A DNA stretch of 64,000 nucleotides from Caulobacter sp. S45 (GTDB lineage: Bacteria > Pseudomonadota > Alphaproteobacteria > Caulobacterales > Caulobacteraceae): the NCBI RefSeq assembly GCF_009765965.1, contig NZ_LMUL01000014.1, positions 1,792,969-1,856,968 on the forward strand, written 5' to 3'. Below, piece after piece: positions 1 through 64,000 of this stretch. Made by a program: the position numbers and the translations under genes. The first letter of the stretch is position 1. The number at the start of each line of letters is the position of its first letter. Below the pieces are notes generated by a model. The model worked only from the letters and a program-made list of their open reading frames with translations. It searched no databases and had not been told where the DNA came from.

Positions 1-962
1 GCCGCAGGTGGCTTGGGTGACGCGACCGGTGTCGCGGCGATCTTGTCCAACGAAGTTTGCGGCTCGCTCAGCAGGCCCTGGCGATGGCCGCCAACATACA
101 GGTCGAAGGCCGCGGGATCGGAGACGTCGGCGGTCAGGCTGCGGCCTTGCGGCGCCCGATAGGCCTCGCCCACCTTTAGCTCGCGGGCGAAATAGATTGC
201 GCCGCCGGGGCCGCGCACGATCAGCGAGGCCGACTTGTGCGCCTGGACCACCACGCCGCCCGCCTTGGCGTCCGCGCCGTAGATCGGGCCCCGGGAAACG
301 AATGTTGCGGGCGAGTAGGCTTGGGGCGCAGCCGGCGCGACGGGTTGCGGCGCTTTCGGATCGACGTTGTTGTCGATGCCCGGCACGCCCAGGCCCGGCG
401 TGATGTAGGACTGGGGCGTGGTCTGGTCGGCCGGCGGAGGCGTCGCGGGCCCGAGCGCGATGGTCTCCTTGGCAGGCGGGGTCGGAAGGGCCTGGGCCAG
501 GGCCGGCATGGCGGGGCCGGCGGGCGCATTGCTGATCAGCGAGCGCTGCGCCACGTTCCACAGGCCGATCGCCATCACCAGTACGGCGGCGCCCGCATAG
601 ATCACCAGACGGCGCTGGCCCCGTTCGGCCTCGACGCCGACGGGAGCACGAAGCTGCTGATCCGCCTCCGGATGTTCGCTCTTGAAGCGGGCCACGGCCG
701 CATCGCCGTCCAGGCCTAACGCCTTGGCGTAGGCGCGCACATAACCCACCGCGAACGGACGCGAGGGCAACGGCGTGAGATCGCCCGTCTCGATGGCGCC
801 CAGATACAGGCGGCGCACCCGCGTCACCTCGGCCACCTGGACCAGGCTCAGGTCCTTGTGCTCGCGAACCGCGCGTAGATACTCGCCGAGATTGGAAAAA
901 TTGGTCGATTCCGGCCCCGGCCCACGGCCGGGTGGCTCCGCAAAGCGGAGGATGTTCGTCAT
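1..962 (-). CDS. RodZ-like helix-turn-helix membrane protein, C-terminus cut by window edge
   Basis: The protein begins MTNILRFAEPPG and continues without a stop off the left edge (about 320 residues visible). Residues about 25-90 form a Cro/RodZ-type helix-turn-helix (EYLRAVREHKDLSLVQVAEVTRV is its core, with the typical PLPSRPFAVGYVRAYAK follow-on). A single membrane segment lies near residues 118-137, then a Pro/Ala-rich linker, then a beta-rich stretch resembling the DUF4115 periplasmic domain (SASLIVRGPGGAIYFAREL). In this family the HTH is cytoplasmic and the C-terminal domain periplasmic; RodZ members link MreB to the envelope. Whether this is true RodZ or a generic HTH-DUF4115 protein cannot be decided. 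An upstream in-frame ATG at 986 with GGAAG four bases before it is an alternative start, adding eight residues. The gene lies downstream of ptsP in the same direction. Confidence 0.75.
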   Translation of the reverse strand, partial: MTNILRFAEPPGRGPGPESTNFSNLGEYLRAVREHKDLSLVQVAEVTRVRRLYLGAIETGDLTPLPSRPFAVGYVRAYAKALGLDGDAAVARFKSEHPEADQQLRAPVGVEAERGQRRLVIYAGAAVLVMAIGLWNVAQRSLISNAPAGPAMPALAQALPTPPAKETIALGPATPPPADQTTPQSYITPGLGVPGIDNNVDPKAPQPVAPAAPQAYSPATFVSRGPIYGADAKAGGVVVQAHKSASLIVRGPGGAIYFARELKVGEAYRAPQGRSLTADVSDPAAFDLYVGGHRQGLLSEPQTSLDKIAATPVASPKPPA

Positions 963-1101
963 GGAGCCCGTGTCCAACGGAGCCATGGCTTCCGACGTCC
1001 CCACATGTCCGGTCGACCGAGGCGCCGCCCGCCTCGCACCGTGCCGAAATGTCTGCTTACGACTTGTCACCTAACAATAATTGCGCAAGGCGCCAACGCG
1101 T

Positions 1102-3381
1102 TCAGACTGCGACATTTAATTTACGCGCAAGAGTTTCGATTTCGTTTCGAACCGACCCTGCCGCGGATTTCAGCACCGAAGTGAATCCGCGTCGGGCCGC
1201 CCCGCCATCCAGTGATAACACCATCGCCTTAACAGGTCCCACCCCAGCCGGCGGCATGGACAGGCGGGTGAAGCCGAGCGAGACCAGGGCGAAGGCCTCC
1301 AGCGGCCGGCCGGCCATCTCTCCGCACACGGAAACCGGCGTTCCGGTGTCCGCGCAGGCGTCGCCGATGGTCTTCAGCGCCCGCAGCGCCGGGGGCGACA
1401 GCAGGTCGTAGCGATCCGACACCCGGGGATTCCCTCGGTCGGCGGCGAACAGGTACTGCATCAGGTCGTTGGTGCCGACCGAGATGAAGTCGGTCATCGG
1501 CAGCAGGGCGTCGAGGTGCCAGATCAGGGCCGGCGTCTCGATCATCACCCCCACCCGCACCTTGGCGGGGATGGGACGGCCGCGCCGCTGGGCCCAGGCG
1601 ATTTCCTTGTCGACCAGGGCCCGCGCCGCGCGGAACTCCTCCACCGTGGCCACCAGGGGGAACATCACCCGCAGCTCGCGTCCCTTGGCGGCGGCGATCA
1701 GCGCCCGCAGCTGCATCCGCAGCAGGGCCGGCCGGTCCAGCCCCATGCGCACCGCGCGCCAGCCGAGCGCCGGGTTGTCTTCCCGCTCGGCCTGCAGATA
1801 GGGCAGCACCTTGTCGCCGCCGAGATCGAGCGTGCGGAACGTCACCGGACGATCGCCGGCCGCCTCCATCACCCGCTCGTACAGCGCGGTCTGGGCGTCC
1901 AGACGCGGCAGTTCCTCGGCCACCATGAACTGGAACTCGGTGCGGAACAGGCCGATGCCCTCGGCGCCGGTGACCTCCAGGTTCTCCATGTCCACCGCCA
2001 GGCCGGCGTTCATCAGCAGGGTGATCTTGGTCCCGTCGCGGGTGAAGGCGGGGGTGTCGCGCAGGCGGTCGAACTCGGCGCGGCGCTGGTCGCGCACGGC
2101 GGCGCGGGCCTGCACAGCCTCGATCATGTCGGTGCGCGGCCGCAACAGGGCCTCGCCGATCTCGCCGTCGACGATCACCGGGTCGCCGCTGTTCACCCGG
2201 TCGCGCAGGCCCATCAGGCGGCCGACGCAGGGGATGCCCAGCGCCCGGGCGACGATGGAGGCGTGGCTGGCGGACGACCCCTCCTCCAGCAACAGACCCC
2301 TGAGCTTGGTGCGGTCGTATTCGAGCAGGTCGGCCGGCCCCAGGTTGCGGGCGATCAGCACCGCGCCTTCCGGCAGTTCGCGGGCGCCAGGGGTCTCGCC
2401 GGCCAGGATACGCAACAGCCGGTCGGCCAGGTCTTCAAGGTCGTGCAGGCGCTCGCGCAGATAGGGGTCGCGGGCCTGGGACATCCGTGCGCGCTGTTCG
2501 GAGCGCACCCGCTCCACCGCCGCCTCGGCGGTCAGGCCGGAGCGCACCGCCTCCTCCAGGCTGCGGTTCCAGCCCCGGTCGTGGGCGAACATGCGGTAGG
2601 CTTCCAGCACCTCGAAGGTCTGTCCCACCAGCCCATGCGAGCCGGCCAGCATTTCGTCGATCTGCTGGCGCAGCAGCTGCAGCGCCCGCGCCAGCCGCAG
2701 CGCCTCCTCGCTGGCGTCGTCGGCCAGCAGCTTCTCGGGCGCGACCGGGGTCTCGTGCAGCACCGCCACGCCAATGGCCAGGCCCTCGGCGAACTTCATC
2801 CCCTTCAGCCGCTCGGGCCGGTGGGGGGCGAGTTCGACGTCCTTGAGCTCGGCGGCGGCCAGGATCTCGCCGGACGCCACCATCTCGGCCAGCACCATGG
2901 CGATGGTCTGGACGTCCTCGACCTCGTCCTCCTCGTAGATGCGCGCGGTGCGGTTCTGCACCACCAGCACCCCGATGCTCCGGCCGCCCCGCAGCAGCGG
3001 GACGCCGAGGAAGGCGTGATAGGGGTCTTCGCCCGTTTCCGGATGGTAGGAGAAGCTCGGGTGCGCGGGCGCCTCGGACAGATTGATCGGGCGGCCCAGG
3101 CGCATGATCTCGCCGACCAGCCCCTCGCCGGGCTTCAACCGGGTGACGTGGACGGCCTCGGGCTTCAGCCCTTCGGTGGCGAACAGCTCCATGTCGCTGG
3201 ACGCGCGGCGCAGATAGAGCGAGCAGACCTCGGCGACCATGGAGACGGCGATGATCTGGACCACCTTGTCCAGCCGCCCCTGTGCAGGACCGCCGCCGGC
3301 CAGCGCTTCGCGGATCTGGCGCAGGAGACTGCGCGGACCACGAACCGCCAACCCCCTTTCGATCATCTCGACCTCCGCCAC
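1102..3381 (-). CDS. ptsP: PtsP, phosphoenolpyruvate-protein phosphotransferase of the nitrogen PTS (EI-Ntr)
   Basis: 759 residues. It transfers phosphate from PEP to an HPr-type carrier in the regulatory nitrogen PTS; cytoplasmic. Residues about 20-165 form a GAF domain (VSMVAEVCSLYLRR, LGVPLLRGGRSIGVLVVQN), the hallmark separating EI-Ntr from sugar EI. A helical HPr-binding region follows (about 195-340), then the phosphohistidine swivel domain with the active His373 in SSASHASIVARALGIPCVG. The C-terminal TIM barrel (about 430-720) carries GIGLFRTEFQFM, FISVGTNDLMQY and the catalytic Cys686 in SVCGEMAG. All catalytic positions are intact. Likely partners, an HPr, a mannose-type EIIA and HprK, are encoded about 47 kb away at 50.2-51.4 kb. 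An internal Met at residue 6 is an alternative start. In many alphaproteobacteria ptsP follows lysC; here the upstream gene is ccmI instead. Confidence 0.96.
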   Translation of the reverse strand: MAEVEMIERGLAVRGPRSLLRQIREALAGGGPAQGRLDKVVQIIAVSMVAEVCSLYLRRASSDMELFATEGLKPEAVHVTRLKPGEGLVGEIMRLGRPINLSEAPAHPSFSYHPETGEDPYHAFLGVPLLRGGRSIGVLVVQNRTARIYEEDEVEDVQTIAMVLAEMVASGEILAAAELKDVELAPHRPERLKGMKFAEGLAIGVAVLHETPVAPEKLLADDASEEALRLARALQLLRQQIDEMLAGSHGLVGQTFEVLEAYRMFAHDRGWNRSLEEAVRSGLTAEAAVERVRSEQRARMSQARDPYLRERLHDLEDLADRLLRILAGETPGARELPEGAVLIARNLGPADLLEYDRTKLRGLLLEEGSSASHASIVARALGIPCVGRLMGLRDRVNSGDPVIVDGEIGEALLRPRTDMIEAVQARAAVRDQRRAEFDRLRDTPAFTRDGTKITLLMNAGLAVDMENLEVTGAEGIGLFRTEFQFMVAEELPRLDAQTALYERVMEAAGDRPVTFRTLDLGGDKVLPYLQAEREDNPALGWRAVRMGLDRPALLRMQLRALIAAAKGRELRVMFPLVATVEEFRAARALVDKEIAWAQRRGRPIPAKVRVGVMIETPALIWHLDALLPMTDFISVGTNDLMQYLFAADRGNPRVSDRYDLLSPPALRALKTIGDACADTGTPVSVCGEMAGRPLEAFALVSLGFTRLSMPPAGVGPVKAMVLSLDGGAARRGFTSVLKSAAGSVRNEIETLARKLNVAV

Positions 3382-3500
3382 ACGCCAGAAGGGTTCTTAG
3401 AGCGGATTGGCCGCGAGATGAACCTGCGTCGCTCTCCAGACGGCGTTTAGAAACCCAGGACCCGCCGTTTGCGCTGCTGAGACCCAAACCGCCTTGGACT

Positions 3501-4622
3501 TCAGCGTCCGGGCGCCTGCGCCTCCACCACCTTCAGCGCGTCCGGTCTGGCGGCGAACTGGCGGCGCGCCTGCGCCAAGGCGGCGGCCTGGGCCCCGTGG
3601 TCGCCGAGCACGCCGTAGGAGCGCACCAGCCGCGCCCAACCCTCGGGATCGTCCGGGTGCGACCTTAGCTGCGCCGCCTGACGGGCCACCATGGCCTGGA
3701 TGAAGGCCATCTGACCCGGATCGCCGCCGCCGGCCATCGCGGGCCCCGTCGCTTCGGCTGGCGGCGGCGCGGCCGTGACCGGGGCGCCGCCCGTGGCGAT
3801 CTCCGCCAGCAGGGCCTGACGCCGGGGATCGTCCGGCGGGATGTCGGCGGCCAGGGCGCGCCATTGGTCGAGGCCGCCCTTGACGTCCCCATCGGCTATG
3901 CTCGCCCGGCCAAGGTAGTAGCGGGCGGCGGCGTTCTTCGGGTCGAGTTCGCGCGCCCTGCGGAAGGCGGCGCGGGCCTCGGGCGAGACCTTGCCGTCCC
4001 CGTCCGCGACCAGGGCCTGGCCCTCTTCGGCGAACAGGTCGGCGCGTCCGGGCGCGAGGGTGGCGGCGGCGGCGAAAGCGCGGGCGGCGGCGAAGCCGTC
4101 TCCCGCCGCCAGCTCGGCGCGGCCGAGGAATTCACGGGCCTGGGGATCGGCCGGTCGTGCGGCGACGATGTCGCGCAGCACCGCGGCCATGCGCGGCGGG
4201 TCGAGCAGGGTCGGATCGCCGAAGCGCCAGGCCTTGACCCGCTGGCGATAGGGCATGTCGGGCTGACCCGGGGAACCCAGCACGATGTAGATCGCCAGCG
4301 CCACCAGCGCGGCGGCGGCGGCGGAGGCGGCGACGGCCAGACGGCTACGCCGACCGCCGGGACGTTCCGCCAAACGCGCCGCGTCGGCCGACTTCAGCAG
4401 CCGCCGTCCGGCCTCGGCGCGGGCGGACGCGTGTTCTTCAGGCCCGAGCAACCCCTGGCCGGCCTGGACCTCGAGATCGGCGAGATGGCGGCGGTAGACC
4501 GGCAGGGCGGGGTCTTCACCCCCGTCGCCGGCCGCGCGCGTCGCCGCACGTCCAGCCCCCGCGATCACCAGCACACAGGCGCCGGCGGCCAGCAGCCCGG
4601 CGACGATCCAGAACATCCACAT
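3501..4622 (-). CDS. ccmI: CcmI, c-type cytochrome biogenesis protein
   Basis: 373 residues. CcmI (CycH) is a membrane chaperone that presents apocytochrome c to the haem-ligation machinery. The N-terminus is a membrane helix (residues 3-22), followed by a cytoplasmic part with the family-typical YRRHLADLEVQAGQGLL and a second helix (about 95-116, ending YIVLGSPGQPDMPYRQR). The C-terminal periplasmic part contains TPR-like helices (GRAELAAGDGFAAARAFAAA, ARYYLGRASIADGDVKGGLDQW). The start is supported by GGGGAGCGGC just before the ATG. In most alphaproteobacteria ccmI sits with ccmE, ccmF and ccmH; none of those is present in this window. It follows the efflux operon in the same direction with a 65-bp gap, so some read-through is possible. 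Confidence 0.85.
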   Translation of the reverse strand: MWMFWIVAGLLAAGACVLVIAGAGRAATRAAGDGGEDPALPVYRRHLADLEVQAGQGLLGPEEHASARAEAGRRLLKSADAARLAERPGGRRSRLAVAASAAAAALVALAIYIVLGSPGQPDMPYRQRVKAWRFGDPTLLDPPRMAAVLRDIVAARPADPQAREFLGRAELAAGDGFAAARAFAAAATLAPGRADLFAEEGQALVADGDGKVSPEARAAFRRARELDPKNAAARYYLGRASIADGDVKGGLDQWRALAADIPPDDPRRQALLAEIATGGAPVTAAPPPAEATGPAMAGGGDPGQMAFIQAMVARQAAQLRSHPDDPEGWARLVRSYGVLGDHGAQAAALAQARRQFAARPDALKVVEAQAPGR

Positions 4623-4687
4623 GCCGCTCCCCTAAAGCAGAGCTGGGTCGAGTTGAAATGAATTGCTCGATGGAAAGGTGTGGAGCG

Positions 4688-6172
4688 CTACCGGGTCGCC
4701 AGCCGCTCGCCGCCCCGCCAGCCGCGCCCGGTGGCGACGAACAGCTGGATGGTGTCGAGGTAGCGTCGCGCCTGGACCTGCACCACCCGCATCCGCGCGG
4801 AATCCAGCTGGCGCTGGGAATCCACCACCGGCAGCAATCCCCGCCCACCCTCCCGATAAGCCAGGGTGTTCAGGCGCAAGGTCTCGGCGGCGGACTGTTC
4901 GGAACGCTGCTCGGCGGCGAGCGCGGCCTCGTCGTTGGCCAGTGCTTGCATCAGGTCGGCGACCTGGCCGAAGGCGTGCAGCACCGTGGAGCGGTAGGTC
5001 GCCGCCGCCGCATCCGCCTGGCGCAGCGCCGCACGGCGCTGGGCCTTGAGCTGGCCGCCATGGAACAGCGGCGCGCTCAACCCTGCGCCCAGGGAATAGG
5101 CCGTGCTCTGCCACTCGAAGATATGTTCGGGTTGCAGTGCGGTCTGGGTCAGAGCCGCGCTGAGGTTGATGCTGGGATAGAGCTTCGCGGTCTGCACCCC
5201 GATGAGGGCGGTGGCTGAGTGCAGGTCGGCCTCGGCCTGTAGGATGTCGGGCCGCTGGCGCACCAGTTCGGACGGCAGGCTGACCGGGATGTCGCTCGGC
5301 AGCGGCAGGGCGGCGAGGTCGAAGTCGGGCGGCGTGTAGTCCGCCGGCGCCTTGCCGACCAGCAACGCCAGGGCATGGCGGGCGGTGGAAAGCTGCTGCT
5401 GCAGCGGCGGCATGAGGGCGGCGTCGGCGTCGACCTGGGCCTGGGCGTTGACCCGCGCCTCCTTGGCCACGCCGCCGGCGCGCTGGGCGCTCTCCACCAG
5501 GGCGATGTTGCGGCGATCCGAGGCGATCACCTGCTCCACCGTCTCGATCTCGGCGCGGGTGGCGGCGATGACGGCGGCCTGGGTCGCCACCTGGCCGGTC
5601 AGGGTCAGATAGGCGGCGTCGAGGCGGTGACGCTGGGCCTCCGCGCGGGCGGCGGCGGTCTCCTCGTTACGGCGCAGCTCCCCGAACACGTCCAGCGCGT
5701 AGCTGACCGAGGGACCGATGGAATAGAGGCTGAGTTCGGGATTGTTCTGGATGCCCGGAAGCTGGGACGCATCGAAGCCCAGGGCGGCGAAGTTCAACCG
5801 CTCGCGCTCCAGCCCGGCGTTGAGGTCGGCCTGGGGCAGGCGCTCGCCGTGGGCGGCGGCCAACTCGGAGCGGGCGGCCTTCAGCGTGGCGTCGGCGGCC
5901 TGGATGTCGGGGTTGTCGGCCAGGGCTTGGCGCATCGTGCGGTCCAGGTCCGGCGAATGGAAGGCGCTCCACCAGTCCTGCGCCACCTCGGCGCCGATCG
6001 TCGTGTGCTGCAGCAACGGCCCGTGCTCGCCGGCCATGGCGTAGCCGGTGGTCGTAGGCGCGGCCGGACGCTGAAAGTTGGGACCCACGGCCGCGCAGCC
6101 GCCAAGGCCGACGGCTAGGGCCAACCCGACTCCCGAAGATCGGATCAGGGACATCGCCCTACTCGACCGCAT
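4688..6172 (-). CDS. Outer-membrane efflux lipoprotein (NodT/OprM family)
   Basis: 494 residues from the ATG at 6172, chosen because GGGAGAAG lies seven bases upstream; it overlaps the end of the MFS gene by 14 bp. A second ATG at 6154 would also give a complete signal peptide. The lipoprotein signal ends LAVGLGGC, followed by AAVGPNFQRPAAP, the usual start of NodT/OprM proteins. Two outer-membrane efflux protein repeats with long coiled helices follow, including LPLPSDIPVSLPSELVRQRP and RQRPDILQAEADLHSA, a family signature. It should form the trimeric outer-membrane channel for the EmrA/EmrB-type pump encoded just upstream. Third gene of the operon adaptor, permease, channel. Confidence 0.9.
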   Translation of the reverse strand: MRSSRAMSLIRSSGVGLALAVGLGGCAAVGPNFQRPAAPTTTGYAMAGEHGPLLQHTTIGAEVAQDWWSAFHSPDLDRTMRQALADNPDIQAADATLKAARSELAAAHGERLPQADLNAGLERERLNFAALGFDASQLPGIQNNPELSLYSIGPSVSYALDVFGELRRNEETAAARAEAQRHRLDAAYLTLTGQVATQAAVIAATRAEIETVEQVIASDRRNIALVESAQRAGGVAKEARVNAQAQVDADAALMPPLQQQLSTARHALALLVGKAPADYTPPDFDLAALPLPSDIPVSLPSELVRQRPDILQAEADLHSATALIGVQTAKLYPSINLSAALTQTALQPEHIFEWQSTAYSLGAGLSAPLFHGGQLKAQRRAALRQADAAAATYRSTVLHAFGQVADLMQALANDEAALAAEQRSEQSAAETLRLNTLAYREGGRGLLPVVDSQRQLDSARMRVVQVQARRYLDTIQLFVATGRGWRGGERLATR

Positions 6173-7700
6173 GGACTTCTCCCTTGGCCGGCGCCTGCCG
6201 GGGCGGGCGCATGAGCAGCACCATCGGCATGGCGACGAAGGCGATGGTGAGCATGAACTTGAAACAGTCGGCATAGCTGATCATCGCCGCCTGGCGCGTG
6301 ACCTCGGCGTCGATGAAGGCGAGGCCGTGGGGCGTCGACAGGGTCCAGCCGGGCGGCGCGAAGGCGCGGAACGTCGGGTTGTCCGGGCGCACGTGACGGA
6401 TCAGGTCCGCGTGCACGGTCTGGGTCTTCTGGGTCAGGATCGACTGCAGCACCGAGATACCGACGCTGCTGCCGATGTTGCGCACCAGGGTGTAGAGCCC
6501 CGCCGCCTCGGTGCGCAGCCTGGGGTCCAGGGTGGAGAACACCACCGTCGACAGCGGCACGAACACCAGCCCCACCCCGAAGCCCTGGGACAGGCCGGCG
6601 AACACCACCAGGTTGGCGCTCATCTGCAGATTGACGTGGGTCATCTGCCATAGGGAAATGGCGGTGAGGATCAGGCCCGAGAGGATGATCAGCCGGGTGT
6701 CGATCCGCCCCACCATCCGCCCGACCACGAACATGGACAACAGGGTGCCGAAGCCGCGCGGGGCGGTGACCAGGCCCGTGGTCACCACCGGATAGCCCAT
6801 CAGGTTCTCCAGCATGGGCGGCAGCAGGGCCAGAGTGGCGAACAGCAGGATGTTGATGAAGAAGCCCACCGCCGTGCAAACTAGGAAGTTCTTGTCCCGC
6901 AGCACCTCGCGATTGATGAACGGCTGGGCCGCGCCGAGCGTCTGCACCACCGCCCAATAGAAGCCGAGCAGGGCCAGCATCGCCTCGACCCAGATTTCCG
7001 GCGAGCTGAACCAGTCCTTCTGCTGGCCCCGATCGAGGAACAGCTGCAGCGCCCCGATGCCCAGGCTGAGCGCAAGGAAGCCGGTGAAGTCCAGCTTGCG
7101 ATGGTTGGCGGCGCGCCCCTCGTGCAGGAACAGGAAGAAGCCGAGGAACGACAACACCCCGAACGGCAGGTTGATGTAGAAGACCCACCGCCAGCTGTAG
7201 TTCTCGGTCAGCCAGCCGCCGAGCGCCGGGCCCATGATCGGGCCGAGCATGGCCCCCATGCCCCAGACCGCCATCGCCTGGCCGTGCTTCTCGCGCGGAT
7301 AGATGTCGAGCAGCACCGCCTGGGACAACGGGATCAGCGCCGCCCCGCAGACCCCCTGCAGCAGGCGGAAGCCGACGATCTCGGCCAGACTGCCGGCGAT
7401 CCCGCACAGGGCCGAGGCGAAGGTGAACCCGGCGATGGAGATCATGAACACGATCTTGCGGCCGTAGCGTCCCGCCAGCCATCCGGTCATCGGCGTCATG
7501 ATCGCGGCGGCGACGATGTAGGAGGTCAGCACCCAGGTGATCTGGTCCGCCGAGGCCGAGACGCTGCCCTGGATGTGGGGCAGGGCCACGTTGGCGATGG
7601 TGGTGTCGAGCGAGTTCATCACCGTGGCGGTCATGATCGACAGCACGATCAGCGGCCGGTTGGCCACCGTGTCCGGATTTCTGGATGGGCCCTGGCTCAC
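6159..7700 (-). CDS. EmrB/QacA-type MFS drug exporter (DHA2, 14 TM)
   Basis: 513 residues. Proton-driven inner-membrane drug/H+ antiporter of the DHA2 family. The N-terminus contains the family signature LDTTIANVALPHIQGSVSAS after the first membrane helix; motif A reads GWLAGRYGRKIVFMIS; motif C-like Gly/Pro-rich sequence GAMLGPIMGPALGGW follows. The hydrophobic profile fits 14 helices. It starts 19 bp after the adaptor gene and overlaps the channel gene, so the three are co-transcribed and probably translationally coupled. Substrate cannot be read from sequence; EmrAB relatives export hydrophobic compounds and uncouplers. Confidence 0.93.
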   Translation of the reverse strand: MSQGPSRNPDTVANRPLIVLSIMTATVMNSLDTTIANVALPHIQGSVSASADQITWVLTSYIVAAAIMTPMTGWLAGRYGRKIVFMISIAGFTFASALCGIAGSLAEIVGFRLLQGVCGAALIPLSQAVLLDIYPREKHGQAMAVWGMGAMLGPIMGPALGGWLTENYSWRWVFYINLPFGVLSFLGFFLFLHEGRAANHRKLDFTGFLALSLGIGALQLFLDRGQQKDWFSSPEIWVEAMLALLGFYWAVVQTLGAAQPFINREVLRDKNFLVCTAVGFFINILLFATLALLPPMLENLMGYPVVTTGLVTAPRGFGTLLSMFVVGRMVGRIDTRLIILSGLILTAISLWQMTHVNLQMSANLVVFAGLSQGFGVGLVFVPLSTVVFSTLDPRLRTEAAGLYTLVRNIGSSVGISVLQSILTQKTQTVHADLIRHVRPDNPTFRAFAPPGWTLSTPHGLAFIDAEVTRQAAMISYADCFKFMLTIAFVAMPMVLLMRPPRQAPAKGEVHAVE

Positions 7701-7719
7701 GCTTGCAAGCTCATCCGGC

Positions 7720-8856
7720 TCAGCGGCGCTCGGCCGCCCGGTGGTTGAGGCCAGAGCCGAACAGGGTGCGCCTGTGGGCGGTGTCCACCGTCACCGTGGC
7801 GCTCAAGCCGGCGGCCAGGGGCGCGCGGATGGCCGAGATATCCTCGTCGAACACCAGCCGCACCGGCAGGCGCTGGACCACCTTGACCCAGTTGCCGGTG
7901 GCGTTCTCCGCCGGCAGCACCGAGAAGCTGTTGCCGGTGCCAGGACTGAGGCTGGCGACGTGCAGGTTGTAGCGGCGGTCGGGATAGGCGTCGATCTTGA
8001 CCGTGGCAGGCTGGCCCGGGCGCATGTAGGCGAGCTGGTTCTCCTTGAAGTTCGCCTCCACCCACAGACGCGGCGCCGACAGGGTGAACAGGGGCTGGGC
8101 GGCGTTGACGTAGTCGCCGACCTGGAGCTGTTCGACTCGCGTGACGATCCCGTCCTGCAGCGCGCGCACCACGGCGTAGGTCTGGTTCAGCTTCGCCCGA
8201 TCCAGCGCGGCCTTCGCGGCCTTGACCGAGGGGTTTGTCTCCACAGCCCCGCTCGCCTGGCCGGACAGGGTGGCCAGCACATTGGCCTGTTGCTGCTGGG
8301 CGGCGGTCAGCCGGGCGCGAGCGTCCTGCAGCGCGTGGTCGGCGGCGTCGAGCTGGCTCTGGGACGAGACGCCCGAGGCCGTCATCGCCTTCTGCCGGGT
8401 GAATTCCTTCTGGGCGTAGTCGAGCGCGGCCTGAGCGCCCTCCACGTTGGCGCCCTGCTGGCCGTAGGAGGCCTGGTCCGCCTTGACGTTCTGCCCGGCG
8501 GTGCTGAGCCGCGCCTCGGCTTCTTCGACCGCGACGTCGTAGGGACGGCTGTCGAGCCGGAACAGCACGTCGCCCGCGCGGACGAACTGGTTCTCGTGGA
8601 CGTCGATCTCCACCACCTGGCCGGGGACGTTGCTGGAGATGCTGCTGCGCGCCGACTGGACATAGGCGTCGTCGGTGGAGGCGTACCGGCCGCCGGTCAG
8701 ATAAAAATACAGCGCGACGATCACCACCACGACCGGCGCCGCGATCATCAGCGGCAGCCGCCAGGGCGCGCCACGCTCGGCGGCTCCGTTCGTTCCGTTA
8801 GCCTGGACGTCCGCGGTCTGGGTCGCGGCCGCTCCGTCTTCCTCGTATGCGCTCAA
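7720..8856 (-). CDS. EmrA/HlyD-type periplasmic adaptor of the MFS pump
   Basis: 378 residues. The short cytoplasmic N-terminus is followed by one membrane helix (about residues 34-52, LPLMIAAPVVVVIVALYFYL), then a biotinyl-lipoyl-like half motif (ISSNVPGQVVEIDVHENQFVRAGDVLFRLD), a long coiled-coil hairpin rich in Gln/Ala, and the second lipoyl half plus beta-barrel (DGIVTRVEQLQVGDYVNAAQPLF, LWVEANFKENQLAYMRPGQP). This is the EmrA layout: it bridges the MFS permease and the outer-membrane channel. First gene of the operon; promoter and operator candidates lie 130-157 bp upstream. No regulator gene is adjacent. Confidence 0.92.
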   Translation of the reverse strand: MSAYEEDGAAATQTADVQANGTNGAAERGAPWRLPLMIAAPVVVVIVALYFYLTGGRYASTDDAYVQSARSSISSNVPGQVVEIDVHENQFVRAGDVLFRLDSRPYDVAVEEAEARLSTAGQNVKADQASYGQQGANVEGAQAALDYAQKEFTRQKAMTASGVSSQSQLDAADHALQDARARLTAAQQQQANVLATLSGQASGAVETNPSVKAAKAALDRAKLNQTYAVVRALQDGIVTRVEQLQVGDYVNAAQPLFTLSAPRLWVEANFKENQLAYMRPGQPATVKIDAYPDRRYNLHVASLSPGTGNSFSVLPAENATGNWVKVVQRLPVRLVFDEDISAIRAPLAAGLSATVTVDTAHRRTLFGSGLNHRAAERR

Positions 8857-8985
8857 GCCGACCGGCTCCCCTCGCCGCCCTTCGATCCGCCCGCTTTATG
8901 GCTGCGGACGCCCGGCTCCCAGGGCCGCGGCGGTCGTCGTCTGGGATGGAGTGTGAAGCGGGCCGAGTCGGCCGCTCGCACCCCG

Positions 8986-9013
8986 TCTATAATAATTGGA
9001 CGCTCCGGTCCAA
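8986..9013 (-). promoter_or_regulatory. Promoter of the EmrAB-type operon with overlapping palindromic operator
   Basis: Read on the minus strand, TTGGAC (9013-9008), a 16-bp spacer and TATAGA (8991-8986) make a good housekeeping-sigma promoter about 130 bp before the adaptor ATG. The -35 hexamer is one arm of an inverted repeat TTGGAC-N6-GTCCAA (8996-9013). A repressor bound there would block polymerase; that role is inferred. Confidence 0.55.
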
Positions 9014-9027
9014 AGCACAATATGCGC

Positions 9028-9058
9028 AGCCGATGCGCGACAAACCTCCGCATCGGCT
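9028..9058. repeat. 10-bp inverted repeat (hairpin)
   Basis: AGCCGATGCG (9028-9037) and CGCATCGGCT (9049-9058) are perfect complements separated by 11 bases. The hairpin lies between the end of the NDUFA9-like gene and the promoter of the efflux operon, both on the minus strand. No T-tract follows it on that strand, so it is either a Rho-independent-like stabiliser of the upstream transcript or a second operator. Confidence 0.5.
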
Positions 9059-9093
9059 CCGATAAAAGACGAAAAACGACCTTAGATTTGCGC

Positions 9094-10059
9094 CTATGCG
9101 CCTTCCGGCGGGGCGAACTGGCCGCCACGACGGTATTTCCAGAGGTAGCCCGGCAGCACGCCCTCGAGCGGGGTGGGCGTGACGCCGAGCGCCTGGAGGC
9201 CTGGAGCCGCGGGATCGGCGACATTGTCGCGTCCGAGCATCAGCACCTGGTCCAGGGTGATCTGCGGCGGCAGGAACGGCAGCACCATGGTCTGCAGATC
9301 GCCAACCCGGCCCATGAGCTTGGCGGCGGGCGTGGGGATCGGAACCAGCATGCGCCGGCTGTGGATCTCGCGCAGCATCAGCTCCATCAGCTGCTTGAAG
9401 GTGTAGACGCCCGGGCCGCCCAGCTCATAGGTGTGGCCCGCCGTGGCTGGATCGGCCAGGCACGCCGCGACGGCCGAGCCCACGTCGCCGACATAGACCG
9501 GCTGCATCCGCGTTCCGCCGCCGCCGATCAGCGGCAGCACCGGCGACATCGCCGCCATCGCCGCGAACCGGTTGAAGAAGTCGTCTTCCGGCCCGAACAC
9601 GATCGAGGGGCGCAGGATGGTCGCGCCCGGAAAGGCCTCGCGCACCGCCGCCTCGCCGCCACCCTTGGTGCTGGCGTATTGCGAGGGCGAAGCCGTATCC
9701 GCGCCGATGGCGGAGATCTGCACGAAGCGCTGGGCGCCGGCGGCCTTGGCCTGCTCGGCCAGCGCGCGCGCGCCGTCGACGTGCAGGGCGTGGAAGCCCT
9801 GCTTGCCGGCCTGGTAGAGCACGCCCACCAGGTTCACGCAGGCCTGCGACCCCTCGACCACCCGCGCCACCGAGTCCGGATAGCGCATATTGGTCTGGAT
9901 CAGCTCGATCTGACCGACGTCGCCCATCACCCGCAACTCGTGCGCCAGGTGCGGACGACGCACGCCAACCCGGATGCGCCAGCCCTGTTTGGCCAGCGCC
10001 CGCACCACGTAGCGGCCTAAAAACCCCGAACCGCCGATGACGGTCACCAGACCTTGCAT
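9094..10059 (-). CDS. NDUFA9-like NAD(P)-binding protein (atypical SDR)
   Basis: 321 residues. The N-terminus is a Rossmann fold with the GGSGFLGRYVVRALAKQGW nucleotide-binding loop, followed by RVGVRRPHLAHELR and the atypical-SDR pattern seen in complex I NDUFA9-subunit relatives (FVQISAIGADTASPSQYAST, ATILRPSIVFGPEDDFFNRF, YVGDVGSAVAACL, YELGGPGVYTFKQLMELM). Bacterial members are annotated as complex I NDUFA9 subunit family proteins; they are thought to act in redox or quinone/lipid-linked functions, but the reaction is not established. The active-site Tyr-Lys pair of classical SDRs is not evident (YAST with a following Lys, YASTKGGGE, is the nearest match). Divergent from rimP; the shared upstream region is about 190 bp. 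Confidence 0.85.
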   Translation of the reverse strand: MQGLVTVIGGSGFLGRYVVRALAKQGWRIRVGVRRPHLAHELRVMGDVGQIELIQTNMRYPDSVARVVEGSQACVNLVGVLYQAGKQGFHALHVDGARALAEQAKAAGAQRFVQISAIGADTASPSQYASTKGGGEAAVREAFPGATILRPSIVFGPEDDFFNRFAAMAAMSPVLPLIGGGGTRMQPVYVGDVGSAVAACLADPATAGHTYELGGPGVYTFKQLMELMLREIHSRRMLVPIPTPAAKLMGRVGDLQTMVLPFLPPQITLDQVLMLGRDNVADPAAPGLQALGVTPTPLEGVLPGYLWKYRRGGQFAPPEGA

Positions 10060-10124
10060 GAGACGATCGCGCCCTTCGCCGAAAACTCCAGGCCGGATTA
10101 AAGGAGGACGCCGACGCCCGCAAC

Positions 10125-10153
10125 TTGAGCCGGTCGGGTTTGCGCGCTATATG
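10125..10153 (+). promoter_or_regulatory. Promoter of the rimP-nusA-infB operon
   Basis: TTGAGC (10125-10130), a 17-bp spacer and TATATG (10148-10153) match a housekeeping promoter. Expected transcription start is near 10160, giving a leader of roughly 90 nt before rimP that contains an intrinsic terminator. Confidence 0.6.
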
Positions 10154-10201
10154 CACGTTCACGAACATCAAATCGGTCGATTGCGCTGGATGGCGCTCTC
10201 G

Positions 10202-10232
10202 AGCGGCGGCCTCGCGGCCTGCCGCTTTTTTT
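10202..10232 (+). terminator. Intrinsic terminator in the rimP leader (probable attenuator)
   Basis: AGCGGC-GGCC, loop TCGC, GGCC-T-GCCGCT form a ten-base-pair stem with one bulged T, followed directly by seven T residues (10226-10232). It ends 18 bp before the rimP start codon and lies downstream of the only good promoter. No plus-strand gene precedes it, so its target must be the operon's own transcript. Confidence 0.75.
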
Positions 10233-10250
10233 CTGCTTGGAAGGTTACGC

Positions 10251-10841
10251 GTGCGGGCCAAAACCGCGGAAGATCGTAAGTTGCTGGACCTGCTCGACCC
10301 GGTCGCCGAAGCCATGGGTTACGAGGTGGTCCGACTGCGCCTGATGGGCGGCGTCGCCACCGGCCGCACGCTGCAGATCATGGCCGAGCGGCCGAGCGAC
10401 GGGGACCTGGGCATCGATGACTGCGTGAAGCTGTCGCGCGCCTTCTCTGAGGTGCTTGAGCCTGCCGATCCGATCGCCAGCGAATACCGGCTCGAGGTCT
10501 CGAGCCCCGGCATCGACCGCCCGCTGACGCGGGTGAAGGACTTCGAAGCCTACGAAGGCTTCGAGGCCCGCCTGGAGCTGGACCGCCTCGCCGACCGGCG
10601 CAAGCGGTTCAAGGGCCTATTGGCGGGGGTGGAGACCGTGGACGGTCAGCCCCATGTCGCCATCGACCTGGAAGGCGAGGAGGAGACCGCCTTGGTCCCC
10701 TTCGCCTGGGTCCTGGACGCCAAGCTCAGCCTGACCGACGACCTGATGAAGCTCGGCGCCGAAAAGCGCGCCGCGCGGATTTCCGAACAAGACCCGGCCG
10801 AACAGGCCGAACACGACACCGACGAAGAGGAGGAGGCCTGA
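10251..10841 (+). CDS. rimP: RimP, 30S ribosome maturation factor
   Basis: 196 residues from the GTG at 10251, chosen because GGAAGG lies nine bases upstream and the family starts here ([22 protein letters not shown]). RimP helps assemble the 30S subunit. Visible family features: the N-terminal domain motif [20 protein letters not shown], the central [10 protein letters not shown]-like segment ([18 protein letters not shown]) and [16 protein letters not shown], the strongest RimP signature. The C-terminal SH3-like domain is followed by an acidic tail (DTDEEEEA). Its stop overlaps the nusA start (TGATG), with GAGGAGG serving as the nusA ribosome-binding site inside rimP. First gene of the operon. 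Confidence 0.95.
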
Positions 10842-12484
10842 TGGCCACCGGAATTTCCGCCAACCGTCTGGAGCTGCTGCAGATCGCCGAAGCGGTCGCG
10901 CGCGAGAAGTCGATCGACAGAGAGATCGTCATCGAGGCCATCGAAGAGGCCATCCAGAAGGGCGCCAAGACCCGCTACGGCGCCGAGCACGACATCCGCG
11001 CCAACATCGACCAGAAGACCGGTGAACTGACGCTCAAGCGCATCATCACCGTCATCGGCGACGAGGACGAGATCGAAGAAGGCGAGATCGGCAAACAGCG
11101 CCTGTCCGAAGCCCTGCGCCGCGACCCCAAGGCCCATGTCGGCCAGGTCGCCGAAGAGATCCTGCCGCCGTTCGAGTTCGGCCGGGTCCAGACCCAGATG
11201 GCCCGCCAGGTCGTCACCCATAAGGTCCGCGAAGCCGAACGCGAGCACCAGTACGAAGAGTTCAAGGACCGCGTCGGCGACGTCATCAGCGGCGTGGTCA
11301 AGCGGGTCGAGTACGGCAACACCGTGGTCGACCTCGGCCGCGGCGAAGGCATCATGCGCCGCGACCAGTCGATCCCGCGCGAGATGTTCAACATCGGTGA
11401 CCGTATCCGCTGCTACATCTACGACGTGCGGCGCGAGACCAAGGGTCCGCAGATCATGCTGTCGCGCGCCCATCCGGGCTTCATGGCCAAGCTGTTCGCC
11501 CAGGAAGTGCCCGAGGTCTACGACGGGGTGATCGAAATCCGCGCCGTGGCCCGCGACCCCGGCTCGCGCGCCAAGATGGCGGTGCTGTCCAACGACAGCT
11601 CCATCGATCCCGTCGGCGCCTGCGTCGGCATGCGCGGCTCGCGGGTGCAGGCGGTGGTGGCCGAGCTGCAGGGCGAGAAGATCGACATCATCCAGTGGAA
11701 CCCGGACGAGGCGACCTTCATCGTCAACGCCCTCGCCCCCGCCGAAGTCAGCAAGGTGGTGCTGGACGAGGACGACGAGCGGGTCGAGGTGGTGGTGCCC
11801 GACGAGCAGCTGTCGCTGGCCATCGGCCGGCGCGGCCAGAACGTGCGCCTGGCGTCGCAACTGACCCAGTGGCAGATCGACATCATCACCGAGTCGCAGG
11901 ACAGCGAACGTCGTCAGCGCGAGTTCACCGAGCGCACCGCCCTGTTCCAGGAAGCCCTGGACGTGGACGAGGTGATCGCTCAGCTGCTGGTCACCGAGGG
12001 CTTCGCCGCGGTCGAGGACATCGCCTACGTCGAAGAGGACGAACTGGCGACGATCGAGGGCTTCGACGAGGACACCGCCCAGGAACTGCAGGCCCGCGCC
12101 CGCGACTTCCTGGACCGGGAGGCCACCGAACTGGACTCCAAGCGCAAGGAACTCGGCGTCGAGGACGGCGTCATGGAGATCGAGGGCGTGACCCTGCAGA
12201 TCGCCGTCGCGCTCGGGACCGCCGGGGTCAAGACGGTCGAGGACCTGGCCGACCTTGCCACCGACGAACTGCGCGGCGCGTTCGAGACCAAGAACGGCGA
12301 GCGGGTCCGCACGCCGGGCGCGCTGGAGGAGTTCGCGATGAGCCAGGAGGACGCCGAACGGCTGATCCTACGCGCCCGCGTCGCCGCCGGCTGGATCGAA
12401 GCCGACGAACCGGAAGCGGAACCTGCCGAAGAGGCAGCGGAGGTCGCCGCCGACGAGGACAGCGTCGCGGCCCAGGAGGTCTAA
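10841..12484 (+). CDS. nusA: NusA, transcription elongation/termination factor
   Basis: 547 residues. NusA binds RNA polymerase and modulates pausing, intrinsic termination and antitermination. Order of domains: N-terminal RNAP-binding domain (ANRLELLQIAEAVAREKSID), S1 domain (about residues 130-200, VGDVISGVVKRVEYGNTVVDLG), two KH domains (IGACVGMRG-like VGACVGMRGSRVQAVVAELQGEKIDII, and LSLAIGRRGQNVRLASQLTQW), then two helix-hairpin-helix acidic repeats at the C-terminus (LLVTEGFAAVEDIAYVEEDE, VTLQIAVALGTAGVKTVEDLADL), as in other Proteobacteria. The stretch is strongly acidic at its end. As the operon leader carries an intrinsic terminator, NusA may feed back on its own synthesis. Confidence 0.97.
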   Translation: MATGISANRLELLQIAEAVAREKSIDREIVIEAIEEAIQKGAKTRYGAEHDIRANIDQKTGELTLKRIITVIGDEDEIEEGEIGKQRLSEALRRDPKAHVGQVAEEILPPFEFGRVQTQMARQVVTHKVREAEREHQYEEFKDRVGDVISGVVKRVEYGNTVVDLGRGEGIMRRDQSIPREMFNIGDRIRCYIYDVRRETKGPQIMLSRAHPGFMAKLFAQEVPEVYDGVIEIRAVARDPGSRAKMAVLSNDSSIDPVGACVGMRGSRVQAVVAELQGEKIDIIQWNPDEATFIVNALAPAEVSKVVLDEDDERVEVVVPDEQLSLAIGRRGQNVRLASQLTQWQIDIITESQDSERRQREFTERTALFQEALDVDEVIAQLLVTEGFAAVEDIAYVEEDELATIEGFDEDTAQELQARARDFLDREATELDSKRKELGVEDGVMEIEGVTLQIAVALGTAGVKTVEDLADLATDELRGAFETKNGERVRTPGALEEFAMSQEDAERLILRARVAAGWIEADEPEAEPAEEAAEVAADEDSVAAQEV

Positions 12485-12571
12485 ACCCAAGCTTGCGACC
12501 GCCCCTGGTTTCGGCACGGCTGAAACCAGGGCGGTCCGCCGGCCGGTAAATGGGAAAGCCTGCTCTTTGAA

Positions 12572-12660
12572 CCGCTCACCCCCGCCAAGGCGGGGGTCCA
12601 GCTCCAGCCCGCCGACGCATCCAGGTGAATCTGGGTCCCCGCCTTCGCGGGGATGAGCGG
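12572..12660. repeat. Composite intergenic palindromic repeat (REP/BIME-like)
   Basis: An 89-bp unit bounded by CCGCTCA (12572-12578) and its complement TGAGCGG (12654-12660). Inside are two hairpins: ACCCCCGCC/GGCGGGGGT (12578-12597) and TCCCCGC/GCGGGGA (12636-12653). It lies in the nusA-ylxR gap, within the operon, where it may stabilise or partly terminate the transcript. The rest of the gap (12485-12700) shows no gene. Confidence 0.75.
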
Positions 12661-12700
12661 AAGTGGGTCAACCTTAAGAATCGCGTTGTAATCCAATCCC

Positions 12701-13372
12701 TTGACCGACGACGACGTCCCCAAGACCCACGCCCACCATACCCACGCCCAGGCCTCGCGCGAGCGCCGGGACGCGGTGTCGGGCGAGGTCATGCCGGAGG
12801 CGCGGCTGATCCGCTTCGTGATCGGCCCGGACGGGGCTGTGGTTCCCGATCTGGCCGCCAAGCTGCCGGGACGGGGCATGTGGGTGGAGGCGTCCCGCGC
12901 CTCGGTGGACCAGGCGGTGAAGCGCAACGCGTTCTCCCGGTCGGCCAAGGCGCCGCTGAAACCCGCCGGCGACCTCTCCGATCAGGTCGCGCGACTGCTC
13001 CGCGACCGTTTGCGTGCATCGCTCGGCCTTGCAAGGCGATCCGGCGACCTTACCTTTGGTTTCGAGAAGGCGCTCGCCGCCATCGAGGCCGGGAAGGTCT
13101 CCTGGATGGTGGAGGCCTCCGACGGCGCCGCCGACGGCAGGCGCAAGCTTCTCCAGGCGACGCGCCGCGTAGAGAAGCCGCCGAGACTGTTCGGCGTCTT
13201 CACATCGCAGGAATTGAGTTTGGCCTTGGGCGCGGGACCTGTGATACACTTGGTTTTCCTTGCGGGGCGAAGTGCTAACCGTTGGACGCTGGACGTCGAA
13301 CGGCTGGCCGGCTTCAGCCCGCTCCTTCCTGAGAGTTGGCGCGAGGGGCCGGGTGACGGGCGGAGCGGTTGA
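12701..13372 (+). CDS. YlxR-family RNA-binding protein (DUF448, alphaproteobacterial long form)
   Basis: 223 residues from a TTG at 12701; there is no convincing ribosome-binding site, so the start is uncertain. Residues about 20-95 are a YlxR/DUF448 domain (SGEVMPEARLIRFVIGPDGAVVPDLAAKLPGRGMWV, with the typical KLPGRGMWV and later VKRNAFSRSAK). The second half (LRDRLRASLGLARRSGDLTFGFEKALAAI) resembles the L7Ae-like RNA-binding fold fused to YlxR in alphaproteobacteria. YlxR proteins bind RNA and, in some species, regulate transcription; the role here is unproven. The family's usual R-x-C start of the domain is ERRDAVSGE here, lacking the Cys. The nusA-ylxR-infB order is conserved in many bacteria. 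Confidence 0.85.
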   Translation: MTDDDVPKTHAHHTHAQASRERRDAVSGEVMPEARLIRFVIGPDGAVVPDLAAKLPGRGMWVEASRASVDQAVKRNAFSRSAKAPLKPAGDLSDQVARLLRDRLRASLGLARRSGDLTFGFEKALAAIEAGKVSWMVEASDGAADGRRKLLQATRRVEKPPRLFGVFTSQELSLALGAGPVIHLVFLAGRSANRWTLDVERLAGFSPLLPESWREGPGDGRSG

Positions 13373-13445
13373 TCGCTTCCGTCCTTTTTGCTTTTGGACC
13401 ATGTGCAGCCGGGCCTTTTTACCCGGAAGTGAGTAAAGCGAGCGG

Positions 13446-16400
13446 ATGAGCGACGGCGATAACGAGAACGGTCGGGGTGGTGGTGATAACGGTGGTCAGG
13501 GCGGGGCGCCCGGCGGCCGTGGACCTTTGACGCTCAAGCCGCGTGGCGGCGGGAGCGGAGCCGTACCCGCCGGCACTGTGCGGCAGAGCTTCAGCCATGG
13601 CCGCTCCAAGACGGTGGTGGTCGAGACCAAGCGTCGCCGGCCTGGAGCCGACCTGGCTCCGGTCCAGGCGCCGCGTCCGGCCGCGCCGGCCGCCCAGGCC
13701 CCGCGTCCGGCGGCCGCTTCGGGCTCCGCCTCTTCCGGCGGCGCGAATCTGAACCTGTCCCAGAGCGAACTGGCCGCCCGCCAGCGCGCCCTGGACGCCG
13801 CACGCCAGACCGAAGAGCGTCGCTCGGATGAAGCCGCAGCGCGTCATCGCGAGACCGAAACCAGCACGGTCGAGCCTGCTCCGCGCGAAGCGACGCCTCC
13901 CGCGGCGCCCGCAGCCCAGAGCCCTCCCCCAGTCGCGGCGTCTACAGCGCCCCCGGCGACCGCGCCGACGTCCGTAGCCGCGCCCGTATCGGCCCCCGCG
14001 CCGACTGCGACAGCTCCGGCCGCGCCGCCGGTCGTGGCGACCCCGCCAGCGTCCGCGCCCGTCGCGTCTGCGCCCATCGCAGCCGCTCCCGTTTCGCCGC
14101 TTGCGCCCGCAGCTCCCGAAGCGCCCGCGAAACCCAAGGCCTGGGAAGGCCTGGGCCAGACGCGCCGCATCGAAACCCCGGGCGAACGTCCTCCCCGTGA
14201 AGCCGCAACCCCACGCCCCCAAGCGGGTGGGTTCGACCGGCCTCGCGATGCGCCGGCCCGCTCCGAGGGCGGCTATGGCGATCGTGCGCCCCGGCCCCAG
14301 GGCGGCGGCGCCAGCTATGGCGATCGTCCGCGTCCCGCAGGCGGCGGTGGCTTCGGCGATCGTCCTCGCCCCGCGGCCGGCGGCGCCGGCTATGGTGATC
14401 GCGCCCGTCCCGCTGGCGGCGGCGCTGGCGCCGGCGCCTATGGCGACCGGCCCCGGCCCCCGCGTGAAGGCGGCGCTGGCGGCGCTGGTGCAGGCGGCGG
14501 CTACGGCGATCGTGGCGCCCGGCCTCCGGCCGGCGGCGGCGCATACGGCGATCGTCCCCCGCGTCCGGCCCGCGAAGGCGGCGCGCCCGCTGGCGGCGGC
14601 ACTGTACGATATGGCGTCAACGACCGGCCCGCCGGCCCACGGCCCGGCGGTCCGCCGCGCTCCGGCCCCGGCGGCGCCCGCACCAGCACCGCGCCCTCCG
14701 CGCCCGAAATCTCTAAGACCACGCGCTCCGCGCCTCCGCACGCCGGCCAACGCCGGCCCGCGGGCGCCGGCGGCGGCTTCGACGAGGAAGATCGTGGCGG
14801 CGGCGCCAACCGTCGTGGCGGCGCGCCCGGCAAGGCGCTCTCGCGCGCCAAGGGGGCTCCCCAACGTCGCGAAGGTCGCCTGACCATCCAGGCCGTGGCC
14901 GGCGACGGCGACACCGCCGAGCGCATGCGCTCGCTGGCCTCGGTTCGCCGGGCCCGTGAACGCGAGCGGGAAAAGCGCACCAAGGGCGCCGGCGGTCCCG
15001 AGACGGGCCTGCGGGCTCGCGAGGTGATCATCCCCGACACCATCACCCTGTCGGAACTGGCCCAGCGCATGGCCATCCGCGCCGGCGACGTGATCAAGTA
15101 CCTGATGCGTCAGGGCACCATGCTCACGCTCAACGACGTGCTGGACGCCGACACCGCCGAGCTGATCGCCGCCGAGTTCGGCCATACGGTCAAGCGCGTG
15201 TCGGACAGCGACGTGGAAACCGGCTTCCTGGCCGACGAGGACCACGCCGACGATACGGCGCCGCGTCCGCCCGTGGTCACCATCATGGGCCACGTCGACC
15301 ACGGCAAGACCAGCCTGCTCGACGCCCTGCGCTCGGCCGACGTGGCCGGGAGCGAACATGGCGGCATCACCCAGCATATCGGCGCCTATCAGGTGCGGCT
15401 GGAGACCGGCGACCGGGTCACCTTCCTGGACACCCCGGGCCACGCCGCCTTCTCGGCCATGCGGGCGCGCGGCGCCAACGTGACCGACATCGTGGTGCTG
15501 GTGGTGGCGGCCGACGACGGCGTGATGCCTCAGACCATCGAGGCCATCAACCACGCCAAGGCGGCCGGCGCCCCGATCATCGTGGCGGTCAACAAGATCG
15601 ACAAGCCGGAGGCCAACTCCCAGCGCGTGATCAACGAACTGCTCCAGCACGAGATCGTGGTCGAAAGCCTGGGCGGCGAAACCCAGGTGATCGAGGTCTC
15701 CGCCACCAAGAAGATGGGCCTGGACCACCTGGTCGAAGCCATCCTGGTGCAGGCCGAGATGATGGACCTGCGCGCCAAGCCCGACCGTTCGGCCGAAGGC
15801 GTGGTGATCGAAGCCAAGCTCGACAAGGGCCGCGGCCCCGTGGCCTCGGTGCTGGTCCAGCGCGGCACGCTCAAGCGCGGCGAAATCATCGTCGCCGGCC
15901 ATGCCTGGGGTCGCGTTCGCGCCCTGGTCAACGAGCGTGGCGAACAGGTGGCCGAAGCCGGCCCGTCCGAGCCGGTGGAAATCCTGGGCCTCGACCAGGC
16001 GCCAAGCCCGGGCGAACCTTTCGCCATCGTCGAGAACGAGGCTCGCGCCCGTGAGCTGACCGAATATCGCGCGCGTCAGCGTCGCGAGAAGCAGATGGGG
16101 GCGGGCGTCGGCTCGACCTCGCTGGCCGAGATGATGGCCAAGCTGCAGAACAAGCAGGTCAAGGAACTGGCCCTGGTGGTCAAGGGCGACGTGCAGGGCT
16201 CCACCGAGGCGATCATCGGCTCGCTGGAGAAGCTCGGCAACGAGGAGGTCCGTGCGCGGATCATCCACTCCGGCGTCGGCGCGATCACCGAGTCCGACGT
16301 GCAGCTGGCCAAGGGTTCGGGCGCGCCGATCATCGGCTTCAACGTCCGCGCCTCCAAGCAGGCGCGCGACCTGGCCGAGCGTGAGGGCGTGGAGATCCGC

Positions 16401-16772
16401 TACTACGCGATCATCTACGACCTGATCGACGACATCAAAGGCGTGCTCTCGGGCATGCTGGCGCCGATGCAACGCGAAACCTGGCTCGGCAACGCCACGG
16501 TGCTGGAGGTGTTCAACATCACCAAGGTCGGCAACGTCGCCGGCTGTCGCGTCACCGAGGGCGTGGTCCGCCGCGGCTCCAAGATCCGGGTCATCCGCGC
16601 CGACGTGGTGGTCCAGGAAATGGGCACGCTGCAGACGCTGCGCCGGTTCAAGGAAGACGTGGCGGAGGTCACCTCCGGTTACGAGTGCGGCATGAACTAC
16701 TCCAACCAGGACATCAAACCTGGTGACGTGATCGAGTGCTTCAACGTCGAGACGGTGGCCCGGACGCTCTAG
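13446..16772 (+). CDS. infB: Translation initiation factor IF-2
   Basis: 1108 residues, long because of its N-terminal half. IF-2 is the GTPase that brings fMet-tRNA to the 30S subunit and drives subunit joining. The N-terminus begins with the alphaproteobacterial motif [12 protein letters not shown] and [21 protein letters not shown], then an Ala/Pro-rich linker and a Gly-rich run with seven (Y/F)GDR repeats. The conserved IF2_N domain includes [28 protein letters not shown]. The G domain has GHVDHGKT near residue 614, DTPGHAAF and NKID; domains II-IV follow to the C-terminus ([21 protein letters not shown]). A strong intrinsic terminator follows 25 bp after the stop. rbfA, truB, rpsO and pnp, often next in Proteobacteria, are absent. 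Confidence 0.98.
14268..14580 (+). repeat. In-frame Gly-rich (Y/F)GDR repeat coding region inside infB
   Basis: Seven degenerate units of the form (Y/F)GDR(P/A)RP(x)GGG occur in about 100 residues, for example [22 protein letters not shown] and [11 protein letters not shown]. The codons of neighbouring units are nearly identical (ggcgatcgtc recurs), pointing to recent tandem duplication. Length here probably varies among strains. Confidence 0.8.
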
Positions 16773-16797
16773 CGCCCGGTACGCTGCAGAACATCAA

Positions 16798-16831
16798 GGG
16801 CGCGGACCTCACGGTTCGCGCCCTTTTTGTT
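16798..16831 (+). terminator. Intrinsic terminator of the rimP-infB operon
   Basis: GGGCGCGGACC (16798-16808), loop TCAC, GGTTCGCGCCC (16813-16823) pair over 11 bp with a single G-U, followed by TTTTTGTTT. The convergent M28 peptidase gene ends at 16914. Confidence 0.9.
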
Positions 16832-16913
16832 TGCCTGACTGGCTAGAGCTTCAGGCATCCCCAATCCGTCAGTCCCCGCGAGCACGAAAATAGGGAGAGC
16901 CTCGACGGCCTGA

Positions 16914-18581
<1,668 letters not shown>

Positions 18582-18674
18582 CTCCCGCGCACCGGCGCCG
18601 AGGCTCGATACAAGCAGGCCCGACGGCCGCCTGCGACCCTTTTGTGAAGCAGTTCGCCGCTTACGCCCCGAAAC

Positions 18675-19682
18675 CTATTCCGCGGCCGTTTCGGCGTGCA
18701 TGGCCAACGCCTGACGGAGCTGGTCCACCAGCAACCGGCGCAACCGTTCCGGGGCCAACACCTCGACGTCGGCGCCCCAGGTGAACAGGTGCCAGGCCAG
18801 TTCGCGCATGCCGCTGGCGCGGAAAGCCACCGTAACCGACCCGTCCGGCTGAGGCTCGACCACCTGGCCGACGTGGAAGCGCCAGCGCTTCACGGAGTCC
18901 GAGGCCCGCGCCGAAATGCGCAGCATCACATCCTCGGTGTCGTCCTGGTAGATGCCGAAACTCTGGTCGGCATAGGCCTGCAGCGAGAACTCGACGGGGC
19001 GGAGCGCAGGCCGGGCCAGCACCTCGACGTCCTCGATCCGGTCCAGCCGCCAGTTGCGCGGCCGGGCGCCCTCCCCCTCCGCCGCCACCAGATAGTTGCT
19101 GCGCCCGAACAGCAGGCCGTAGGGGATCACCTCCCGCGCGCGTCCGGGCGAAGACCCGCCGGCATAGCGGAAACCGAGCGCGCGGCCGGCCGTCAGCGCC
19201 TCGCGGATAGCGCCGAGCACGGCTTCGTCCTCGAACGGACGCGGGCCGGCCTGGACGGCGATGGCTTCGGCCTGGAGCAGGGCTTCCAGGTCCGGGGCCA
19301 TGCGGCGGCGCACCGGCGCGCGCAGGGCCGACAGCACCTTGGCCTCCAGCCCACGCAGGGCCGCTGCGCGCACGGCGGAGCCCTGGGTCTCCAACTCCTG
19401 GGCAGCCGAGCCCAGCGCCGCCAGCTCATGGGTGCTGGGCGCCTGCATGAAGCCGTCCAGGCCGGCGGGGATGCGGAAGCGCTTGGTCGGCGGATCGGGC
19501 ACCGCCTCCATCTGTGGGAACATATCCATCAGCCGGTCGCGCATGCGCTCGGCGGTGCGGCGGTCGACCCCGGCCAACTGGGCCATCTCGTCGAGCGTCA
19601 TCCCCTCGGCCGAGCCGGCGAGGGCCCGAGCCAACTCCAGCAGGGCCATGGCTTTTTCGAGCCGCATCGCAATGACGTCCAC
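18675..19682 (-). CDS. WYL-domain transcriptional regulator (YafY family)
   Basis: 335 residues. The N-terminus is a winged helix (LARALAGSAEGMTLDEMAQLAGVDRRTAERMRDRLMDMFP) and the centre to C-terminus a WYL domain (about residues 150-250; ALGFRYAGGSSPGRAREVIPYGLLFGRSNYLVA, with the W-Y-L position as NWRLDRIEDVEVL), followed by a WCX-like wing (LRISARASDSVKRWRFH). WYL proteins sense ligands, often nucleic-acid related, and act as activators or repressors. It is divergent from the unknown gene at 19756, with a 73-bp shared upstream region, so it could regulate that gene or itself. Confidence 0.9.
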   Translation of the reverse strand: MDVIAMRLEKAMALLELARALAGSAEGMTLDEMAQLAGVDRRTAERMRDRLMDMFPQMEAVPDPPTKRFRIPAGLDGFMQAPSTHELAALGSAAQELETQGSAVRAAALRGLEAKVLSALRAPVRRRMAPDLEALLQAEAIAVQAGPRPFEDEAVLGAIREALTAGRALGFRYAGGSSPGRAREVIPYGLLFGRSNYLVAAEGEGARPRNWRLDRIEDVEVLARPALRPVEFSLQAYADQSFGIYQDDTEDVMLRISARASDSVKRWRFHVGQVVEPQPDGSVTVAFRASGMRELAWHLFTWGADVEVLAPERLRRLLVDQLRQALAMHAETAAE

Positions 19683-19755
19683 ATTTGTCGTAGCAGCCCA
19701 TCAGAAGGTCTCCTGCGGGCCAAGGCAAGCCCCGCCCGATTGAGGAGCCCCACCC

Positions 19756-20154
19756 ATGGCCGCTGCGATCCACCCCTTCCGCAACACCCATCCCGCCCTC
19801 AGCCTGTGGGCTCAGCCCGAACCCGTCGCCCCGCCCTCGGCCGAGGTGGTCGCCGCGGTGCTGACCTTGGGCGGCGTGCGCGTGGATTGCGAAGACGGCT
19901 ACACCTCGATCCGCTTCTCGCCCGAGCGGGTGGACACCAGCGAGATCGCCCTGTTGCTGGGTCGGGATCGGGAGCGGGCGCTGGATGTCACGGTGATCTG
20001 GGACGAAGCCGAAGCGGAGATCGTGCGGGTGCTGGACGTGGCTCCGCTGCGCGCCGGCCATGCCGCCGCCCGCCAGCGCAAAGCCTATTCGCGGGCTCGC
20101 CAACGGGACATGACGCGGACCGAAGCCCACCCGCCGCAAGCGGTCGCGGCCTAG
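19756..20154 (+). CDS. Small protein of unknown function
   Basis: 132 residues, start supported by GAGGAG nine bases before the ATG. I do not recognise a family. The core (residues about 30-95) alternates beta-like segments with charged loops: VVAAVLTLGGVRVDCEDGYTSIRF, ALDVTVIWDEAEAEIVRVLDV. The C-terminus is basic and Arg-rich (AAARQRKAYSRARQRDMTR), which could bind nucleic acid. No signal peptide or membrane helix. It is divergently paired with the WYL regulator and may be its target. Codon use matches its neighbours. Confidence 0.7.
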   Translation: MAAAIHPFRNTHPALSLWAQPEPVAPPSAEVVAAVLTLGGVRVDCEDGYTSIRFSPERVDTSEIALLLGRDRERALDVTVIWDEAEAEIVRVLDVAPLRAGHAAARQRKAYSRARQRDMTRTEAHPPQAVAA

Positions 20155-20264
20155 GTCGAGCTGCACTCAACCTTGCTCGCCCCACAGGTGCGACGCTTTC
20201 GCGCGCCCTGCCAAGGTGGAGAAGAGTTCATGAAAACCGGCGAGGGCGCTCTGTTACAGTCGTA

Positions 20265-20286
20265 ATATGTTCGTCGCGACACATAT
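20265..20286. promoter_or_regulatory. Inverted repeat upstream of the RND operon (candidate operator)
   Basis: ATATGT (20265-20270) and ACATAT (20281-20286) are perfect arms around ten bases that contain the palindrome GTCGCGAC. The site overlaps the ATG at 20267 that would be the earliest start of the first efflux gene, suggesting that the real start is downstream and that this is a regulator-binding site. Confidence 0.45.
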
Positions 20287-21820
20287 CGCCAGCGCACAGG
20301 CGACCACCCCAAGCCAGGGGCCTGGTTTGCGGCGCGCCGCCCTCTGGGCCTTGAGCACGCTGCTGCTCGCCGGGTGCTCGACCGCGCGGCTGTCCAAGCC
20401 CGACGTCCACACGCCCACCGCCTACGAAGCCGCCGGCGCCTCCAACCCCGCCCTGCCGGCCGAAGCGCTGGACCGCTGGTGGCGGCTGTTCGACGACGCC
20501 CAGCTCACCCAATTGATCGAGCAGGCCCTGGTCTCGGCCCCGGATGCGCGCACCGCCCTCCAGCGCATCGGCGAGGCCCGCGCCACCCGCACCCAGACGC
20601 TGGCCGCCTACCTGCCCCAGGGCAATGTCCAGGGCCTGGCCCAGGAACAGCATACCGACGAGACCATCAGCGGGCTCAGCGGCGGCGACGTCGGCATCGG
20701 CGGCGGGGCGCTCAGCGGCGCCGGCTCCGCCACCGGCGGCCTGGGCAGCAGCCTGGTCGAGCCGTCCGGCGACCTGCAGACCTACGGCGCCCAGTTCAAC
20801 ATCACCTACGAGATCGACATCTTCCGGCGCCAGCGCGCGGCCCGGCGCGCGGCGGATGCGGACGTGGCGGCGGCGCGCTTCGACTTCGAGGCGGCCCGCG
20901 CCATGCTGGCCAAGAATGTCGCGGTCGACCTGTTCCAGGCCCGAGGCGCGGCCATCCAGCTGGAAGAAGCGCGCGACACCCTGCGGATCGCCCAGGACCT
21001 GGCGCGCACCGGCGACATCTCCGCCGCCCATGGCTTGACCTCGGGATCGGACGCGGCCCGGCTGCAGACCGACGTCGGGGTCGATGCGGCCGAGGTCGCC
21101 CGGCTGGAAGCCCAGTCCCTGGCGGCGCGGCGCGCCCTGCTGGCCCTGATCGGGCGCGGGACCGACCCGCTCGACAGCCTGCAGATCCAGCCGACGGCCG
21201 CCAGCCCGCCCATACCGCCGACCTCCGCACCGGGCGATCTGCTACGCCGCCGGCCCGACGTGCGCGAGGCCGAGGCCCACATCCGCTCCGCCGCCAACAC
21301 GCTCGCGCTCGACAAGCTGGCCCTGTTCCCGACCTTCCAGATCCTGCCGGGGGTTCAGGTCGACAAGACCGCCGGCAGCTTCGCCTCGATGAGCAGCATC
21401 TGGAGCATCGGGCTCGGCGCCTCCGCCCCGGTGCTGGACCGGCCGCGCCTGCTGGCGGTGATCCGGGGCCAGAAGGCCAAGGGCGAGGAACAGGTGATCG
21501 CCTACGAGCAGGCGGTGCAGAACGCCTATCGCGACGCGGAAACCGGCCTCTACACCCTGGCCGCCGACCGGCGCCGGGTGGATCGGCTAGAGGAGGCGGT
21601 CGGCAAGGCGCGATACGCCTTCGACGCCAAGAAGAGGGGCTACGACCTGGGCCTGACCGACCTGACCACGCTGCTGAACGCGGAAGGTGTCTGGCGCACC
21701 ACCCGCACCACCTACACGGGCGCGCAGACCCAGGCCCTGGTGGATGCGGCGACCCTGTTCCAGGCGCTCGGCGGGGGGTGGACCCCGCCGGAGCAGGTCC
21801 AGACGGCGGCGGCGCGATGA
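20267..21820 (+). CDS. Outer-membrane efflux lipoprotein of the RND operon (NodT family)
   Basis: Up to 517 residues. The channel protein of a tripartite RND pump. Lipoprotein signal: RRAALWALSTLLLAGC, followed by STARLSKPDVHTPTAYEAAG, typical of NodT proteins. Long coiled helices and the family signature PGDLLRRRPDVREAEAHIRSA follow. The ATG at 20267 has no ribosome-binding site, overlaps a palindrome and would put 20 odd residues before the signal peptide; a TTG at 20327 preceded by AGGGG gives an ideal short lipoprotein signal and is my preferred start. The stop TGA overlaps the next start (ATGA at 21817), so adaptor translation is coupled. Confidence 0.9.
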   Translation: MFVATHIASAQATTPSQGPGLRRAALWALSTLLLAGCSTARLSKPDVHTPTAYEAAGASNPALPAEALDRWWRLFDDAQLTQLIEQALVSAPDARTALQRIGEARATRTQTLAAYLPQGNVQGLAQEQHTDETISGLSGGDVGIGGGALSGAGSATGGLGSSLVEPSGDLQTYGAQFNITYEIDIFRRQRAARRAADADVAAARFDFEAARAMLAKNVAVDLFQARGAAIQLEEARDTLRIAQDLARTGDISAAHGLTSGSDAARLQTDVGVDAAEVARLEAQSLAARRALLALIGRGTDPLDSLQIQPTAASPPIPPTSAPGDLLRRRPDVREAEAHIRSAANTLALDKLALFPTFQILPGVQVDKTAGSFASMSSIWSIGLGASAPVLDRPRLLAVIRGQKAKGEEQVIAYEQAVQNAYRDAETGLYTLAADRRRVDRLEEAVGKARYAFDAKKRGYDLGLTDLTTLLNAEGVWRTTRTTYTGAQTQALVDAATLFQALGGGWTPPEQVQTAAAR

Positions 21821-23049
21821 GGGGAAAATGGATGCCGAAACTCAAGATTCCCTCCCCCTCGATGGGGGAGGGGCAAAGGTGGGGGTGTATCCCTTGCACT
21901 AACCGGACTGACGCTCGAGGCGCCGCCTCTCGTGTCCCATCCCCGCACGTCCTGCACTCACCCCCATCCCTGCCCTTCCCCCTTCGAGGGGGAAGGGTTC
22001 TCTTGGCCTGCCTCGCTCTCGCCGCCTGCCACAAACCCACAACCACCACCAAGCCGCCGGCGCGCCAACCCGTGGCCGTGACCGTCGCATCCGTCCGCAC
22101 CCAGGCGCTGCAGGGCGGCCTGACCGCCTCGGGCCTGATGATCCCCAAGCTGGAGGCCGCCGTCTCCACCGAGCTGAACGGCTACCGCGTGGCCAAGGTG
22201 TTCGTCGATCAGAACGCCTCGGTGAAGGCCGGCCAGTCCCTGGCCCAGCTGGACGACACCCTGCTGCGCGCCCAGATCGCCCAGCAGAAGGCCGTGGTCG
22301 ACCAGCAGAAGGTCGCCGCCGAACGCCAGGACGCCGAGGCCCAGCGCGTCGCCGGCCTCGACAACCAGGGGGTGCTGTCCCAAGAGCAGATCATCGAGCG
22401 TAGGTTGGCCGCGCGCAGCGGCCACGCCACCGTCGCCGCCGCCCAGGCCCAGCTCAACGACCTGGAGACCCGCGAAAGCCTGATGATGGTGCGCGCGCCG
22501 GTCAGCGGACTGGTGCTGGAACGTACCGTGCGCCCGGGCGATATCGCAGCCCCCGCCACCGCCATGTTCCGCATCGCCGCCGACGACGTGGTCGAACTCA
22601 ACGCCGAGGTCCCGGAATCGGGCCTGGCCGGCATCCAGCCCGGCGACGCGGCCGAGGTCGAACTGCCCGGCGGGACCAAGATCACCGGCCATGTCCGCCT
22701 GATCAGCCCCGAGGTGGACCAGCAGACCAAGCTCGGCCACATCCGCATCACCCTGCCGGTACGCCCCGACCTGCGGCCCGGCGGCTATGGCCGCGCCACC
22801 TTCTCCCAGAGCCGCCGCCCCGCCTCCGTCGTGCCCGACAGCGCGGTGCGCTACGACGCCGACGGCGCCTCGGTGCTGGCCCTGCAGTCCGACAACACGG
22901 TCAAGCGCATGCTGGTGAAGACCGGCGCCCGCGCCAACGGCATGGTCGAGCTGGTCGACGGGCCGCCGCCGGGAACTCGCGTCCTGCTCGGCGGCGGGGC
23001 CTTCGTGCTCGACGGCGACGTGGTCAAGCCGATCGAGGCGTCGCAGTGA
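21817..23049 (+). CDS. RND periplasmic adaptor lipoprotein with repeat-derived N-terminus
   Basis: 410 residues if read from the ATG at 21817, which overlaps the channel gene's stop. The adaptor part is ordinary: lipobox LALAAC at residues 66-71, lipoyl half (TELNGYRVAKVFVDQNASVKAGQSLAQLDD), coiled-coil hairpin, second lipoyl half (RAPVSGLVLERTVRPGDIAAPATAMF) and beta-barrel. Residues about 11-60 are unusual: they are translated from a 148-bp interspersed palindromic repeat (21850-21997), giving IPSPSMGEGQ at one end and [10 protein letters not shown] at the other. The signal peptide core VLLACLALAAC thus sits some 60 residues in. Either a long leader is made, or translation starts at an alternative codon such as the TTG in the LLACLAL segment. 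The permease follows 43 bp later. Confidence 0.85.
   Translation: MRGKWMPKLKIPSPSMGEGQRWGCIPCTNRTDARGAASRVPSPHVLHSPPSLPFPLRGGRVLLACLALAACHKPTTTTKPPARQPVAVTVASVRTQALQGGLTASGLMIPKLEAAVSTELNGYRVAKVFVDQNASVKAGQSLAQLDDTLLRAQIAQQKAVVDQQKVAAERQDAEAQRVAGLDNQGVLSQEQIIERRLAARSGHATVAAAQAQLNDLETRESLMMVRAPVSGLVLERTVRPGDIAAPATAMFRIAADDVVELNAEVPESGLAGIQPGDAAEVELPGGTKITGHVRLISPEVDQQTKLGHIRITLPVRPDLRPGGYGRATFSQSRRPASVVPDSAVRYDADGASVLALQSDNTVKRMLVKTGARANGMVELVDGPPPGTRVLLGGGAFVLDGDVVKPIEASQ
21850..21997 (+). repeat. 148-bp interspersed palindromic element, copy 1
   Basis: Left hairpin CCCTCCCCC/GGGGGAGGG (21850-21872, loop TCGAT) and right hairpin CCCTTCCCCC/GGGGGAAGGG (21973-21997, loop TTCGA), with GGTGGGGGTG and CACCCCCAT just inside. 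A second copy of identical length lies in opposite orientation at 48581-48728; the right 46 bp differ at only two positions by eye, the middle is more diverged. Located inside the adaptor reading frame. Confidence 0.9.
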
Positions 23050-23092
23050 CAGAGAGCGCGACGACCTGGATCGCGGCGATGGGGGTCGGCCA

Positions 23093-26000
23093 ATGAAGCT
23101 GCGCATCTCCGCCTGGAGCATCCGCAACCCGATCCCGGTGGCGATCCTGTTCATCGCCCTGACCCTGGCCGGACTGCTGTCCTACGCCTCGCTGCCGATC
23201 AAGCAGTACCCCAACATCTCGTTCCCCCTGGTGGTGGTCAGCGTCACCCAGAGCGGCGCGGCGCCCAGCGAGATGCAGAACCAGATCACCCGGCCGGTCG
23301 AGGACGCCATCGCCGGGGTCGCCAACATCAAGCACCTGTCGTCCACCGTCACCCTCGGTTCGTCCGTCACCCAGATCGAGTTCGAGCTGGGCACCGACAT
23401 GCAGAAGGCCACCGACGACGTGCGCACCGCCGTCGACCGAACCCGCGTACAGCTGCCGCCCGGCATCGACCCGCCCACCGTCCAGCGCATCGACATCGAT
23501 TCCGCCCCGATCCTGACCTATGCGGTCAGCTCCGCCACCCGCTCGCCAGTCGATCTGTCCTGGTTCGTCGACGACACCATCTCGCGCACCGTTCAGGCTG
23601 AGAAGGGCGTGGCGCAGGTGACGCGCGCCGGCGGCATCGACCGCGAGATCAACGTCACCCTCGACCCGGCCCGCATGGCCGCCTTCGGCGTCACCGCGCC
23701 CCAGGTGAACCAGGCGATGTACCAGTTCAACGTCGACGAGACGGGCGGTCGCGCCAATATCGGCGGGCAGGAGCAGAACGTGCGCGTGCTGGGCCAGGCC
23801 CAGACCGTGGACGCCCTCCGCAAAGTAACGATCCCCGCCGCCGGCCGTTACGTGCGCCTGGCCGACGTGGCCGAGATCGGCGACGGCCAGTCCGAACAGC
23901 GCGGCTTCGCCCGGCTGGACGGCCGGCCCGCCGTGGCCTTCCAGGTCAACAAGACCCGCGACGCCAGCGACGTCTCCACCGAGAAGCGGGTGCAGGCGGT
24001 CATCGCCAAGCTGGCCAAGGCCCATCCGGACGTGACCTTCACCCAGGTCATCTCCACCGTCGACTCCACCCGCAAGAGCTACGAGGCCACCATCCACGTG
24101 CTGGTCGAGGGCATGATCCTGGCCGCTCTGGTGGTCTGGCTGTTCCTCAAGAGCTGGCGCGCCACCGCGATCGCGGCCACCGCCATGCCGCTGTCGCTGA
24201 TCCCGACCTTCTCGGCCATCCAGGTGTTCGGCTTCAGCCTGAATGTCATCACCCTGCTCAGCCTGACCCTGGTGATCGGCATCCTGGTCGACGACGCCAT
24301 CGTCGAGATCGAGAACATCGAGAAGCGCATTTCGCGGGGCGAAAGTCCCTACCGCGCCTCGCTGCTGGGCGCGGACTCCATCGGGCTGGCGGTGGTGGCG
24401 ACCACGGCGACCATCGTGGTGGTGTTCATGCCGGTGTCGTTCATGCCAGGGATCGCGGGCCAGTTCTTCAAGGAGTTCGGGCTCACCGTCGCCATCTCGG
24501 TGATCTTCTCGCTGATCGTAGCGCGCCTGCTGACGCCCCTGCTCGCCGCCTATTTCCTCAAGCCCAGCGCCCATCCCAAGCCGAGCAAGCCGCTGGAGGG
24601 CCCCTATCGCAAGGCGCTCGACTGGGCCATGGCGCACCGCTTCATCTCGATGGGGATCGGGGGGCTGATCTTCGTGGCCTCGATCATGCTGCTGGCCAGC
24701 CGCCCGGTCGGCTTCCAGCCGCGCGGCGACGCCGGCTATTTCTACCTGAACGTCGAAGGTCCGCCGGGCGCCACCCGCCAGGCGATGGATACCGCGCTGA
24801 GCCAGGCCACGCGCATGCTGCTGACCCAGCCCGACGTGGAGCGCGTATTCGCCCAGGACGGCTCCAGCGCCACCGACAACAGCTCCGACCTGCGCGACGG
24901 CACCATCACCGTGGTGCTGAAGCCGAACCGCATCCACAAGACCGAAGAGGTCAAAACGCTCATCCGACCCTTCCTGCGCCAGATCCCCGACGTGCGGATC
25001 AGCACGCTCGGCGGGTTCGGGGCGGCGGACGTGGAGATCGTGCTGTCCAGCCAGAACGGCCCGGCGCTGGAACGCGTGCAGCTCGAACTCCAGCGGGAGA
25101 TGCGCGGCCTGTCGGTGCTGACCGACGTGCGCCCCGCGCCGCCGCCGTCCGGCCCCGAACTGGTGGTGCGGCCCAAGCCCAGCGAGGCGGCCCGGCTCGG
25201 CGTCACTTCCGACGCGCTCGCCAGCGTGCTGCGGATCGCCACCATCGGCGACATCGACGCCAACGTGGCCAAGTTCTCCGAGGGCGAACGGCGTATTCCT
25301 ATCCGCGTGCGCCTGCCCGAGAGCGACCGCACCGACCTGTCTGTGCTGGCCAACCTCCAGGTGCCGACCCTGGCCGGCAAGTCCACGCCCCTGTCCTCGG
25401 TGGCCGACCTGTCGTTCCAGGCCGGGCCGGGCAAGATCGTGCGCTACGCCCGCGAACGGCGCGCCTCGGTCCAGGCCGACCTGCGCGGCGGCGCCAGCCT
25501 CGGCACCGCACTGAACGCGATCAAGAAGCTGCCGGTGATGCAGCACCTGCCGGCCGACGTCCGCCAACCCCCGGTCGGCGACGCCGAGGCGCTGCAGGAC
25601 GTGATCACCGGCTTCACCGGGGCGATCCTGTCGGGAATCCTGCTGATCTACGCGGTGCTGGTGCTGCTGTTCCGCAGCTTCTTCAAGCCGCTGATCATCC
25701 TGGCCACCCTGCCCCTGACCCTGGCCGGCGTCTCGGTGGCGCTGACCGTCGCGGGGATGGAGATCGACATGCCGGTGTTCATCGGCCTGCTGATGCTGTT
25801 CGGGATCGCGGCCAAGAACTCCATCCTGCTGGTGGAGTTCGCCATCGAGGACGAACGCGCCGGCCAGGACCGCTGGCAGGCCCTGCACAACGCCTGCCGC
25901 GAGCGGGCGCGCCCCATCGTCATGACCACCGTGGCCATGATCGCCGGCATGCTGCCGACCGCCCTGGCGCTGGGCCAGGGGTCGGAATTCCGCCAGCCGA

Positions 26001-26197
26001 TGGCGATCGCGGTGATCGGCGGACTGGTCAGCTCGACCATCCTCTCCCTGGTGCTGGTGCCGGTGATCTATCTGCTGGTGGACAGCTTCGAGGCCTGGCT
26101 GACGCCCAAGTTCAGCGGCCTGATCACCCACAAGCGGCCAGGCGACGACGCCCCGATCCGCGAGGACGAAGAGACCCTGGTCACCGAAGGGGCGTGA
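23093..26197 (+). CDS. RND multidrug efflux permease (AcrB/HAE-1 family)
   Basis: 1034 residues, normal for the family. Inner-membrane proton-driven trimeric pump taking substrates from periplasm and membrane. The N-terminus MKLRISAWSIRNPIPVAILF is the first membrane helix; twelve helices are expected. Proton-relay acidic pair in helix 4: VIGILVDDAIVEIENIEKR. Other signatures: SVTQSGAAPSEMQNQITRPVEDAI, GMILAALVVWLFLKSWRA, FGIAAKNSILLVEFAIEDE and the LVLVPVIYLL end. The two periplasmic porter repeats are complete, with no frameshift. Third gene of the operon channel, adaptor, permease; substrate not predictable. Confidence 0.96.
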   Translation: MKLRISAWSIRNPIPVAILFIALTLAGLLSYASLPIKQYPNISFPLVVVSVTQSGAAPSEMQNQITRPVEDAIAGVANIKHLSSTVTLGSSVTQIEFELGTDMQKATDDVRTAVDRTRVQLPPGIDPPTVQRIDIDSAPILTYAVSSATRSPVDLSWFVDDTISRTVQAEKGVAQVTRAGGIDREINVTLDPARMAAFGVTAPQVNQAMYQFNVDETGGRANIGGQEQNVRVLGQAQTVDALRKVTIPAAGRYVRLADVAEIGDGQSEQRGFARLDGRPAVAFQVNKTRDASDVSTEKRVQAVIAKLAKAHPDVTFTQVISTVDSTRKSYEATIHVLVEGMILAALVVWLFLKSWRATAIAATAMPLSLIPTFSAIQVFGFSLNVITLLSLTLVIGILVDDAIVEIENIEKRISRGESPYRASLLGADSIGLAVVATTATIVVVFMPVSFMPGIAGQFFKEFGLTVAISVIFSLIVARLLTPLLAAYFLKPSAHPKPSKPLEGPYRKALDWAMAHRFISMGIGGLIFVASIMLLASRPVGFQPRGDAGYFYLNVEGPPGATRQAMDTALSQATRMLLTQPDVERVFAQDGSSATDNSSDLRDGTITVVLKPNRIHKTEEVKTLIRPFLRQIPDVRISTLGGFGAADVEIVLSSQNGPALERVQLELQREMRGLSVLTDVRPAPPPSGPELVVRPKPSEAARLGVTSDALASVLRIATIGDIDANVAKFSEGERRIPIRVRLPESDRTDLSVLANLQVPTLAGKSTPLSSVADLSFQAGPGKIVRYARERRASVQADLRGGASLGTALNAIKKLPVMQHLPADVRQPPVGDAEALQDVITGFTGAILSGILLIYAVLVLLFRSFFKPLIILATLPLTLAGVSVALTVAGMEIDMPVFIGLLMLFGIAAKNSILLVEFAIEDERAGQDRWQALHNACRERARPIVMTTVAMIAGMLPTALALGQGSEFRQPMAIAVIGGLVSSTILSLVLVPVIYLLVDSFEAWLTPKFSGLITHKRPGDDAPIREDEETLVTEGA

Positions 26198-26250
26198 GCC
26201 CGCGCAAGCGGCGGGTTCCCAACCGCCGCCGGCGCGGATACTGACGCACG

Positions 26251-27222
26251 ATGATCGACCCTGCCCTGCAGCTCGACCAGCAGCTCCGTGCGCCCCTGGC
26301 GGCGCTCGAGGGCGCTCGGCCGCCCGCGCCACCCTGGTTCGAAGACGCCATCGCTCTCGCACCCGAGCGGAGCATCGTGACGGTGGACGGTGCGGACATA
26401 GAGCTGCTGACCTGGGGCGAGCGTGGCCAGCCCGGACTGATGTTCGTCCACGGCGGGCGGGCGCACGCGGACTGGTTCAGCTTCATCGCCCCCTTCTTCG
26501 CCAAGGAACGGCGGGTGGCGGCGATCTCGCTGTCGGGGATGGGCCGTTCGGACTGGCGCGAGCGCTACTCCATGGGCCAGTTCGCCCGCGAGATCAGCCA
26601 GGGGATGCGCGCCGCCGGCCTGTTCGAGGCGCCGGTCGCGCCGCTGCTGGTGGCACATTCCTTCGGTAGCCGGCCGTTGTTCTTCACCGCCGCCTCCGCC
26701 GAGGTCGAACTGGCCGGCGCGGTGGTGCTCGACGCCGCCATCTCCGCGCCCGACGCCCCGGATTTCCAGCTGCGCCTGGGGCGGCCGAACCGGGTCTACG
26801 CCAGCCTGGAAGAGGCGCTCGGCCACTTCCACCTGATGCCGGCCCAGCCCTGCGACAACCTCTTCATCCTCGACCACATCGCGCGCCATTCGCTGACGCC
26901 CGCCCCGACGCCCGAGGGCGGCGAAGGCTGGACCTGGCGTTTCGACCCCTACGGCTTCGACAAGATCGTCAGCGAAACGCCGGGCATGAGCGCACGGGCC
27001 GAGGCGGACGCGGCGCTGCGGGCGACGCGGTGCCGGCTGGCCTTCGTCAAGGGCGACCGCTCGACCATCGTGCGCAGCGCCAACCTCGCCTACACCCGCT
27101 CGATCGCGCCGGAAGGCACGCCGTTCCTGACCGTGGCGGACGCCGCCCACCACCTGTTCCTGGACCAGCCGTTGGCGGTGGTGGAGACGCTGAAGAGCCT
27201 GTTCGCCGGATGGGGCCGGTGA
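26251..27222 (+). CDS. Alpha/beta hydrolase
   Basis: 323 residues. Alpha/beta-hydrolase fold with a complete catalytic triad: oxyanion strand LMFVHGGRAHADWFSFIAPF, nucleophile Ser137 in the elbow AHSFGS, acid probably Asp269 in VKGDRSTIV and His300 or His301 in DAAHHLFLDQP. The long insertion between 160 and 245 is the lid (substrate specificity). No signal peptide, so cytoplasmic. Substrate unknown. It follows the RND permease by 53 bp and its stop overlaps the aroA start region (GTGA at 27219), so the hydrolase and aroA are probably one transcript. Confidence 0.88.
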   Translation: MIDPALQLDQQLRAPLAALEGARPPAPPWFEDAIALAPERSIVTVDGADIELLTWGERGQPGLMFVHGGRAHADWFSFIAPFFAKERRVAAISLSGMGRSDWRERYSMGQFAREISQGMRAAGLFEAPVAPLLVAHSFGSRPLFFTAASAEVELAGAVVLDAAISAPDAPDFQLRLGRPNRVYASLEEALGHFHLMPAQPCDNLFILDHIARHSLTPAPTPEGGEGWTWRFDPYGFDKIVSETPGMSARAEADAALRATRCRLAFVKGDRSTIVRSANLAYTRSIAPEGTPFLTVADAAHHLFLDQPLAVVETLKSLFAGWGR

Positions 27223-28481
27223 GTGCGCCATCGCGTGGCGACGCGGTGCGGGTGATCCCGCCCGGCCGGCCCTTGGGCGGACGTACGACCCTGCCGGGGT
27301 CCAAGTCGATCACCAACCGCGCCCTGCTGCTGGCGGCGCTGGCGCCCGGCGTCAGCCGCCTATCGGGCGCGCTGAAGAGCGACGACACCCGCTATATGGC
27401 CCAGGCGCTGCAGGCCATGGGCGTGACGGTGGAGGAGCCGGACGCCGAGCGCTTCACCGTGCGCAGCGACGGCCGCCTGCGCGCGGCCGCCGCACCGCTG
27501 TTCCTCGGCAACGCCGGTACGGCCACCCGCTTTCTGACCGCCGCTTGCGCGCTCGCCGACGGCGAGGTGGTGATCGATGGCGACGCGCACATGCGCCGCC
27601 GCCCCATCGCGCCGCTCCTGACCGCCCTGGCCGCGCTCGGGGTCCAGGCGGAGGCGCCCACCGGCTGCCCGCCGGTGACGATCCAGGGACGTGGCGGGCT
27701 GGAGGGCGGACGGGTCCAGATCGACGCCGGCCTGTCCAGCCAGTACGTCTCCGCCGTGCTGATGCTCGCCGGCCGCGCCGAGGGCCCGGTCGAGCTGACT
27801 CTGCGGGGCTCCGACATCGGCGCCCGCGGCTATGTGGAACTAACCCTGGCCGCCATGCGCCATTTCGGGGCCGAGGTGGACGCCCTGTCGCCCTCCGCCT
27901 GGCGGGTGTCGCCCACCGGCTACCGCGCCGTCGACCTGGAGATCGAGCCCGACGCCTCGGCCGCGACCTATTTCTGGGCGGCGGGCGCGTTGACCGGCGG
28001 CGAGGTGGACGTCGGCCTGTCGCCCGACGCCTTCAGCCAGCCCGACGCCAAGGCCCACGCCCTGATCGCCGCCTTCCCCCACATGCCCGCCGAGATCGAA
28101 GGCTCCCAGATGCAGGACGCCGTGCCGACCCTGGCGGTGTTGGCGGCGTTCAACGCCACGCCGGTGCGCTTCATCGGGGTGGCGAACCTGAGGGTGAAGG
28201 AGTGCGACCGGTTGGCGGCGCTGGCGACAGAGCTGTCCAGGGTGCGCCCGGGCTTGGCGATCGAGGACGGCGACGACCTGGTGATCGCCAGCGATCCCGC
28301 CCTTCCCTCGCCCGAGGCGCCGGTGCGGCTGGCGACCTACGCCGACCACCGCATGGCCATGAGCCTGGCCCTGCTCGGACTGAAGCTCGACAACATCGTC
28401 ATCGACGACCCCGCCTGCGTGGCCAAGACCTTCCCCGGATATTGGGATGCCTTGCGGGGGTTGGGGGTGGAGTTGGCCTAA
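27210..28481 (+). CDS. aroA: EPSP synthase (AroA), of a type unusual for alphaproteobacteria
   Basis: 423 residues from the ATG at 27210; a GTG at 27219 overlapping the hydrolase stop is equally possible. AroA joins shikimate-3-phosphate and PEP in the chorismate pathway. Signatures: LPGSKSITNRALLLAALAPG (N-terminal substrate loop), LFLGNAGTATRFLTAA (PEP/glyphosate-site loop), SSQYVSAVLML, and the C-terminal VKECDRLAALATEL and YADHRMAMSLALLGL. The loops match the enterobacterial-like class I form rather than the PGDKSISHR class II form typical of Rhizobiales and Caulobacter. The genome may carry a second, standard aroA, in which case this is a paralogue or a transferred copy. It is followed by a large palindrome and convergent lptB. 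Confidence 0.92.
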   Translation: MGPVSAPSRGDAVRVIPPGRPLGGRTTLPGSKSITNRALLLAALAPGVSRLSGALKSDDTRYMAQALQAMGVTVEEPDAERFTVRSDGRLRAAAAPLFLGNAGTATRFLTAACALADGEVVIDGDAHMRRRPIAPLLTALAALGVQAEAPTGCPPVTIQGRGGLEGGRVQIDAGLSSQYVSAVLMLAGRAEGPVELTLRGSDIGARGYVELTLAAMRHFGAEVDALSPSAWRVSPTGYRAVDLEIEPDASAATYFWAAGALTGGEVDVGLSPDAFSQPDAKAHALIAAFPHMPAEIEGSQMQDAVPTLAVLAAFNATPVRFIGVANLRVKECDRLAALATELSRVRPGLAIEDGDDLVIASDPALPSPEAPVRLATYADHRMAMSLALLGLKLDNIVIDDPACVAKTFPGYWDALRGLGVELA

Positions 28482-28494
28482 CGCCTCCTGCGTC

Positions 28495-28590
28495 CTTCGA
28501 GACGCCCTGCGGGCTCCTCAGGATGACGAGGGTTTTTGCGATCTACCAAGCTTAGTCATGCCGAGGAGCGGCGACAGCCGCGTCTCGAAG
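28495..28590. repeat. 96-bp nested palindrome between aroA and lptB
   Basis: CTTCGAGACGC (28495-28505) pairs with GCGTCTCGAAG (28580-28590), GCTCCTC (28513-28519) with GAGGAGC (28563-28569), ATGAC (28523-28527) with GTCAT (28555-28559). The whole unit can fold as one long arm on either strand, with a TTTTT run near its centre. Between convergent genes it could stop or protect both transcripts. Confidence 0.75.
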
Positions 28591-28610
28591 CACGCGCGGC
28601 TTTGCTGCGA

Positions 28611-29372
28611 TCAGTCGAACTGGTCGCCCAGATACACCCGGCGCACGTCCGGGTTGGCAAGCACCTCGTCGGGCGCGCCCTCGAACAGCACCTCGCCATC
28701 GTGGATGATCGAGGCCCGCTCGATGATGCCCAGCGTCTCGCGCACGTTGTGGTCGGTGATCAGCACCCCGATGCCCTGGTCCTTCAGATAGCCGATCACT
28801 TCGCGGATATCGGTGATGGCCAGGGGGTCGATGCCGGCGAAGGGCTCATCGAGCAACATGAAGGCGGGTTCGGACGCCAGGGCGCGGGCGATCTCGCAGC
28901 GGCGCCGCTCGCCCCCGGACAGCGAAGTGGCCGGCGACTTGCGCAGATGCGAGATGCGAAGCTCGTCCAGCAGGCGATTGACCGTCTCGGCGGCCTTGCG
29001 ATCGTCGGGTTCACGCATCTCGACCACGGCGGCGACATTCTGCTCCACCGTCATGCCGCGGAAGATCGAGGTCTCCTGCGGCAGGTAGCCGACGCCCAGA
29101 CGCGCGCGCTGGTACATGGGCTGGGCGGTGATGTCCTCGCCGTCCAGGTAGATCGCGCCGTAGTCCGCCGCCACCAGGCCGGTGACCATGTAGAAACAGG
29201 TGGTCTTACCCGCCCCGTTAGGCCCGAGCAGACCCGCGACCTCGCCCCGGCCAAGGCGCAGGGTCACGCTCTTGACCACCGCGCGACCACGGAAGGACTT
29301 GCCGATCCGGTCGACGAACAGACCCTCCCGCACCGGAGCTTCCACCGGCGCGAGCGCACGCAGATCGCTCAT
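28611..29372 (-). CDS. lptB: LptB, ATPase of the LPS export ABC transporter
   Basis: 253 residues from the ATG at 29372, which overlaps the lptA stop (TGATG). LptB powers extraction of LPS from the inner membrane by LptFG. Features: Walker A GPNGAGKTT (about residues 50-58), Q-loop YLPQETSIF, signature LSGGERRRCEIARAL, Walker B FMLLDEPFAGID and switch His in VLITDHNVRETL, all as in LptB. An N-terminal extension of about 20 residues precedes the first strand. The genes run rnd-lptC-lptA-lptB; rpoN, frequently next in alphaproteobacteria, is not here. Confidence 0.96.
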   Translation of the reverse strand: MSDLRALAPVEAPVREGLFVDRIGKSFRGRAVVKSVTLRLGRGEVAGLLGPNGAGKTTCFYMVTGLVAADYGAIYLDGEDITAQPMYQRARLGVGYLPQETSIFRGMTVEQNVAAVVEMREPDDRKAAETVNRLLDELRISHLRKSPATSLSGGERRRCEIARALASEPAFMLLDEPFAGIDPLAITDIREVIGYLKDQGIGVLITDHNVRETLGIIERASIIHDGEVLFEGAPDEVLANPDVRRVYLGDQFD

Positions 29373-30076
29373 CAATGGGCCGCGGGCTTGGCGGCCGGCT
29401 GGGCCGCCGGTTGCTGCTGGGTGTAGATGATGGTGCGCACACGGCCAGTCGTGGCGTTGGCGTACAGCTGGTCGTGGCCGGTCTTGCGATCCATCACGAA
29501 CTTGTCGCCGGTGCCGACGCTCTTGCCGTTCACCAGCACCACGTTGCCGGTCATGGTGATCAGCTGGGTGTCGGCGACATAGAGCATGTGGTCGGCGCGG
29601 GCGTTCTCGGTCGGGGTGATGTAGTAGACCGGGCCGGCCGCCTCGATGTGGTCGATCCCGCCGGTGTTCTCACCCAGCGTTCCCGGCGTCGCCGCCGCCT
29701 GGACGGGCTGGCCGGGCTCGGTCTTCTTGGCCTTGTAGAAGACGCGCATCTCGGGCGTGCGCAGCCGGGCGTCGTCGTGGATCGCTTCCACGTTGCCATG
29801 ATAGATCACCAGCCGCTGGGGCTGGAACACCTCGGTCCCGTCGGCGGTGATGTCGACGGGGGAGTTGGATGTGCAGTTGGTGCTCAGGCCCGCGTTGCAG
29901 TTCGCCGACGAGGCGCTGGCCGGCGCGGCTGGCGCGGCCGAGGACGCCCCGCCGCCGGCAGGCGCGGGGGCGAGATGGGAGCCTTTCGGCGCGGACGCGG
30001 GGGGCGGCGGCAGGGCGAGCGCCATCGAGGCGGCTGTGAGCGCCAGGACCGCTCCCGAGAGCAGGTAAGCTTTCAT
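29372..30076 (-). CDS. lptA: LptA, periplasmic LPS transport protein
   Basis: 234 residues. Signal peptide MKAYLLSGAVLALTAASMALA. A Pro/Ala/Ser-rich linker precedes the OstA/LptA beta-jellyroll: SPVDITADGTEVFQPQRLVIYHGNVEAI, then IEAAGPVYYITPTENARADHMLYV and ITMTGNVVLVNGKSVGTGDKFVMDRKTG. LptA subunits bridge the periplasm between LptC and LptD. The C-terminus ends in an Ala/Pro/Gln tail (QQQPAAQPAAKPAAH). The gap to lptC is 16 bp. Confidence 0.93.
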   Translation of the reverse strand: MKAYLLSGAVLALTAASMALALPPPPASAPKGSHLAPAPAGGGASSAAPAAPASASSANCNAGLSTNCTSNSPVDITADGTEVFQPQRLVIYHGNVEAIHDDARLRTPEMRVFYKAKKTEPGQPVQAAATPGTLGENTGGIDHIEAAGPVYYITPTENARADHMLYVADTQLITMTGNVVLVNGKSVGTGDKFVMDRKTGHDQLYANATTGRVRTIIYTQQQPAAQPAAKPAAH

Positions 30077-30092
30077 GCCTTCAGGACTTCTC

Positions 30093-30860
30093 TCAGCGGG
30101 GCGCGGGGGTGATGACGGAGGGCTGCATCGGCGGAACCGGGATCGGCGTCAACTGGGCTTTCGGAGCGGCGGCCGGTCCGGCCGGTCCGGCCGGGCCTTT
30201 GTTGGACGTCGTGATCACCCGGTTGTGGATATGGCCGGTGAAGATCACGTGCGCGCCCTTGTCATACACCTGATAGGCGTCGGCGGAAATCGAGCCGGAT
30301 GGTCCGTCCCCAAAGCAATGGACATGACCCACCACCGAGTTGTGCGGCATGTCGACGTGGGCGAACTCGCTGCGGAAGGTGTAGCCGCGCCCGTCGGTGG
30401 ACACCACCTTGCCCGACAGGTCCATCAGCTTCTCCTGCTCGTGATAGACGCCGTGCAGGGCGCGAGTGGTCGAGGGCTGGGGCGTGCCGCCGAACTGCTT
30501 GAGGCCGGGATTGGTCAGGAAGATCCGGTCGGGCTCGGCCCCGTCGCGCACCGCCTCGCTGGCGGTCATGATGTAGGGCTCGCCCTTGGCGTTGCGGCCG
30601 TAGAAGGTCGGGTTGAGCAGGTGGATGGTCGCCACGTCATGGTCGGCGGCGCCGAACACCGCGATCAGGGCTCGCACCGCCACCCAGCCGACACCGAAGA
30701 TCAGGATCGCGGCGATCGCCGCCGGCAGCGCCTTGCGGAAGAACTGCACCTGCCGCGAACGCTTGCGCCAGCGCGCCAGCGCGAGCGCTCGCCGTTCGAG
30801 ATCGGTCAGGGCTGGCGCCATGAAAGGCGGATCGGGAACGCCCATGACTGCTTCAGCCAT
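30093..30860 (-). CDS. lptC: LptC, inner-membrane LPS transport protein
   Basis: About 255 residues. The chosen ATG at 30860 overlaps the rnd stop by eight bases; internal Mets at 30842 and 30821 are alternatives and none has a clear ribosome-binding site. One membrane helix (ALPAAIAAILIFGVGWVAVRAL) then a periplasmic LptC jellyroll (LLNPTFYGRNAKGEPYIMTAS, GVYHEQEKLMDLSGKVVSTDGRGYTFRSE, VYDKGAHVIFTGHIHNRV). LptC receives LPS from LptFG and hands it to LptA. Proteins of this group are divergent, but the neighbouring lptA and lptB make the assignment firm. Confidence 0.9.
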   Translation of the reverse strand: MAEAVMGVPDPPFMAPALTDLERRALALARWRKRSRQVQFFRKALPAAIAAILIFGVGWVAVRALIAVFGAADHDVATIHLLNPTFYGRNAKGEPYIMTASEAVRDGAEPDRIFLTNPGLKQFGGTPQPSTTRALHGVYHEQEKLMDLSGKVVSTDGRGYTFRSEFAHVDMPHNSVVGHVHCFGDGPSGSISADAYQVYDKGAHVIFTGHIHNRVITTSNKGPAGPAGPAAAPKAQLTPIPVPPMQPSVITPAPR

Positions 30861-31467
30861 GGGCGAAGATATCGACCTCGTCCCACCCCGCGACATCCAG
30901 CAGGGCGCGGGTCGGCAGGAATTGGAAGCACGCCTTGGCCAGCGCCATCCGGCCCTCGCGCTCCAGCATCACGTCGAGCTTGGCCTTCAAGGCGTGCAGG
31001 TTGAGCACGTCGGAGGCGGCGTAGGCGAGCTGCTCCGGCGATAGCGTCGGCGAGCCCCAGTCGGAGCTCTGCTGCGCCTTGGAGATGTCCACGCTCAGCA
31101 GTTCCTTGGTCACGTCCTTCAGCCCATGCCGGTCGGTGTAGGTGCGCGCCAGCTTGGACGCGATCTTGGTGCAATAGACCGGAGTGGTGGTGACGCCCAG
31201 ATGAATGGCGAACATGCCGATGTCGAATCGGCCGTAGTGGAAGATCTTCTCCACCGTCGGATCGACCAGCAGCCGCTTCAGGTTCGGGGCGTCGTAGCCT
31301 GGGCGGGAGAGCTGGACCACATGGGCGTCGCCGTCGCCGGCCGAGAGCTGGACCACCGTCAGCGCGTCGCGATGGAAGCGCAGGCCCATGGCCTCGGAAT
31401 CCACCGCCACGGAGGAACCGAAGGAGAGGCCGTCGGGAAGATCGCCTTGGTGCAGGTAATTGGTCAT
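30853..31467 (-). CDS. Short ribonuclease D-type 3'-5' exonuclease
   Basis: 204 residues, only the exonuclease domain: the two HRDC domains of classical RNase D are absent, as usual for the alphaproteobacterial form next to lptC. DEDDy catalytic residues are visible: Asp/Glu in VAVDSEAMGL, Asp in IFHYGRFDIGMFAIHLG and Tyr/Asp in LAYAASDVLNLHALK. Expected to trim RNA 3' ends in the cytoplasm. First gene of the rnd-lptC-lptA-lptB set and overlapping lptC. Three 15-bp direct repeats and the tRNA-Leu gene lie directly upstream. Confidence 0.92.
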   Translation of the reverse strand: MTNYLHQGDLPDGLSFGSSVAVDSEAMGLRFHRDALTVVQLSAGDGDAHVVQLSRPGYDAPNLKRLLVDPTVEKIFHYGRFDIGMFAIHLGVTTTPVYCTKIASKLARTYTDRHGLKDVTKELLSVDISKAQQSSDWGSPTLSPEQLAYAASDVLNLHALKAKLDVMLEREGRMALAKACFQFLPTRALLDVAGWDEVDIFAHG

Positions 31468-31481
31468 GGCCGAGATCTGGG

Positions 31482-31523
31482 ATCGAGCGTCTGGGGTTGG
31501 GCGTCTTGGTATTGGGCGTCTGG
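31482..31523. repeat. Three degenerate 15-bp direct repeats
   Basis: TCGAGCGTCT (31483), TTGGGCGTCT (31497) and TTGGGCGTCT (31512) recur with 14-15-bp spacing between tRNA-Leu and rnd. Possible slippage product or binding array in the rnd promoter region; no function is evident. Confidence 0.6.
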
Positions 31524-31586
31524 ACGGGGAGTCGTCTTTAACATAACGCCCGACGCTTGGCCGCGAGGCCGTCGGCCGATGAATGA

Positions 31587-31673
<87 letters not shown>

Positions 31674-31837
31674 TCGATACCGTCGCGTCGCCACGCCGGT
31701 TTCGAGGAGGCGCGACATCTAGGGCGCCGGCCTTCGCGGGTCAACGGTGTGTAACGCCGACGGGGCGCGGCGCTGGCGCACAGGGCCCCTCAATGCAGTC
31801 TCCCATCCCCACCGAGCCGCATCGTCAGGCGTCGCCC

Positions 31838-31857
31838 ATATAAGGATATCCTTATAT
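31838..31857. promoter_or_regulatory. Perfect 20-bp palindrome upstream of ahcY (candidate operator)
   Basis: ATATAAGGATATCCTTATAT is its own complement over all 20 bases and stands out in GC-rich DNA. It ends five bases before the -35 element of the ahcY promoter. A dimeric regulator of the methionine/SAH cycle, for example an ArsR-type SahR-like protein, is the natural candidate; this identification is an inference. Confidence 0.75.
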
Positions 31858-31861
31858 AACA

Positions 31862-31890
31862 TTGCCACTCGGGGCCGGCGCCGATATAGG
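31862..31890 (+). promoter_or_regulatory. ahcY promoter
   Basis: TTGCCA (31862-31867), a 17-bp spacer and TATAGG (31885-31890). Expected start near 31897 leaves about 22 nt of leader with AAAGGAG as the ribosome-binding site, too short for a riboswitch. Confidence 0.5.
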
Positions 31891-31918
31891 GACGCGCAAA
31901 GTGTCAAAGGAGCCGGAC

Positions 31919-33310
31919 ATGGCCGACTACATCATCACGGACATCTCGCTGGCGCCCTGGGGCCGCAAGGAAATCGATATCGCCGAAACCGAGATGCCGG
32001 GCCTGATGGCCGTGCGCGCCGAGTTCGGCAAGGATCAGCCGCTGAAGGGCGCCCGCATCGCCGGCTCCCTGCACATGACCATCCAGACCGCGGTGCTGAT
32101 CGAGACGCTGCAGGCGCTGGGCGCCGACGTGCGCTGGGCCTCGTGCAACATCTTCTCCACCCAGGACCACGCCGCCGCCGCCATCGCCGCGCAGGGCACC
32201 CCGGTGTTCGCCGTGAAGGGCGAGAACCTGATCGAGTATTGGGAATACGCCCACAAGATTTTCGAGTGGTCCGACGGCGGCTACCCGAACCTGATCCTGG
32301 ACGACGGCGGCGACGCCACCCTGCTCTGCGTGCTCGGCCCCAAGGCGGAGAAGGACCCCAGCGTCATCTCCAACCCGCAGAACGAGGAAGAAGAAGCCCT
32401 GTTCGCGGTGATGAAGCGTTACCTGGCCGAGAAGCCCGGCTTCTACTCGGCCATCCGCGACGCCATCAAGGGCGTGTCGGAAGAGACCACCACGGGCGTG
32501 CACCGCCTCTACCAGATGGCCCAGAAGGGCGAGCTGCCCTTCGCCGCCATCAACGTCAACGACAGCGTCACCAAGTCCAAGTTCGACAACCTGTACGGCT
32601 GCCGTGAAAGCCTGGTCGACGCCATCCGCCGCGGCACCGACGTGATGCTGGCCGGCAAGGTGGCGGTGGTCTGCGGCTACGGCGACGTGGGCAAGGGCTC
32701 GGCCGCCTCGTTGCGCAACGGCGGCGCGCGGGTGATCGTCACCGAGGTCGACCCGATCTGCGCCCTGCAAGCCGCCATGGAAGGCTATCAGGTCCAGGTG
32801 CTCGAGGACGTGGCCGGCATGGCCGACATCTTCGTCACCGCCACCGGCAACAAGGACGTGATCACCGTCGAGCACATGCGGGCGATGAAGAACAACTCCA
32901 TCGTCTGCAACATCGGCCACTTCGACAGCGAGATCCAGGTCGCCGGCCTGAAGAACTTCAAGTGGGACGAAATCAAGCCGCAGGTCCACCACATCGAGTT
33001 CCCGGACGGGAAGAAGATCATCCTGCTGTCGGAAGGCCGCCTGGTGAACCTGGGCAACGCCACGGGCCACCCCAGCTTCGTGATGAGCGCCTCGTTCACC
33101 AACCAGACCCTGGCCCAGATCGAGCTGTGGACCAACGGCAAGTCCTACGACAAGCAGGTCTACACCCTGCCCAAGCACCTCGACGAGAAGGTGGCCATGC
33201 TCCACCTGGCCAAGCTGGGCGCCAAGCTGACCCAGCTGTCCAAGGCCCAGGCCGACTATATCGACGTGCCGCAGACCGGGCCGTTCAAGCCGGAACACTA
33301 TCGGTATTGA
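31919..33310 (+). CDS. ahcY: S-adenosylhomocysteine hydrolase
   Basis: 463 residues from the ATG at 31919, with AAAGGAG nine bases upstream; the family start [20 protein letters not shown] confirms it. The NAD-dependent enzyme splits SAH to adenosine and homocysteine, removing the inhibitor of methyltransferases. Signatures: [32 protein letters not shown], the Rossmann loop [23 protein letters not shown] and the C-terminal FKPEHYRY, whose Lys/Tyr reach the neighbour's NAD site in the tetramer. The 40-residue insert (around [20 protein letters not shown]) is normal for this subgroup. Likely regulated through the palindrome at 31838. Confidence 0.98.
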
Positions 33311-33340
33311 TCGATAACCGCGGCGAATAGCCCAATCATC

Positions 33341-33371
33341 CGTCGTCCTGGCTTCCAAAGCCGGGACGACG
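33341..33371. repeat. 14-bp hairpin downstream of ahcY
   Basis: CGTCGTCCTGGCTT (33341-33354) and AAGCCGGGACGACG (33358-33371) pair fully apart from one G-T, with loop CCA. No T-tract follows. It resembles dispersed REP-type hairpins of alphaproteobacteria and may protect the ahcY 3' end. The rest of 33311-33497 shows nothing else. Confidence 0.7.
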
Positions 33372-33497
33372 CGATCCCACGGCCCGCCCTCCGCGACGCC
33401 ACTCGCCTCAGGGGGCGATGATGAGGTGATTTCGCTGAGTGGGAATGCGCCCCGGGAGGTCGGGGCCGATGCCCGCGCGGGGGGCGACGTCACAAGG

Positions 33498-33968
33498 TTA
33501 CGTCGGGGGCGAACTCGCCATCGTGCCGACCGCCTGCGATGCGAGCCTGGCTCTTTCCCGCTTTCGCCACGAAAAAAAGGCCCCCATTGCGATGGAGCCG
33601 CCCATCAGAAGGCTAAGCACGTTATTGAGTATGACTTCGCTTGAATGGCTCAAACCATCGCCCGTAAACGCGAAGGCTTGAGAGCATAGATTCGCGCTTT
33701 GGAGCAGCATCGCGAAGCCCAGCCAGAGGCTGCCGAAACGAAACGCGACGACGAGAAGTCCGATTGCGAGAACGAAATCTAAAATAAATACCACGGTTAT
33801 CGGAAAATGTGGCCACGAAAGAGCGATAACAATTTCCGTAACAACATAACAAGCAACAACAACAAGCGCGCCCGCTCTTTCGGCAGACCCGCCCTTTAGA
33901 ATTGCAAACAGGCAGCAAAGCATCTCGAAAAAAAATTCGAGAGACGCAATCAGCCAGGTATTGTGCAA
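33498..33968 (-). CDS. Small membrane protein of unknown function in an AT-richer patch
   Basis: Up to 156 residues from a TTG at 33968; because this start lies inside a 13-bp inverted repeat, an internal start (ATG at 33920, 140 residues) may be right. Four hydrophobic segments are visible (LEFFFEMLCCLFAIL, ALVVVACYVVTEIVIALSW, ITVVFILDFVLAIGLLVVAF, WLGFAMLLQSANLCSQAFAF), the last part ending with LLMGGSIAMGAFFSW and a basic tail. I recognise no family. Base composition is visibly AT-richer than its surroundings (runs such as AAAATAAATACC), pointing to recent acquisition or relaxed selection. No ribosome-binding site is convincing. Confidence 0.5.
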   Translation of the reverse strand: MHNTWLIASLEFFFEMLCCLFAILKGGSAERAGALVVVACYVVTEIVIALSWPHFPITVVFILDFVLAIGLLVVAFRFGSLWLGFAMLLQSANLCSQAFAFTGDGLSHSSEVILNNVLSLLMGGSIAMGAFFSWRKRERARLASQAVGTMASSPPT

Positions 33969-34001
33969 GCTAGGCCCCTGATGTGATAGGGCCTAGCTTG
34001 C
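33965..34001. repeat. Perfect 13-bp inverted repeat
   Basis: GCAAGCTAGGCCC (33965-33977) and GGGCCTAGCTTGC (33989-34001), loop of 11 bases. It sits just after the minus-strand gene at 34033 and overlaps the proposed start of the membrane protein. No T-tract follows on either side; it could end the upstream transcript or mark the border of an inserted segment. Confidence 0.8.
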
Positions 34002-34032
34002 CCCAAGTTCCTTAAGGCTTAGAAAACCCTAC

Positions 34033-34377
34033 TCAGCCCACCTGACGGAATTCGACTGGCGCCGAGGCCTCGGCTCCCTTGTCGCCATTCCCACCCAGCT
34101 TCGTGCGAATGCCGATGCGCAGCTTGGTGCTGGCCAATTCGTTATGAGCCGTCACGACCGCGGCGCGGGCGCTGGCGAGGGCGATCATCGCTTCGGTCGC
34201 CTTGGTGACGGCTTCGCCGCCGACAACGGCCGACAGGCCCATTTCGCGGCGCGCGATCATCAGTTCGCCGACCAGCTTAGACGTTTGAGCGATCGCATTA
34301 TCGATAGCTTCTTCGGTCGAAAACAGTTCGTTCGCGACCTTCTGTGCAACTAGAGCTCGTTCCACCTGAACCTCCAC
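34033..34377 (-). CDS. Small conserved-looking protein, possibly cell-cycle regulated
   Basis: 114 residues, soluble, helical: MEVQVERALVAQKVANELFS, then AIAQTSKLVGELMIARREMG and ATEAMIALASARAAVVTAHNELA, ending in a flexible Gly/Ala tail. The HNELA-TKLRIGIRTKLGG segment is reminiscent of uncharacterised Caulobacter proteins, but I cannot name a family or function. No signal peptide. A candidate CtrA box lies 27-42 bp upstream of its start with a GANTC methylation site 15 bp further, suggesting expression tied to the cell cycle. Divergent from the histidine kinase gene. Confidence 0.75.
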   Translation of the reverse strand: MEVQVERALVAQKVANELFSTEEAIDNAIAQTSKLVGELMIARREMGLSAVVGGEAVTKATEAMIALASARAAVVTAHNELASTKLRIGIRTKLGGNGDKGAEASAPVEFRQVG

Positions 34378-34403
34378 AAACCCAGCTAAGGGTGACCATC
34401 ATG

Positions 34404-34419
34404 GTAAACAGGCATTAAC
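34404..34419 (-). promoter_or_regulatory. Candidate CtrA-binding site
   Basis: GTAA-N7-TTAAC (34404-34419) differs from the CtrA consensus TTAA-N7-TTAAC at one base, and its second half reads TTAACCAT, the preferred half-site. A GAATC (GANTC) site, the CcrM target, lies at 34434-34438. CATGGT/ACCATG flank the box as an inverted repeat. The remainder of 34378-34605 shows nothing else that I can support. Confidence 0.45.
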
Positions 34420-34605
34420 CATGACGCCATGGAGAATCGACGGGTGTGACGATTTTGGTCGCCCATAGCGAGAGTAAAAATAGAACAACTCTTCGGCGAA
34501 GCTTGGCGCGGGCTAAGCGAACGTTAGGACATCTCGCCTAGCCTAGCAGTTGAACGTGGCCTGCCATGAAAGGCGCGAAGCGGCCGAGATGCTCCCCGAG
34601 CGCTC

Positions 34606-36531
34606 TTGATCCGCGGGAACGGGAAAAGCTTGAAGGGATCCAGCCAGACCCAATCTTTCCAGGGACGCGTCACCGCGGCGATCTTATTGACCGCCGTGAC
34701 GGTTCTGTTTGTGGGCTGCACGCTGTTCATGATCGAGCAGCACTACGCCGAGAGCGCCGCCAGCACCCGATCCAACACCAACCTCGTGCACGCCCTCGCC
34801 GACGCCGAAGCCAAGGCGCTCGCACGCGGGGACCTGACGACGGTGACGCAGAATATCAACGCGATCCGCTACATGGAGCGCGTGGTTTCCGGCCGGGTGA
34901 GCGGCGGCGCCCAGACGTTCGCCAGCTTCGACAACGCCCACGTCACAGGGCCGGCGGCTCGGGTCTATCGCGCGCCCCTGATCGCCGACGGCAAGGTCTG
35001 GGGAGAGCTGCGCCTCGGCATCCAGCCACACGCCTCCACTCTGGTCCTGTCGCAGTTGCTGGCCATGGGCGGCGCCCTGTTCTTCGCCGCCACGGCGTTG
35101 GCCTTGTTCCTGGGCCGCTGGCTGGCCGAGCGGATCACCGGGCCGGTCGCTCGGCTTTCCGAGACCATGGCCACGGTGGGCGAGAGCGGCGTGTTCTCGG
35201 TGCGGGTGGAGCCGCACGCCCCCGACGAGATCGGCCGTCTGACCGAAAGCTTCAACGACCTGATGGCGCGGTTGCACCGCAACGACCTGGCGCTGCGCCA
35301 GACCCTGGTCGAGCTGACCAAGGCGCGTGATTCCGCCCAGGCCGCCAATATCGCCAAGTCCCAGTTCCTGGCCAATATGAGCCACGAGATCAGGACCCCG
35401 CTCAACGGGGTGCTGGCCATGGCGCAGATCCTGACCCGAAGCGAACTCGCCCCGGTACAGCGCGACCGGGTCGAGGTGATCCGTCAGTCGGGCGAGACCC
35501 TGCTCGCCCTGCTCAACGATATCCTGGACGTCTCCAAGATCGAGGCTGGCAAGCTGGAGCTCGAGGTGGCCGAGTTCGACCTACAGGACGTGATCGAGAC
35601 CGCCCACACCAGCTTCCGCCCCATGGCGGAACGCAAGGGGCTGACCTTCAACGTGCAGGTGGCCGAGGGCGCCCAGGGCGTCCGGCGCGGCGACTCCGCC
35701 CGGCTGCAGCAGATCCTGAACAATTTCCTGTCCAACGCGGTGAAGTTCACCGCCGTCGGCGACGTGACCCTGTCGGTCCTGGGCGAGGGCGACGACGGGG
35801 CCGAAGGGGTGCGGATCGGGGTGCGCGACACCGGCATCGGCATTCCGGCCGACAAGCGCTCGCTGCTGTTCAAGAAGTTCTCCCAGGTCGATGCCTCGAC
35901 CACGCGCCGATATGGCGGCACGGGCCTTGGCTTGGCGATCTGCCACGAGCTTTGCGAGCTGATGGGCGGGCGGGTGTGGGTCGAGAGCGAGGAGGGCCAA
36001 GGTTCGACCTTCTTCGCCTACCTGCCCTTCCCGCGCGTGGCGGATGCGCCGCAAAAGGCCGCGCCGACCACGGCCCCCGAGCCTGCGGCCGCCGCTTCTG
36101 ACCCCACGCCGATGGATACGCCGGCGGAAGGCGCGCTGCGCATCCTGGCGGCGGAGGACAACGCGACCAACCAGCTGGTGCTGTCCACCATCATGCAGAT
36201 CTTCGGCGTCGACCTGACGATCGTGGGCGATGGGCGCGAAGCGGTGGAGGCCTGGCGGGGCGACGTGTTCGACCTGATCCTGATGGACATCCAGATGCCG
36301 AACATGGACGGCGTCGCCGCCACCCGCGCCATCCGCGCCGCCGAAGCGGCGGAGGGCCGGGCGCGGACCCCGATCGTGGCCCTGTCGGCCAATGCGCTGA
36401 CCCATCAGGTGCAGGAATACCTGGCCGCGGGCATGGACGCCCACGTGGCCAAGCCGATCGAGATCGAGAAGCTCCAGTCGGTGCTGGAACGGGTGCTCGC
36501 CGGCGCCGAGGCCGAGAACGCCGCGGCCTAG
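34606..36531 (+). CDS. Hybrid sensor histidine kinase with receiver domain
   Basis: 641 residues from a TTG at 34606; a TTG at 34630 preceded by GGGAAAAG may be the real start. Layout: membrane helix (about 22-42), periplasmic sensor of about 105 residues ([14 protein letters not shown] to GIQPHASTL), second helix (about 150-170), HAMP (171-225), HisKA with phospho-acceptor His260 in [12 protein letters not shown], HATPase ([28 protein letters not shown]), a linker rich in Ala/Pro and a C-terminal receiver with Asp561 in [13 protein letters not shown] and the typical [11 protein letters not shown] start. The sensor is small and resembles a PDC/CACHE-like fold, but its ligand is unknown. No cognate regulator is adjacent; phosphotransfer probably goes through a histidine phosphotransferase. 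Confidence 0.93.
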
Positions 36532-36579
36532 GCGGCGGGTGGGCGGACGAGAGGGGCTAGGCCCTCCCGTCCCAGAACC

Positions 36580-38247
36580 CTACCGCATGAACTTCTGGAA
36601 CTTCAGGCGCTTGGGGATGAGACTGTCAGCGCCCAGGCGGCGCTTCTTGTCTTCTTCGTAGGCCTCGAAGTTGCCCTCGAACCATTCCACGTGGCTGTCA
36701 CCCTCGAAGGCCAGGATGTGGGTGGCCAGCCGGTCCAGGAACCAGCGGTCGTGGCTGATGACCACGGCGCAGCCCGCGAACTCCTCCAGCGCTTCTTCCA
36801 GGGCCTGCAAGGTCTCGATGTCCAGGTCGTTGGTCGGTTCGTCGAGCAGCAGGACGTTGCCGCCGGTGCGCAGCGTTTTGGCCAGGTGGACGCGGTTGCG
36901 CTCACCGCCCGACAGCAGCCCGACCTTCTTCTGCTGGTCGCCGCCCTTGAAGTTGAAGGCGCCGACATAAGCGCGTGAATTGATCTCGCGCTTGCCGACC
37001 ACGATGATGTCCAGCCCGTCGGCGATCTCCTGCCAGACGGTCTTGTTGGGATCGAGCGCGTCGCGGCTCTGGTCGACATAGGCCAGCTTCACCGTCTCGC
37101 CGACCTTGACCGTGCCCGCGTCGGGCAGCTCCTGGCCGGTGATCAGCTTGAACATGGTCGACTTGCCGGCGCCGTTCGGGCCGATCACGCCGACGATGCC
37201 GTTGGGCGGCAGGCGGAAGGTTAGCTTGTCGAACAACACCTTGTCGCCGAACGACTTTTCGAGACCCTCGACTTCCAGCACCAAGTTGCCCAGGCGCGGG
37301 CCGGGCGGGATCTGGATCTGGGCGAAGGTCTGGGCGTTGCGCGCGTTCTCCTGGGCGCTGACCATCTCCTCGTAGGAGGCCAGGCGGGCCTTGGATTTGG
37401 CCTGGCGGGCCTTGGGGCTAGAGCGCACCCACTCCAATTCCTTGGTGAGCGCGCGCTGGCGGGCCTCGCTCTCGCTCTGCTCCTGCACGACGCGCTTCTG
37501 CTTCTGCTCCAGCCAGCCGGAGTAGTTGCCCTCGTAGGGCACGCCCTTGCCGCGATCGAGCTCCAGCGTCCACTTGGTGACCTGATCGAGGAAGTAGCGG
37601 TCGTGGGTGACCAGGATCACGCAGCCCGGGAAGGCTTCCAGGTGGTGCTGCAGCCAGGCCACCGACTCCGCGTCCAGGTGGTTGGTGGGTTCGTCGAGCA
37701 GCAGCATGTCGGGCTTGGCCAGCAGCAGCCGCGCCAGGGCGATGCGGCGCTTCTCGCCGCCGGACAGCTTGTCCACCGGCCAGTCGGCGGGCGGGCAGCG
37801 CAGCGCGTCCATGGCCTGCTCGATGCGGCTATCGATGTCCCACAGGTCGGCCGCGTCGATCTTCTCCTGGAGGGTGTTCATCTCCTCCATCAGCGCGTCG
37901 GAATAGTCCTCCGCCATTTCCAGGGCGATGGCGTTGTAGCGGTCGAAGATCTTCTTCTCTTCGCAGTCCGAGATCACATTGGCGTAGACGTCCAGCGCCT
38001 CGTCCAGGTTCGGCTCCTGCTGCAGGTAGCCGCGCTTGATGCCGTCGGCCGCGCGCGCCTCGCCGGAGAACTCGGTGTCCCAGCCGGCGATGATCTTGAG
38101 CAGGGTCGACTTACCCGAGCCGTTGACCCCGACCACGCCGATCTTGGCGTCGGGATAGAAGGACAGCCAGATGTTCTCGAACACCTTCTTGCCGCCGGGG
38201 AAGGCCTTGGTCAGGCCCTGCATCTGGAAAATATACTGGGCGGCCAT
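36580..38247 (-). CDS. ettA: EttA, energy-dependent translational throttle ABC-F protein
   Basis: 555 residues from the ATG at 38247 (AAGGAG 13-18 bases before). EttA binds the ribosomal E site and gates the first elongation cycle by ATP:ADP ratio. Two ABC domains: Walker [10 protein letters not shown], signature [16 protein letters not shown], Walker [13 protein letters not shown]; second [37 protein letters not shown]. The EttA-specific arm and linker ([43 protein letters not shown]) and the C-terminal end [25 protein letters not shown] are both present. The recQ gene precedes it in the same direction with a 123-bp gap. Confidence 0.97.
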
Positions 38248-38370
38248 GCGGGTGGCGCTCCTTGGGACAGGTCGGACGTCTGGGGGTGCGCGGGATGTAG
38301 CGGGGCGGCGGGTCCCGCGCAACCCGGCGCGCCATGGCGGAGATGAGCGGAGGAAAAAGGAGCGCCAGTC

Positions 38371-40209
<1,839 letters not shown>

Positions 40210-40307
40210 CGGGGCCTTATGCCCTCGCCGCGGCGGAAGGGGCAAGGCGGGTCGACGTCACGCGTCGAACGCAGCGGTCGAACCTGGCTCCGCCAGGCCC
40301 ACGCCGA

Positions 40308-40670
40308 TCAGGCGGGACGAAGCGGCAAGCCGGCGCGCAGGCTCCGGCCGATCATCTCGGCGCGCGATTTGAGGGTTTGGGCGGCGGCGCCCGCAAACCC
40401 CTCGTCCGCGGTTTCGGCCCATAGGCCAAGCCAGCGGTCGAACATCTCCGGCGTCAGCGCATGGCGCAGATGCGCGCCCATGGGGTCGCCCTTGTAGCGG
40501 CGCACGCCCAGCAGGGCGCCGATCCAGAAATCCGAGATGTCGCGCAGGTGTGGCTCCCAATCGCTGATCGCGGCGGCGAACACCGGCCCCAGCAGATCGT
40601 CCCCGCGCGCCCTGATGTAGAAGCGCCGCACCTGATCTTCGATGCTGGACTCGGACAGTTCGGTGAACAT
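40308..40670 (-). CDS. Group III truncated haemoglobin
   Basis: 120 residues from the ATG at 40670, with GGGAGGC as ribosome-binding site. Haem protein of the 2-on-2 fold; group III members are linked to NO or redox stress handling, function not firmly known. Visible: B-helix VRRFYIRARGDDLLGPVF (Tyr at the distal position B10 in FYIRARGD), the FWIGALLGVRRYKGDPMGAHLRHAL block with the proximal His, and HALTPEMFDRWLGLWAETADE with the conserved E-helix Trp. Monocistronic between recQ and tRNA-Val. Confidence 0.92.
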   Translation of the reverse strand: MFTELSESSIEDQVRRFYIRARGDDLLGPVFAAAISDWEPHLRDISDFWIGALLGVRRYKGDPMGAHLRHALTPEMFDRWLGLWAETADEGFAGAAAQTLKSRAEMIGRSLRAGLPLRPA

Positions 40671-40739
40671 GACGCCTCCCGGCCGAGGCTGGACGCCCGG
40701 ATGGGGGACCATTCTCACGGCTTGGGATGGGTAAGGGGA

Positions 40740-40814
40740 TGGTGGACGCGGCTGGGATCGAACCAGCGACCCCTACGATGTCAACGTAGTGCTCTCCCGC
40801 TGAGCTACGCGTCC
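40740..40814 (-). tRNA. tRNA-Val (anticodon GAC)
   Basis: 75 nt with encoded CCA. Acceptor GGACGCG/CGCGTCC, anticodon stem CTACG/CGTAG around TTGACAT (GAC), T-arm GCTGG-TTCGATC-CCAGC. It reads GUC and GUU codons. Located 70 bp downstream of the transaldolase gene. Confidence 0.97.
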
Positions 40815-40884
40815 GCCCGGGAAGCGGGGCTTATAGCTTGCGGATCGTCGCCGCTGCAAGGGCTGGCGGACACAGGCGCGGCAG

Positions 40885-41541
40885 TTAGCCCAGGATGGTC
40901 TGGCCGCTGGCCGTCCAGTCGGCGGTGAACTGCTGCAGACCGCGCTCGGTCAGGGGGTGGGCGAGCAGCCCCTTGAACACCGACGGCGGAATGGTGGCGC
41001 AGTCCGCACCCGACAGGGCCGCCTCGCGCACATGGGCCGTGGAGCGGATCGAGGCGGCCAGAATCTCGGTGCTGAAGCCGTACTGGTCGTAGATCGCGCG
41101 GATGTCGGCGATCAGGCCCATGCCCTCCGCGCCATGGTCGTCGAGCCGGCCGACGAAGGGCGAGATGTAGGTCGCCCCCGCCTTGGCCGCCATCATCGCC
41201 TGGACGGCGGAGAAGCACAGGGTGACGTTGGTCTTGATCCCGCTTCGGGAGAAGGCCTGCGCGGCCTTCAGCCCGTCCCAGGTCAGCGGCAGCTTGACCA
41301 CCACATTGGCGGCGATCGCGGCCAGCCGCTCGCCCTCCTTGACCATGGTGGCGTAATCGGTGGAGGCCACTTCGGCGGAGACCGGACCGTCGACCAGGGC
41401 GCAAATCTGCGCGATGGTCTCGAGGAACACGCCGCCCTGCTTGGCGATCAGGGAGGGATTGGTGGTGACGCCGTCGACCAGGCCGCTGGCGGCCAGGGCC
41501 TTGAGTTCGCCCACGTCGGCGCTGTCCACGAAAAGCTTCAT
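40885..41541 (-). CDS. Fructose-6-phosphate aldolase/short transaldolase
   Basis: 218 residues, the length of the FSA/TalC family. TIM-barrel enzyme of the pentose phosphate pathway. Features: [37 protein letters not shown] (the D-x-TTNPSL phosphate site), Schiff-base Lys in [40 protein letters not shown], and [24 protein letters not shown]. The family contains both transaldolases and fructose-6-phosphate aldolases; the ratio of activities cannot be read here. Between tRNA-Val and rpoH, all on the minus strand. Confidence 0.93.
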
Positions 41542-41637
41542 CGCAGGCTCCTGATCGCCGCCCCCAGGCGGTGAGCGGCGATATAGGACGGACGCCGGCG
41601 AATGGCTACGCCAGCGTCCTGTCCACAGGTATCAGGC

Positions 41638-42525
41638 TCAGGCGTCGATCAGGTGACGCGCCTGGGCGGCCGCCTGCATGGCCTTCTGCAGCTTCTCGAA
41701 CCCGCGCACCTCGATCTGGCGCACGCGCTCGCGGCTGACGCCGTACTGGCCGGCCAGCTCTTCGAGCGTGGTCGGGTTGTCCTTCAGCCGGCGCTCGGTG
41801 AGGATATGCCGCTCACGGTCGGTGAGCTCCTGCATAGCCTCGTCGAGCAGGCTCATCCGGATGTTCTTCTCCTCGCTCTCGGCCAGGACGTGCTCGGCGC
41901 TCTCGGCGGTGTCGTCGACCAGCCAGTCCTGCCACTCGCTCTCACTGTCGGCGCGCAAGGGCGAGTTCAGCGAGCTGTCGGGGCCGGACAGGCGTCGGTT
42001 CATCGAGATGACGTCGTCGTTGGTCACGCCTAGCCGGGTGGCGATGATGGCCACCTGGTCGGGATGGAGGTCGCCCTCCTCCAGCGCGCTGATCTCGGAC
42101 TTGGCCTTGCGCAGGTTGAAGAACAGCTTCTTCTGCGCCGCGGTCGTGCCCATCTTCACCAGCGACCAGGAGCGCAGGATGTATTCCTGGATCGAGGCGC
42201 GAATCCACCACATGGCGTAAGTGGCCAGGCGGAAACCCTTGTCGGGCTCGAACTTCTTGACCGCCTGCATCAGGCCGACATTGCCCTCGCTGATCACCTC
42301 GCCGATCGGCAGGCCGTAGCCGCGGTAGCCCATGGCGATCTTGGCGACGAGGCGCAGGTGGGAGGTGACGAGCTTGTGCGCCGCCTGGGGGTCTTCATGT
42401 TCACGCCAACGCTTGGCGAGCATGAATTCCTCGTCCTTGGTCAGCATGGGAAATTTGCGGATCTCGGTCAGATACCGTGAGAGGCCGCCCTCCGGCGAGA
42501 TCATCGCCAGCGCATTTGTCGCCAT
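41638..42525 (-). CDS. rpoH: RpoH, heat-shock sigma factor (sigma-32)
   Basis: 295 residues. Sigma factor for heat-shock genes. Region 1.2-2: GGLSRYLTEIRKFPMLTKDEEFMLAKRW, LRLVAKIAMGYRGYGLPIGEVISEGNVGLMQAVKKFEPDKGFRLATYAMWWIRASIQEYIL (2.1-2.4); the RpoH box (KKLFFNLRKAKSE) is present; region 4 helix-turn-helix is TTLEELAGQYGVSRERVRQIEVRGFEKL. The alphaproteobacterial type is confirmed by the long Ser/Glu-rich spacer (RADSESEWQDWLVDDTAESAEH). A sigma-32-like promoter directly upstream suggests autoregulation. Confidence 0.97.
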   Translation of the reverse strand: MATNALAMISPEGGLSRYLTEIRKFPMLTKDEEFMLAKRWREHEDPQAAHKLVTSHLRLVAKIAMGYRGYGLPIGEVISEGNVGLMQAVKKFEPDKGFRLATYAMWWIRASIQEYILRSWSLVKMGTTAAQKKLFFNLRKAKSEISALEEGDLHPDQVAIIATRLGVTNDDVISMNRRLSGPDSSLNSPLRADSESEWQDWLVDDTAESAEHVLAESEEKNIRMSLLDEAMQELTDRERHILTERRLKDNPTTLEELAGQYGVSRERVRQIEVRGFEKLQKAMQAAAQARHLIDA

Positions 42526-42553
42526 AGGTAGTTATCCCCTTCAGCACGAAGCC

Positions 42554-42584
42554 AGATGGGGGTCGTCGCCCGGCCTTGTTCAGG
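42554..42584 (-). promoter_or_regulatory. Candidate heat-shock (sigma-32) promoter of rpoH
   Basis: On the minus strand CCTGAA (42584-42579), 16-bp spacer, CCCCCATCT (42562-42554). The -10 matches the sigma-32 pattern CCCCATnT closely, the -35 matches CTTGAA at all but one base. Transcription would start about 20 nt before the rpoH ATG. A further housekeeping-like pair (TTAAAC-N17-TATATC) lies upstream near 42618-42660. Confidence 0.4.
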
Positions 42585-42666
42585 GGTCGGTGGGAGCGCG
42601 GCGTCCCGTCCGTTAGCACTTGCGAGATATAGTGGACAGTTGCGTCCTGTTTAAGGCTCATTTCGC

Positions 42667-43707
42667 CTAGGCGCGAAAAAACCTAGCGCTGAGGTTGGTC
42701 TCTAGCTGCGACATGTCGTCCGGCAAAGGGATCTCGAAGCGTAGCTGTTGGCCGGTAATGGGGTGGACGAAGCCCAGCACCGCCGCATGCAGGGCCTGGC
42801 GCTTCAAGCCGGCGTCCGCCATCGCCTCCCGCACTGCGGTGGTGGGCGAGCCCGAACCGTAGATCGGGTCGCCCAGGACGGGCACGCCCTTGGACGCCAG
42901 GTGCACCCGGATCTGGTGGGTGCGGCCGGTCTCCAGGCGACAGAGCATCTTGGCCGCCAGGGGCTTCGCCTGGGGCCCGAAGGTGGCCTGGGTGCGGTAG
43001 TGGGTGATCGCCTCGCGCCCGCCAGTCCTGAGCACCGCCATCTTCTTGCGGTCGTGCTGCGAGCGGCCGAGGCGGGAGGTGATGGTCCCGCGCGAGGGCT
43101 CCAGCGCGCTGCGGACGAAGGCGGTGTAGGCGCGCTCGATATCGTGGGCGGCGAACAGGGCCGACAGCCCCTGGTGCGCAGCGTCGGACTTGGCGGCGAC
43201 CATGACCCCGGAGGTGTCCTTGTCCAACCGGTGGACGATGCCGGGCCGCATCACCCCGCCGATGCCCGACAGGCCGCCCGCGCAATGATACAGCAGGGCG
43301 TTGACCAAGGTGCCATCGGGCGTCCCCGGCGCAGGGTGGGCGGCCATGCCGGCGGGCTTGTCCAGCACGATCAGGTCGGCGTCCTCGAACAGGACCACCA
43401 GCCCCAGGTCCTGCGGCTGGGGGATGGCCGAGGCCAGGGCCGGCACCAGGATGCTGTAGAGGCCGGGCCGGGCCTTGGAGGAGATGTCGGTGACGGGCGT
43501 CTCGCCGAACCGCACCGCGCCGTCGGCGATCAAGGCCTGCACCCGCCCGCGCGACAGCTCCGGCACGGCGTGGGACAGGGCCTTGTCCAACCGCTCGCCG
43601 GCGGTCGCCTCCGTCAGTTCGACGGAGATGTCGTGGGCGGCGCCATCGGAAGCGTCGATGTCGTGCGCGATGTCATCGTCCGCGGCTTCAGGATCGGACA
43701 CGCTCAA
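42667..43707 (-). CDS. RluA-family 23S rRNA pseudouridine synthase (RluD-like)
   Basis: 346 residues. Converts specific uridines of rRNA to pseudouridine. A 30-residue acidic N-terminal extension precedes an S4 RNA-binding domain ([34 protein letters not shown]) and the PseudoU catalytic domain with the active Asp in [22 protein letters not shown], plus [22 protein letters not shown] and [27 protein letters not shown]. RluD-like signatures fit; RluA/RluC cannot be excluded. The start overlaps the hisI stop by four bases. Confidence 0.94.
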
Positions 43708-44096
43708 GGCCGCTCCACCAGTCGCCCGTCCTCCGCCACCCGATAGAAGCAGGAGCGGAAACCGACGTGGCAGGCGCCGCCGTCGCCTTGCGGCCGGACC
43801 TTGAGCAACACCGCGTCCTGGTCGCAGTCCACCCGCAGCTCGACCACCGTCTGCACCTGGCCGCTGGTCGCGCCCTTACGCCAAATCTCGGAGCGGGAAC
43901 GACTCCAGTAGTGCGCTTCGCCGGTGGCCAGCGTGCGCTCCAGCGCCTCGGCGGTCATCCAGGCCAGCATCAGCACCTCGCCGCTGTCGGCATCCGTGGC
44001 GATGGCGGCGATCAGGCCGTTGGCGTCGAAGCGAGGCGTCAGCGTTTCGCCGCGCTCCAGCGCCTGCTTGTCGCCCGGCGGCGGGAAGCCGCTCAT
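43704..44096 (-). CDS. hisI: HisI, phosphoribosyl-AMP cyclohydrolase
   Basis: 130 residues, single domain (no HisE fusion). Opens the adenine ring of PR-AMP in histidine synthesis. Family signature: [40 protein letters not shown], with metal-binding Asp/Cys motif [15 protein letters not shown] and Zn Cys pair in [12 protein letters not shown]. It overlaps the bioB stop and the rluD start by four bases each, so all three are translationally coupled. Being apart from hisHAF is common in alphaproteobacteria. Confidence 0.97.
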
Positions 44097-45121
44097 GAGG
44101 CGTAGATCGGCGCGCGCTCGGGCTCGCTCGCCGGCGCACGGGCGGCAGGCTCAGCGTCGACCGGCATGGGACGCAGGCCCAGGTCGCGCAGCAGGCGGCT
44201 GTCCTCGTCCTCGCCCGGCAGGGGCGTGGTCAGGAGCTGGGCGCCGACGAAGATCGAATTGGCCCCGGCGGTGAAGCACAAAGCCTGCAGCTCGCGGCTC
44301 ATGCCCTCGCGCCCGGCGGCGATGCGCACCATGGCCTGGGGACAGACCAGCCGGGCGACGGCGATGGTGCGCACGAACTCGATCCCGTCGACCGGCGCGC
44401 TGTCCTGCAAAGGCGTGCCGGCGATCGGCACCAGCCCGTTGACCGGCAGGCTGTCGGGGTGCTCGGGCAGGGTGGCCAGCGCATGCAGCAGGCCGACCCG
44501 GTCGGCGCGGGTCTCGCCCATGCCGACGATGCCGCCGCAGCAGGTCTTCATCCCGGCCGCGCGCACATGGGACAGGGTCTGCAGCCGGTCGTCATAGGTG
44601 CGGGTGGTGACCACGCTGGCGTAATATTCCGGCGAGGTGTCGAGGTTGTGGTTGTAGTAATCCAGCCCCGCCTCGCGCAGCGCCACGGCCTGGTCCTCGC
44701 GCAGCATGCCCAGCGTGGCGCAGGTTTCCAGGCCCAGCGCCTTCACCCCGGAGATCATCTCCGCCAGCTTGGGCAGGTCGCGGTCCTTCAGGTCGCGCCA
44801 GGCGGCGCCCATGCAGAAGCGTCCGGCGCCGGCGGCCTTGGCGCGCTGGGCGTCGGCGATCACCGCCTGCGGGTCCATCAGCTTGGAGGCCTTCAGCCCG
44901 GTGTCGAAGTGGGCCGACTGGCTGCAATAGCCGCAGTTCTCCGCGCAGCCGCCGGTCTTGATCGACAGCAGCTGAGACAGCTGGATCTCGGCTGGGTCGA
45001 ACCAGCGGCGATGGACGGCGGCGGCCCGGAACACCAGATCGGTGAACGGCAGGTCGAACAGGGCGGCCACCTCGGCGCGGGTCCAGTCGTGGCGCGGGGT
45101 GGCGGGATCGAGCGGGGTCAT
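44093..45121 (-). CDS. bioB: BioB, biotin synthase
   Basis: 342 residues from the ATG at 45121; an ATG at 45157 would add 12 residues ([12 protein letters not shown]) and cannot be excluded, as neither start has a good ribosome-binding site. Radical-SAM enzyme inserting sulfur into dethiobiotin. The 4Fe-4S motif is intact: [13 protein letters not shown]. Other landmarks: [85 protein letters not shown] and [25 protein letters not shown]. An extended C-terminal tail rich in Ala/Glu is unusual. First gene of the bioB-hisI-rluD overlapping set; no other bio gene is in the window. Confidence 0.96.
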
Positions 45122-45325
45122 CTGCAGGGTCCGAAACAAACGTCTTGGTGCTGTCATAGCAGCGCGGCGCGCGTTTGCACGCCGATCAACGCCGGCTTGG
45201 CGCTTCGTTAAGCAATCTCGGGCAGGATCGGGCGTAGTTAATCCTGATGCGGAGAGGGCCATGCCGGCCGCCATTTGCAGAGCCGGACGATCTCCGGCGT
45301 CTGTCCGGCCCGACCCGAAACCGCC

Positions 45326-46201
45326 GTGCGCGGCCTTCGCGTGAGCGCCGTCACCGACAAGCTGGGCATGGGCGCGGGCCGCTTCGGCGCCCCCGCCACC
45401 GCCGATTCGCGCGCCGGCCCCAATCCCGCCGAAGCCTTCGCCATGGCGGCGCTGGCGGCCGAGGCCGGCGTCCGGCTGATCGACACCTCGCCCGACAACG
45501 CCGAGGCCGAGCGCGTGCTGGGCCAGGTGGCGCCGCGCGAACCGGCCTTCGACTTCGTGATCAAGACCGCCATCCCCGACGAGGGCGGCGTGGACGCCAT
45601 GCTGCGCCGGGCCAGGACCTCGTTGCGCCGGCTGAAGCTGGAGCGCGCCCGCGCCATTCTGGTGCGTCCCGCCTCGATCCTGCTCGACGCGGAGGGCGCG
45701 CGCCTGTGGACAGGCCTTCGCAAGCTGCAGGACCAGGGACTGTTCGAGACGGTGGGCATCTGCGCCTGCGCCTGCGACGACCCCATCGGCCTCGCCCGGC
45801 GGTTCAAGCCGGACGTTATGCAGTTGCCCGTCAGCCTGCTCGACCGGCGCATGATCGACAACGGCGTCCTGACCGAACTGGCCGCCATGGACGTGGAGCT
45901 GCACCTGCGCTCGACCTTCCTGCGCGGCCTGCTGTTCGAACCGGCCCCGGTGGAGGCGCCGCAGATCTCGCGCCTGCGCCGACTGCTGGCCGAGGCGGGC
46001 GCCGACCCCATGCAGGCGGCGCTGGCCTTCGCGCTGGGACGGCCGGAAGCCTCCAAGGTGATCATCGGCATGGGCTCGCCACTGGAGCTGCGCGCCGTGC
46101 TGGCGGCGGCCAAGGCGCCCACGCCCGCGCTGGACTGGGAGGCGCTGCACCTGGACGCCCATCCCTGCCGGATGACCGCCCAGCGCTGCCGGGCCGCCTG
46201 A
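45326..46201 (+). CDS. Aldo/keto reductase fold protein lacking catalytic Tyr and His
   Basis: About 290 residues; candidate starts are GTG at 45326 or 45341, or a TTG at 45275, and no ribosome-binding site decides. It has the TIM-barrel pattern of aldo/keto reductases ([74 protein letters not shown]). The catalytic Asp (LIDTSP) and Lys (VIKTAI) are present, but the Tyr in DTAxxYG is Asn (DTSPDN) and the His of the fourth strand is Arg (ILVRPAS). This suggests a pseudoenzyme or a changed reaction, still able to bind a nucleotide. Directly upstream of the TPR glycosyltransferase (58 bp gap), so they may work together. Confidence 0.8.
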
Positions 46202-46259
46202 GCCCGTTACTCTTGAACGCCCTATTGACGCCGTCGCCCGCCTGGGCCACCGCACGGCC

Positions 46260-48608
46260 ATGGCTTCCCCCGCCCCAGCCCAGATCGCGCGCGGCCTGAT
46301 CGGGCGCGGCCTGGCCGAGCACAAGGCCGGCCACCTCGACGCCGCCGAACCGCTGTACCGCGAGGGCTTGGCGCTCGACGCCAAGGTCCAGGAGGGCTGG
46401 CGGCTGCTGGGCGTGCTGTTGCAGCAGAAGGGCGCTACGGCGGCCAGCGTGGAGGTCGTCGAGCGGGCGCTGGCGCTGGGCCGCAACGCGGTGGACCTGT
46501 CCAACCTCGCCAACGCCTTGAATCAGTTGGCTCGCTCTGAGCAGGCCGCCGCCGCCGCCGCCGAGGCGCTCAGCTTCGACCCGCGCATGCCCGCCGCCCA
46601 CCTGAACCTGGGCGTCGCCAACCGCGCCCTGGGTCATCGCGAGGCCGCCGCCCAGAACTTCCGCGCCGCCGCCGGCCTGCAACCCGCCTATGCCGACGCC
46701 CATCTCAATCTCGGGGTGACGCTGACCGAGCTCGGCAAGCCGGACCAGGCCGAGGCGCCGCTACGCACCGCCGTCGGCCTCCTGCCCCAGGCGGCCGAGC
46801 CGCAGTTCAACCTGGGCAATTCGCTGCTGCGCCAGCTCCGCTTCGAGGAGGCCCGCGACGCCTATCTGGAGGCGATCCGCCTGCGTCCGGCCTATGCGGA
46901 GGCGCACGGCAACCTGGCCGCCGCCTACAAGGCCCTGGCCCAGCTCGACCTGTCGGTCGTCCACTACGCCGAGGCCGCGCGCCTGGCCCCGCGCGACATC
47001 GTCCTGCTGCAGAACTACGCCCTGATGCTGGCCGAGCTGCGCCGCTACGGCGAGGCGATCCCGGTCTACGAGCAGGCCGTGGCCCTGAACCCGCCCCAGG
47101 CGCCGATCTACACCAACCTCGGCAGCGCCATCCAGGAGTACGTCCGCGACCGCCACGACGTCGGCGTGCTGGCGCTGCTGGACCGCGCCATCCTGGCCCA
47201 CCTACAGGCGTTGTCGATCAATCCCGAACTGGTGGCCGCCCAGATGAACCTGGGGCTGGCCCTGCTGGCGCGCGGACGGCAGGCCGATGCGGTGGAAGCC
47301 TTCAAGACCGCCATCGCGCTGCAGCCCGACGTGGCGGAATCCCACAGCAACCTCGGCCAATGCCTGTCCGACATCGGTCAGTTCGAGGAGGCGGCCGCAG
47401 CCTGCCGCCGCGCCATCGAGCTGAACCCGAAGCTGGCGGAGGCGCACTCCACCCTCGGCAACACCCTGATCGCGCAGAACAAGGTGGTGGAGGCCGAGCC
47501 GCACTACCGTGACGCCCTGGCGATCAAGCCCGAAATGCCGGGCGCCTGGTGCAATCTCGGCGTCTCCCTGTTCCGCCAGGGGCGCGCCGCCGAGGCCGAG
47601 ACCGTCTACGAGACGGCGCTGAAGTACGATCCCAACCTGCCCGACGCCCACTGGAACTACGCCCTGGCCCTGCTCCAGCGCGGCGTGTTCGACGAGGGGT
47701 TCGCCGAGTACGAGTGGCGGCTGAAACGTCCCGGCCGGCTGCGCCAGGACGCCGGCTTCACCCAGCCGCTGTGGGACGGGCGCGAGCTGAACGGAGCGTC
47801 TATCCTGATCCATGCCGAACAGGGCTTCGGCGACGCCATCCAGTGCGCGCGCCTGATCCCCCAGGTGGCGGCGCGCGGCGGCCGGGTGGTGCTTCAGGCC
47901 CGCAAGCCGCTGAAGCGGCTGATGGAGCACCTGCCGGGCGTGGCGGAATTCGTCATCGACGGGGACCCGGCCGTGGACATCGCCTGCCGCGCGCCGATGT
48001 TCAGCCTGCCGCATCACTTCGTGCGCAGCCTGGACGACCTGCCGGGCGCCATCCCCTACCTGCCCGTCGACCCGGAACTATCCGCCGCCTGGGCCGCGAA
48101 GCTGGCCACCATTGCGCCGGACGGGCTGAAGGTCGGCATCGTGTGGAGCGGCAACCTGACCTCGGAGGTGGAGATCGGCCGCTCGATCCCGCTCAAGGCC
48201 CTGGCGCCCCTGGCCGCCGTTCCCGGAGCGCGCCTGATCAGCCTGCAGAAGGCCGACGGCATGGACATGCTCGACGACCCGACCCTGGGTTTCGAGGTCG
48301 CGCGCCTGGACGAGGTCTACGACGCCGGCGACTTCGCGGAGACGGCGGCGGTGATGGCCAACCTCGACCTGCTGATCAGCTGCGACACCGCCTCGGGCCA
48401 CCTCGCCGGGGCCATCGGCAAGCCGGTGTGGATCGCAGTCAACCGGGTGTCGGACTGGCGCTGGATGGAGGATCGCGAGGACACCCCCTGGTATCCGACC
48501 ATGCGCATCTTCCGCCAGCAGACGCTCGGCGACTGGGGTCCGGTGTTCGAGCGGATGGCGGCGGCGTTGCGGGAATGGCGCCCTTCCCCCTCGAAGGGGG
48601 AAGGGTAG
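46260..48608 (+). CDS. TPR-repeat glycosyltransferase
   Basis: 782 residues. The N-terminal 480 residues contain at least ten TPR units (for example [80 protein letters not shown]). The C-terminal part (from about residue 515) is a glycosyltransferase-B-like domain related to the GT9/GT41 group: [46 protein letters not shown], and [19 protein letters not shown]. Such proteins are frequent in Caulobacter-like bacteria and have been linked to protein or flagellin glycosylation; the substrate here is unknown. No signal peptide. The final residues RPSPSKGEG come from the 148-bp repeat at its 3' end. Confidence 0.9.
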
Positions 48609-48728
48609 GGTTGGGGGTGAGTGCAGGCTGTGTGACGTGGGGCGATAGAGGCGTCGCCACCTCTTAGGCCAGTCCGTCAACCTTGCGGCCACACCCCCGC
48701 CCTGGCCCTCCCCCTTCGAGGGGGAGGG
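48581..48728 (-). repeat. 148-bp interspersed palindromic element, copy 2
   Basis: Hairpins CCCTTCCCCC/GGGGGAAGGG (48581-48605, loop TCGAA) and CCCTCCCCC/GGGGGAGGG (48706-48728, loop TTCGA). It is the reverse complement of copy 1 at 21850-21997 and equally long. It overlaps the last codons and stop of the TPR glycosyltransferase gene and ends 18 bp from the convergent cysS stop, so it may act as a two-way transcript barrier. Confidence 0.9.
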
Positions 48729-48746
48729 GGGTGGATTTAGGGCGAT

Positions 48747-50174
48747 TCAATCCTTCAGCCGCCAGGTGGCCGTGCCGCCGGGGCCGTCCAGCACCTCGAC
48801 CTTCAGCTCGGTCAGCTCGGCGCGGATCAGGTCGGCGGCGGGCCAGTCCTTGGCCAGGCGGGCCTGGGCGCGGCGCGCGATCAGGTCCTCCACTCGCGTC
48901 TTAAGCCCTGCGTCGGCGCCGCCCTGGAACCAGGCGTCCGGGTCGGCCTGTAGGAAGCCCAGCAGCGCTCCGGCGTCGAGCAGGGCGTGCAGGCTGGTGG
49001 TCGCCTCCAGGACCGAACCGGACAGGGCGGCGCGAACCTGGTCGGCCAGCTTGAACAGCTCGCTCATCGCCTGGGGCGTGTTGAGGTCGTCTTCCACCGC
49101 CTCCACCACCGGGGCGGCCAGTTCGAGCACCCGCACCGGATCGGGGGTCAGGCCCTCGACCTCCTGGCGGCGCGCATCGTGGATCACCCGGTAGAGCCGG
49201 TCCAGCGAGCGCCGGGACTGATCCAGCAGGTCGGCGGTCCAGTCCAGCGGCGCGCGGTAGTGGGCCGACAGCAGGGCCCAGCGGACGACCTCGCCCGGAA
49301 CCGACTTCACCAGCTCGTGCACCAGCAGCACGTTGCCCACGCTCTTGGACATCTTCTCGGCGTCCAGCGTCAGGAAGCCGTTGTGCATCCAGTAGCGGGA
49401 ATACTCGCCGTCGCCCTGCGCGCCGCCGTGCTGGGCGCAGACGCCCTGGGCCAGCTCGTTCTCGTGGTGGGGGAAGATCAGGTCGTGGCCGCCGCCGTGG
49501 ATATCCACCGGAAAGCCGAGCTCGGCCTCGATCATGGCCGAGCACTCGATATGCCAGCCGGGACGGCCGGGGCCGAAGGCGCTCTCCCACACCGGCTCGC
49601 CGGGCTTGGAGGGCTTCCATAGCACGAAGTCGGCCGGATTGCGCTTGTAGGCGGCGACCTCGACCCGCGCGCCGGCGACCATCTCGTCCAGCGACCGGCC
49701 CGACAGCGCGCCATAAGCCGGGAACGAGGACACGTCGAACAGCACGTGGCCTTCCGCCGCATAGGCGTGGCCGGCCTCGACCAGCCGGGCGATCATGGCC
49801 AGCATCTGGGGCACGTGGGCGGTGGCGCGGGGCTGCATCGTCGGCGCCAGCGCGCCCAGAGCGGCCATGTCGGCCTCGTAGATCGCGGTGAACCGGTCGG
49901 TGATCACCGAGATGGCCACGCCCTGGTCGATGGCGGCCTGGTTTATCTTGTCGTCCACGTCGGTGACGTTGCGGGCATAGATCACCGCGTCATCGCCATA
50001 GAGGCGGCGCAGCAGGCGGAACAGCACGTCGAACGCCACCACCGGCCGCGCATTGCCGATGTGGGCGTAGTTGTAGACGGTGGGGCCGCAGACGTAGAGC
50101 GTCACCCGCGCGGGATCGAGGGGCTCGAACGCCAGCTTCTCGCGGCGCAGGGTGTCGTGGATCTTCAAGGTCAT
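48747..50174 (-). CDS. cysS: Cysteinyl-tRNA synthetase
   Basis: 475 residues, usual length. Class I synthetase with the HIGH-type motif YNYAHIGNARP preceded by the Zn-ligand Cys in YVCGPTVY, and the KMSKS loop LDAEKMSKSVGN. The Zn-site continues with ...WHIECSAMIEAELGFPVDIHGGGHDLIFPHHENELAQ. The C-terminal anticodon region ends TWRLKD, close to the common end of alphaproteobacterial enzymes. The start ATG at 50174 is preceded by the cluster of HPr genes in the same direction with a 34-bp gap. Confidence 0.97.
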   Translation of the reverse strand: MTLKIHDTLRREKLAFEPLDPARVTLYVCGPTVYNYAHIGNARPVVAFDVLFRLLRRLYGDDAVIYARNVTDVDDKINQAAIDQGVAISVITDRFTAIYEADMAALGALAPTMQPRATAHVPQMLAMIARLVEAGHAYAAEGHVLFDVSSFPAYGALSGRSLDEMVAGARVEVAAYKRNPADFVLWKPSKPGEPVWESAFGPGRPGWHIECSAMIEAELGFPVDIHGGGHDLIFPHHENELAQGVCAQHGGAQGDGEYSRYWMHNGFLTLDAEKMSKSVGNVLLVHELVKSVPGEVVRWALLSAHYRAPLDWTADLLDQSRRSLDRLYRVIHDARRQEVEGLTPDPVRVLELAAPVVEAVEDDLNTPQAMSELFKLADQVRAALSGSVLEATTSLHALLDAGALLGFLQADPDAWFQGGADAGLKTRVEDLIARRAQARLAKDWPAADLIRAELTELKVEVLDGPGGTATWRLKD

Positions 50175-50208
50175 GCGCCGCCTATAGCGCCTCGAGCGGG
50201 ATTTTGCT

Positions 50209-50487
50209 CTAGCGCTCCTCGTCGAAACGGTCGGCGACGAGCTGGACCAGCCCGTCCACCGCGGCTTCGGCGTCGGGACCCTCGGCGGCGATCTCGATCT
50301 GCGAGCCAGGACCCGCGCCCAGCATCATCAGGCCCATGATCGACTGGGCGTCCACGCTCTGGCCCTCGCGCAGCACGGTGATCTCGCAGTCGTACTGGGA
50401 TGCGGCCTTGACGAATTTCGCCGACGCCCGGGCGTGCAGGCCGCGTTCGTTGACGATCTCCACAGTCCGCCGAATGCTCGGGCTCAC
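50209..50487 (-). CDS. HPr-type phosphocarrier (NPr)
   Basis: 92 residues. Carries phosphate from PtsP to EIIA. Active His18 in NERGLHARASAKFV; Ser49 in the QSIMGLMML loop corresponds to the regulatory Ser46 phosphorylated by HprK. The HPr fold is complete. The start overlaps the EIIA stop by four bases (ATGA). With EIIA and HprK this is the phosphorelay module found across alphaproteobacteria next to ChvG/ChvI. Confidence 0.95.
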   Translation of the reverse strand: MSPSIRRTVEIVNERGLHARASAKFVKAASQYDCEITVLREGQSVDAQSIMGLMMLGAGPGSQIEIAAEGPDAEAAVDGLVQLVADRFDEER

Positions 50488-50888
50488 TTCTCCCCCGCCA
50501 GGACGTAGGACGCGACGGAGATGTACTTGCGCCCGGCGTCCTGGGCCTGGGCGACGCAGGCCTGCAGCGACTCGCGTCCCCGCACGCTGGCCAGCTTGAT
50601 CAGCATGGGCAGGTTCAGCCCCGCGATCACCTCGGCGCGGGCCTCGTCCATGGCCGAGATCGCCAGGTTTGACGGCGTGCCGCCGAACATGTCGGTGAGC
50701 AAGATCACGCCCTCGCCCGAATCGACGGCCTTCGCCGCCTCGACGATGTCGGCGCGGCGGCGCTCCATGTCGTCGTCCGGCCCGATGGAAATGGCGCGCA
50801 CCGCCGTCTGCGGTCCGACCACATGCTCCATCGCCGCAACGAACTCTTCGGCGAGCCGCCCGTGGGTGACGATCACCAGTCCGATCAT
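50484..50888 (-). CDS. Mannose-family PTS EIIA regulator
   Basis: 134 residues. EIIA-Man-like protein; the phosphorylated His is His9 in VIVTHGRLAEEF. Further family features: ILLTDMFGGTPSNLAISAM and the hydrophobic core LNLPMLIKLASVRG. No sugar permease is encoded nearby, so its role is regulatory rather than transport. The 93-bp gap to hprK contains a GCCCGC/GCGGGC hairpin (50916-50933) that might modulate expression between the two. Confidence 0.93.
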   Translation of the reverse strand: MIGLVIVTHGRLAEEFVAAMEHVVGPQTAVRAISIGPDDDMERRRADIVEAAKAVDSGEGVILLTDMFGGTPSNLAISAMDEARAEVIAGLNLPMLIKLASVRGRESLQACVAQAQDAGRKYISVASYVLAGEK

Positions 50889-50981
50889 TCCATCCCCTTG
50901 CAGGGCCCCGCCCCTGCCCGCCGCTTCGCGGGCTGGGAGCCGCGAACGTGAGCTAGCTAGATACCCTCAGGTTCGCCCCTG

Positions 50982-51428
50982 TCAAAGCCGGCCGTCGTCG
51001 CCAAGCGCCGCATGCCCCTCCAGCATCAGTCCGATCTTGATCAATGTGGAGGCTTCGAACAGGTCGAAGCGCAGCCGCGGGAGATCGGCCTGGAGCACGC
51101 AAACCCTTTCCGGCTCAGGCATCCGCTCCACCGGGCCCTCGGCGGCGTCCACCACCAAGGCGAGGCGCACGAAGGGCAGCGCCGGGATCGCAACCAGACC
51201 GACGCCCCTCGCCTCGATCAGGCCGATTATGGGGTCCGGCGCCCGACCGTAGACCAAACCGGCCGACATCCAGACCAAGGTGCGGTCGTCGGCCACCAGC
51301 CGCCAGCCCCGCTCCCAGGCCCGCAGCGCCAGGTCGCTCTTGCCGACGCCGGAGCGTCCACGGACCAGGACGCCCCGCCATTCTCCGTCGACCCGACGCG
51401 CCAGGGTGGTGGCGTGGAGCACGCTCAT
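50982..51428 (-). CDS. hprK: HprK, HPr kinase/phosphorylase (short alphaproteobacterial form)
   Basis: 148 residues, lacking the N-terminal domain of Firmicutes HprK, as expected here. Phosphorylates and dephosphorylates HPr on Ser. Walker A GRSGVGKS at residues 24-31; the downstream catalytic loop reads RLVADDRTLVW with the acidic pair; GLIEARGVGLVAIP is the HprK signature segment. Starts 25 bp after chvG in the same direction, so likely part of the chvI-chvG operon. Confidence 0.95.
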   Translation of the reverse strand: MSVLHATTLARRVDGEWRGVLVRGRSGVGKSDLALRAWERGWRLVADDRTLVWMSAGLVYGRAPDPIIGLIEARGVGLVAIPALPFVRLALVVDAAEGPVERMPEPERVCVLQADLPRLRFDLFEASTLIKIGLMLEGHAALGDDGRL

Positions 51429-51452
51429 GCGACCTCGCTCATGGGATGGGGC

Positions 51453-53153
51453 TCATGGGGCGGCGGCCGGCAGCTCGACCACGAAGCGCGCGCCCAGCAC
51501 TGCGCCGCTGGAGCCCTCCATGTTCTCCGCCCGGATCATGCCGCCGTGCGCCTCGATGATCTGGCGGGCGATGGACAGGCCCAGGCCCGAATGGCCCCCG
51601 AAGGCCGAGCCGCCAGGCGCCTGCCCCTTGGGACGCGCTGTGTAGAAGCGCTGGAAGATATGCTCCAGGTTCTCCGGCGGCACACCCGGCCCTTGATCCT
51701 CGACATGGGTGGCGATGTAGAAGCCGCCGCTGCGCCGCACCCGGTGCAGGCTGACGCGTACCTGGCCGTCCGGGGGACTGAAGGAGCGGGCGTTGTCGAT
51801 CAGGTTGCGGAACACCTGGCCGAGCGGCCCCTCCCGGCCGATCACGCGGAAACCATCGAGGGCTTCGCTCGCCACCAGGGTGACGGTGGGACCGCCCAGG
51901 GGGACGGCCTCGGACGGGTAGAGGCCGACGACGTCCTCCAGAAAACGCTGCAGATCCAGCGTGCGCGACGGATCACGCGACAGCTCGGCGTCCAGGCGCG
52001 AGGCGTTGGCGATGTCGGTGATCAGCCGGTTCAGCCGGCCGACGTCCTGCTTCAGCACCGCAGCCAGCCGGTCGCGGATCGGCCCCTCGGGCGCCATCTC
52101 CAGGGTCTCAAGCGCCGAGCGCATCGAGGTCAGCGGGTTCTTGATCTCGTGGCTGACGTCGGCGGCGAAGCGCTCGATCGCGTCCATGCGCGCGGTCAGG
52201 GTCGAGGTCATCGAATCCAGCGAGCGGGCCAGATCGCCCACCTCGTCCTGGCGCGCGGCGATGTCGGGCAGCGAGATGGCCCGCGCGCGGGACAGGCGCA
52301 CGCTGTCGGCAGCGCGCGACAGCCGCCGGATCGGCTCGGCCACCGCCCCGTTCAGCAGCAGGCTGGAGGCCAGCACCGCCCCCACCGCCATCAGGATAAA
52401 GGGGATCAGCGCCATCCGCTGGGCGGCGACGATGCGGTCGACGTCGCCGGCCTGGATGGTCAGCACGCCCAGCACCGCCTGCACGTTCTGGATCGGGATC
52501 GAGACGCTGACCAGCCGCCCTCCCGTCTCCGACATGCGCACCCCGGCCACCTTCTGGCCGGTGAGGGCGCGGGCGACCTCGGCATGCTCCTCGGCGTGGG
52601 CGCGGGCTTCACGACGCGCCTCGAAGGCCGCGCCCGACCACGGCCAGTGAATATGCTGGCCGGGTTTGAGCGCCGGCGGCAGGGGCCGCTCGACCACCTT
52701 GTCGGCGATCACATCGGTGTCGGCGATCAGGCGGCCGCTCCGGTCATAGAGCTGGGCCCGCTCCGAGCGGGGAATGGCGAGGATTTCCAGCACCACGCGG
52801 GCGGCGTCCGGACTCATGTCCGGCTTGGGCTCGCCGGTGGTGGCCGCCTTGACGATCACCTGGGTGATCAGCTCACCCTGGGTGGAGAGGCTGTCCACCC
52901 GCGCCTCGACCAGCCCCCGGCTGAACTCGTTCAGCACCAAGGCCCCGACGACCAGGATGGCCAGGCCCGCCAGGTTCAGGCCGAGGATCAGCCTGGCCAG
53001 CCGCGACCCGTGGAAGCGGAACCGCCCCCGGCGCTCGACCCCGCTCCCGCGCGCCGGCGGCCGTCGCGAGGCGGACGACGGCAGGGCGAGGTCCCGGTCG
53101 GTCGGCGGCGAAGTCGGCGCGCGCGTCGCCTGGGCCGCCGCGTTCACGCTCAC
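51453..53153 (-). CDS. chvG: ChvG, sensor histidine kinase
   Basis: 566 residues. Two-component sensor controlling envelope, acid-stress and virulence/symbiosis genes in alphaproteobacteria. Pro/Ser/Arg-rich cytoplasmic N-terminus, membrane helix 55-75, periplasmic stimulus-sensing domain (about 76-245; [37 protein letters not shown]), second helix about 247-270, HAMP, HisKA with phospho-acceptor His335 in [15 protein letters not shown] and the ATPase domain ([46 protein letters not shown]). The gene start overlaps the chvI stop (ATGA). Confidence 0.95.
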
Positions 53154-53878
53154 GTCTCCCGGTAGCGATATCCCACGCCATACAGGGTCTCGATGGCGTC
53201 GAACTCGGGATCGACCTGGCGGAACTTCTTGCGCATTCGCTTGACGTGGCTGTCGATGGTGCGGTCGTCGACATAGACCTGATCGTCGTAGGCGGCGTCC
53301 ATCAGGTTGTCGCGGCTCTTCACGAAGCCGGGCCGCTGGGCCAGGGACTGGAGCAGCAGGAACTCGGTCACCGTCAGCTTGACCGGCCGCTCTTCCCAGA
53401 GACAGTCGTGGCGCTGGGGATCGAGCGTCAGCTTCCCGCGCTTCAGCGGCTTGGCCTGGGCGGCGGCGGCGGCGGCGGGCGACATGCCGGTGACGTCCGG
53501 CTCCTCCTCGTCGTCGGCCCTGGCCCGGCGCAGCACCGCCTTGACCCGCTCGATCAGCAGCCGCTGGGAGAAGGGCTTGTGGATGTAGTCGTCGGCGCCA
53601 AGGTTGAAGCCCAGGATCTCGTCGATCTCCTCGTCCTTGGACGTCAGGATGATCACCGGCAGTTCGGAGGTCTGGCGGAGGCGACGCAACACCTCCATCC
53701 CGTCCATGCGGGGCATCTTCACGTCCAGGATGGCGAGGTCCGGCGGCTCCTGCTCTAGGGCCTGGAGGCCGGCGACGCCGTCGTGGTAGGCCCTGACCAC
53801 GTGCCCGTGGCTTTCGAGCGCCAGGGAGATGGAGGTGACGATGTTTTCGTCATCGTCGACAAGGGTGATCTTCGCCAT
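53150..53878 (-). CDS. chvI: ChvI, OmpR-family response regulator
   Basis: 242 residues from the ATG at 53878, where the receiver fold starts ([25 protein letters not shown]). Phospho-acceptor Asp52 in [15 protein letters not shown] linker rich in Asp/Glu/Ala is longer than usual. The winged-helix output domain ([54 protein letters not shown]) is typical of ChvI. No clear ribosome-binding site. Divergent from the unknown gene at 53985; about 106 bp separate them, so ChvI may regulate it or itself. Confidence 0.95.
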
Positions 53879-53984
53879 GTGCAGAAGGTCGCTTTTCCGA
53901 ATGCAAGTCGCAAGCCGACGTAGATCACGCAACTTCAGGCAAATTTAAGCCGCCGCCGGATAAAAAAGAAGGCGGGAGCACTAC

Positions 53985-55706
53985 ATGGTCAACGATAACG
54001 TCCATTACGAGCTGTTCGCCCGGCGAAAACCCAGTTCGCCATGGGCGCTGGAGTTCGCCACCGAGGAACGCCTGGAGGCCGTAAAGCGCGCCGAGACCAT
54101 GCTGGCGGAAAATCGCGCGGCGGCGGTGAAGGTCACCAAGGAGATCCTCGACCCGGATACGGGTATATACGCCAGCATCGCCATCCTGACCCGCGGCGAC
54201 ATCCAGCCGCTCAAGCCCAAGACGCATATCCTCGAGGAAGAGGCCGGGCTTCTGTGCGTGACGCCGTCGGACCTCTACACCATCCACGCCCGCGAACGGA
54301 TCGCGCGGCTGCTGGACGGCTGGCTCAAGCGGGAGCGCTCCACCGCCTTCGAACTGCTGCATCGCGCCGACCTGATCGAACGCCTGGACGCCTCGGGCAT
54401 GGAGATCCAGCATTGCCTGCAACGGCTGTCGGTGCCCGAGGCCCAGGCGCGCAAATGCTCCGTGCACGAAGTCATGCGGCGTTATCAGAAGCTGGTGGAC
54501 GAGGCGATCTCGCGGGTGACCTCCGCCCATCGCCGCCACCTGTTCCCGATCGTCGCCTCGTCCAACTTCGCCTCGGCGGTGGAGATCGCCCTGGTCTCGG
54601 CCGAACCCGCCTTCGTGCTGGGCGGCTCGGCCGCCGCCGTCATGGCTGGCGGGCTAAGCTGGGTGGACAAGATCGGCCTGCTGCTCGACATGGCGGAATC
54701 CGCCCCCACCGAAGGTCCTGGCCGCCTTCTCGCCTTCCGGGTGCTGGAACAGCCGCTGAGCGAGATCCTCGGCTCGCGCGGCGGGCTGGCGGCCCTGGTG
54801 GGCGAGGCGTCGCCCGACATGGGGTCGGGCTTGGCGCTGATGACCCGGCTGGTCGCGCCCGAGACCGTGGCGATCATGATCCAGAAGGACCCGTCGCTGA
54901 ACCACGAGTTCCCGCCGATCGACGTCGCCCTGAACCGCCTGGCGCATTGGCTGGGCGACCCGGCTTTCGACTCGGTGCGCACCTCGCTCGCCCGCCGCAT
55001 CCTGGCGGAGCTGAACAGTACGCGCCGCCTGCATCCCACCGATCCGGGCGGCGAGATCCGCACCATGCGCGCCCTGGCCCGCGTGCTGGTCATGGCCGGC
55101 TCCAAGGTGGTCGGGCCCGAAGAGGTCCAGGCCGCCTTCATCGAGCGCTCCAAGAGCCTGCTCAACTCCAACTTCGTGCAGATCTATCTGGAACAGGCCG
55201 GCGGCGGCCCGCTGGGCGAGGCCCAGGCGCTGATGCGGCTCGGCGAGAACGTGGTCGGCGGCGTCAACAAGCGCGCGGCGGCCAAGTGGCTGAAGACCAC
55301 GATCGGCGCCCTGCGCTTCGAACGGGTCCTGTTCACCGGCTCCGAATCCCCGGCCTGGAAGCTGGCCCATCTGGCGGAGCTGGAGCATGCGCTGCGCCGG
55401 GTCGGCCTGGCCGAGGAGGACCGGGTCGAGGTCGCGGTGCGGATCGGCGAGGTCGCCGGCATGATCGAGGCCGACGCCAAGCTGATCGCCGCCATCGCCC
55501 GCGCCCCGGCGTCCGCCGCCCACCGCCTGATGCTGTTGCTGAAGCTGGTCAGCGGCGAGACCGCGCCCCTGGGTCCGGTGACCGCGCGCGCCCGCACCGA
55601 GGCCATGCGCCTGGCCCGCGACCCCGCCATGCGCGCCGAACTGGCCGCGACCCCGGAACTGCTGACGCGGGTGCAGGAGATGATGACGACGGGCGTGGCG
55701 GCCTAG
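53985..55706 (+). CDS. Large conserved-looking protein of unknown function beside chvI
   Basis: 573 residues, soluble, no signal peptide or long hydrophobic helix. I cannot name a family. Region 1-80 (NVHYELFARRKPSSPWALEFATEERLEAVKRAE) reads like a small alpha/beta domain, with KVTKEILDPDTGIYASIAILTRG strands; the rest is predominantly helical (LLDGWLKRERSTAFELLHRADLIERLDA, TRAMRALARVLVMAGSKVVGPEEVQAAFIERSK, ALRRVGLAEEDRVEVAVRIGEV) and could form a helical-repeat scaffold. GGGAG lies before the ATG. It is divergent from chvI and convergent with the LuxR gene, whose stop codon it shares. In other alphaproteobacteria this place often holds pckA; that is not the case here. Confidence 0.8.
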   Translation: MVNDNVHYELFARRKPSSPWALEFATEERLEAVKRAETMLAENRAAAVKVTKEILDPDTGIYASIAILTRGDIQPLKPKTHILEEEAGLLCVTPSDLYTIHARERIARLLDGWLKRERSTAFELLHRADLIERLDASGMEIQHCLQRLSVPEAQARKCSVHEVMRRYQKLVDEAISRVTSAHRRHLFPIVASSNFASAVEIALVSAEPAFVLGGSAAAVMAGGLSWVDKIGLLLDMAESAPTEGPGRLLAFRVLEQPLSEILGSRGGLAALVGEASPDMGSGLALMTRLVAPETVAIMIQKDPSLNHEFPPIDVALNRLAHWLGDPAFDSVRTSLARRILAELNSTRRLHPTDPGGEIRTMRALARVLVMAGSKVVGPEEVQAAFIERSKSLLNSNFVQIYLEQAGGGPLGEAQALMRLGENVVGGVNKRAAAKWLKTTIGALRFERVLFTGSESPAWKLAHLAELEHALRRVGLAEEDRVEVAVRIGEVAGMIEADAKLIAAIARAPASAAHRLMLLLKLVSGETAPLGPVTARARTEAMRLARDPAMRAELAATPELLTRVQEMMTTGVAA

Positions 55707-56491
55707 AGAGGCCTGCGGCGGCTCGGAAGAGAGTGGGCCAGCGAACCGGCGCCCAGGGCGAATAGCTCGGACAGCGTGCCGATCCCCAGCTTGCGATAGA
55801 TCTGCTTGCGGTAGTCCTTCACCGTATGGCGGCTGATGCCGAGCCGCAGTTCGATGGCTTCCGACGAACAGCCGATCAGGAGCAGGTCGGCGATCTCAGC
55901 CTCACGCGGCGTGAGGCTTTTGTGGAACGTCCTTCGCTGGGGCGGCGTCGCATCGGCGAGCGTGGCGCTCCGGTCGAAGGCGGCGGCGATCGGCGCGCTC
56001 AGCGCTTCCAGGTCCTTGAGCGCGTCGTGTTGGACGGACGCTCGGCCGCGATCACGATACAGGCCGAGCTCGACCATGCCGCCGCAGGCTGGAAAATACA
56101 GGCCCACCTCCTCCAGTCTCGCGGGCCACCCCACGGTGCGGAAGCCCAGTTCCTCGTCGGGAGAGCGCACGAGGTAGGACCTGGCGTCGGCCGCGATCCG
56201 ATCCGCCCGGATCTGGAAGTCCCGCGCCCTGAAGGCGCCGGCGACCGGACCACGCTCCAGCAGCGGATTGGCCGCATGGGTGAACCCGACGTAGTTCTGG
56301 ATTCCCTGCCGACATCCGACGGTGTCGAAGTTCTCGAACAACAGGGCGGGCGGCGCTTCGCCTCGATGGACGACGATGGCCGAAAGCTCGAAGTCCATCA
56401 GCTCGCAGACCGCCTTGGCGGTCACGGCGGCGAAATCGGCCCTTCCGATGGCGCCGATGATCTCGACCAGGGTCGATTGCGAGGTTGGCAT
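55703..56491 (-). CDS. LuxR-type transcriptional regulator
   Basis: 262 residues. The C-terminal HTH (about 193-250) is LuxR/FixJ-type: LTPREAEIADLLLIGCSSEAIELRLGISRHTVKDYRKQIYRKLGI. The N-terminus (1-180) resembles a GAF/PAS-like sensor (ELSAIVVHRGEAPPALLFENF, AGAFRARDFQIRADRIAADARSYLVRSPDEELGFRTVGWP) and lacks the autoinducer-binding motifs of LuxR quorum regulators, so the ligand is unknown. The gene is divergent from the SDR gene with a 126-bp gap containing an inverted repeat, and its stop overlaps the stop of the convergent unknown gene. Confidence 0.9.
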   Translation of the reverse strand: MPTSQSTLVEIIGAIGRADFAAVTAKAVCELMDFELSAIVVHRGEAPPALLFENFDTVGCRQGIQNYVGFTHAANPLLERGPVAGAFRARDFQIRADRIAADARSYLVRSPDEELGFRTVGWPARLEEVGLYFPACGGMVELGLYRDRGRASVQHDALKDLEALSAPIAAAFDRSATLADATPPQRRTFHKSLTPREAEIADLLLIGCSSEAIELRLGISRHTVKDYRKQIYRKLGIGTLSELFALGAGSLAHSLPSRRRPL

Positions 56492-56546
56492 TCAGGACCG
56501 GTCCCGTCTTGCCCAATTCCGTACACCCCTCTTTGGAGGGGCGCCA

Positions 56547-56575
56547 CCGGACGCATCGCCCCCCTATTCGTCCGG
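56547..56575. promoter_or_regulatory. Inverted repeat in the LuxR-SDR divergent region
   Basis: CCGGACG (56547-56553) and CGTCCGG (56569-56575), 15-bp spacer, with a CCCCTC/GAGGGG hairpin (56526-56541) beside it. Located between the divergent LuxR and SDR starts; a candidate LuxR operator. Confidence 0.35.
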
Positions 56576-56617
56576 CCGATCAGGCGGTGCGCCGCCGCTG
56601 GGACCAGGGGCTTCGTC

Positions 56618-57376
56618 GTGCATATAGACCTTTCCGACCAGACCGTGCTCGTCACCGGGGCCAGCCGGGGCATCGGCGCCGCCATTGCGCGCCGGCTCGG
56701 CGGCGCGGGCGCGCGGGTCGCCGTCCACTACGGTCGCGGACGCGAGGCGGCGGAGGCGCTGGCGCACAGCCTTGGAAACGGCGCCCAGGCGTTCGGAGCC
56801 GATCTCGCGGACCCGGAGACCTGCGCGGCGCTCTGGTCGGAGATCGAAGGCCGTTTCGGCAGGATCGACGCCCTGGTCAACAATGCCGGGATTGCGGTGG
56901 AGTCCGCGCTCGACAAGCCGATGGGCGAATGGCTCGGCGACTGGGAGACGACCATGGCCGTCAACCTCACCGCGACCGCCATCCTCAGCCGGTTGGCCAT
57001 CGCGCATTTCATGACCCGCGATGGGGGAAGGATCGTCAACATCGCCTCCCGCGCCGCTTTCCGCGGCGATCAGCCGGACTACCTCGCCTATGCGGCGTCC
57101 AAGGCCGGCGTCGTCGCGCTGACGCGATCCATCGCGCGCGGCTTCGGCAAGGCCGGCGTCAAGGCCTTCATCCTGGCGCCCGGCTTCACCCGCACCGAGA
57201 TGGCCCAGGCCTTCATCGACCAGTATGGCGAGGACTACGCGGTCAGCGACCTGGCCCTGTCGCGCCTCACCGAGCCGGACGATATCGCCCCGATGGCGGC
57301 CTTCCTGCTCAGCGGCCTGGCCGACCACGCCACCGGATCGACCATCGACCTCAACGCCGGCTCCTACGTCAGATGA
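56618..57376 (+). CDS. Short-chain dehydrogenase/reductase
   Basis: 252 residues from the GTG at 56618 (AGGGGC ten bases upstream). Classical SDR: nucleotide loop TGASRGIGAAIARRL, NNAGIAVES, catalytic Ser in NIASRAAFRG and Tyr-x3-Lys in YLAYAASKAG. The AVHYGRGREAAEAL segment after beta-2 suggests NADP preference. It resembles FabG/3-oxoacyl reductase-like SDRs (LAPGFTRTEMAQAF, LLSGLADHATGSTIDLNAG), but the substrate is unknown. It is presumably regulated by the divergent LuxR-type protein. Confidence 0.92.
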   Translation: MHIDLSDQTVLVTGASRGIGAAIARRLGGAGARVAVHYGRGREAAEALAHSLGNGAQAFGADLADPETCAALWSEIEGRFGRIDALVNNAGIAVESALDKPMGEWLGDWETTMAVNLTATAILSRLAIAHFMTRDGGRIVNIASRAAFRGDQPDYLAYAASKAGVVALTRSIARGFGKAGVKAFILAPGFTRTEMAQAFIDQYGEDYAVSDLALSRLTEPDDIAPMAAFLLSGLADHATGSTIDLNAGSYVR

Positions 57377-57397
57377 GGGCGCGCCGGATCGGACGGC

Positions 57398-57694
57398 TCA
57401 GGCCCGCGCCATGATCGCTTCGATCGCGGCGAACCTCACGGCGCTGTCCACGCTGAGCCGGCGGGCGAGATCGCGCACCCCGACGGGATAGGCGGCGCCG
57501 CCCTCGGCGATCTCCTCGGCGAGTTGGTGCGCCTGCAGCAGGTTGGCGGCCAACAGGTCGACCTGCTCGCGGGCGGCGCCCTTGGCCTCGGCCTGGAGCC
57601 GGCGGACCCGCTCGCTCAGGCTGACCACCGTGGCGGTGCTGGAAGCGGTCTCGGCCTTCGACCTCGAAGCCGCCGCGCGGAGAGGCGCTGACAT
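57398..57694 (-). CDS. Small helical protein of unknown function
   Basis: 98 residues. Ala-rich, wholly helical: VVSLSERVRRLQAEAKGAAREQVDLLAANLLQAHQLAEEIAEGG followed by AYPVGVRDLARRLSVDSAVRFAAIEAIMARA. No signal peptide. The layout (AQ-rich helix, AYPVG-R-LAR hinge, C-terminal helix) resembles uncharacterised Caulobacterales proteins, but I cannot assign function. It lies between SDR and polA, 21 bp from the convergent SDR stop. Confidence 0.75.
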   Translation of the reverse strand: MSAPLRAAASRSKAETASSTATVVSLSERVRRLQAEAKGAAREQVDLLAANLLQAHQLAEEIAEGGAAYPVGVRDLARRLSVDSAVRFAAIEAIMARA

Positions 57695-57812
57695 CGGATT
57701 TCCCCTGCAAAGGGCCGTGATGGATCACGACCGTTGCAGTAACCTGGGCGATGGCGGCTGAACGCGTCGTGAGCCCGTAGTTAGCTGGCGTTCATGTCCG
57801 CAAAGCTTGGCC

Positions 57813-60677
57813 TCAGTGCGCCTCGTCCCAGTTCGCCGCCCAGCGCGCGTCGACCGTCAGCGGCACCGACAGGGCCACCGCCGGCTCGGCCGCGCCCGAC
57901 ATCACCTCGGCGGCGAGCTTGCACAGGGCGTCGGCCTCGGCCTTGGGCGCCTCGAACACCAGTTCGTCGTGGACCTGCAGCAGCATGCGCGCGCTGAGGC
58001 CCGCCGTCTTCAGGGCCGCCGGCATGCGCATCATGGCCCGGCGGATGATGTCGGCGGCGGCGCCCTGGATCGGGGCGTTGATGGCGGCGCGCTCGGAGAA
58101 CTGGCGCTGGGCGGCCGACTTGGAGGCGATCTCGGGGATGTTGATCCGCCGGCCGAACAGCGTCGTGACGAACCCCTGCTCGCGCACCAGGGCGCGGGTC
58201 TTGTCCATATAGTCGCGGATGCCGGGGAAGCGCTCGAAATAGGTGCGGATATAGGCCCCGGCCTCGTCCTGGCGGATGCCGAGCTGGTTGGACAGGCCGA
58301 AGGCCGAGATGCCGTAGATGATGCCGAAATTGATCGCCTTGGCGCGCCTGCGCACCATCGGGTCCATGCCCTCGACCGGGACGCCGAACATCTCCGAGGC
58401 GGTCATGGCGTGGATGTCCAGGCCCCGGCGGAAGGCGTCCTTCAACTGCGGAATATCGCCGATGTGGGCCAGCAACCGCAGCTCGATCTGGGAATAGTCG
58501 GCCGAGACGATCACATTGCCCGGCTCGGCGATGAAGCAGGTGCGCAGCTTGCGCCCCTCATCCGTCCGGATCGGGATATTCTGTAGGTTGGGGTCCGACG
58601 ATGACAGCCGCCCGGTGGTGGTCGAGGCCAGCGAGAACGAGGTATGCACCCGCCCGGTCGCCGGCGCCACGGCCAGGACCAGGGCGTCGGTATAGGTGTT
58701 CTTCAGCTTGGCGATCTGGCGCCAGTCCAGGATGGCGCGCGGCAGGTCGTGGCCCTGCTCGGCCAGGTCCTCCATTACCTTGACGTCGGTGGACCAGGCC
58801 CCGGTGGCTGTGCGCTTGGCGCCCGGCAGGCCCAGCTCGCCGAACAGCACGTCGCCGATCTGCTTGGGGCTGCCGAGGTTGAAGGGGTGGCCGGCAAGCT
58901 GGTGCGCACGCGCCTCCGCCTCGACCATCTTGATCCCGAACTCGTGCGACAGGGCGCGCAGCCGGTCCGGATCGACCTTGATCCCGTGGCATTCCATCGC
59001 CGCCAGCACGGGCGGCATACCCCGCTCCAGCGTCTCGTAGACAGTGAGAAGCTTGGCCTTCAGCAGGCGCGGCTTGAGCACGTGATACAGCCGCAGGGTC
59101 ACGTCCGCGTCCTCGGCGGCGTAGGCGGTGGCGGTCTTCAGCTCCACCTGGGCGAAGCTGATCTCCTTCTTGCCGCTGCCGGCCACCTGCTTGAACGGGA
59201 TCGGGATGTGGCCGAGGTGAATCTGGGACAGCTCGTCCATGCCGTGGCCGTGCAGGCCCGCGTCCAGCACATAGGACATCAGCATGGTGTCCTCGATCGG
59301 CGCGACGTCGACGCCGTAACGGCTCATCACCGCCAGGTCGTACTTGGCGTTCTGCGCCACCTTCAGCACGCTCGGGTCTTCCAGCAGCGGCTTCAGCCGC
59401 GCGATGGCCGGCGACATCGGAATCTGGGTCCAGTCCTGGGCGGCCATCAGGTCCAGCCCCTCCGCGGCGCAGTGGCCCAGCGGGATGTAGACCGCCTGGC
59501 CCGGCGCTGTGGCCAGCGACACGCCGCATAGCCCGGACGCCGCCGAGGATAGGGAGTCGGTCTCGGTGTCGAAGGCGATCACCCCGGCCTCGAACGCGCG
59601 GGCGATCCAGGCGTCCAGCGTCTCCAGGTCCTGGATGCAGACATAGGCCGTGGGATCGATCGCCACCGCCTGGGGGGCCGAGACCATGGGCGCCGGGACC
59701 ATGCCGGGGCTGGCCTCCGACACCCGACGCGCCAGGGTGCGGAATTCCATCTCGTTGAGGAACTGGGCCAGGACGGCGGGATCGGGCGCGCGCACCACGA
59801 AGTCCGACACCGGATCGGGGACGGGCGCGTCGTCGGCGAGGGTGACGAGTTGGCGCGAGATGCGCACCTGGTCGGCGTGGGTCAGCAGGGTCTCGCGCCG
59901 CTTGGGCTGCTTGATCTCGCCCGCGCGCGCCAACAGCGAGTCCAGATCGCCAAACTCTTCGAGAAGCTGGACGGCGGTCTTGATGCCGATGCCCGGCGCG
60001 CCCGGCACGTTGTCGACGCTGTCGCCGGCCAGCGCCTGGACCTCGACCACCCGCTCGGGCGGCACCCCGAACTTCTCGATCACCTGCTCGCGGCAGATGC
60101 GGACCTGTTTGACCGGATCGAGCAGGCAGATCTGCTCGTTGACCAGTTGCATCAGGTCCTTGTCGGAGGAGACCACCACCACCTCGCCGCCAGCCTGGGC
60201 GACCCGGCGGGCGTAGGTGGCGATCACGTCATCGGCTTCATAGCCCTCCAGCTCGATGGCCGGCACGCCGAAGGCGCGGGTGGCCTCGCGGATCAGCGGG
60301 AACTGGGGGATCAGGTCGGCCGGCGGCGGCGGGCGGTGGGCCTTGTACTGCTCGTAGATCTTGGAGCGGAAGGTCTTCTCGCTGGCGTCGAACACCACCG
60401 CCAGGTGGGTCGGCGCGCCCAGGCCCTTGCCGTCGTCGCCGTCCTTGGTGTCGCAGATCAGCTTCCACAGCATGTTGCAGAAGCCCTGCACCGCACCCAC
60501 CGGCAGGCCGTCGGACTTTCGGGTCAAGGGCGGCAGGGCGTGGAAGGCGCGGAAGATGTAGCCCGACCCGTCCACCAGATACAGGCGCATGGGCTTTGCG
60601 GGATCGACCTCGATGGGGGCCGTGATCTCCACATCCGCATCCGCTTCGGCGGGATCGAGCAGGGTTATGTCGGTCAT
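57813..60677 (-). CDS. polA: DNA polymerase I
   Basis: 954 residues from the ATG at 60677. 5'-3' exonuclease domain (about residues 30-290): YLVDGSGYIFRAFHALPPL, VVVVSSDKDLMQLV, VQALAGDSVDNVPGAPGIGIKTAVQLLEEF; 3'-5' exonuclease domain with intact acidic residues (VIAFDTETDSL, KYDLAVMSRYG, EDTMLMSYVLDA); polymerase A palm with TTGRLSSSDPNLQNIPIRT, DYSQIELRLLAHIG, the O-helix RRRAKAINFGIIYGISAFGL and QVHDELVFEAP. All catalytic residues are present; fills gaps in repair and lagging-strand synthesis. An N-terminal addition of about 30 acidic residues (DPAEADADVEITAPIEVD) precedes the exonuclease. Confidence 0.98.
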   Translation of the reverse strand: MTDITLLDPAEADADVEITAPIEVDPAKPMRLYLVDGSGYIFRAFHALPPLTRKSDGLPVGAVQGFCNMLWKLICDTKDGDDGKGLGAPTHLAVVFDASEKTFRSKIYEQYKAHRPPPPADLIPQFPLIREATRAFGVPAIELEGYEADDVIATYARRVAQAGGEVVVVSSDKDLMQLVNEQICLLDPVKQVRICREQVIEKFGVPPERVVEVQALAGDSVDNVPGAPGIGIKTAVQLLEEFGDLDSLLARAGEIKQPKRRETLLTHADQVRISRQLVTLADDAPVPDPVSDFVVRAPDPAVLAQFLNEMEFRTLARRVSEASPGMVPAPMVSAPQAVAIDPTAYVCIQDLETLDAWIARAFEAGVIAFDTETDSLSSAASGLCGVSLATAPGQAVYIPLGHCAAEGLDLMAAQDWTQIPMSPAIARLKPLLEDPSVLKVAQNAKYDLAVMSRYGVDVAPIEDTMLMSYVLDAGLHGHGMDELSQIHLGHIPIPFKQVAGSGKKEISFAQVELKTATAYAAEDADVTLRLYHVLKPRLLKAKLLTVYETLERGMPPVLAAMECHGIKVDPDRLRALSHEFGIKMVEAEARAHQLAGHPFNLGSPKQIGDVLFGELGLPGAKRTATGAWSTDVKVMEDLAEQGHDLPRAILDWRQIAKLKNTYTDALVLAVAPATGRVHTSFSLASTTTGRLSSSDPNLQNIPIRTDEGRKLRTCFIAEPGNVIVSADYSQIELRLLAHIGDIPQLKDAFRRGLDIHAMTASEMFGVPVEGMDPMVRRRAKAINFGIIYGISAFGLSNQLGIRQDEAGAYIRTYFERFPGIRDYMDKTRALVREQGFVTTLFGRRINIPEIASKSAAQRQFSERAAINAPIQGAAADIIRRAMMRMPAALKTAGLSARMLLQVHDELVFEAPKAEADALCKLAAEVMSGAAEPAVALSVPLTVDARWAANWDEAH

Positions 60678-60744
60678 GCGGACAAGATAGGCGCTGACGG
60701 CGCCGGGGTCACGCCGCGCGACAGCCTTAGCGGAATCCAAACGG

Positions 60745-62583
60745 ATGGCCGGTATGAATGGCCGGATGAACGGCCCAGCGGCTCAATCCGCCGATTCCGA
60801 TATCGCCGAGGCCGGTCGGGGCGCCCGGTGCTCGTGGGCCTGGCCGGCAAATTTGACTCAGCGGTGGATGATCGTCTGCGTGAGCTTGTGCCTGCTCGCT
60901 TTCATTCTGATGCTGCTGAAATCGAGGGATTTGCGGCAAGCGGACGTCTTCCTGGTGAAGGAGGACCTGCAGGTCCTCGCGTTGGAGGGCGTGTTTCTAC
61001 TGCTGATGGCCAAGGGGTTGGCAGGTCGCGGCTTTCCGGCATGGGCGTGGCCCACCGCATGGCGGAGCGCCCGGGTCGTGGCGGCCCTCGCCGCCCTCGC
61101 CGTCCTGATTACGGGCCTGGTCGGATGGCGGTTGGTGTTCTCCCGCTATCCCCTTTCCTTGGACGAGTTCTTCGCGGTGTCCGACGCGACCACCTTCCAT
61201 CGCGGACTTTTCATTGCGCCCGTGCCGGCGATCTGGCGCGAGTATGTGCCCGCCCTCCAGCCGGAATTCGGCCTCCAGGTTCCGGGCCATGCGGTATGGA
61301 GTTCGGATTATCTGCCCCTGAACGCCGCCTTTCGCGGATTGCTCATGGCCGTAGGCGGAGCGGCCTGGGCCGGGCCGCTCTTGAGCGCCTTTTCGGTGGC
61401 GATGGTCTACGACATCGCGAAAGTCTTGTGGCCGGACAGGCCGGACGCCGCCGCCGTGGCTGCGGTGTTCCTGGCGAGCTCCTCCCAGCTCCTGTTCACG
61501 GCCATGACGCCCTACGCGATGTCTGCGCACCTGGCGCTGAATCTGACTTGGCTGCGCCTTTATCAAAGGGATAGCGGTTGGAGCGACGGAGCCGCCCTCG
61601 CCGTCGGCTGGGCCGCCTGCGGCCTGCATCAGCTCGTATTCCATCCCTTGTTGGTCGCGCCTTTTATCCTCCATGCCTTCGCCAGCGGTCGGTGGAGGCG
61701 CGCTGTCGTGTTCACGTGCGGATATGCGGCGATCGGGCTGTTCTGGATTCTGTACTGGCCCGTGATGTTCCATCTGATGGGTCTGGCCGCACCCCAGGGC
61801 AAGGGCGGCGGCGTACAGGCCTTCGCCGGCCACGTTCTGCAGCTGGTGTCCGAAAGCGACCCGCTGGAGGCGGTGCGCCTGATGGCCGAGAACCTGATCC
61901 GCTTCATCAGCTGGCAGAACCCTTTGATGGCGGTCCTGCTCTTCGCCGGTTTCGTCCCGGCTCTCCGAACCGGCGGAGCGCTACGCAACATGGCGGCGGC
62001 GTCGATCCTGACTCTGGCGACGGTGGCCCTCGTGATGCCCTATCAAGGCCTTGGATGGGGCTACCGCTATCTCCACGGCCTGCTCGGTTGCGCCTGCCTG
62101 ATCGCGGCCGCCGCCTACGTCGAGCTGACTCGGAGCGCCTGGTCGCCCCTCCTCGCGCGCAATGCGATCATGCTGTCCCTCGCCGCCTCAGTGCTCGTCC
62201 TTGCGCCTTGGCGGGCGTTGCAGGCCCACGCCGATGCGGCGCCGTTCGCGCGGGCAAGTCAGGCCATCAGCGCCGATACGGCCGATTTCGTTGTGGTGAA
62301 CGGGGGCGACGTCAGCGGGCTCGTGCGCAACGATCCCGGGTTGCGCGCCCGTCCGCTGGTGTTCGACTTGCAAGCCCTTTCCGCAAGCCAAGTGTACGCC
62401 CTTTGTCGTCGTGGGCGTGTGCATCTGTTCGACCGGAAGGACGCCGCCAAGGTCGGGATCGAAGTCCCGAAGGCGACGGCTATCGCGCGCCCCGCGCCGC
62501 AGGAATTGAAGATGCAGTCGATGGGTTGCGCATCCGTTCATGTCGTCAGGCCTCAACCAGCGTCGAGCGGAGTTTCGCTGTGA
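60745..62583 (+). CDS. GT-C-like polytopic membrane glycosyltransferase
   Basis: 612 residues. Multiple membrane helices from residue 41 on (WMIVCVSLCLLAFILMLL; VAALAALAVLITGLVGW and others), followed after the second or third helix by the acidic loop YPLSLDEFFAVSDATTF (Asp140, Glu141), the DxD/ExD-type first-loop motif of GT-C enzymes such as ArnT/PMT. These transfer sugars from polyprenyl-phosphate carriers on the outer face. The last 100 residues are extracytoplasmic and less hydrophobic. Donor and acceptor are unknown. The stop overlaps the next gene's GTG start, and a GtrA flippase-like gene follows, consistent with a polyprenyl-linked glycan pathway. Confidence 0.75.
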   Translation: MAGMNGRMNGPAAQSADSDIAEAGRGARCSWAWPANLTQRWMIVCVSLCLLAFILMLLKSRDLRQADVFLVKEDLQVLALEGVFLLLMAKGLAGRGFPAWAWPTAWRSARVVAALAALAVLITGLVGWRLVFSRYPLSLDEFFAVSDATTFHRGLFIAPVPAIWREYVPALQPEFGLQVPGHAVWSSDYLPLNAAFRGLLMAVGGAAWAGPLLSAFSVAMVYDIAKVLWPDRPDAAAVAAVFLASSSQLLFTAMTPYAMSAHLALNLTWLRLYQRDSGWSDGAALAVGWAACGLHQLVFHPLLVAPFILHAFASGRWRRAVVFTCGYAAIGLFWILYWPVMFHLMGLAAPQGKGGGVQAFAGHVLQLVSESDPLEAVRLMAENLIRFISWQNPLMAVLLFAGFVPALRTGGALRNMAAASILTLATVALVMPYQGLGWGYRYLHGLLGCACLIAAAAYVELTRSAWSPLLARNAIMLSLAASVLVLAPWRALQAHADAAPFARASQAISADTADFVVVNGGDVSGLVRNDPGLRARPLVFDLQALSASQVYALCRRGRVHLFDRKDAAKVGIEVPKATAIARPAPQELKMQSMGCASVHVVRPQPASSGVSL

Positions 62584-63443
62584 CTGAAAAGAGCCCCCTT
62601 ACCCGCGGCGAGATGGCCGATCATATCGTGGCGCGCCTTCAACAGGCCGGCGCCTCGATGAGGAGCGCTTTCAACGAACATGGGCGCGTCCCGTCATCCT
62701 TCGTCGACGACCTGCTGCCGGTGGATATGGCCCAAGCCATCCATGCCGCATTTCCCGATCATGGGCGCATGATGTTCAAGAACTCGATCAAGGAACGGAA
62801 GTTCGTCGCCGCCCAGATGGACGCCTATCCGGCCATCCTGGAAGAGATCGTCTACGCATTCCAAGACCCGCGCGTGCTGTACGAGGTCGCCGCCATCACC
62901 GGCCTACAGGCGCTTCAGCCGGACGCCGACCTCTATGCTGGAGGTCTCAGCGCCATGCCCAAAGGCGCATACCTCAAGCCCCACCTCGACAATTCCCACG
63001 ACGGCGCACGCGCGCGCTATCGCGTGCTCAACCTGCTTTATTATGTGACGCCGGATTGGCGCGAAGACTTCGGCGGCAATCTGCAGCTTTGGGACCAGGG
63101 GCCCAAGGGCGCGCCCCGAACCATACCCGCGCTGTTCAATCGCCTGGTGCTGATGGCGACCAATCGCACCTCTTGGCATTCGGTGCAGGAAGTTAAGCGC
63201 GACCAGACGCGATGCTGCGTCTCGAACTACTATTTTTCCTCCCAATCACCTGAGATGGCCGAATATTTTCACGCAACCTCATTTCGAGGCGAACCCGATC
63301 AGCCGTTATCGGATGCGATCATGCGGGCGGACAACGCTTTGCGCACCACGGTGCTGAAGACATTCGGCGCCAAGGTCTACAACAATCCGCATGTCTATCG
63401 CCGAACCGGCGAGGACAAGGGCGACGAGCCGAACCGCGCCTAG
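62580..63443 (+). CDS. 2-oxoglutarate-Fe(II) oxygenase
   Basis: 287 residues, GTG start at 62580 overlapping the preceding stop (GTGA), GGAG upstream. The prolyl-4-hydroxylase-like double-stranded helix is visible: iron ligands His135-x-Asp137 in YLKPHLDNSHD, distal His200 in SWHSVQEV and 2OG-binding Arg211 in RDQTRCCVSNYYF. MKxHxD-like spacing is normal. No signal peptide. Likely hydroxylates a peptide or small molecule. Convergent with gtrA, with only 10 bp between stops, and coupled to the GT-C-like gene, so a role in glycan or cell-surface modification is plausible. Confidence 0.9.
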   Translation: MTEKSPLTRGEMADHIVARLQQAGASMRSAFNEHGRVPSSFVDDLLPVDMAQAIHAAFPDHGRMMFKNSIKERKFVAAQMDAYPAILEEIVYAFQDPRVLYEVAAITGLQALQPDADLYAGGLSAMPKGAYLKPHLDNSHDGARARYRVLNLLYYVTPDWREDFGGNLQLWDQGPKGAPRTIPALFNRLVLMATNRTSWHSVQEVKRDQTRCCVSNYYFSSQSPEMAEYFHATSFRGEPDQPLSDAIMRADNALRTTVLKTFGAKVYNNPHVYRRTGEDKGDEPNRA

Positions 63444-63453
63444 AGCGTATGCG

Positions 63454-63852
63454 TCAAGCCGGCGCCTTCGAAGACGCCGCCCCCTCGCGAAACACCGCAA
63501 GCTGCATATAGCAGAAGCTGAAGGTCGAGGTGGCGACTAGATTGACGACGAAGGCCAGGCTCGGTCCGAGTCCAAGCACGCCGATCAGGAGTTGAAGCCC
63601 GGCAAGCGACACCAAGAATTGCAGGACGTAGCCGGCGACATATCCCGCCACATCCTTGAGGCCGCCCCATCCGCTCCGCCGGAACGTAAAGCGACGGTTG
63701 AGTGCATAGCTGATCGCGACCGTGACCAACCAGGCGATCGACGCCGCAATCAGATAACCCGTGTTCAGGCGGATAGCGCCTATGAAGATCGCGTAGTTGA
63801 GCAACGACATGGAGCCGCCGACGACTCCGAACCTCAGCAGCTTTGCGATCAT
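63454..63852 (-). CDS. GtrA-family membrane protein
   Basis: 132 residues from the ATG at 63852; a TTG at 63861 overlapping the upstream stop would add three. Four membrane helices: LLRFGVVGGSMSLLNYAIFIGAI, GYLIAASIAWLVTVAISYALN, VAGYVLQFLVSLAGLQLLIGVLG, LAFVVNLVATSTFSFCYMQLAVF. GtrA proteins are thought to flip polyprenyl-phosphate-linked sugars (RFGVVGG-N and NRRFTF are the family marks). Likely works with glycosyltransferases of the adjoining cluster. Confidence 0.93.
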   Translation of the reverse strand: MIAKLLRFGVVGGSMSLLNYAIFIGAIRLNTGYLIAASIAWLVTVAISYALNRRFTFRRSGWGGLKDVAGYVAGYVLQFLVSLAGLQLLIGVLGLGPSLAFVVNLVATSTFSFCYMQLAVFREGAASSKAPA

Positions 63853-63857
63853 CGGGC

Positions 63858-64000
63858 TCAATAGGAAACCGAATAGACGTAGGCCATCGCGCCATCCAGG
63901 GGTTTGGCCCAGGTGCGGCGGAACATCTCCCGATCCTCGCGCCGGCGCCGGCCGTCACGGATTAGGCGGGAGGTTTCTGTCAGGTCGTTGTGACGGCGTC
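63858..64000 (-). CDS. 3' end of an unidentified gene
   Basis: An open frame running in from the right edge ends in RREDREMFRRTWAKPLDGAM and YVYSVSY, 47 codons visible. Arg-rich, soluble in the visible part. Its stop lies six bases before the GtrA ATG, so it is probably in the same operon. No family can be assigned from this fragment. Confidence 0.55.
   Translation of the reverse strand, partial: RRHNDLTETSRLIRDGRRRREDREMFRRTWAKPLDGAMAYVYSVSY

Follow-up and report, generated by a model that had tools for sequence, protein, structure and literature searches.

A multicopy, selfish-looking palindromic repeat is inserted in frame in the signal peptide of an RND efflux adaptor gene of Caulobacter sp. 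S45. The long leader that it creates is probably translated and cleaved at Cys 22027, which would leave the mature adaptor unchanged. The window, the whole stretch of 64,000 nucleotides analyzed here, holds a tripartite RND efflux operon in which an outer-membrane gene of the NodT/TolC type is followed by the adaptor and an ACR_tran permease. The features of this operon, all on the plus strand, are listed below.

20267..21820, plus: outer-membrane efflux protein, NodT/TolC type (Pfam OEP, 1.2e-27; TIGR01845 above cut-off)
21817..21819, plus: in-frame ATG overlapping the TolC stop
21832..21834, plus: second in-frame ATG, preceded by GAGGGG (21819-21824) at 7-nt spacing and chosen by the codon-usage gene caller
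21850..21997, plus: 148-nt palindromic repeat copy, coding for residues 12-61, with TT at 21848-21849 and 21998-21999
21850..21872, plus: left terminal hairpin, two of whose pairs show compensatory changes among 24 copies
21973..21997, plus: right terminal hairpin of the repeat, coding for ...PFPLRGGR and nearly invariant over 24 copies
21997..22029, plus: hydrophobic core and lipobox VLLACLALAAC, residues 61-71, Cys codon 22027-22029
22003..22005, plus: TTG, the sole ATG/GTG/TTG between repeat and lipobox, leaving 8 residues before Cys
22030..23049, plus: mature RND periplasmic adaptor, or membrane fusion protein (TIGR01730, 2.5e-52, above cut-off; HlyD_D23, 2.4e-23)
23093..26197, plus: RND permease (Pfam ACR_tran, 3.1e-237)

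The assignment as an RND periplasmic adaptor is given by TIGR01730 above its cut-off together with the OEP and ACR_tran neighbours. The TolC/NodT stop overlaps the adaptor ATG at 21817 (ATGA), and the adaptor frame runs from this ATG to the stop at 23047-23049 with no in-frame stop; the TolC and permease frames are likewise intact. The initial annotation had placed VLLACLALAAC far behind the coupled ATG and had described a 148-bp repeat in which the frame stays open, and both statements are borne out, the repeat being exactly 148 nt long and multicopy. It had also ascribed the intervening residues to the repeat, which applies to residues 12-61 and not to residues 1-11, and it had taken 21817 as the only ATG before the repeat, which was mistaken because ATG 21832 is present as well; a third in-frame ATG, at 21862, is within the repeat.

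The repeat of 148 nt and 2 nt of the flanking TT make up a 150-nt in-frame insert, which lies between the n-region and the hydrophobic core of the lipoprotein signal peptide. The only possible sign of a target-site duplication is the TT on each side; no consistent duplication is visible by eye around 24 copies, and the boundary of the insert is inexact. That the stretch was inserted is indicated by the orthologues. In the family, 140 of 249 genomes match the adaptor at E ≤ 1e-60, and the leaders compared here are those of the 29 best non-self loci. The farthest eligible ATG or GTG is 18-38 residues from the lipobox Cys in all 29, and the corresponding distance here is 71 residues from ATG 21817 or 66 from ATG 21832. 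When the element was compared by blastn with these 29 loci, none matched, and none has a long leader. Orthologues with the extension and without the repeat, which the initial annotation had named as counter-evidence, are therefore found at 0/29 loci. Its central claim, that the repeat rewrote the N-terminus, is thus upheld for the precursor, since the long leader and the repeat are unique to this gene among the loci compared. The mature N-terminus was probably not rewritten, because the insert sits in the signal peptide.

Spacing within the operon agrees with this. From the TolC stop to the Cys codon there are 206 nt here, and 56 nt after removal of 150 nt. Of the 28 orthologue loci with an identified TolC stop, 25 have 47-101 nt in this interval, which is longer in L016 (170 nt) and in the two congeners (212 and 203 nt). 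Joined without the 150 nt, the flanks read MPKLKILLACLALAAC, a short lipoprotein signal. In the two congeners (L070, L071; G002, G001), TolC and adaptor are separated by a spacer of ~128 nt, 88% conserved from one congener to the other, that the window genome lacks. This spacer bears no relation to the repeat and is single-copy across the three genomes of the genus, and because the congeners differ in this way, the exact empty site is shown by no near relative.

The repeat belongs to a family with many copies. Searching its own genome gave 83 matches, merged by hand into about 36 places including the adaptor copy, a lower bound since 40 of 65 first-look candidates were scored. One candidate, L069, is a 35-nt match inside an ordinary protein and was rejected as chance. 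Near-full-length copies at 24 of the 36 places were analyzed, those that were short, divergent, at a contig end or beside N runs being dropped. Most of the 24 are 142-151 nt long, and conservation is 0.85 in the left arm, 0.92 in the right arm and 0.64 in the middle; the compensatory changes at two pairs of the left hairpin occur in 7 cells. A search of 60 relatives recovered the consensus in 14, all from the same family (14/36) and none from other families of the order (0/24). Plasmids lacked the element, except that one Leptolinea record matched an arm over 41 nt. The family search also found another copy within the window.

48581..48728, minus: second window copy of the repeat

This copy provides the 3' end of a TPR-like gene (46260-48608, plus), namely its stop and the eight to nine codons before it (RPSPSKGEG). 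In a further eight of 35 copies (L038, L040, L041, L051, L052, L060, L063, L065), the purine-rich right end is followed, after 8-18 nt, by a predicted start codon of the same orientation and might serve as a ribosome-binding site.

The repeat itself is clearly beyond chance, being multicopy and strongly structured: as a single RNA strand, the adaptor copy reaches -93 kcal/mol (z = -7.7; 0 of 200 shuffles equally stable). Its open frame is not. Each forward frame is open in 44-48% of dinucleotide shuffles of the adaptor copy, so that an open frame together with a length divisible by three is expected by chance about once in 6-7 cases (1/3 x 0.44-0.48). Over the 24 copies, 50% of the six frames are open, where dinucleotide shuffles give 47% (sd 4), and the idea that the open frame proves selection was rejected. 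GC by codon position is flat in the repeat (0.66/0.71/0.69) against 0.75/0.48/0.94 in the mature adaptor, which indicates that the repeat was not shaped as coding sequence. Rfam gave 13 matches, all under the gathering scores and nearly all to long-hairpin microRNA models, and these are taken as chance products of the palindrome.

How such a precursor would work can be outlined as follows. A non-autonomous palindromic repeat, of a type spread across the family, entered the signal-peptide codons behind the charged n-region and ahead of the hydrophobic core and lengthened the frame by 150 nt without shifting it. Ribosomes would start at ATG 21832, or at the TolC-coupled 21817, and read across the repeat to make a leader of about 66-71 residues. 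On sequence grounds, ATG 21832 is likely the better start and at least an equally good one. The core VLLACLALA and the lipobox LAAC would be retained, with Arg-Gly-Gly-Arg from the right arm of the repeat directly before them. After export, the leader would be removed at Cys 22027, where the protein would be lipidated, and since the leader is cleaved off, the mature adaptor should stay the same. The lipobox LAAC is indeed retained, with a maximal hydropathy of 3.19, and ...PFPLRGGR places two arginines ahead of the hydrophobic core. Counted from the last K/R to the lipobox Cys, the uncharged stretch measures 10 residues whether or not the repeat is present, shorter than the 13-23 of all 29 orthologues. 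This raises a real doubt, in that the signal could be weak or some codons could be missing. It had been proposed that a functional pump would need either a non-ATG start after the repeat or a tolerated long leader. Between these two, the long leader is favoured, because the only start after the repeat is TTG 22003, with 8 residues before Cys and no positive charge.

Rather unlikely, in our estimate, is that the insertion crippled the adaptor, the leader or the hairpin blocking translation or export, and that the operon is an early pseudogene not yet decayed. The stability of the hairpin (z -7.7) and the short hydrophobic core would fit such a loss, as would the frame that is open no more than chance allows and the flat codon-position GC of a repeat not adapted as coding sequence. 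The hairpin begins 18 nt downstream of ATG 21832 and could hinder initiation or undergo cutting by RNase III. However, the adaptor, TolC and permease frames are intact, and the insert is in frame, as are three other gene-internal copies in the genome. In Tajima relative-rate tests of the adaptor, the counts involving this branch are 23 v 27, 27 v 28, 25 v 21 and 24 v 21, and neither permease nor TolC is accelerated either. The adaptor is thus not accelerated on this branch. Together with the intact frames, this is mild evidence of selection, and a recent loss of function would be invisible to the rate test. When the contigs were searched with the adaptor, the sole matches were two loci of low identity (28% and 24%), which were left aside, and searching plasmids for the permease gave distant homologues only (best 63%).

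A role mainly on the RNA, in which processing of the hairpin (e.g., by RNase III) lowers adaptor-permease output relative to TolC, seems improbable: a very stable two-arm or long hairpin does lie in the middle of the operon, and RNase III processing is reported for Correia/NEMIS repeats (PMC2229807), but a cut inside the leader would take away the start of the adaptor frame. A restart at TTG 22003 behind the repeat's GGGGGAAGGG, with the repeat as an untranslated, portable 5' UTR or ribosome-binding site, has a purine-rich end 5 nt ahead of the TTG and the eight similarly placed right ends among 35 copies in its favour, but it is very improbable and was rejected because the leader would be too short (9 residues in total against 18-38 in orthologues, with 8 before Cys and no n-region charge), and the right arm is paired within the stable hairpin.

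The insertion in the adaptor signal peptide is accompanied by other in-frame copies. A home-made codon-usage model served as gene caller, and out-of-frame disruptions were sought through it only, not through homology; on this basis 6 of the 36 places are inside predicted genes, and four remain without L069 and L046, all in frame. L046 was set aside because its frame extends upstream of the start of the downstream gene, which we take to be branched-chain-aminotransferase-like, and the copy is probably intergenic. The four hosts are the adaptor, glyS, a ligase-associated DEXH helicase and a HyuA-HyuB-like fusion. Among 20 regions fetched from two congeners, one gene-internal element was found (L127), and for several genes the start or the end falls within a copy. 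The copies in genes other than the adaptor are as follows.

L062, G000:C17, gene 503-3037 (minus), element 1517-1667: glyS, glycyl-tRNA synthetase beta (TIGR00211 above cut-off)
L044, G000:C9, element 1598-1748: ligase-associated DEXH helicase (TIGR04121 above cut-off)
L061, G000:C9, element 1604-1748, in a linker: HyuA-HyuB-like fusion (best models caprolactamase alpha and beta, below their cut-offs)
L127, G001:C10, element 1569-1710, in frame in a linker: congener gene with lipoyl-domain acyltransferase features, presumably such an acyltransferase

The element is thus in frame in unrelated genes, four here and one in a congener, and mostly absent from their orthologues; most copies are intergenic, and those in genes are read in at least two frames. 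glyS is an essential-type gene, and two further repeat fragments are nearby, one adjoining the glyS start. In alignments of orthologues, the insertion sites in glyS, the helicase and the linker are variable loops, empty in most relatives and occupied by other inserts in some. The glyS of G013 (L082) has an insert of the same repeat family, matched by the consensus search at the same place. The helicase loop contains inserts in two relatives (L089, L090), a repeat with 52 matches in G001 and one with 9 in G007, and the HyuA-HyuB-like linker of G014 (L103) contains a different repeat with 13 matches in that genome, self matches being included in all three counts. Since the helicase and linker inserts of relatives are other multicopy repeats, these loops have received more than one kind of repeat in frame. 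A broader reading, which we hold tentatively, is that, across this bacterial family, the same permissive sites in proteins receive palindromic repeats of several unrelated kinds in frame time after time, so that repeats would steadily provide conserved proteins of free-living alphaproteobacteria with new loops and leaders. The permissive sites would then be the GlyRS-beta loop, the helicase inter-domain loop, the hydantoinase-type linker, the lipoyl-domain linker and the signal peptide, the last because it is discarded.

Insertion of this kind, in frame and RPE- or REP-like, is already known; the location is unusual, and a wider in-frame pattern goes with it. In-frame palindromic inserts have been described as Rickettsia RPEs, enterobacterial RUs, Coxiella QMITEs and intragenic REPs. 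Rickettsia RPEs are palindromes of about 150 bp found in frame in protein genes, including conserved ones, and a fused enzyme is reported to stay active in some cases (PMC2229807, PMC10969869). The present repeat is likewise a multicopy palindrome of about 150 bp in frame in several unrelated genes, a likeness of description from which membership is not claimed; it differs from RPEs in host and presumably in sequence, uses at least two frames and is mostly intergenic. Intragenic REPs (GTAG/CGTC; Di Nocera, 2013; PMC3733652) encode peptides in genes including tRNA synthetases and repair helicases, and different REPs occur near the same recB site in two Xanthomonas (PMC3733652), a precedent for the recurrence of repeats at a shared site. 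Those REPs are described as 20-40 bp units with GTAG or CGTC ends, in contrast to the 148-nt unit here. A REPIN mobilized by a RAYT was rejected, since no Y1 transposase (PF01797) was matched in the genome at E ≤ 0.01, while the control gave matches in 6 of 14 genomes.

In Yersinia YPO1552, the RU-2/YPAL repeat is described as having helped to form the signal of a putative new protein; here, by contrast, a conserved pump subunit already had a lipoprotein signal, which the repeat interrupts. CIR repeats of Caulobacter and Brucella (Chen and Shapiro, 2003, as given in reviews) are about 110 bp long, bear GANTC, have stops in all frames and are said there not to be intragenic. They resemble the present family as alphaproteobacterial repeats with two hairpin arms and a linker. 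However, most of the 24 copies are 142-151 nt long, half of their frames are open and intragenic copies are present. The GANTC (CcrM) site occurs in 4 of the 24 copies against 49% expected from shuffles, and CIR membership was rejected because the site is depleted and not conserved. Among open-licence papers, no report was found of this repeat family or of in-frame repeats in Caulobacter or the Caulobacteraceae.

For annotation, the case warns that N-termini coded by repeats, as proposed by a gene caller, can be real. If the leader works, it offers a clean natural test of how long an n-region a lipoprotein signal can tolerate. It links the insertion in the adaptor with in-frame inserts that the same genome carries in an essential-type glyS and in further conserved genes, and it shows a repeat inserted where a protein can absorb it, in a removable leader.

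Follow-up and report, generated by a model that had tools for sequence, protein, structure and literature searches.

Organization of the Locus

The 64,000-nucleotide stretch of DNA analyzed here (the window) contains two copies of a 148-bp element in opposite orientation, one within an efflux operon and the other at the 3' end of a gene for a TPR-repeat protein (Table 1). A count confirms what the first-pass annotation had described: the two copies lie where it had placed them with the same length and the same order of parts, which runs from a left hairpin through a G-rich block (final letters GGGGGTG), a variable middle, and a CACCCCCA block to a right hairpin. The copies are 76% identical over 148 bp, with exactly two differences in the right 46 bp, the number given in the first-pass annotation. 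All four local hairpins are perfect, and the window contains four matches to the hairpin pattern, each within one of the copies, compared with none in 60 simulated 64-kb sequences of matched dinucleotide content. Some 30 further places in the genome indicate that the resemblance of the two copies is not due to chance. The Rfam matches in the window are limited to two tRNAs on the minus strand (31590-31673 and 40743-40814).

Table 1. Coordinates of the two element copies, their parts, and the neighboring genes
Feature	Position	Strand
Outer-membrane efflux protein (PF02321), upstream gene in the efflux operon	20267-21820	+
HlyD/CusB-type membrane-fusion protein gene, signal peptide split by copy 1	21817-23049	+
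Element copy 1, 148 bp, in frame within the membrane-fusion protein gene	21850-21997	+
Copy 1 left arm hairpin, CCCTCCCCC-TCGAT-GGGGGAGGG	21850-21872	+
Copy 1 inner G-rich strand, GCAAAGGTGGGGGTG, pairs with 21959-21972	21873-21887	+
Copy 1 variable middle	21888-21958	+
Small central palindrome in the copy 1 middle, GAGGCGCCGCCTC	around 21917-21929	+
Copy 1 conserved CACCCCCATCCCTG block	21959-21972	+
Copy 1 right arm hairpin, CCCTTCCCCC-TTCGA-GGGGGAAGGG	21973-21997	+
RND efflux permease (PF00873), downstream gene	23093-26197	+
TPR-repeat protein, C terminus weakly glycosyltransferase-9-like	46260-48608	+
Element copy 2, 148 bp, orientation opposite to copy 1	48581-48728	-
Copy 2 right arm hairpin	48581-48605	-
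Copy 2 left arm hairpin	48706-48728	-
cysS, convergently oriented neighbor of copy 2	48747-50174	-

Both copies had been treated as intergenic, a view that does not survive inspection of the reading frames. The ATG at 21817 overlaps the stop codon of the upstream outer-membrane efflux gene (ATGA), and the frame that it opens remains open across copy 1 into the membrane-fusion protein. The resulting N terminus reads MRGKWMPKLKI, followed by about 49 element-encoded residues and then VLLACLALAAC with a lipobox, placing the predicted n-region of a signal peptide at 21817-21849 and the h-region with the lipobox from 21997. Homologues of the membrane-fusion protein within the genus and the family have a short signal peptide of the ordinary kind in this area, and this together with the open frame indicates that copy 1 is an in-frame interruption of a lipoprotein signal peptide. 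Copy 2 overlaps a gene 3' end, encoding the last residues of the TPR-repeat protein (RPSPSKGEG) and its TAG stop codon (48606-48608), and occupies the spacer between this gene and the convergent cysS.

Structure of the Arms

The anatomy of the element is that of an inverted REP pair. The inner blocks GGGGGTG and CACCCCC are mutually complementary with a small palindrome, GAGGCGnCGCCTC, in the middle, and terminal inverted repeats of the kind used to define MITEs are present as 43-nt arms that are 81% complementary. The predicted folds are strong, and RNAalifold prefers one long hairpin spanning the whole element. In 6 of 23 copies the left-arm pair 7-19 is T-A in place of C-G, a change of both members that leaves the local hairpin intact and disrupts long-range pairing with the right arm. 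This indicates that the local arms are the constrained form. The whole-element hairpin was rejected as the conserved structure since the compensatory changes favor the local arms. The loop of the right arm is lineage-specific, being TTCGA in 20 arms of the genome containing the window, with ATCGA or ATCAA predominating elsewhere. A set of four G-tracts on a single strand is present in 17 of 23 left ends and 21 of 23 right ends, making these ends possible G-quadruplex candidates, and the inner G-rich strand joined to the 3' half of the hairpin is G-quadruplex-like in most copies.

Dispersal in the Genome and the Family

A DNA-level search of the assembly containing the window (G000, 4.89 Mb) with the 148-bp unit locates the element at about 30 places, many of them complete copies. 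The length is 143-151 bp in 23 aligned full copies, close to the uniform length proposed from the two copies in the window, but rarer copies of 132 and 165 bp are also present. Over the 23 copies, mean pairwise identity reaches 93% for the right 40 columns and 85% for the left 40 columns, compared with 51% for the middle. A covariance model matches 89 of 149 genomes of the family, presumably the Caulobacteraceae, representing 18 of 22 genera, such that the element is present in most genera of the family, and plasmid and phage records contain no match to it. The genome and family searches thus back the description of a dispersed, hairpin-bounded, non-autonomous element whose length is nearly uniform and whose ends are conserved. 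The most similar copies within the genome are only ~76-78% identical overall, and consequently no recent burst or movement is visible here. Contigs of several assemblies (L126, L128, L017, and L029) terminate in or near these repeats, and copy numbers from draft genomes are therefore underestimates. When the orientation of the flanking genes is assigned by a simple codon-usage score, 40 distinct copies can be classified, with 35 lying in tandem spacers (or within one gene), five in convergent spacers, and none in divergent spacers.

In-frame Copies in Other Genes

In-frame copies are placed in loops or interdomain stretches, as delimited by Pfam, of several unrelated proteins. In the genome containing the window these include glyS (glycyl-tRNA synthetase β), the linker of a 5-oxoprolinase with the hydantoinase A and B domains on either side, and an Lhr-type helicase, in which the copy separates the DEAD domain from the helicase-C domain. 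Among relatives, glyS carries in-frame copies in G013 and at two sites in G028, with further copies in ileS (G089) and in asparagine synthase (G028). In both G089 and G185, a copy lies in an acyltransferase (E2), in the linker that joins the lipoyl domain to the E3-binding domain. Each in-frame copy is predicted to add ~40-50 residues rich in glycine, proline, and serine, an example of a peptide expected from glyS or ileS being PFPLEEGRAGLGV, and these segments are presumably translated. The element segment is absent from the solved GlyS structures.

In most species the glyS loop that receives the element is short and contains no insert; other palindromic inserts occupy it in G001, G002, and G004 and also in G042, which is more distant. 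A different palindromic family (APSVGFADSSPKGGA...) lies in frame in glyS of G001 and G002 (L098, L128, and L129), using the same loop as the element in the genome containing the window. A further open reading frame (L031:2541-3062) is located between two glycyl-tRNA synthetase genes with palindromic-repeat sequence at its start and end, and a repeat similar to these ends adjoins glyS in G076 (L154).

Empty Sites and Junctions

The comparison of filled and empty sites called for in the first-pass annotation identifies empty sites in sister species at both coding and intergenic positions. The ileS site is filled in G089 and empty in G185, G004, and the other compared species of the genus, with the 300-bp flanks of G089 and G185 being 95-99% identical. 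Empty counterparts also exist for glyS and for the signal peptide of copy 1, and an intergenic site is empty in two relatives, where the divergence is too high for the junctions to be read. The clean element-free alleles of essential enzymes in sister species mean that the effect of an insertion on the protein is directly measurable. At the ileS junction an 18-nt loop, CCGCTGAAGGCGGGCGAG, is replaced by G, a 146-bp element, and AGG, and in G013 glyS a 15-nt loop is replaced by the element and 6 nt. About 9-14 nt of target are missing at these two sites, and neither ileS nor glyS, where the flanks are diverged, shows a duplication of the target. At ileS, divergence is higher next to the insertion than in the rest of the sequence.

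The missing target and the diverged ileS flanks are not the picture of classical transposition, and the target loss may reflect later trimming after insertion. The loss of target without duplication at two coding sites and the local divergence beside the ileS insertion are also what would be seen if double-strand breaks had been repaired by end-joining with copies taken up as DNA fragments, no transposition being involved. This explanation is very unlikely, as constant ends are unexpected for random fragments and selection at the protein level trimming the loop would give the same picture at the two sites available.

One intergenic site is occupied by our element in G089 (L207:1300-1800) and by an unrelated palindromic element in G004 (L229:1700-2320). 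The inserts at this shared site belong to different families and are bounded by short TTCAGACGG repeats.

Constraint on the Ends after Insertion

Three orthologous copies shared between species pairs (L210/L202, L166/L162, and L163/L165) allow changes after insertion to be counted. Differences amount to 1 in 240 positions of the ends, 20 in 175 of the middle, and 29 in 599 of the 100-bp flanks (ends versus middle, p = 2e-7; ends versus flanks, p = 7e-4). The ends therefore change far less than the middle in the three pairs and are preserved after insertion. Such constancy is what would be expected from selection on the ends, from gene conversion among the copies, or from the two together.

The preservation of the ends, the avoidance of divergent spacers, the four-G-tract motif at most ends, and the strong folds are features that a functional host element under selection would display, either as an RNA stabilizer, a site for transcription or chromosome structure, or a G-quadruplex, with its spread being incidental. 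Such a role is possible but not probable, as the same sites are occupied by different families in relatives (glyS and the L207/L229 site), many sites are empty in relatives, and the copies in the signal peptide and the tRNA synthetases resemble tolerated accidents. The element contains no T-tract and is thus not a classical terminator.

Search for a Mobilizing Enzyme

A REP-associated tyrosine transposase (RAYT) had been suggested as the enzyme moving the element in trans, and the searches do not bear this out. PF01797 (Y1_Tnp, which includes the RAYTs) is absent from the genome containing the window in a search that was positive in control genomes. Across the family, Y1_Tnp is present in 15 of the 89 genomes that have the element and 9 of the 60 that lack it (p = 0.82), and no element arms occur at any of the 11 Y1 loci fetched. 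A RAYT as the general mobilizer was rejected on the basis of searches covering the genome containing the window, 60 relatives, and the 149 family genomes. The enzyme families searched consisted of Y1_Tnp, and no mobilizing enzyme was found among them; another trans-acting enzyme, or one since lost, is a possible mover.

An alternative that retains the RAYT is that the copies are REPINs proper, moved by a Y1 tyrosine transposase that was later lost from the lineage. The anatomy agrees with this in having an inverted REP pair with invariant ends, a variable spacer, and compensatory changes (PMC3116915), and some members of the family do have Y1_Tnp. The alternative is nonetheless unlikely given the results with Y1_Tnp described above and a consensus that is devoid of a GTAG-type tag.

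G004 and G185 contain a second family of double-hairpin elements, which are 150-154 bp long (CCTTCTCCCGATGGGAGAAGGTGGCGCG...CCCCTCTCCC) (L226, L230, L203, L212, L215, L224, and L227). Its copies are mostly ~85-92% identical, which indicates that it is younger and a better subject for the search for a mobilizer.

Proposed Mode of Spread

The copies are probably small non-autonomous DNA elements with hairpin ends that spread as whole units and settle where harm is small. The unit would be composed of two inverted REP-like arms, the inner complementary blocks, and a free middle, and would pass through genomes complete. Tolerated sites would be transcribed spacers, with the exception of divergent ones, and, for copies that are in phase and free of stop codons, the loops, linkers, and ends of proteins in which they would be translated. 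Movement would take place as DNA with the end hairpins recognized by an enzyme in trans that is now absent or has escaped identification. Most present copies are presumably old and immobile, their ends perhaps maintained by host use of the hairpins or G-rich strands or by gene conversion between copies. A more speculative extension, which is rather doubtful, is a RAYT-independent class of double-hairpin elements in which a host factor keeps the ends nearly constant once inserted, a small amount of target is lost on entry with no duplication, ready-made linkers and termini are repeatedly supplied to proteins, essential tRNA synthetases among them, and different families alternate at the same sites.

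Comparison with Known Palindromic Repeats

GTAG- and CGTC-tagged REPs have short perfect hairpins and occur mostly as inverted dimers with variable spacers (Di Nocera 2013, PMC3733652). They are intergenic in tandem or convergent spacers, with some located in frame within genes including tRNA synthetases, and the CGTC group is likewise without a dedicated transposase (PMC3733652). Caulobacter is not mentioned in that study (PMC3733652). The element differs from these REPs, whose tag is unpaired and located at one end of the hairpin, in carrying neither tag in its consensus or flanks and in having a pair of unequal arms whose inner complementary G/C blocks are long. In REPINs, two conserved REP ends in inverted orientation enclose a variable spacer and undergo compensatory changes, the pair being the replicative unit (Bertels and Rainey 2011, PMC3116915). 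The element shares the inverted hairpin pair, the conserved ends, and the variable spacer and differs in that there is no cognate RAYT in the genome or flanked by its arms.

The element could be a Caulobacter repeat that has already been described. The CIR repeats (Chen and Shapiro 2003) are dispersed alphaproteobacterial sequences of ~110 bp with two hairpin arms, a linker, and GANTC (the CcrM site) at the loop of one arm (PMC2229807). The two hairpin arms joined via a linker are common to both, and membership in the CIR repeats is still doubtful. The loops of the element (TCGAA/TTCGA) lack GANTC, and assignment to the CIR repeats by a GANTC loop was rejected, the motif being no more frequent in the copies (four times in 3,398 bp) than in the window (66 times in 64,000 nucleotides). 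The element is also intragenic, unlike the CIRs, which were reported as never intragenic (PMC2229807).

The Rickettsia palindromic elements share the in-frame presence in unrelated functional genes with element-free homologues. RPE-4 and RPE-6 are CGTC REPs, and the host group differs; the likeness drawn here is one of behavior. In-frame palindromic insertions, best known in Rickettsia, are thus found here in another bacterial family. The element also offers a family in which the spread of palindromic repeats without a RAYT, and the constancy of their ends once inserted, can be tested. The element is best filed as a new family of RAYT-less, untagged REP-pair elements that work like the Rickettsia palindromic elements.
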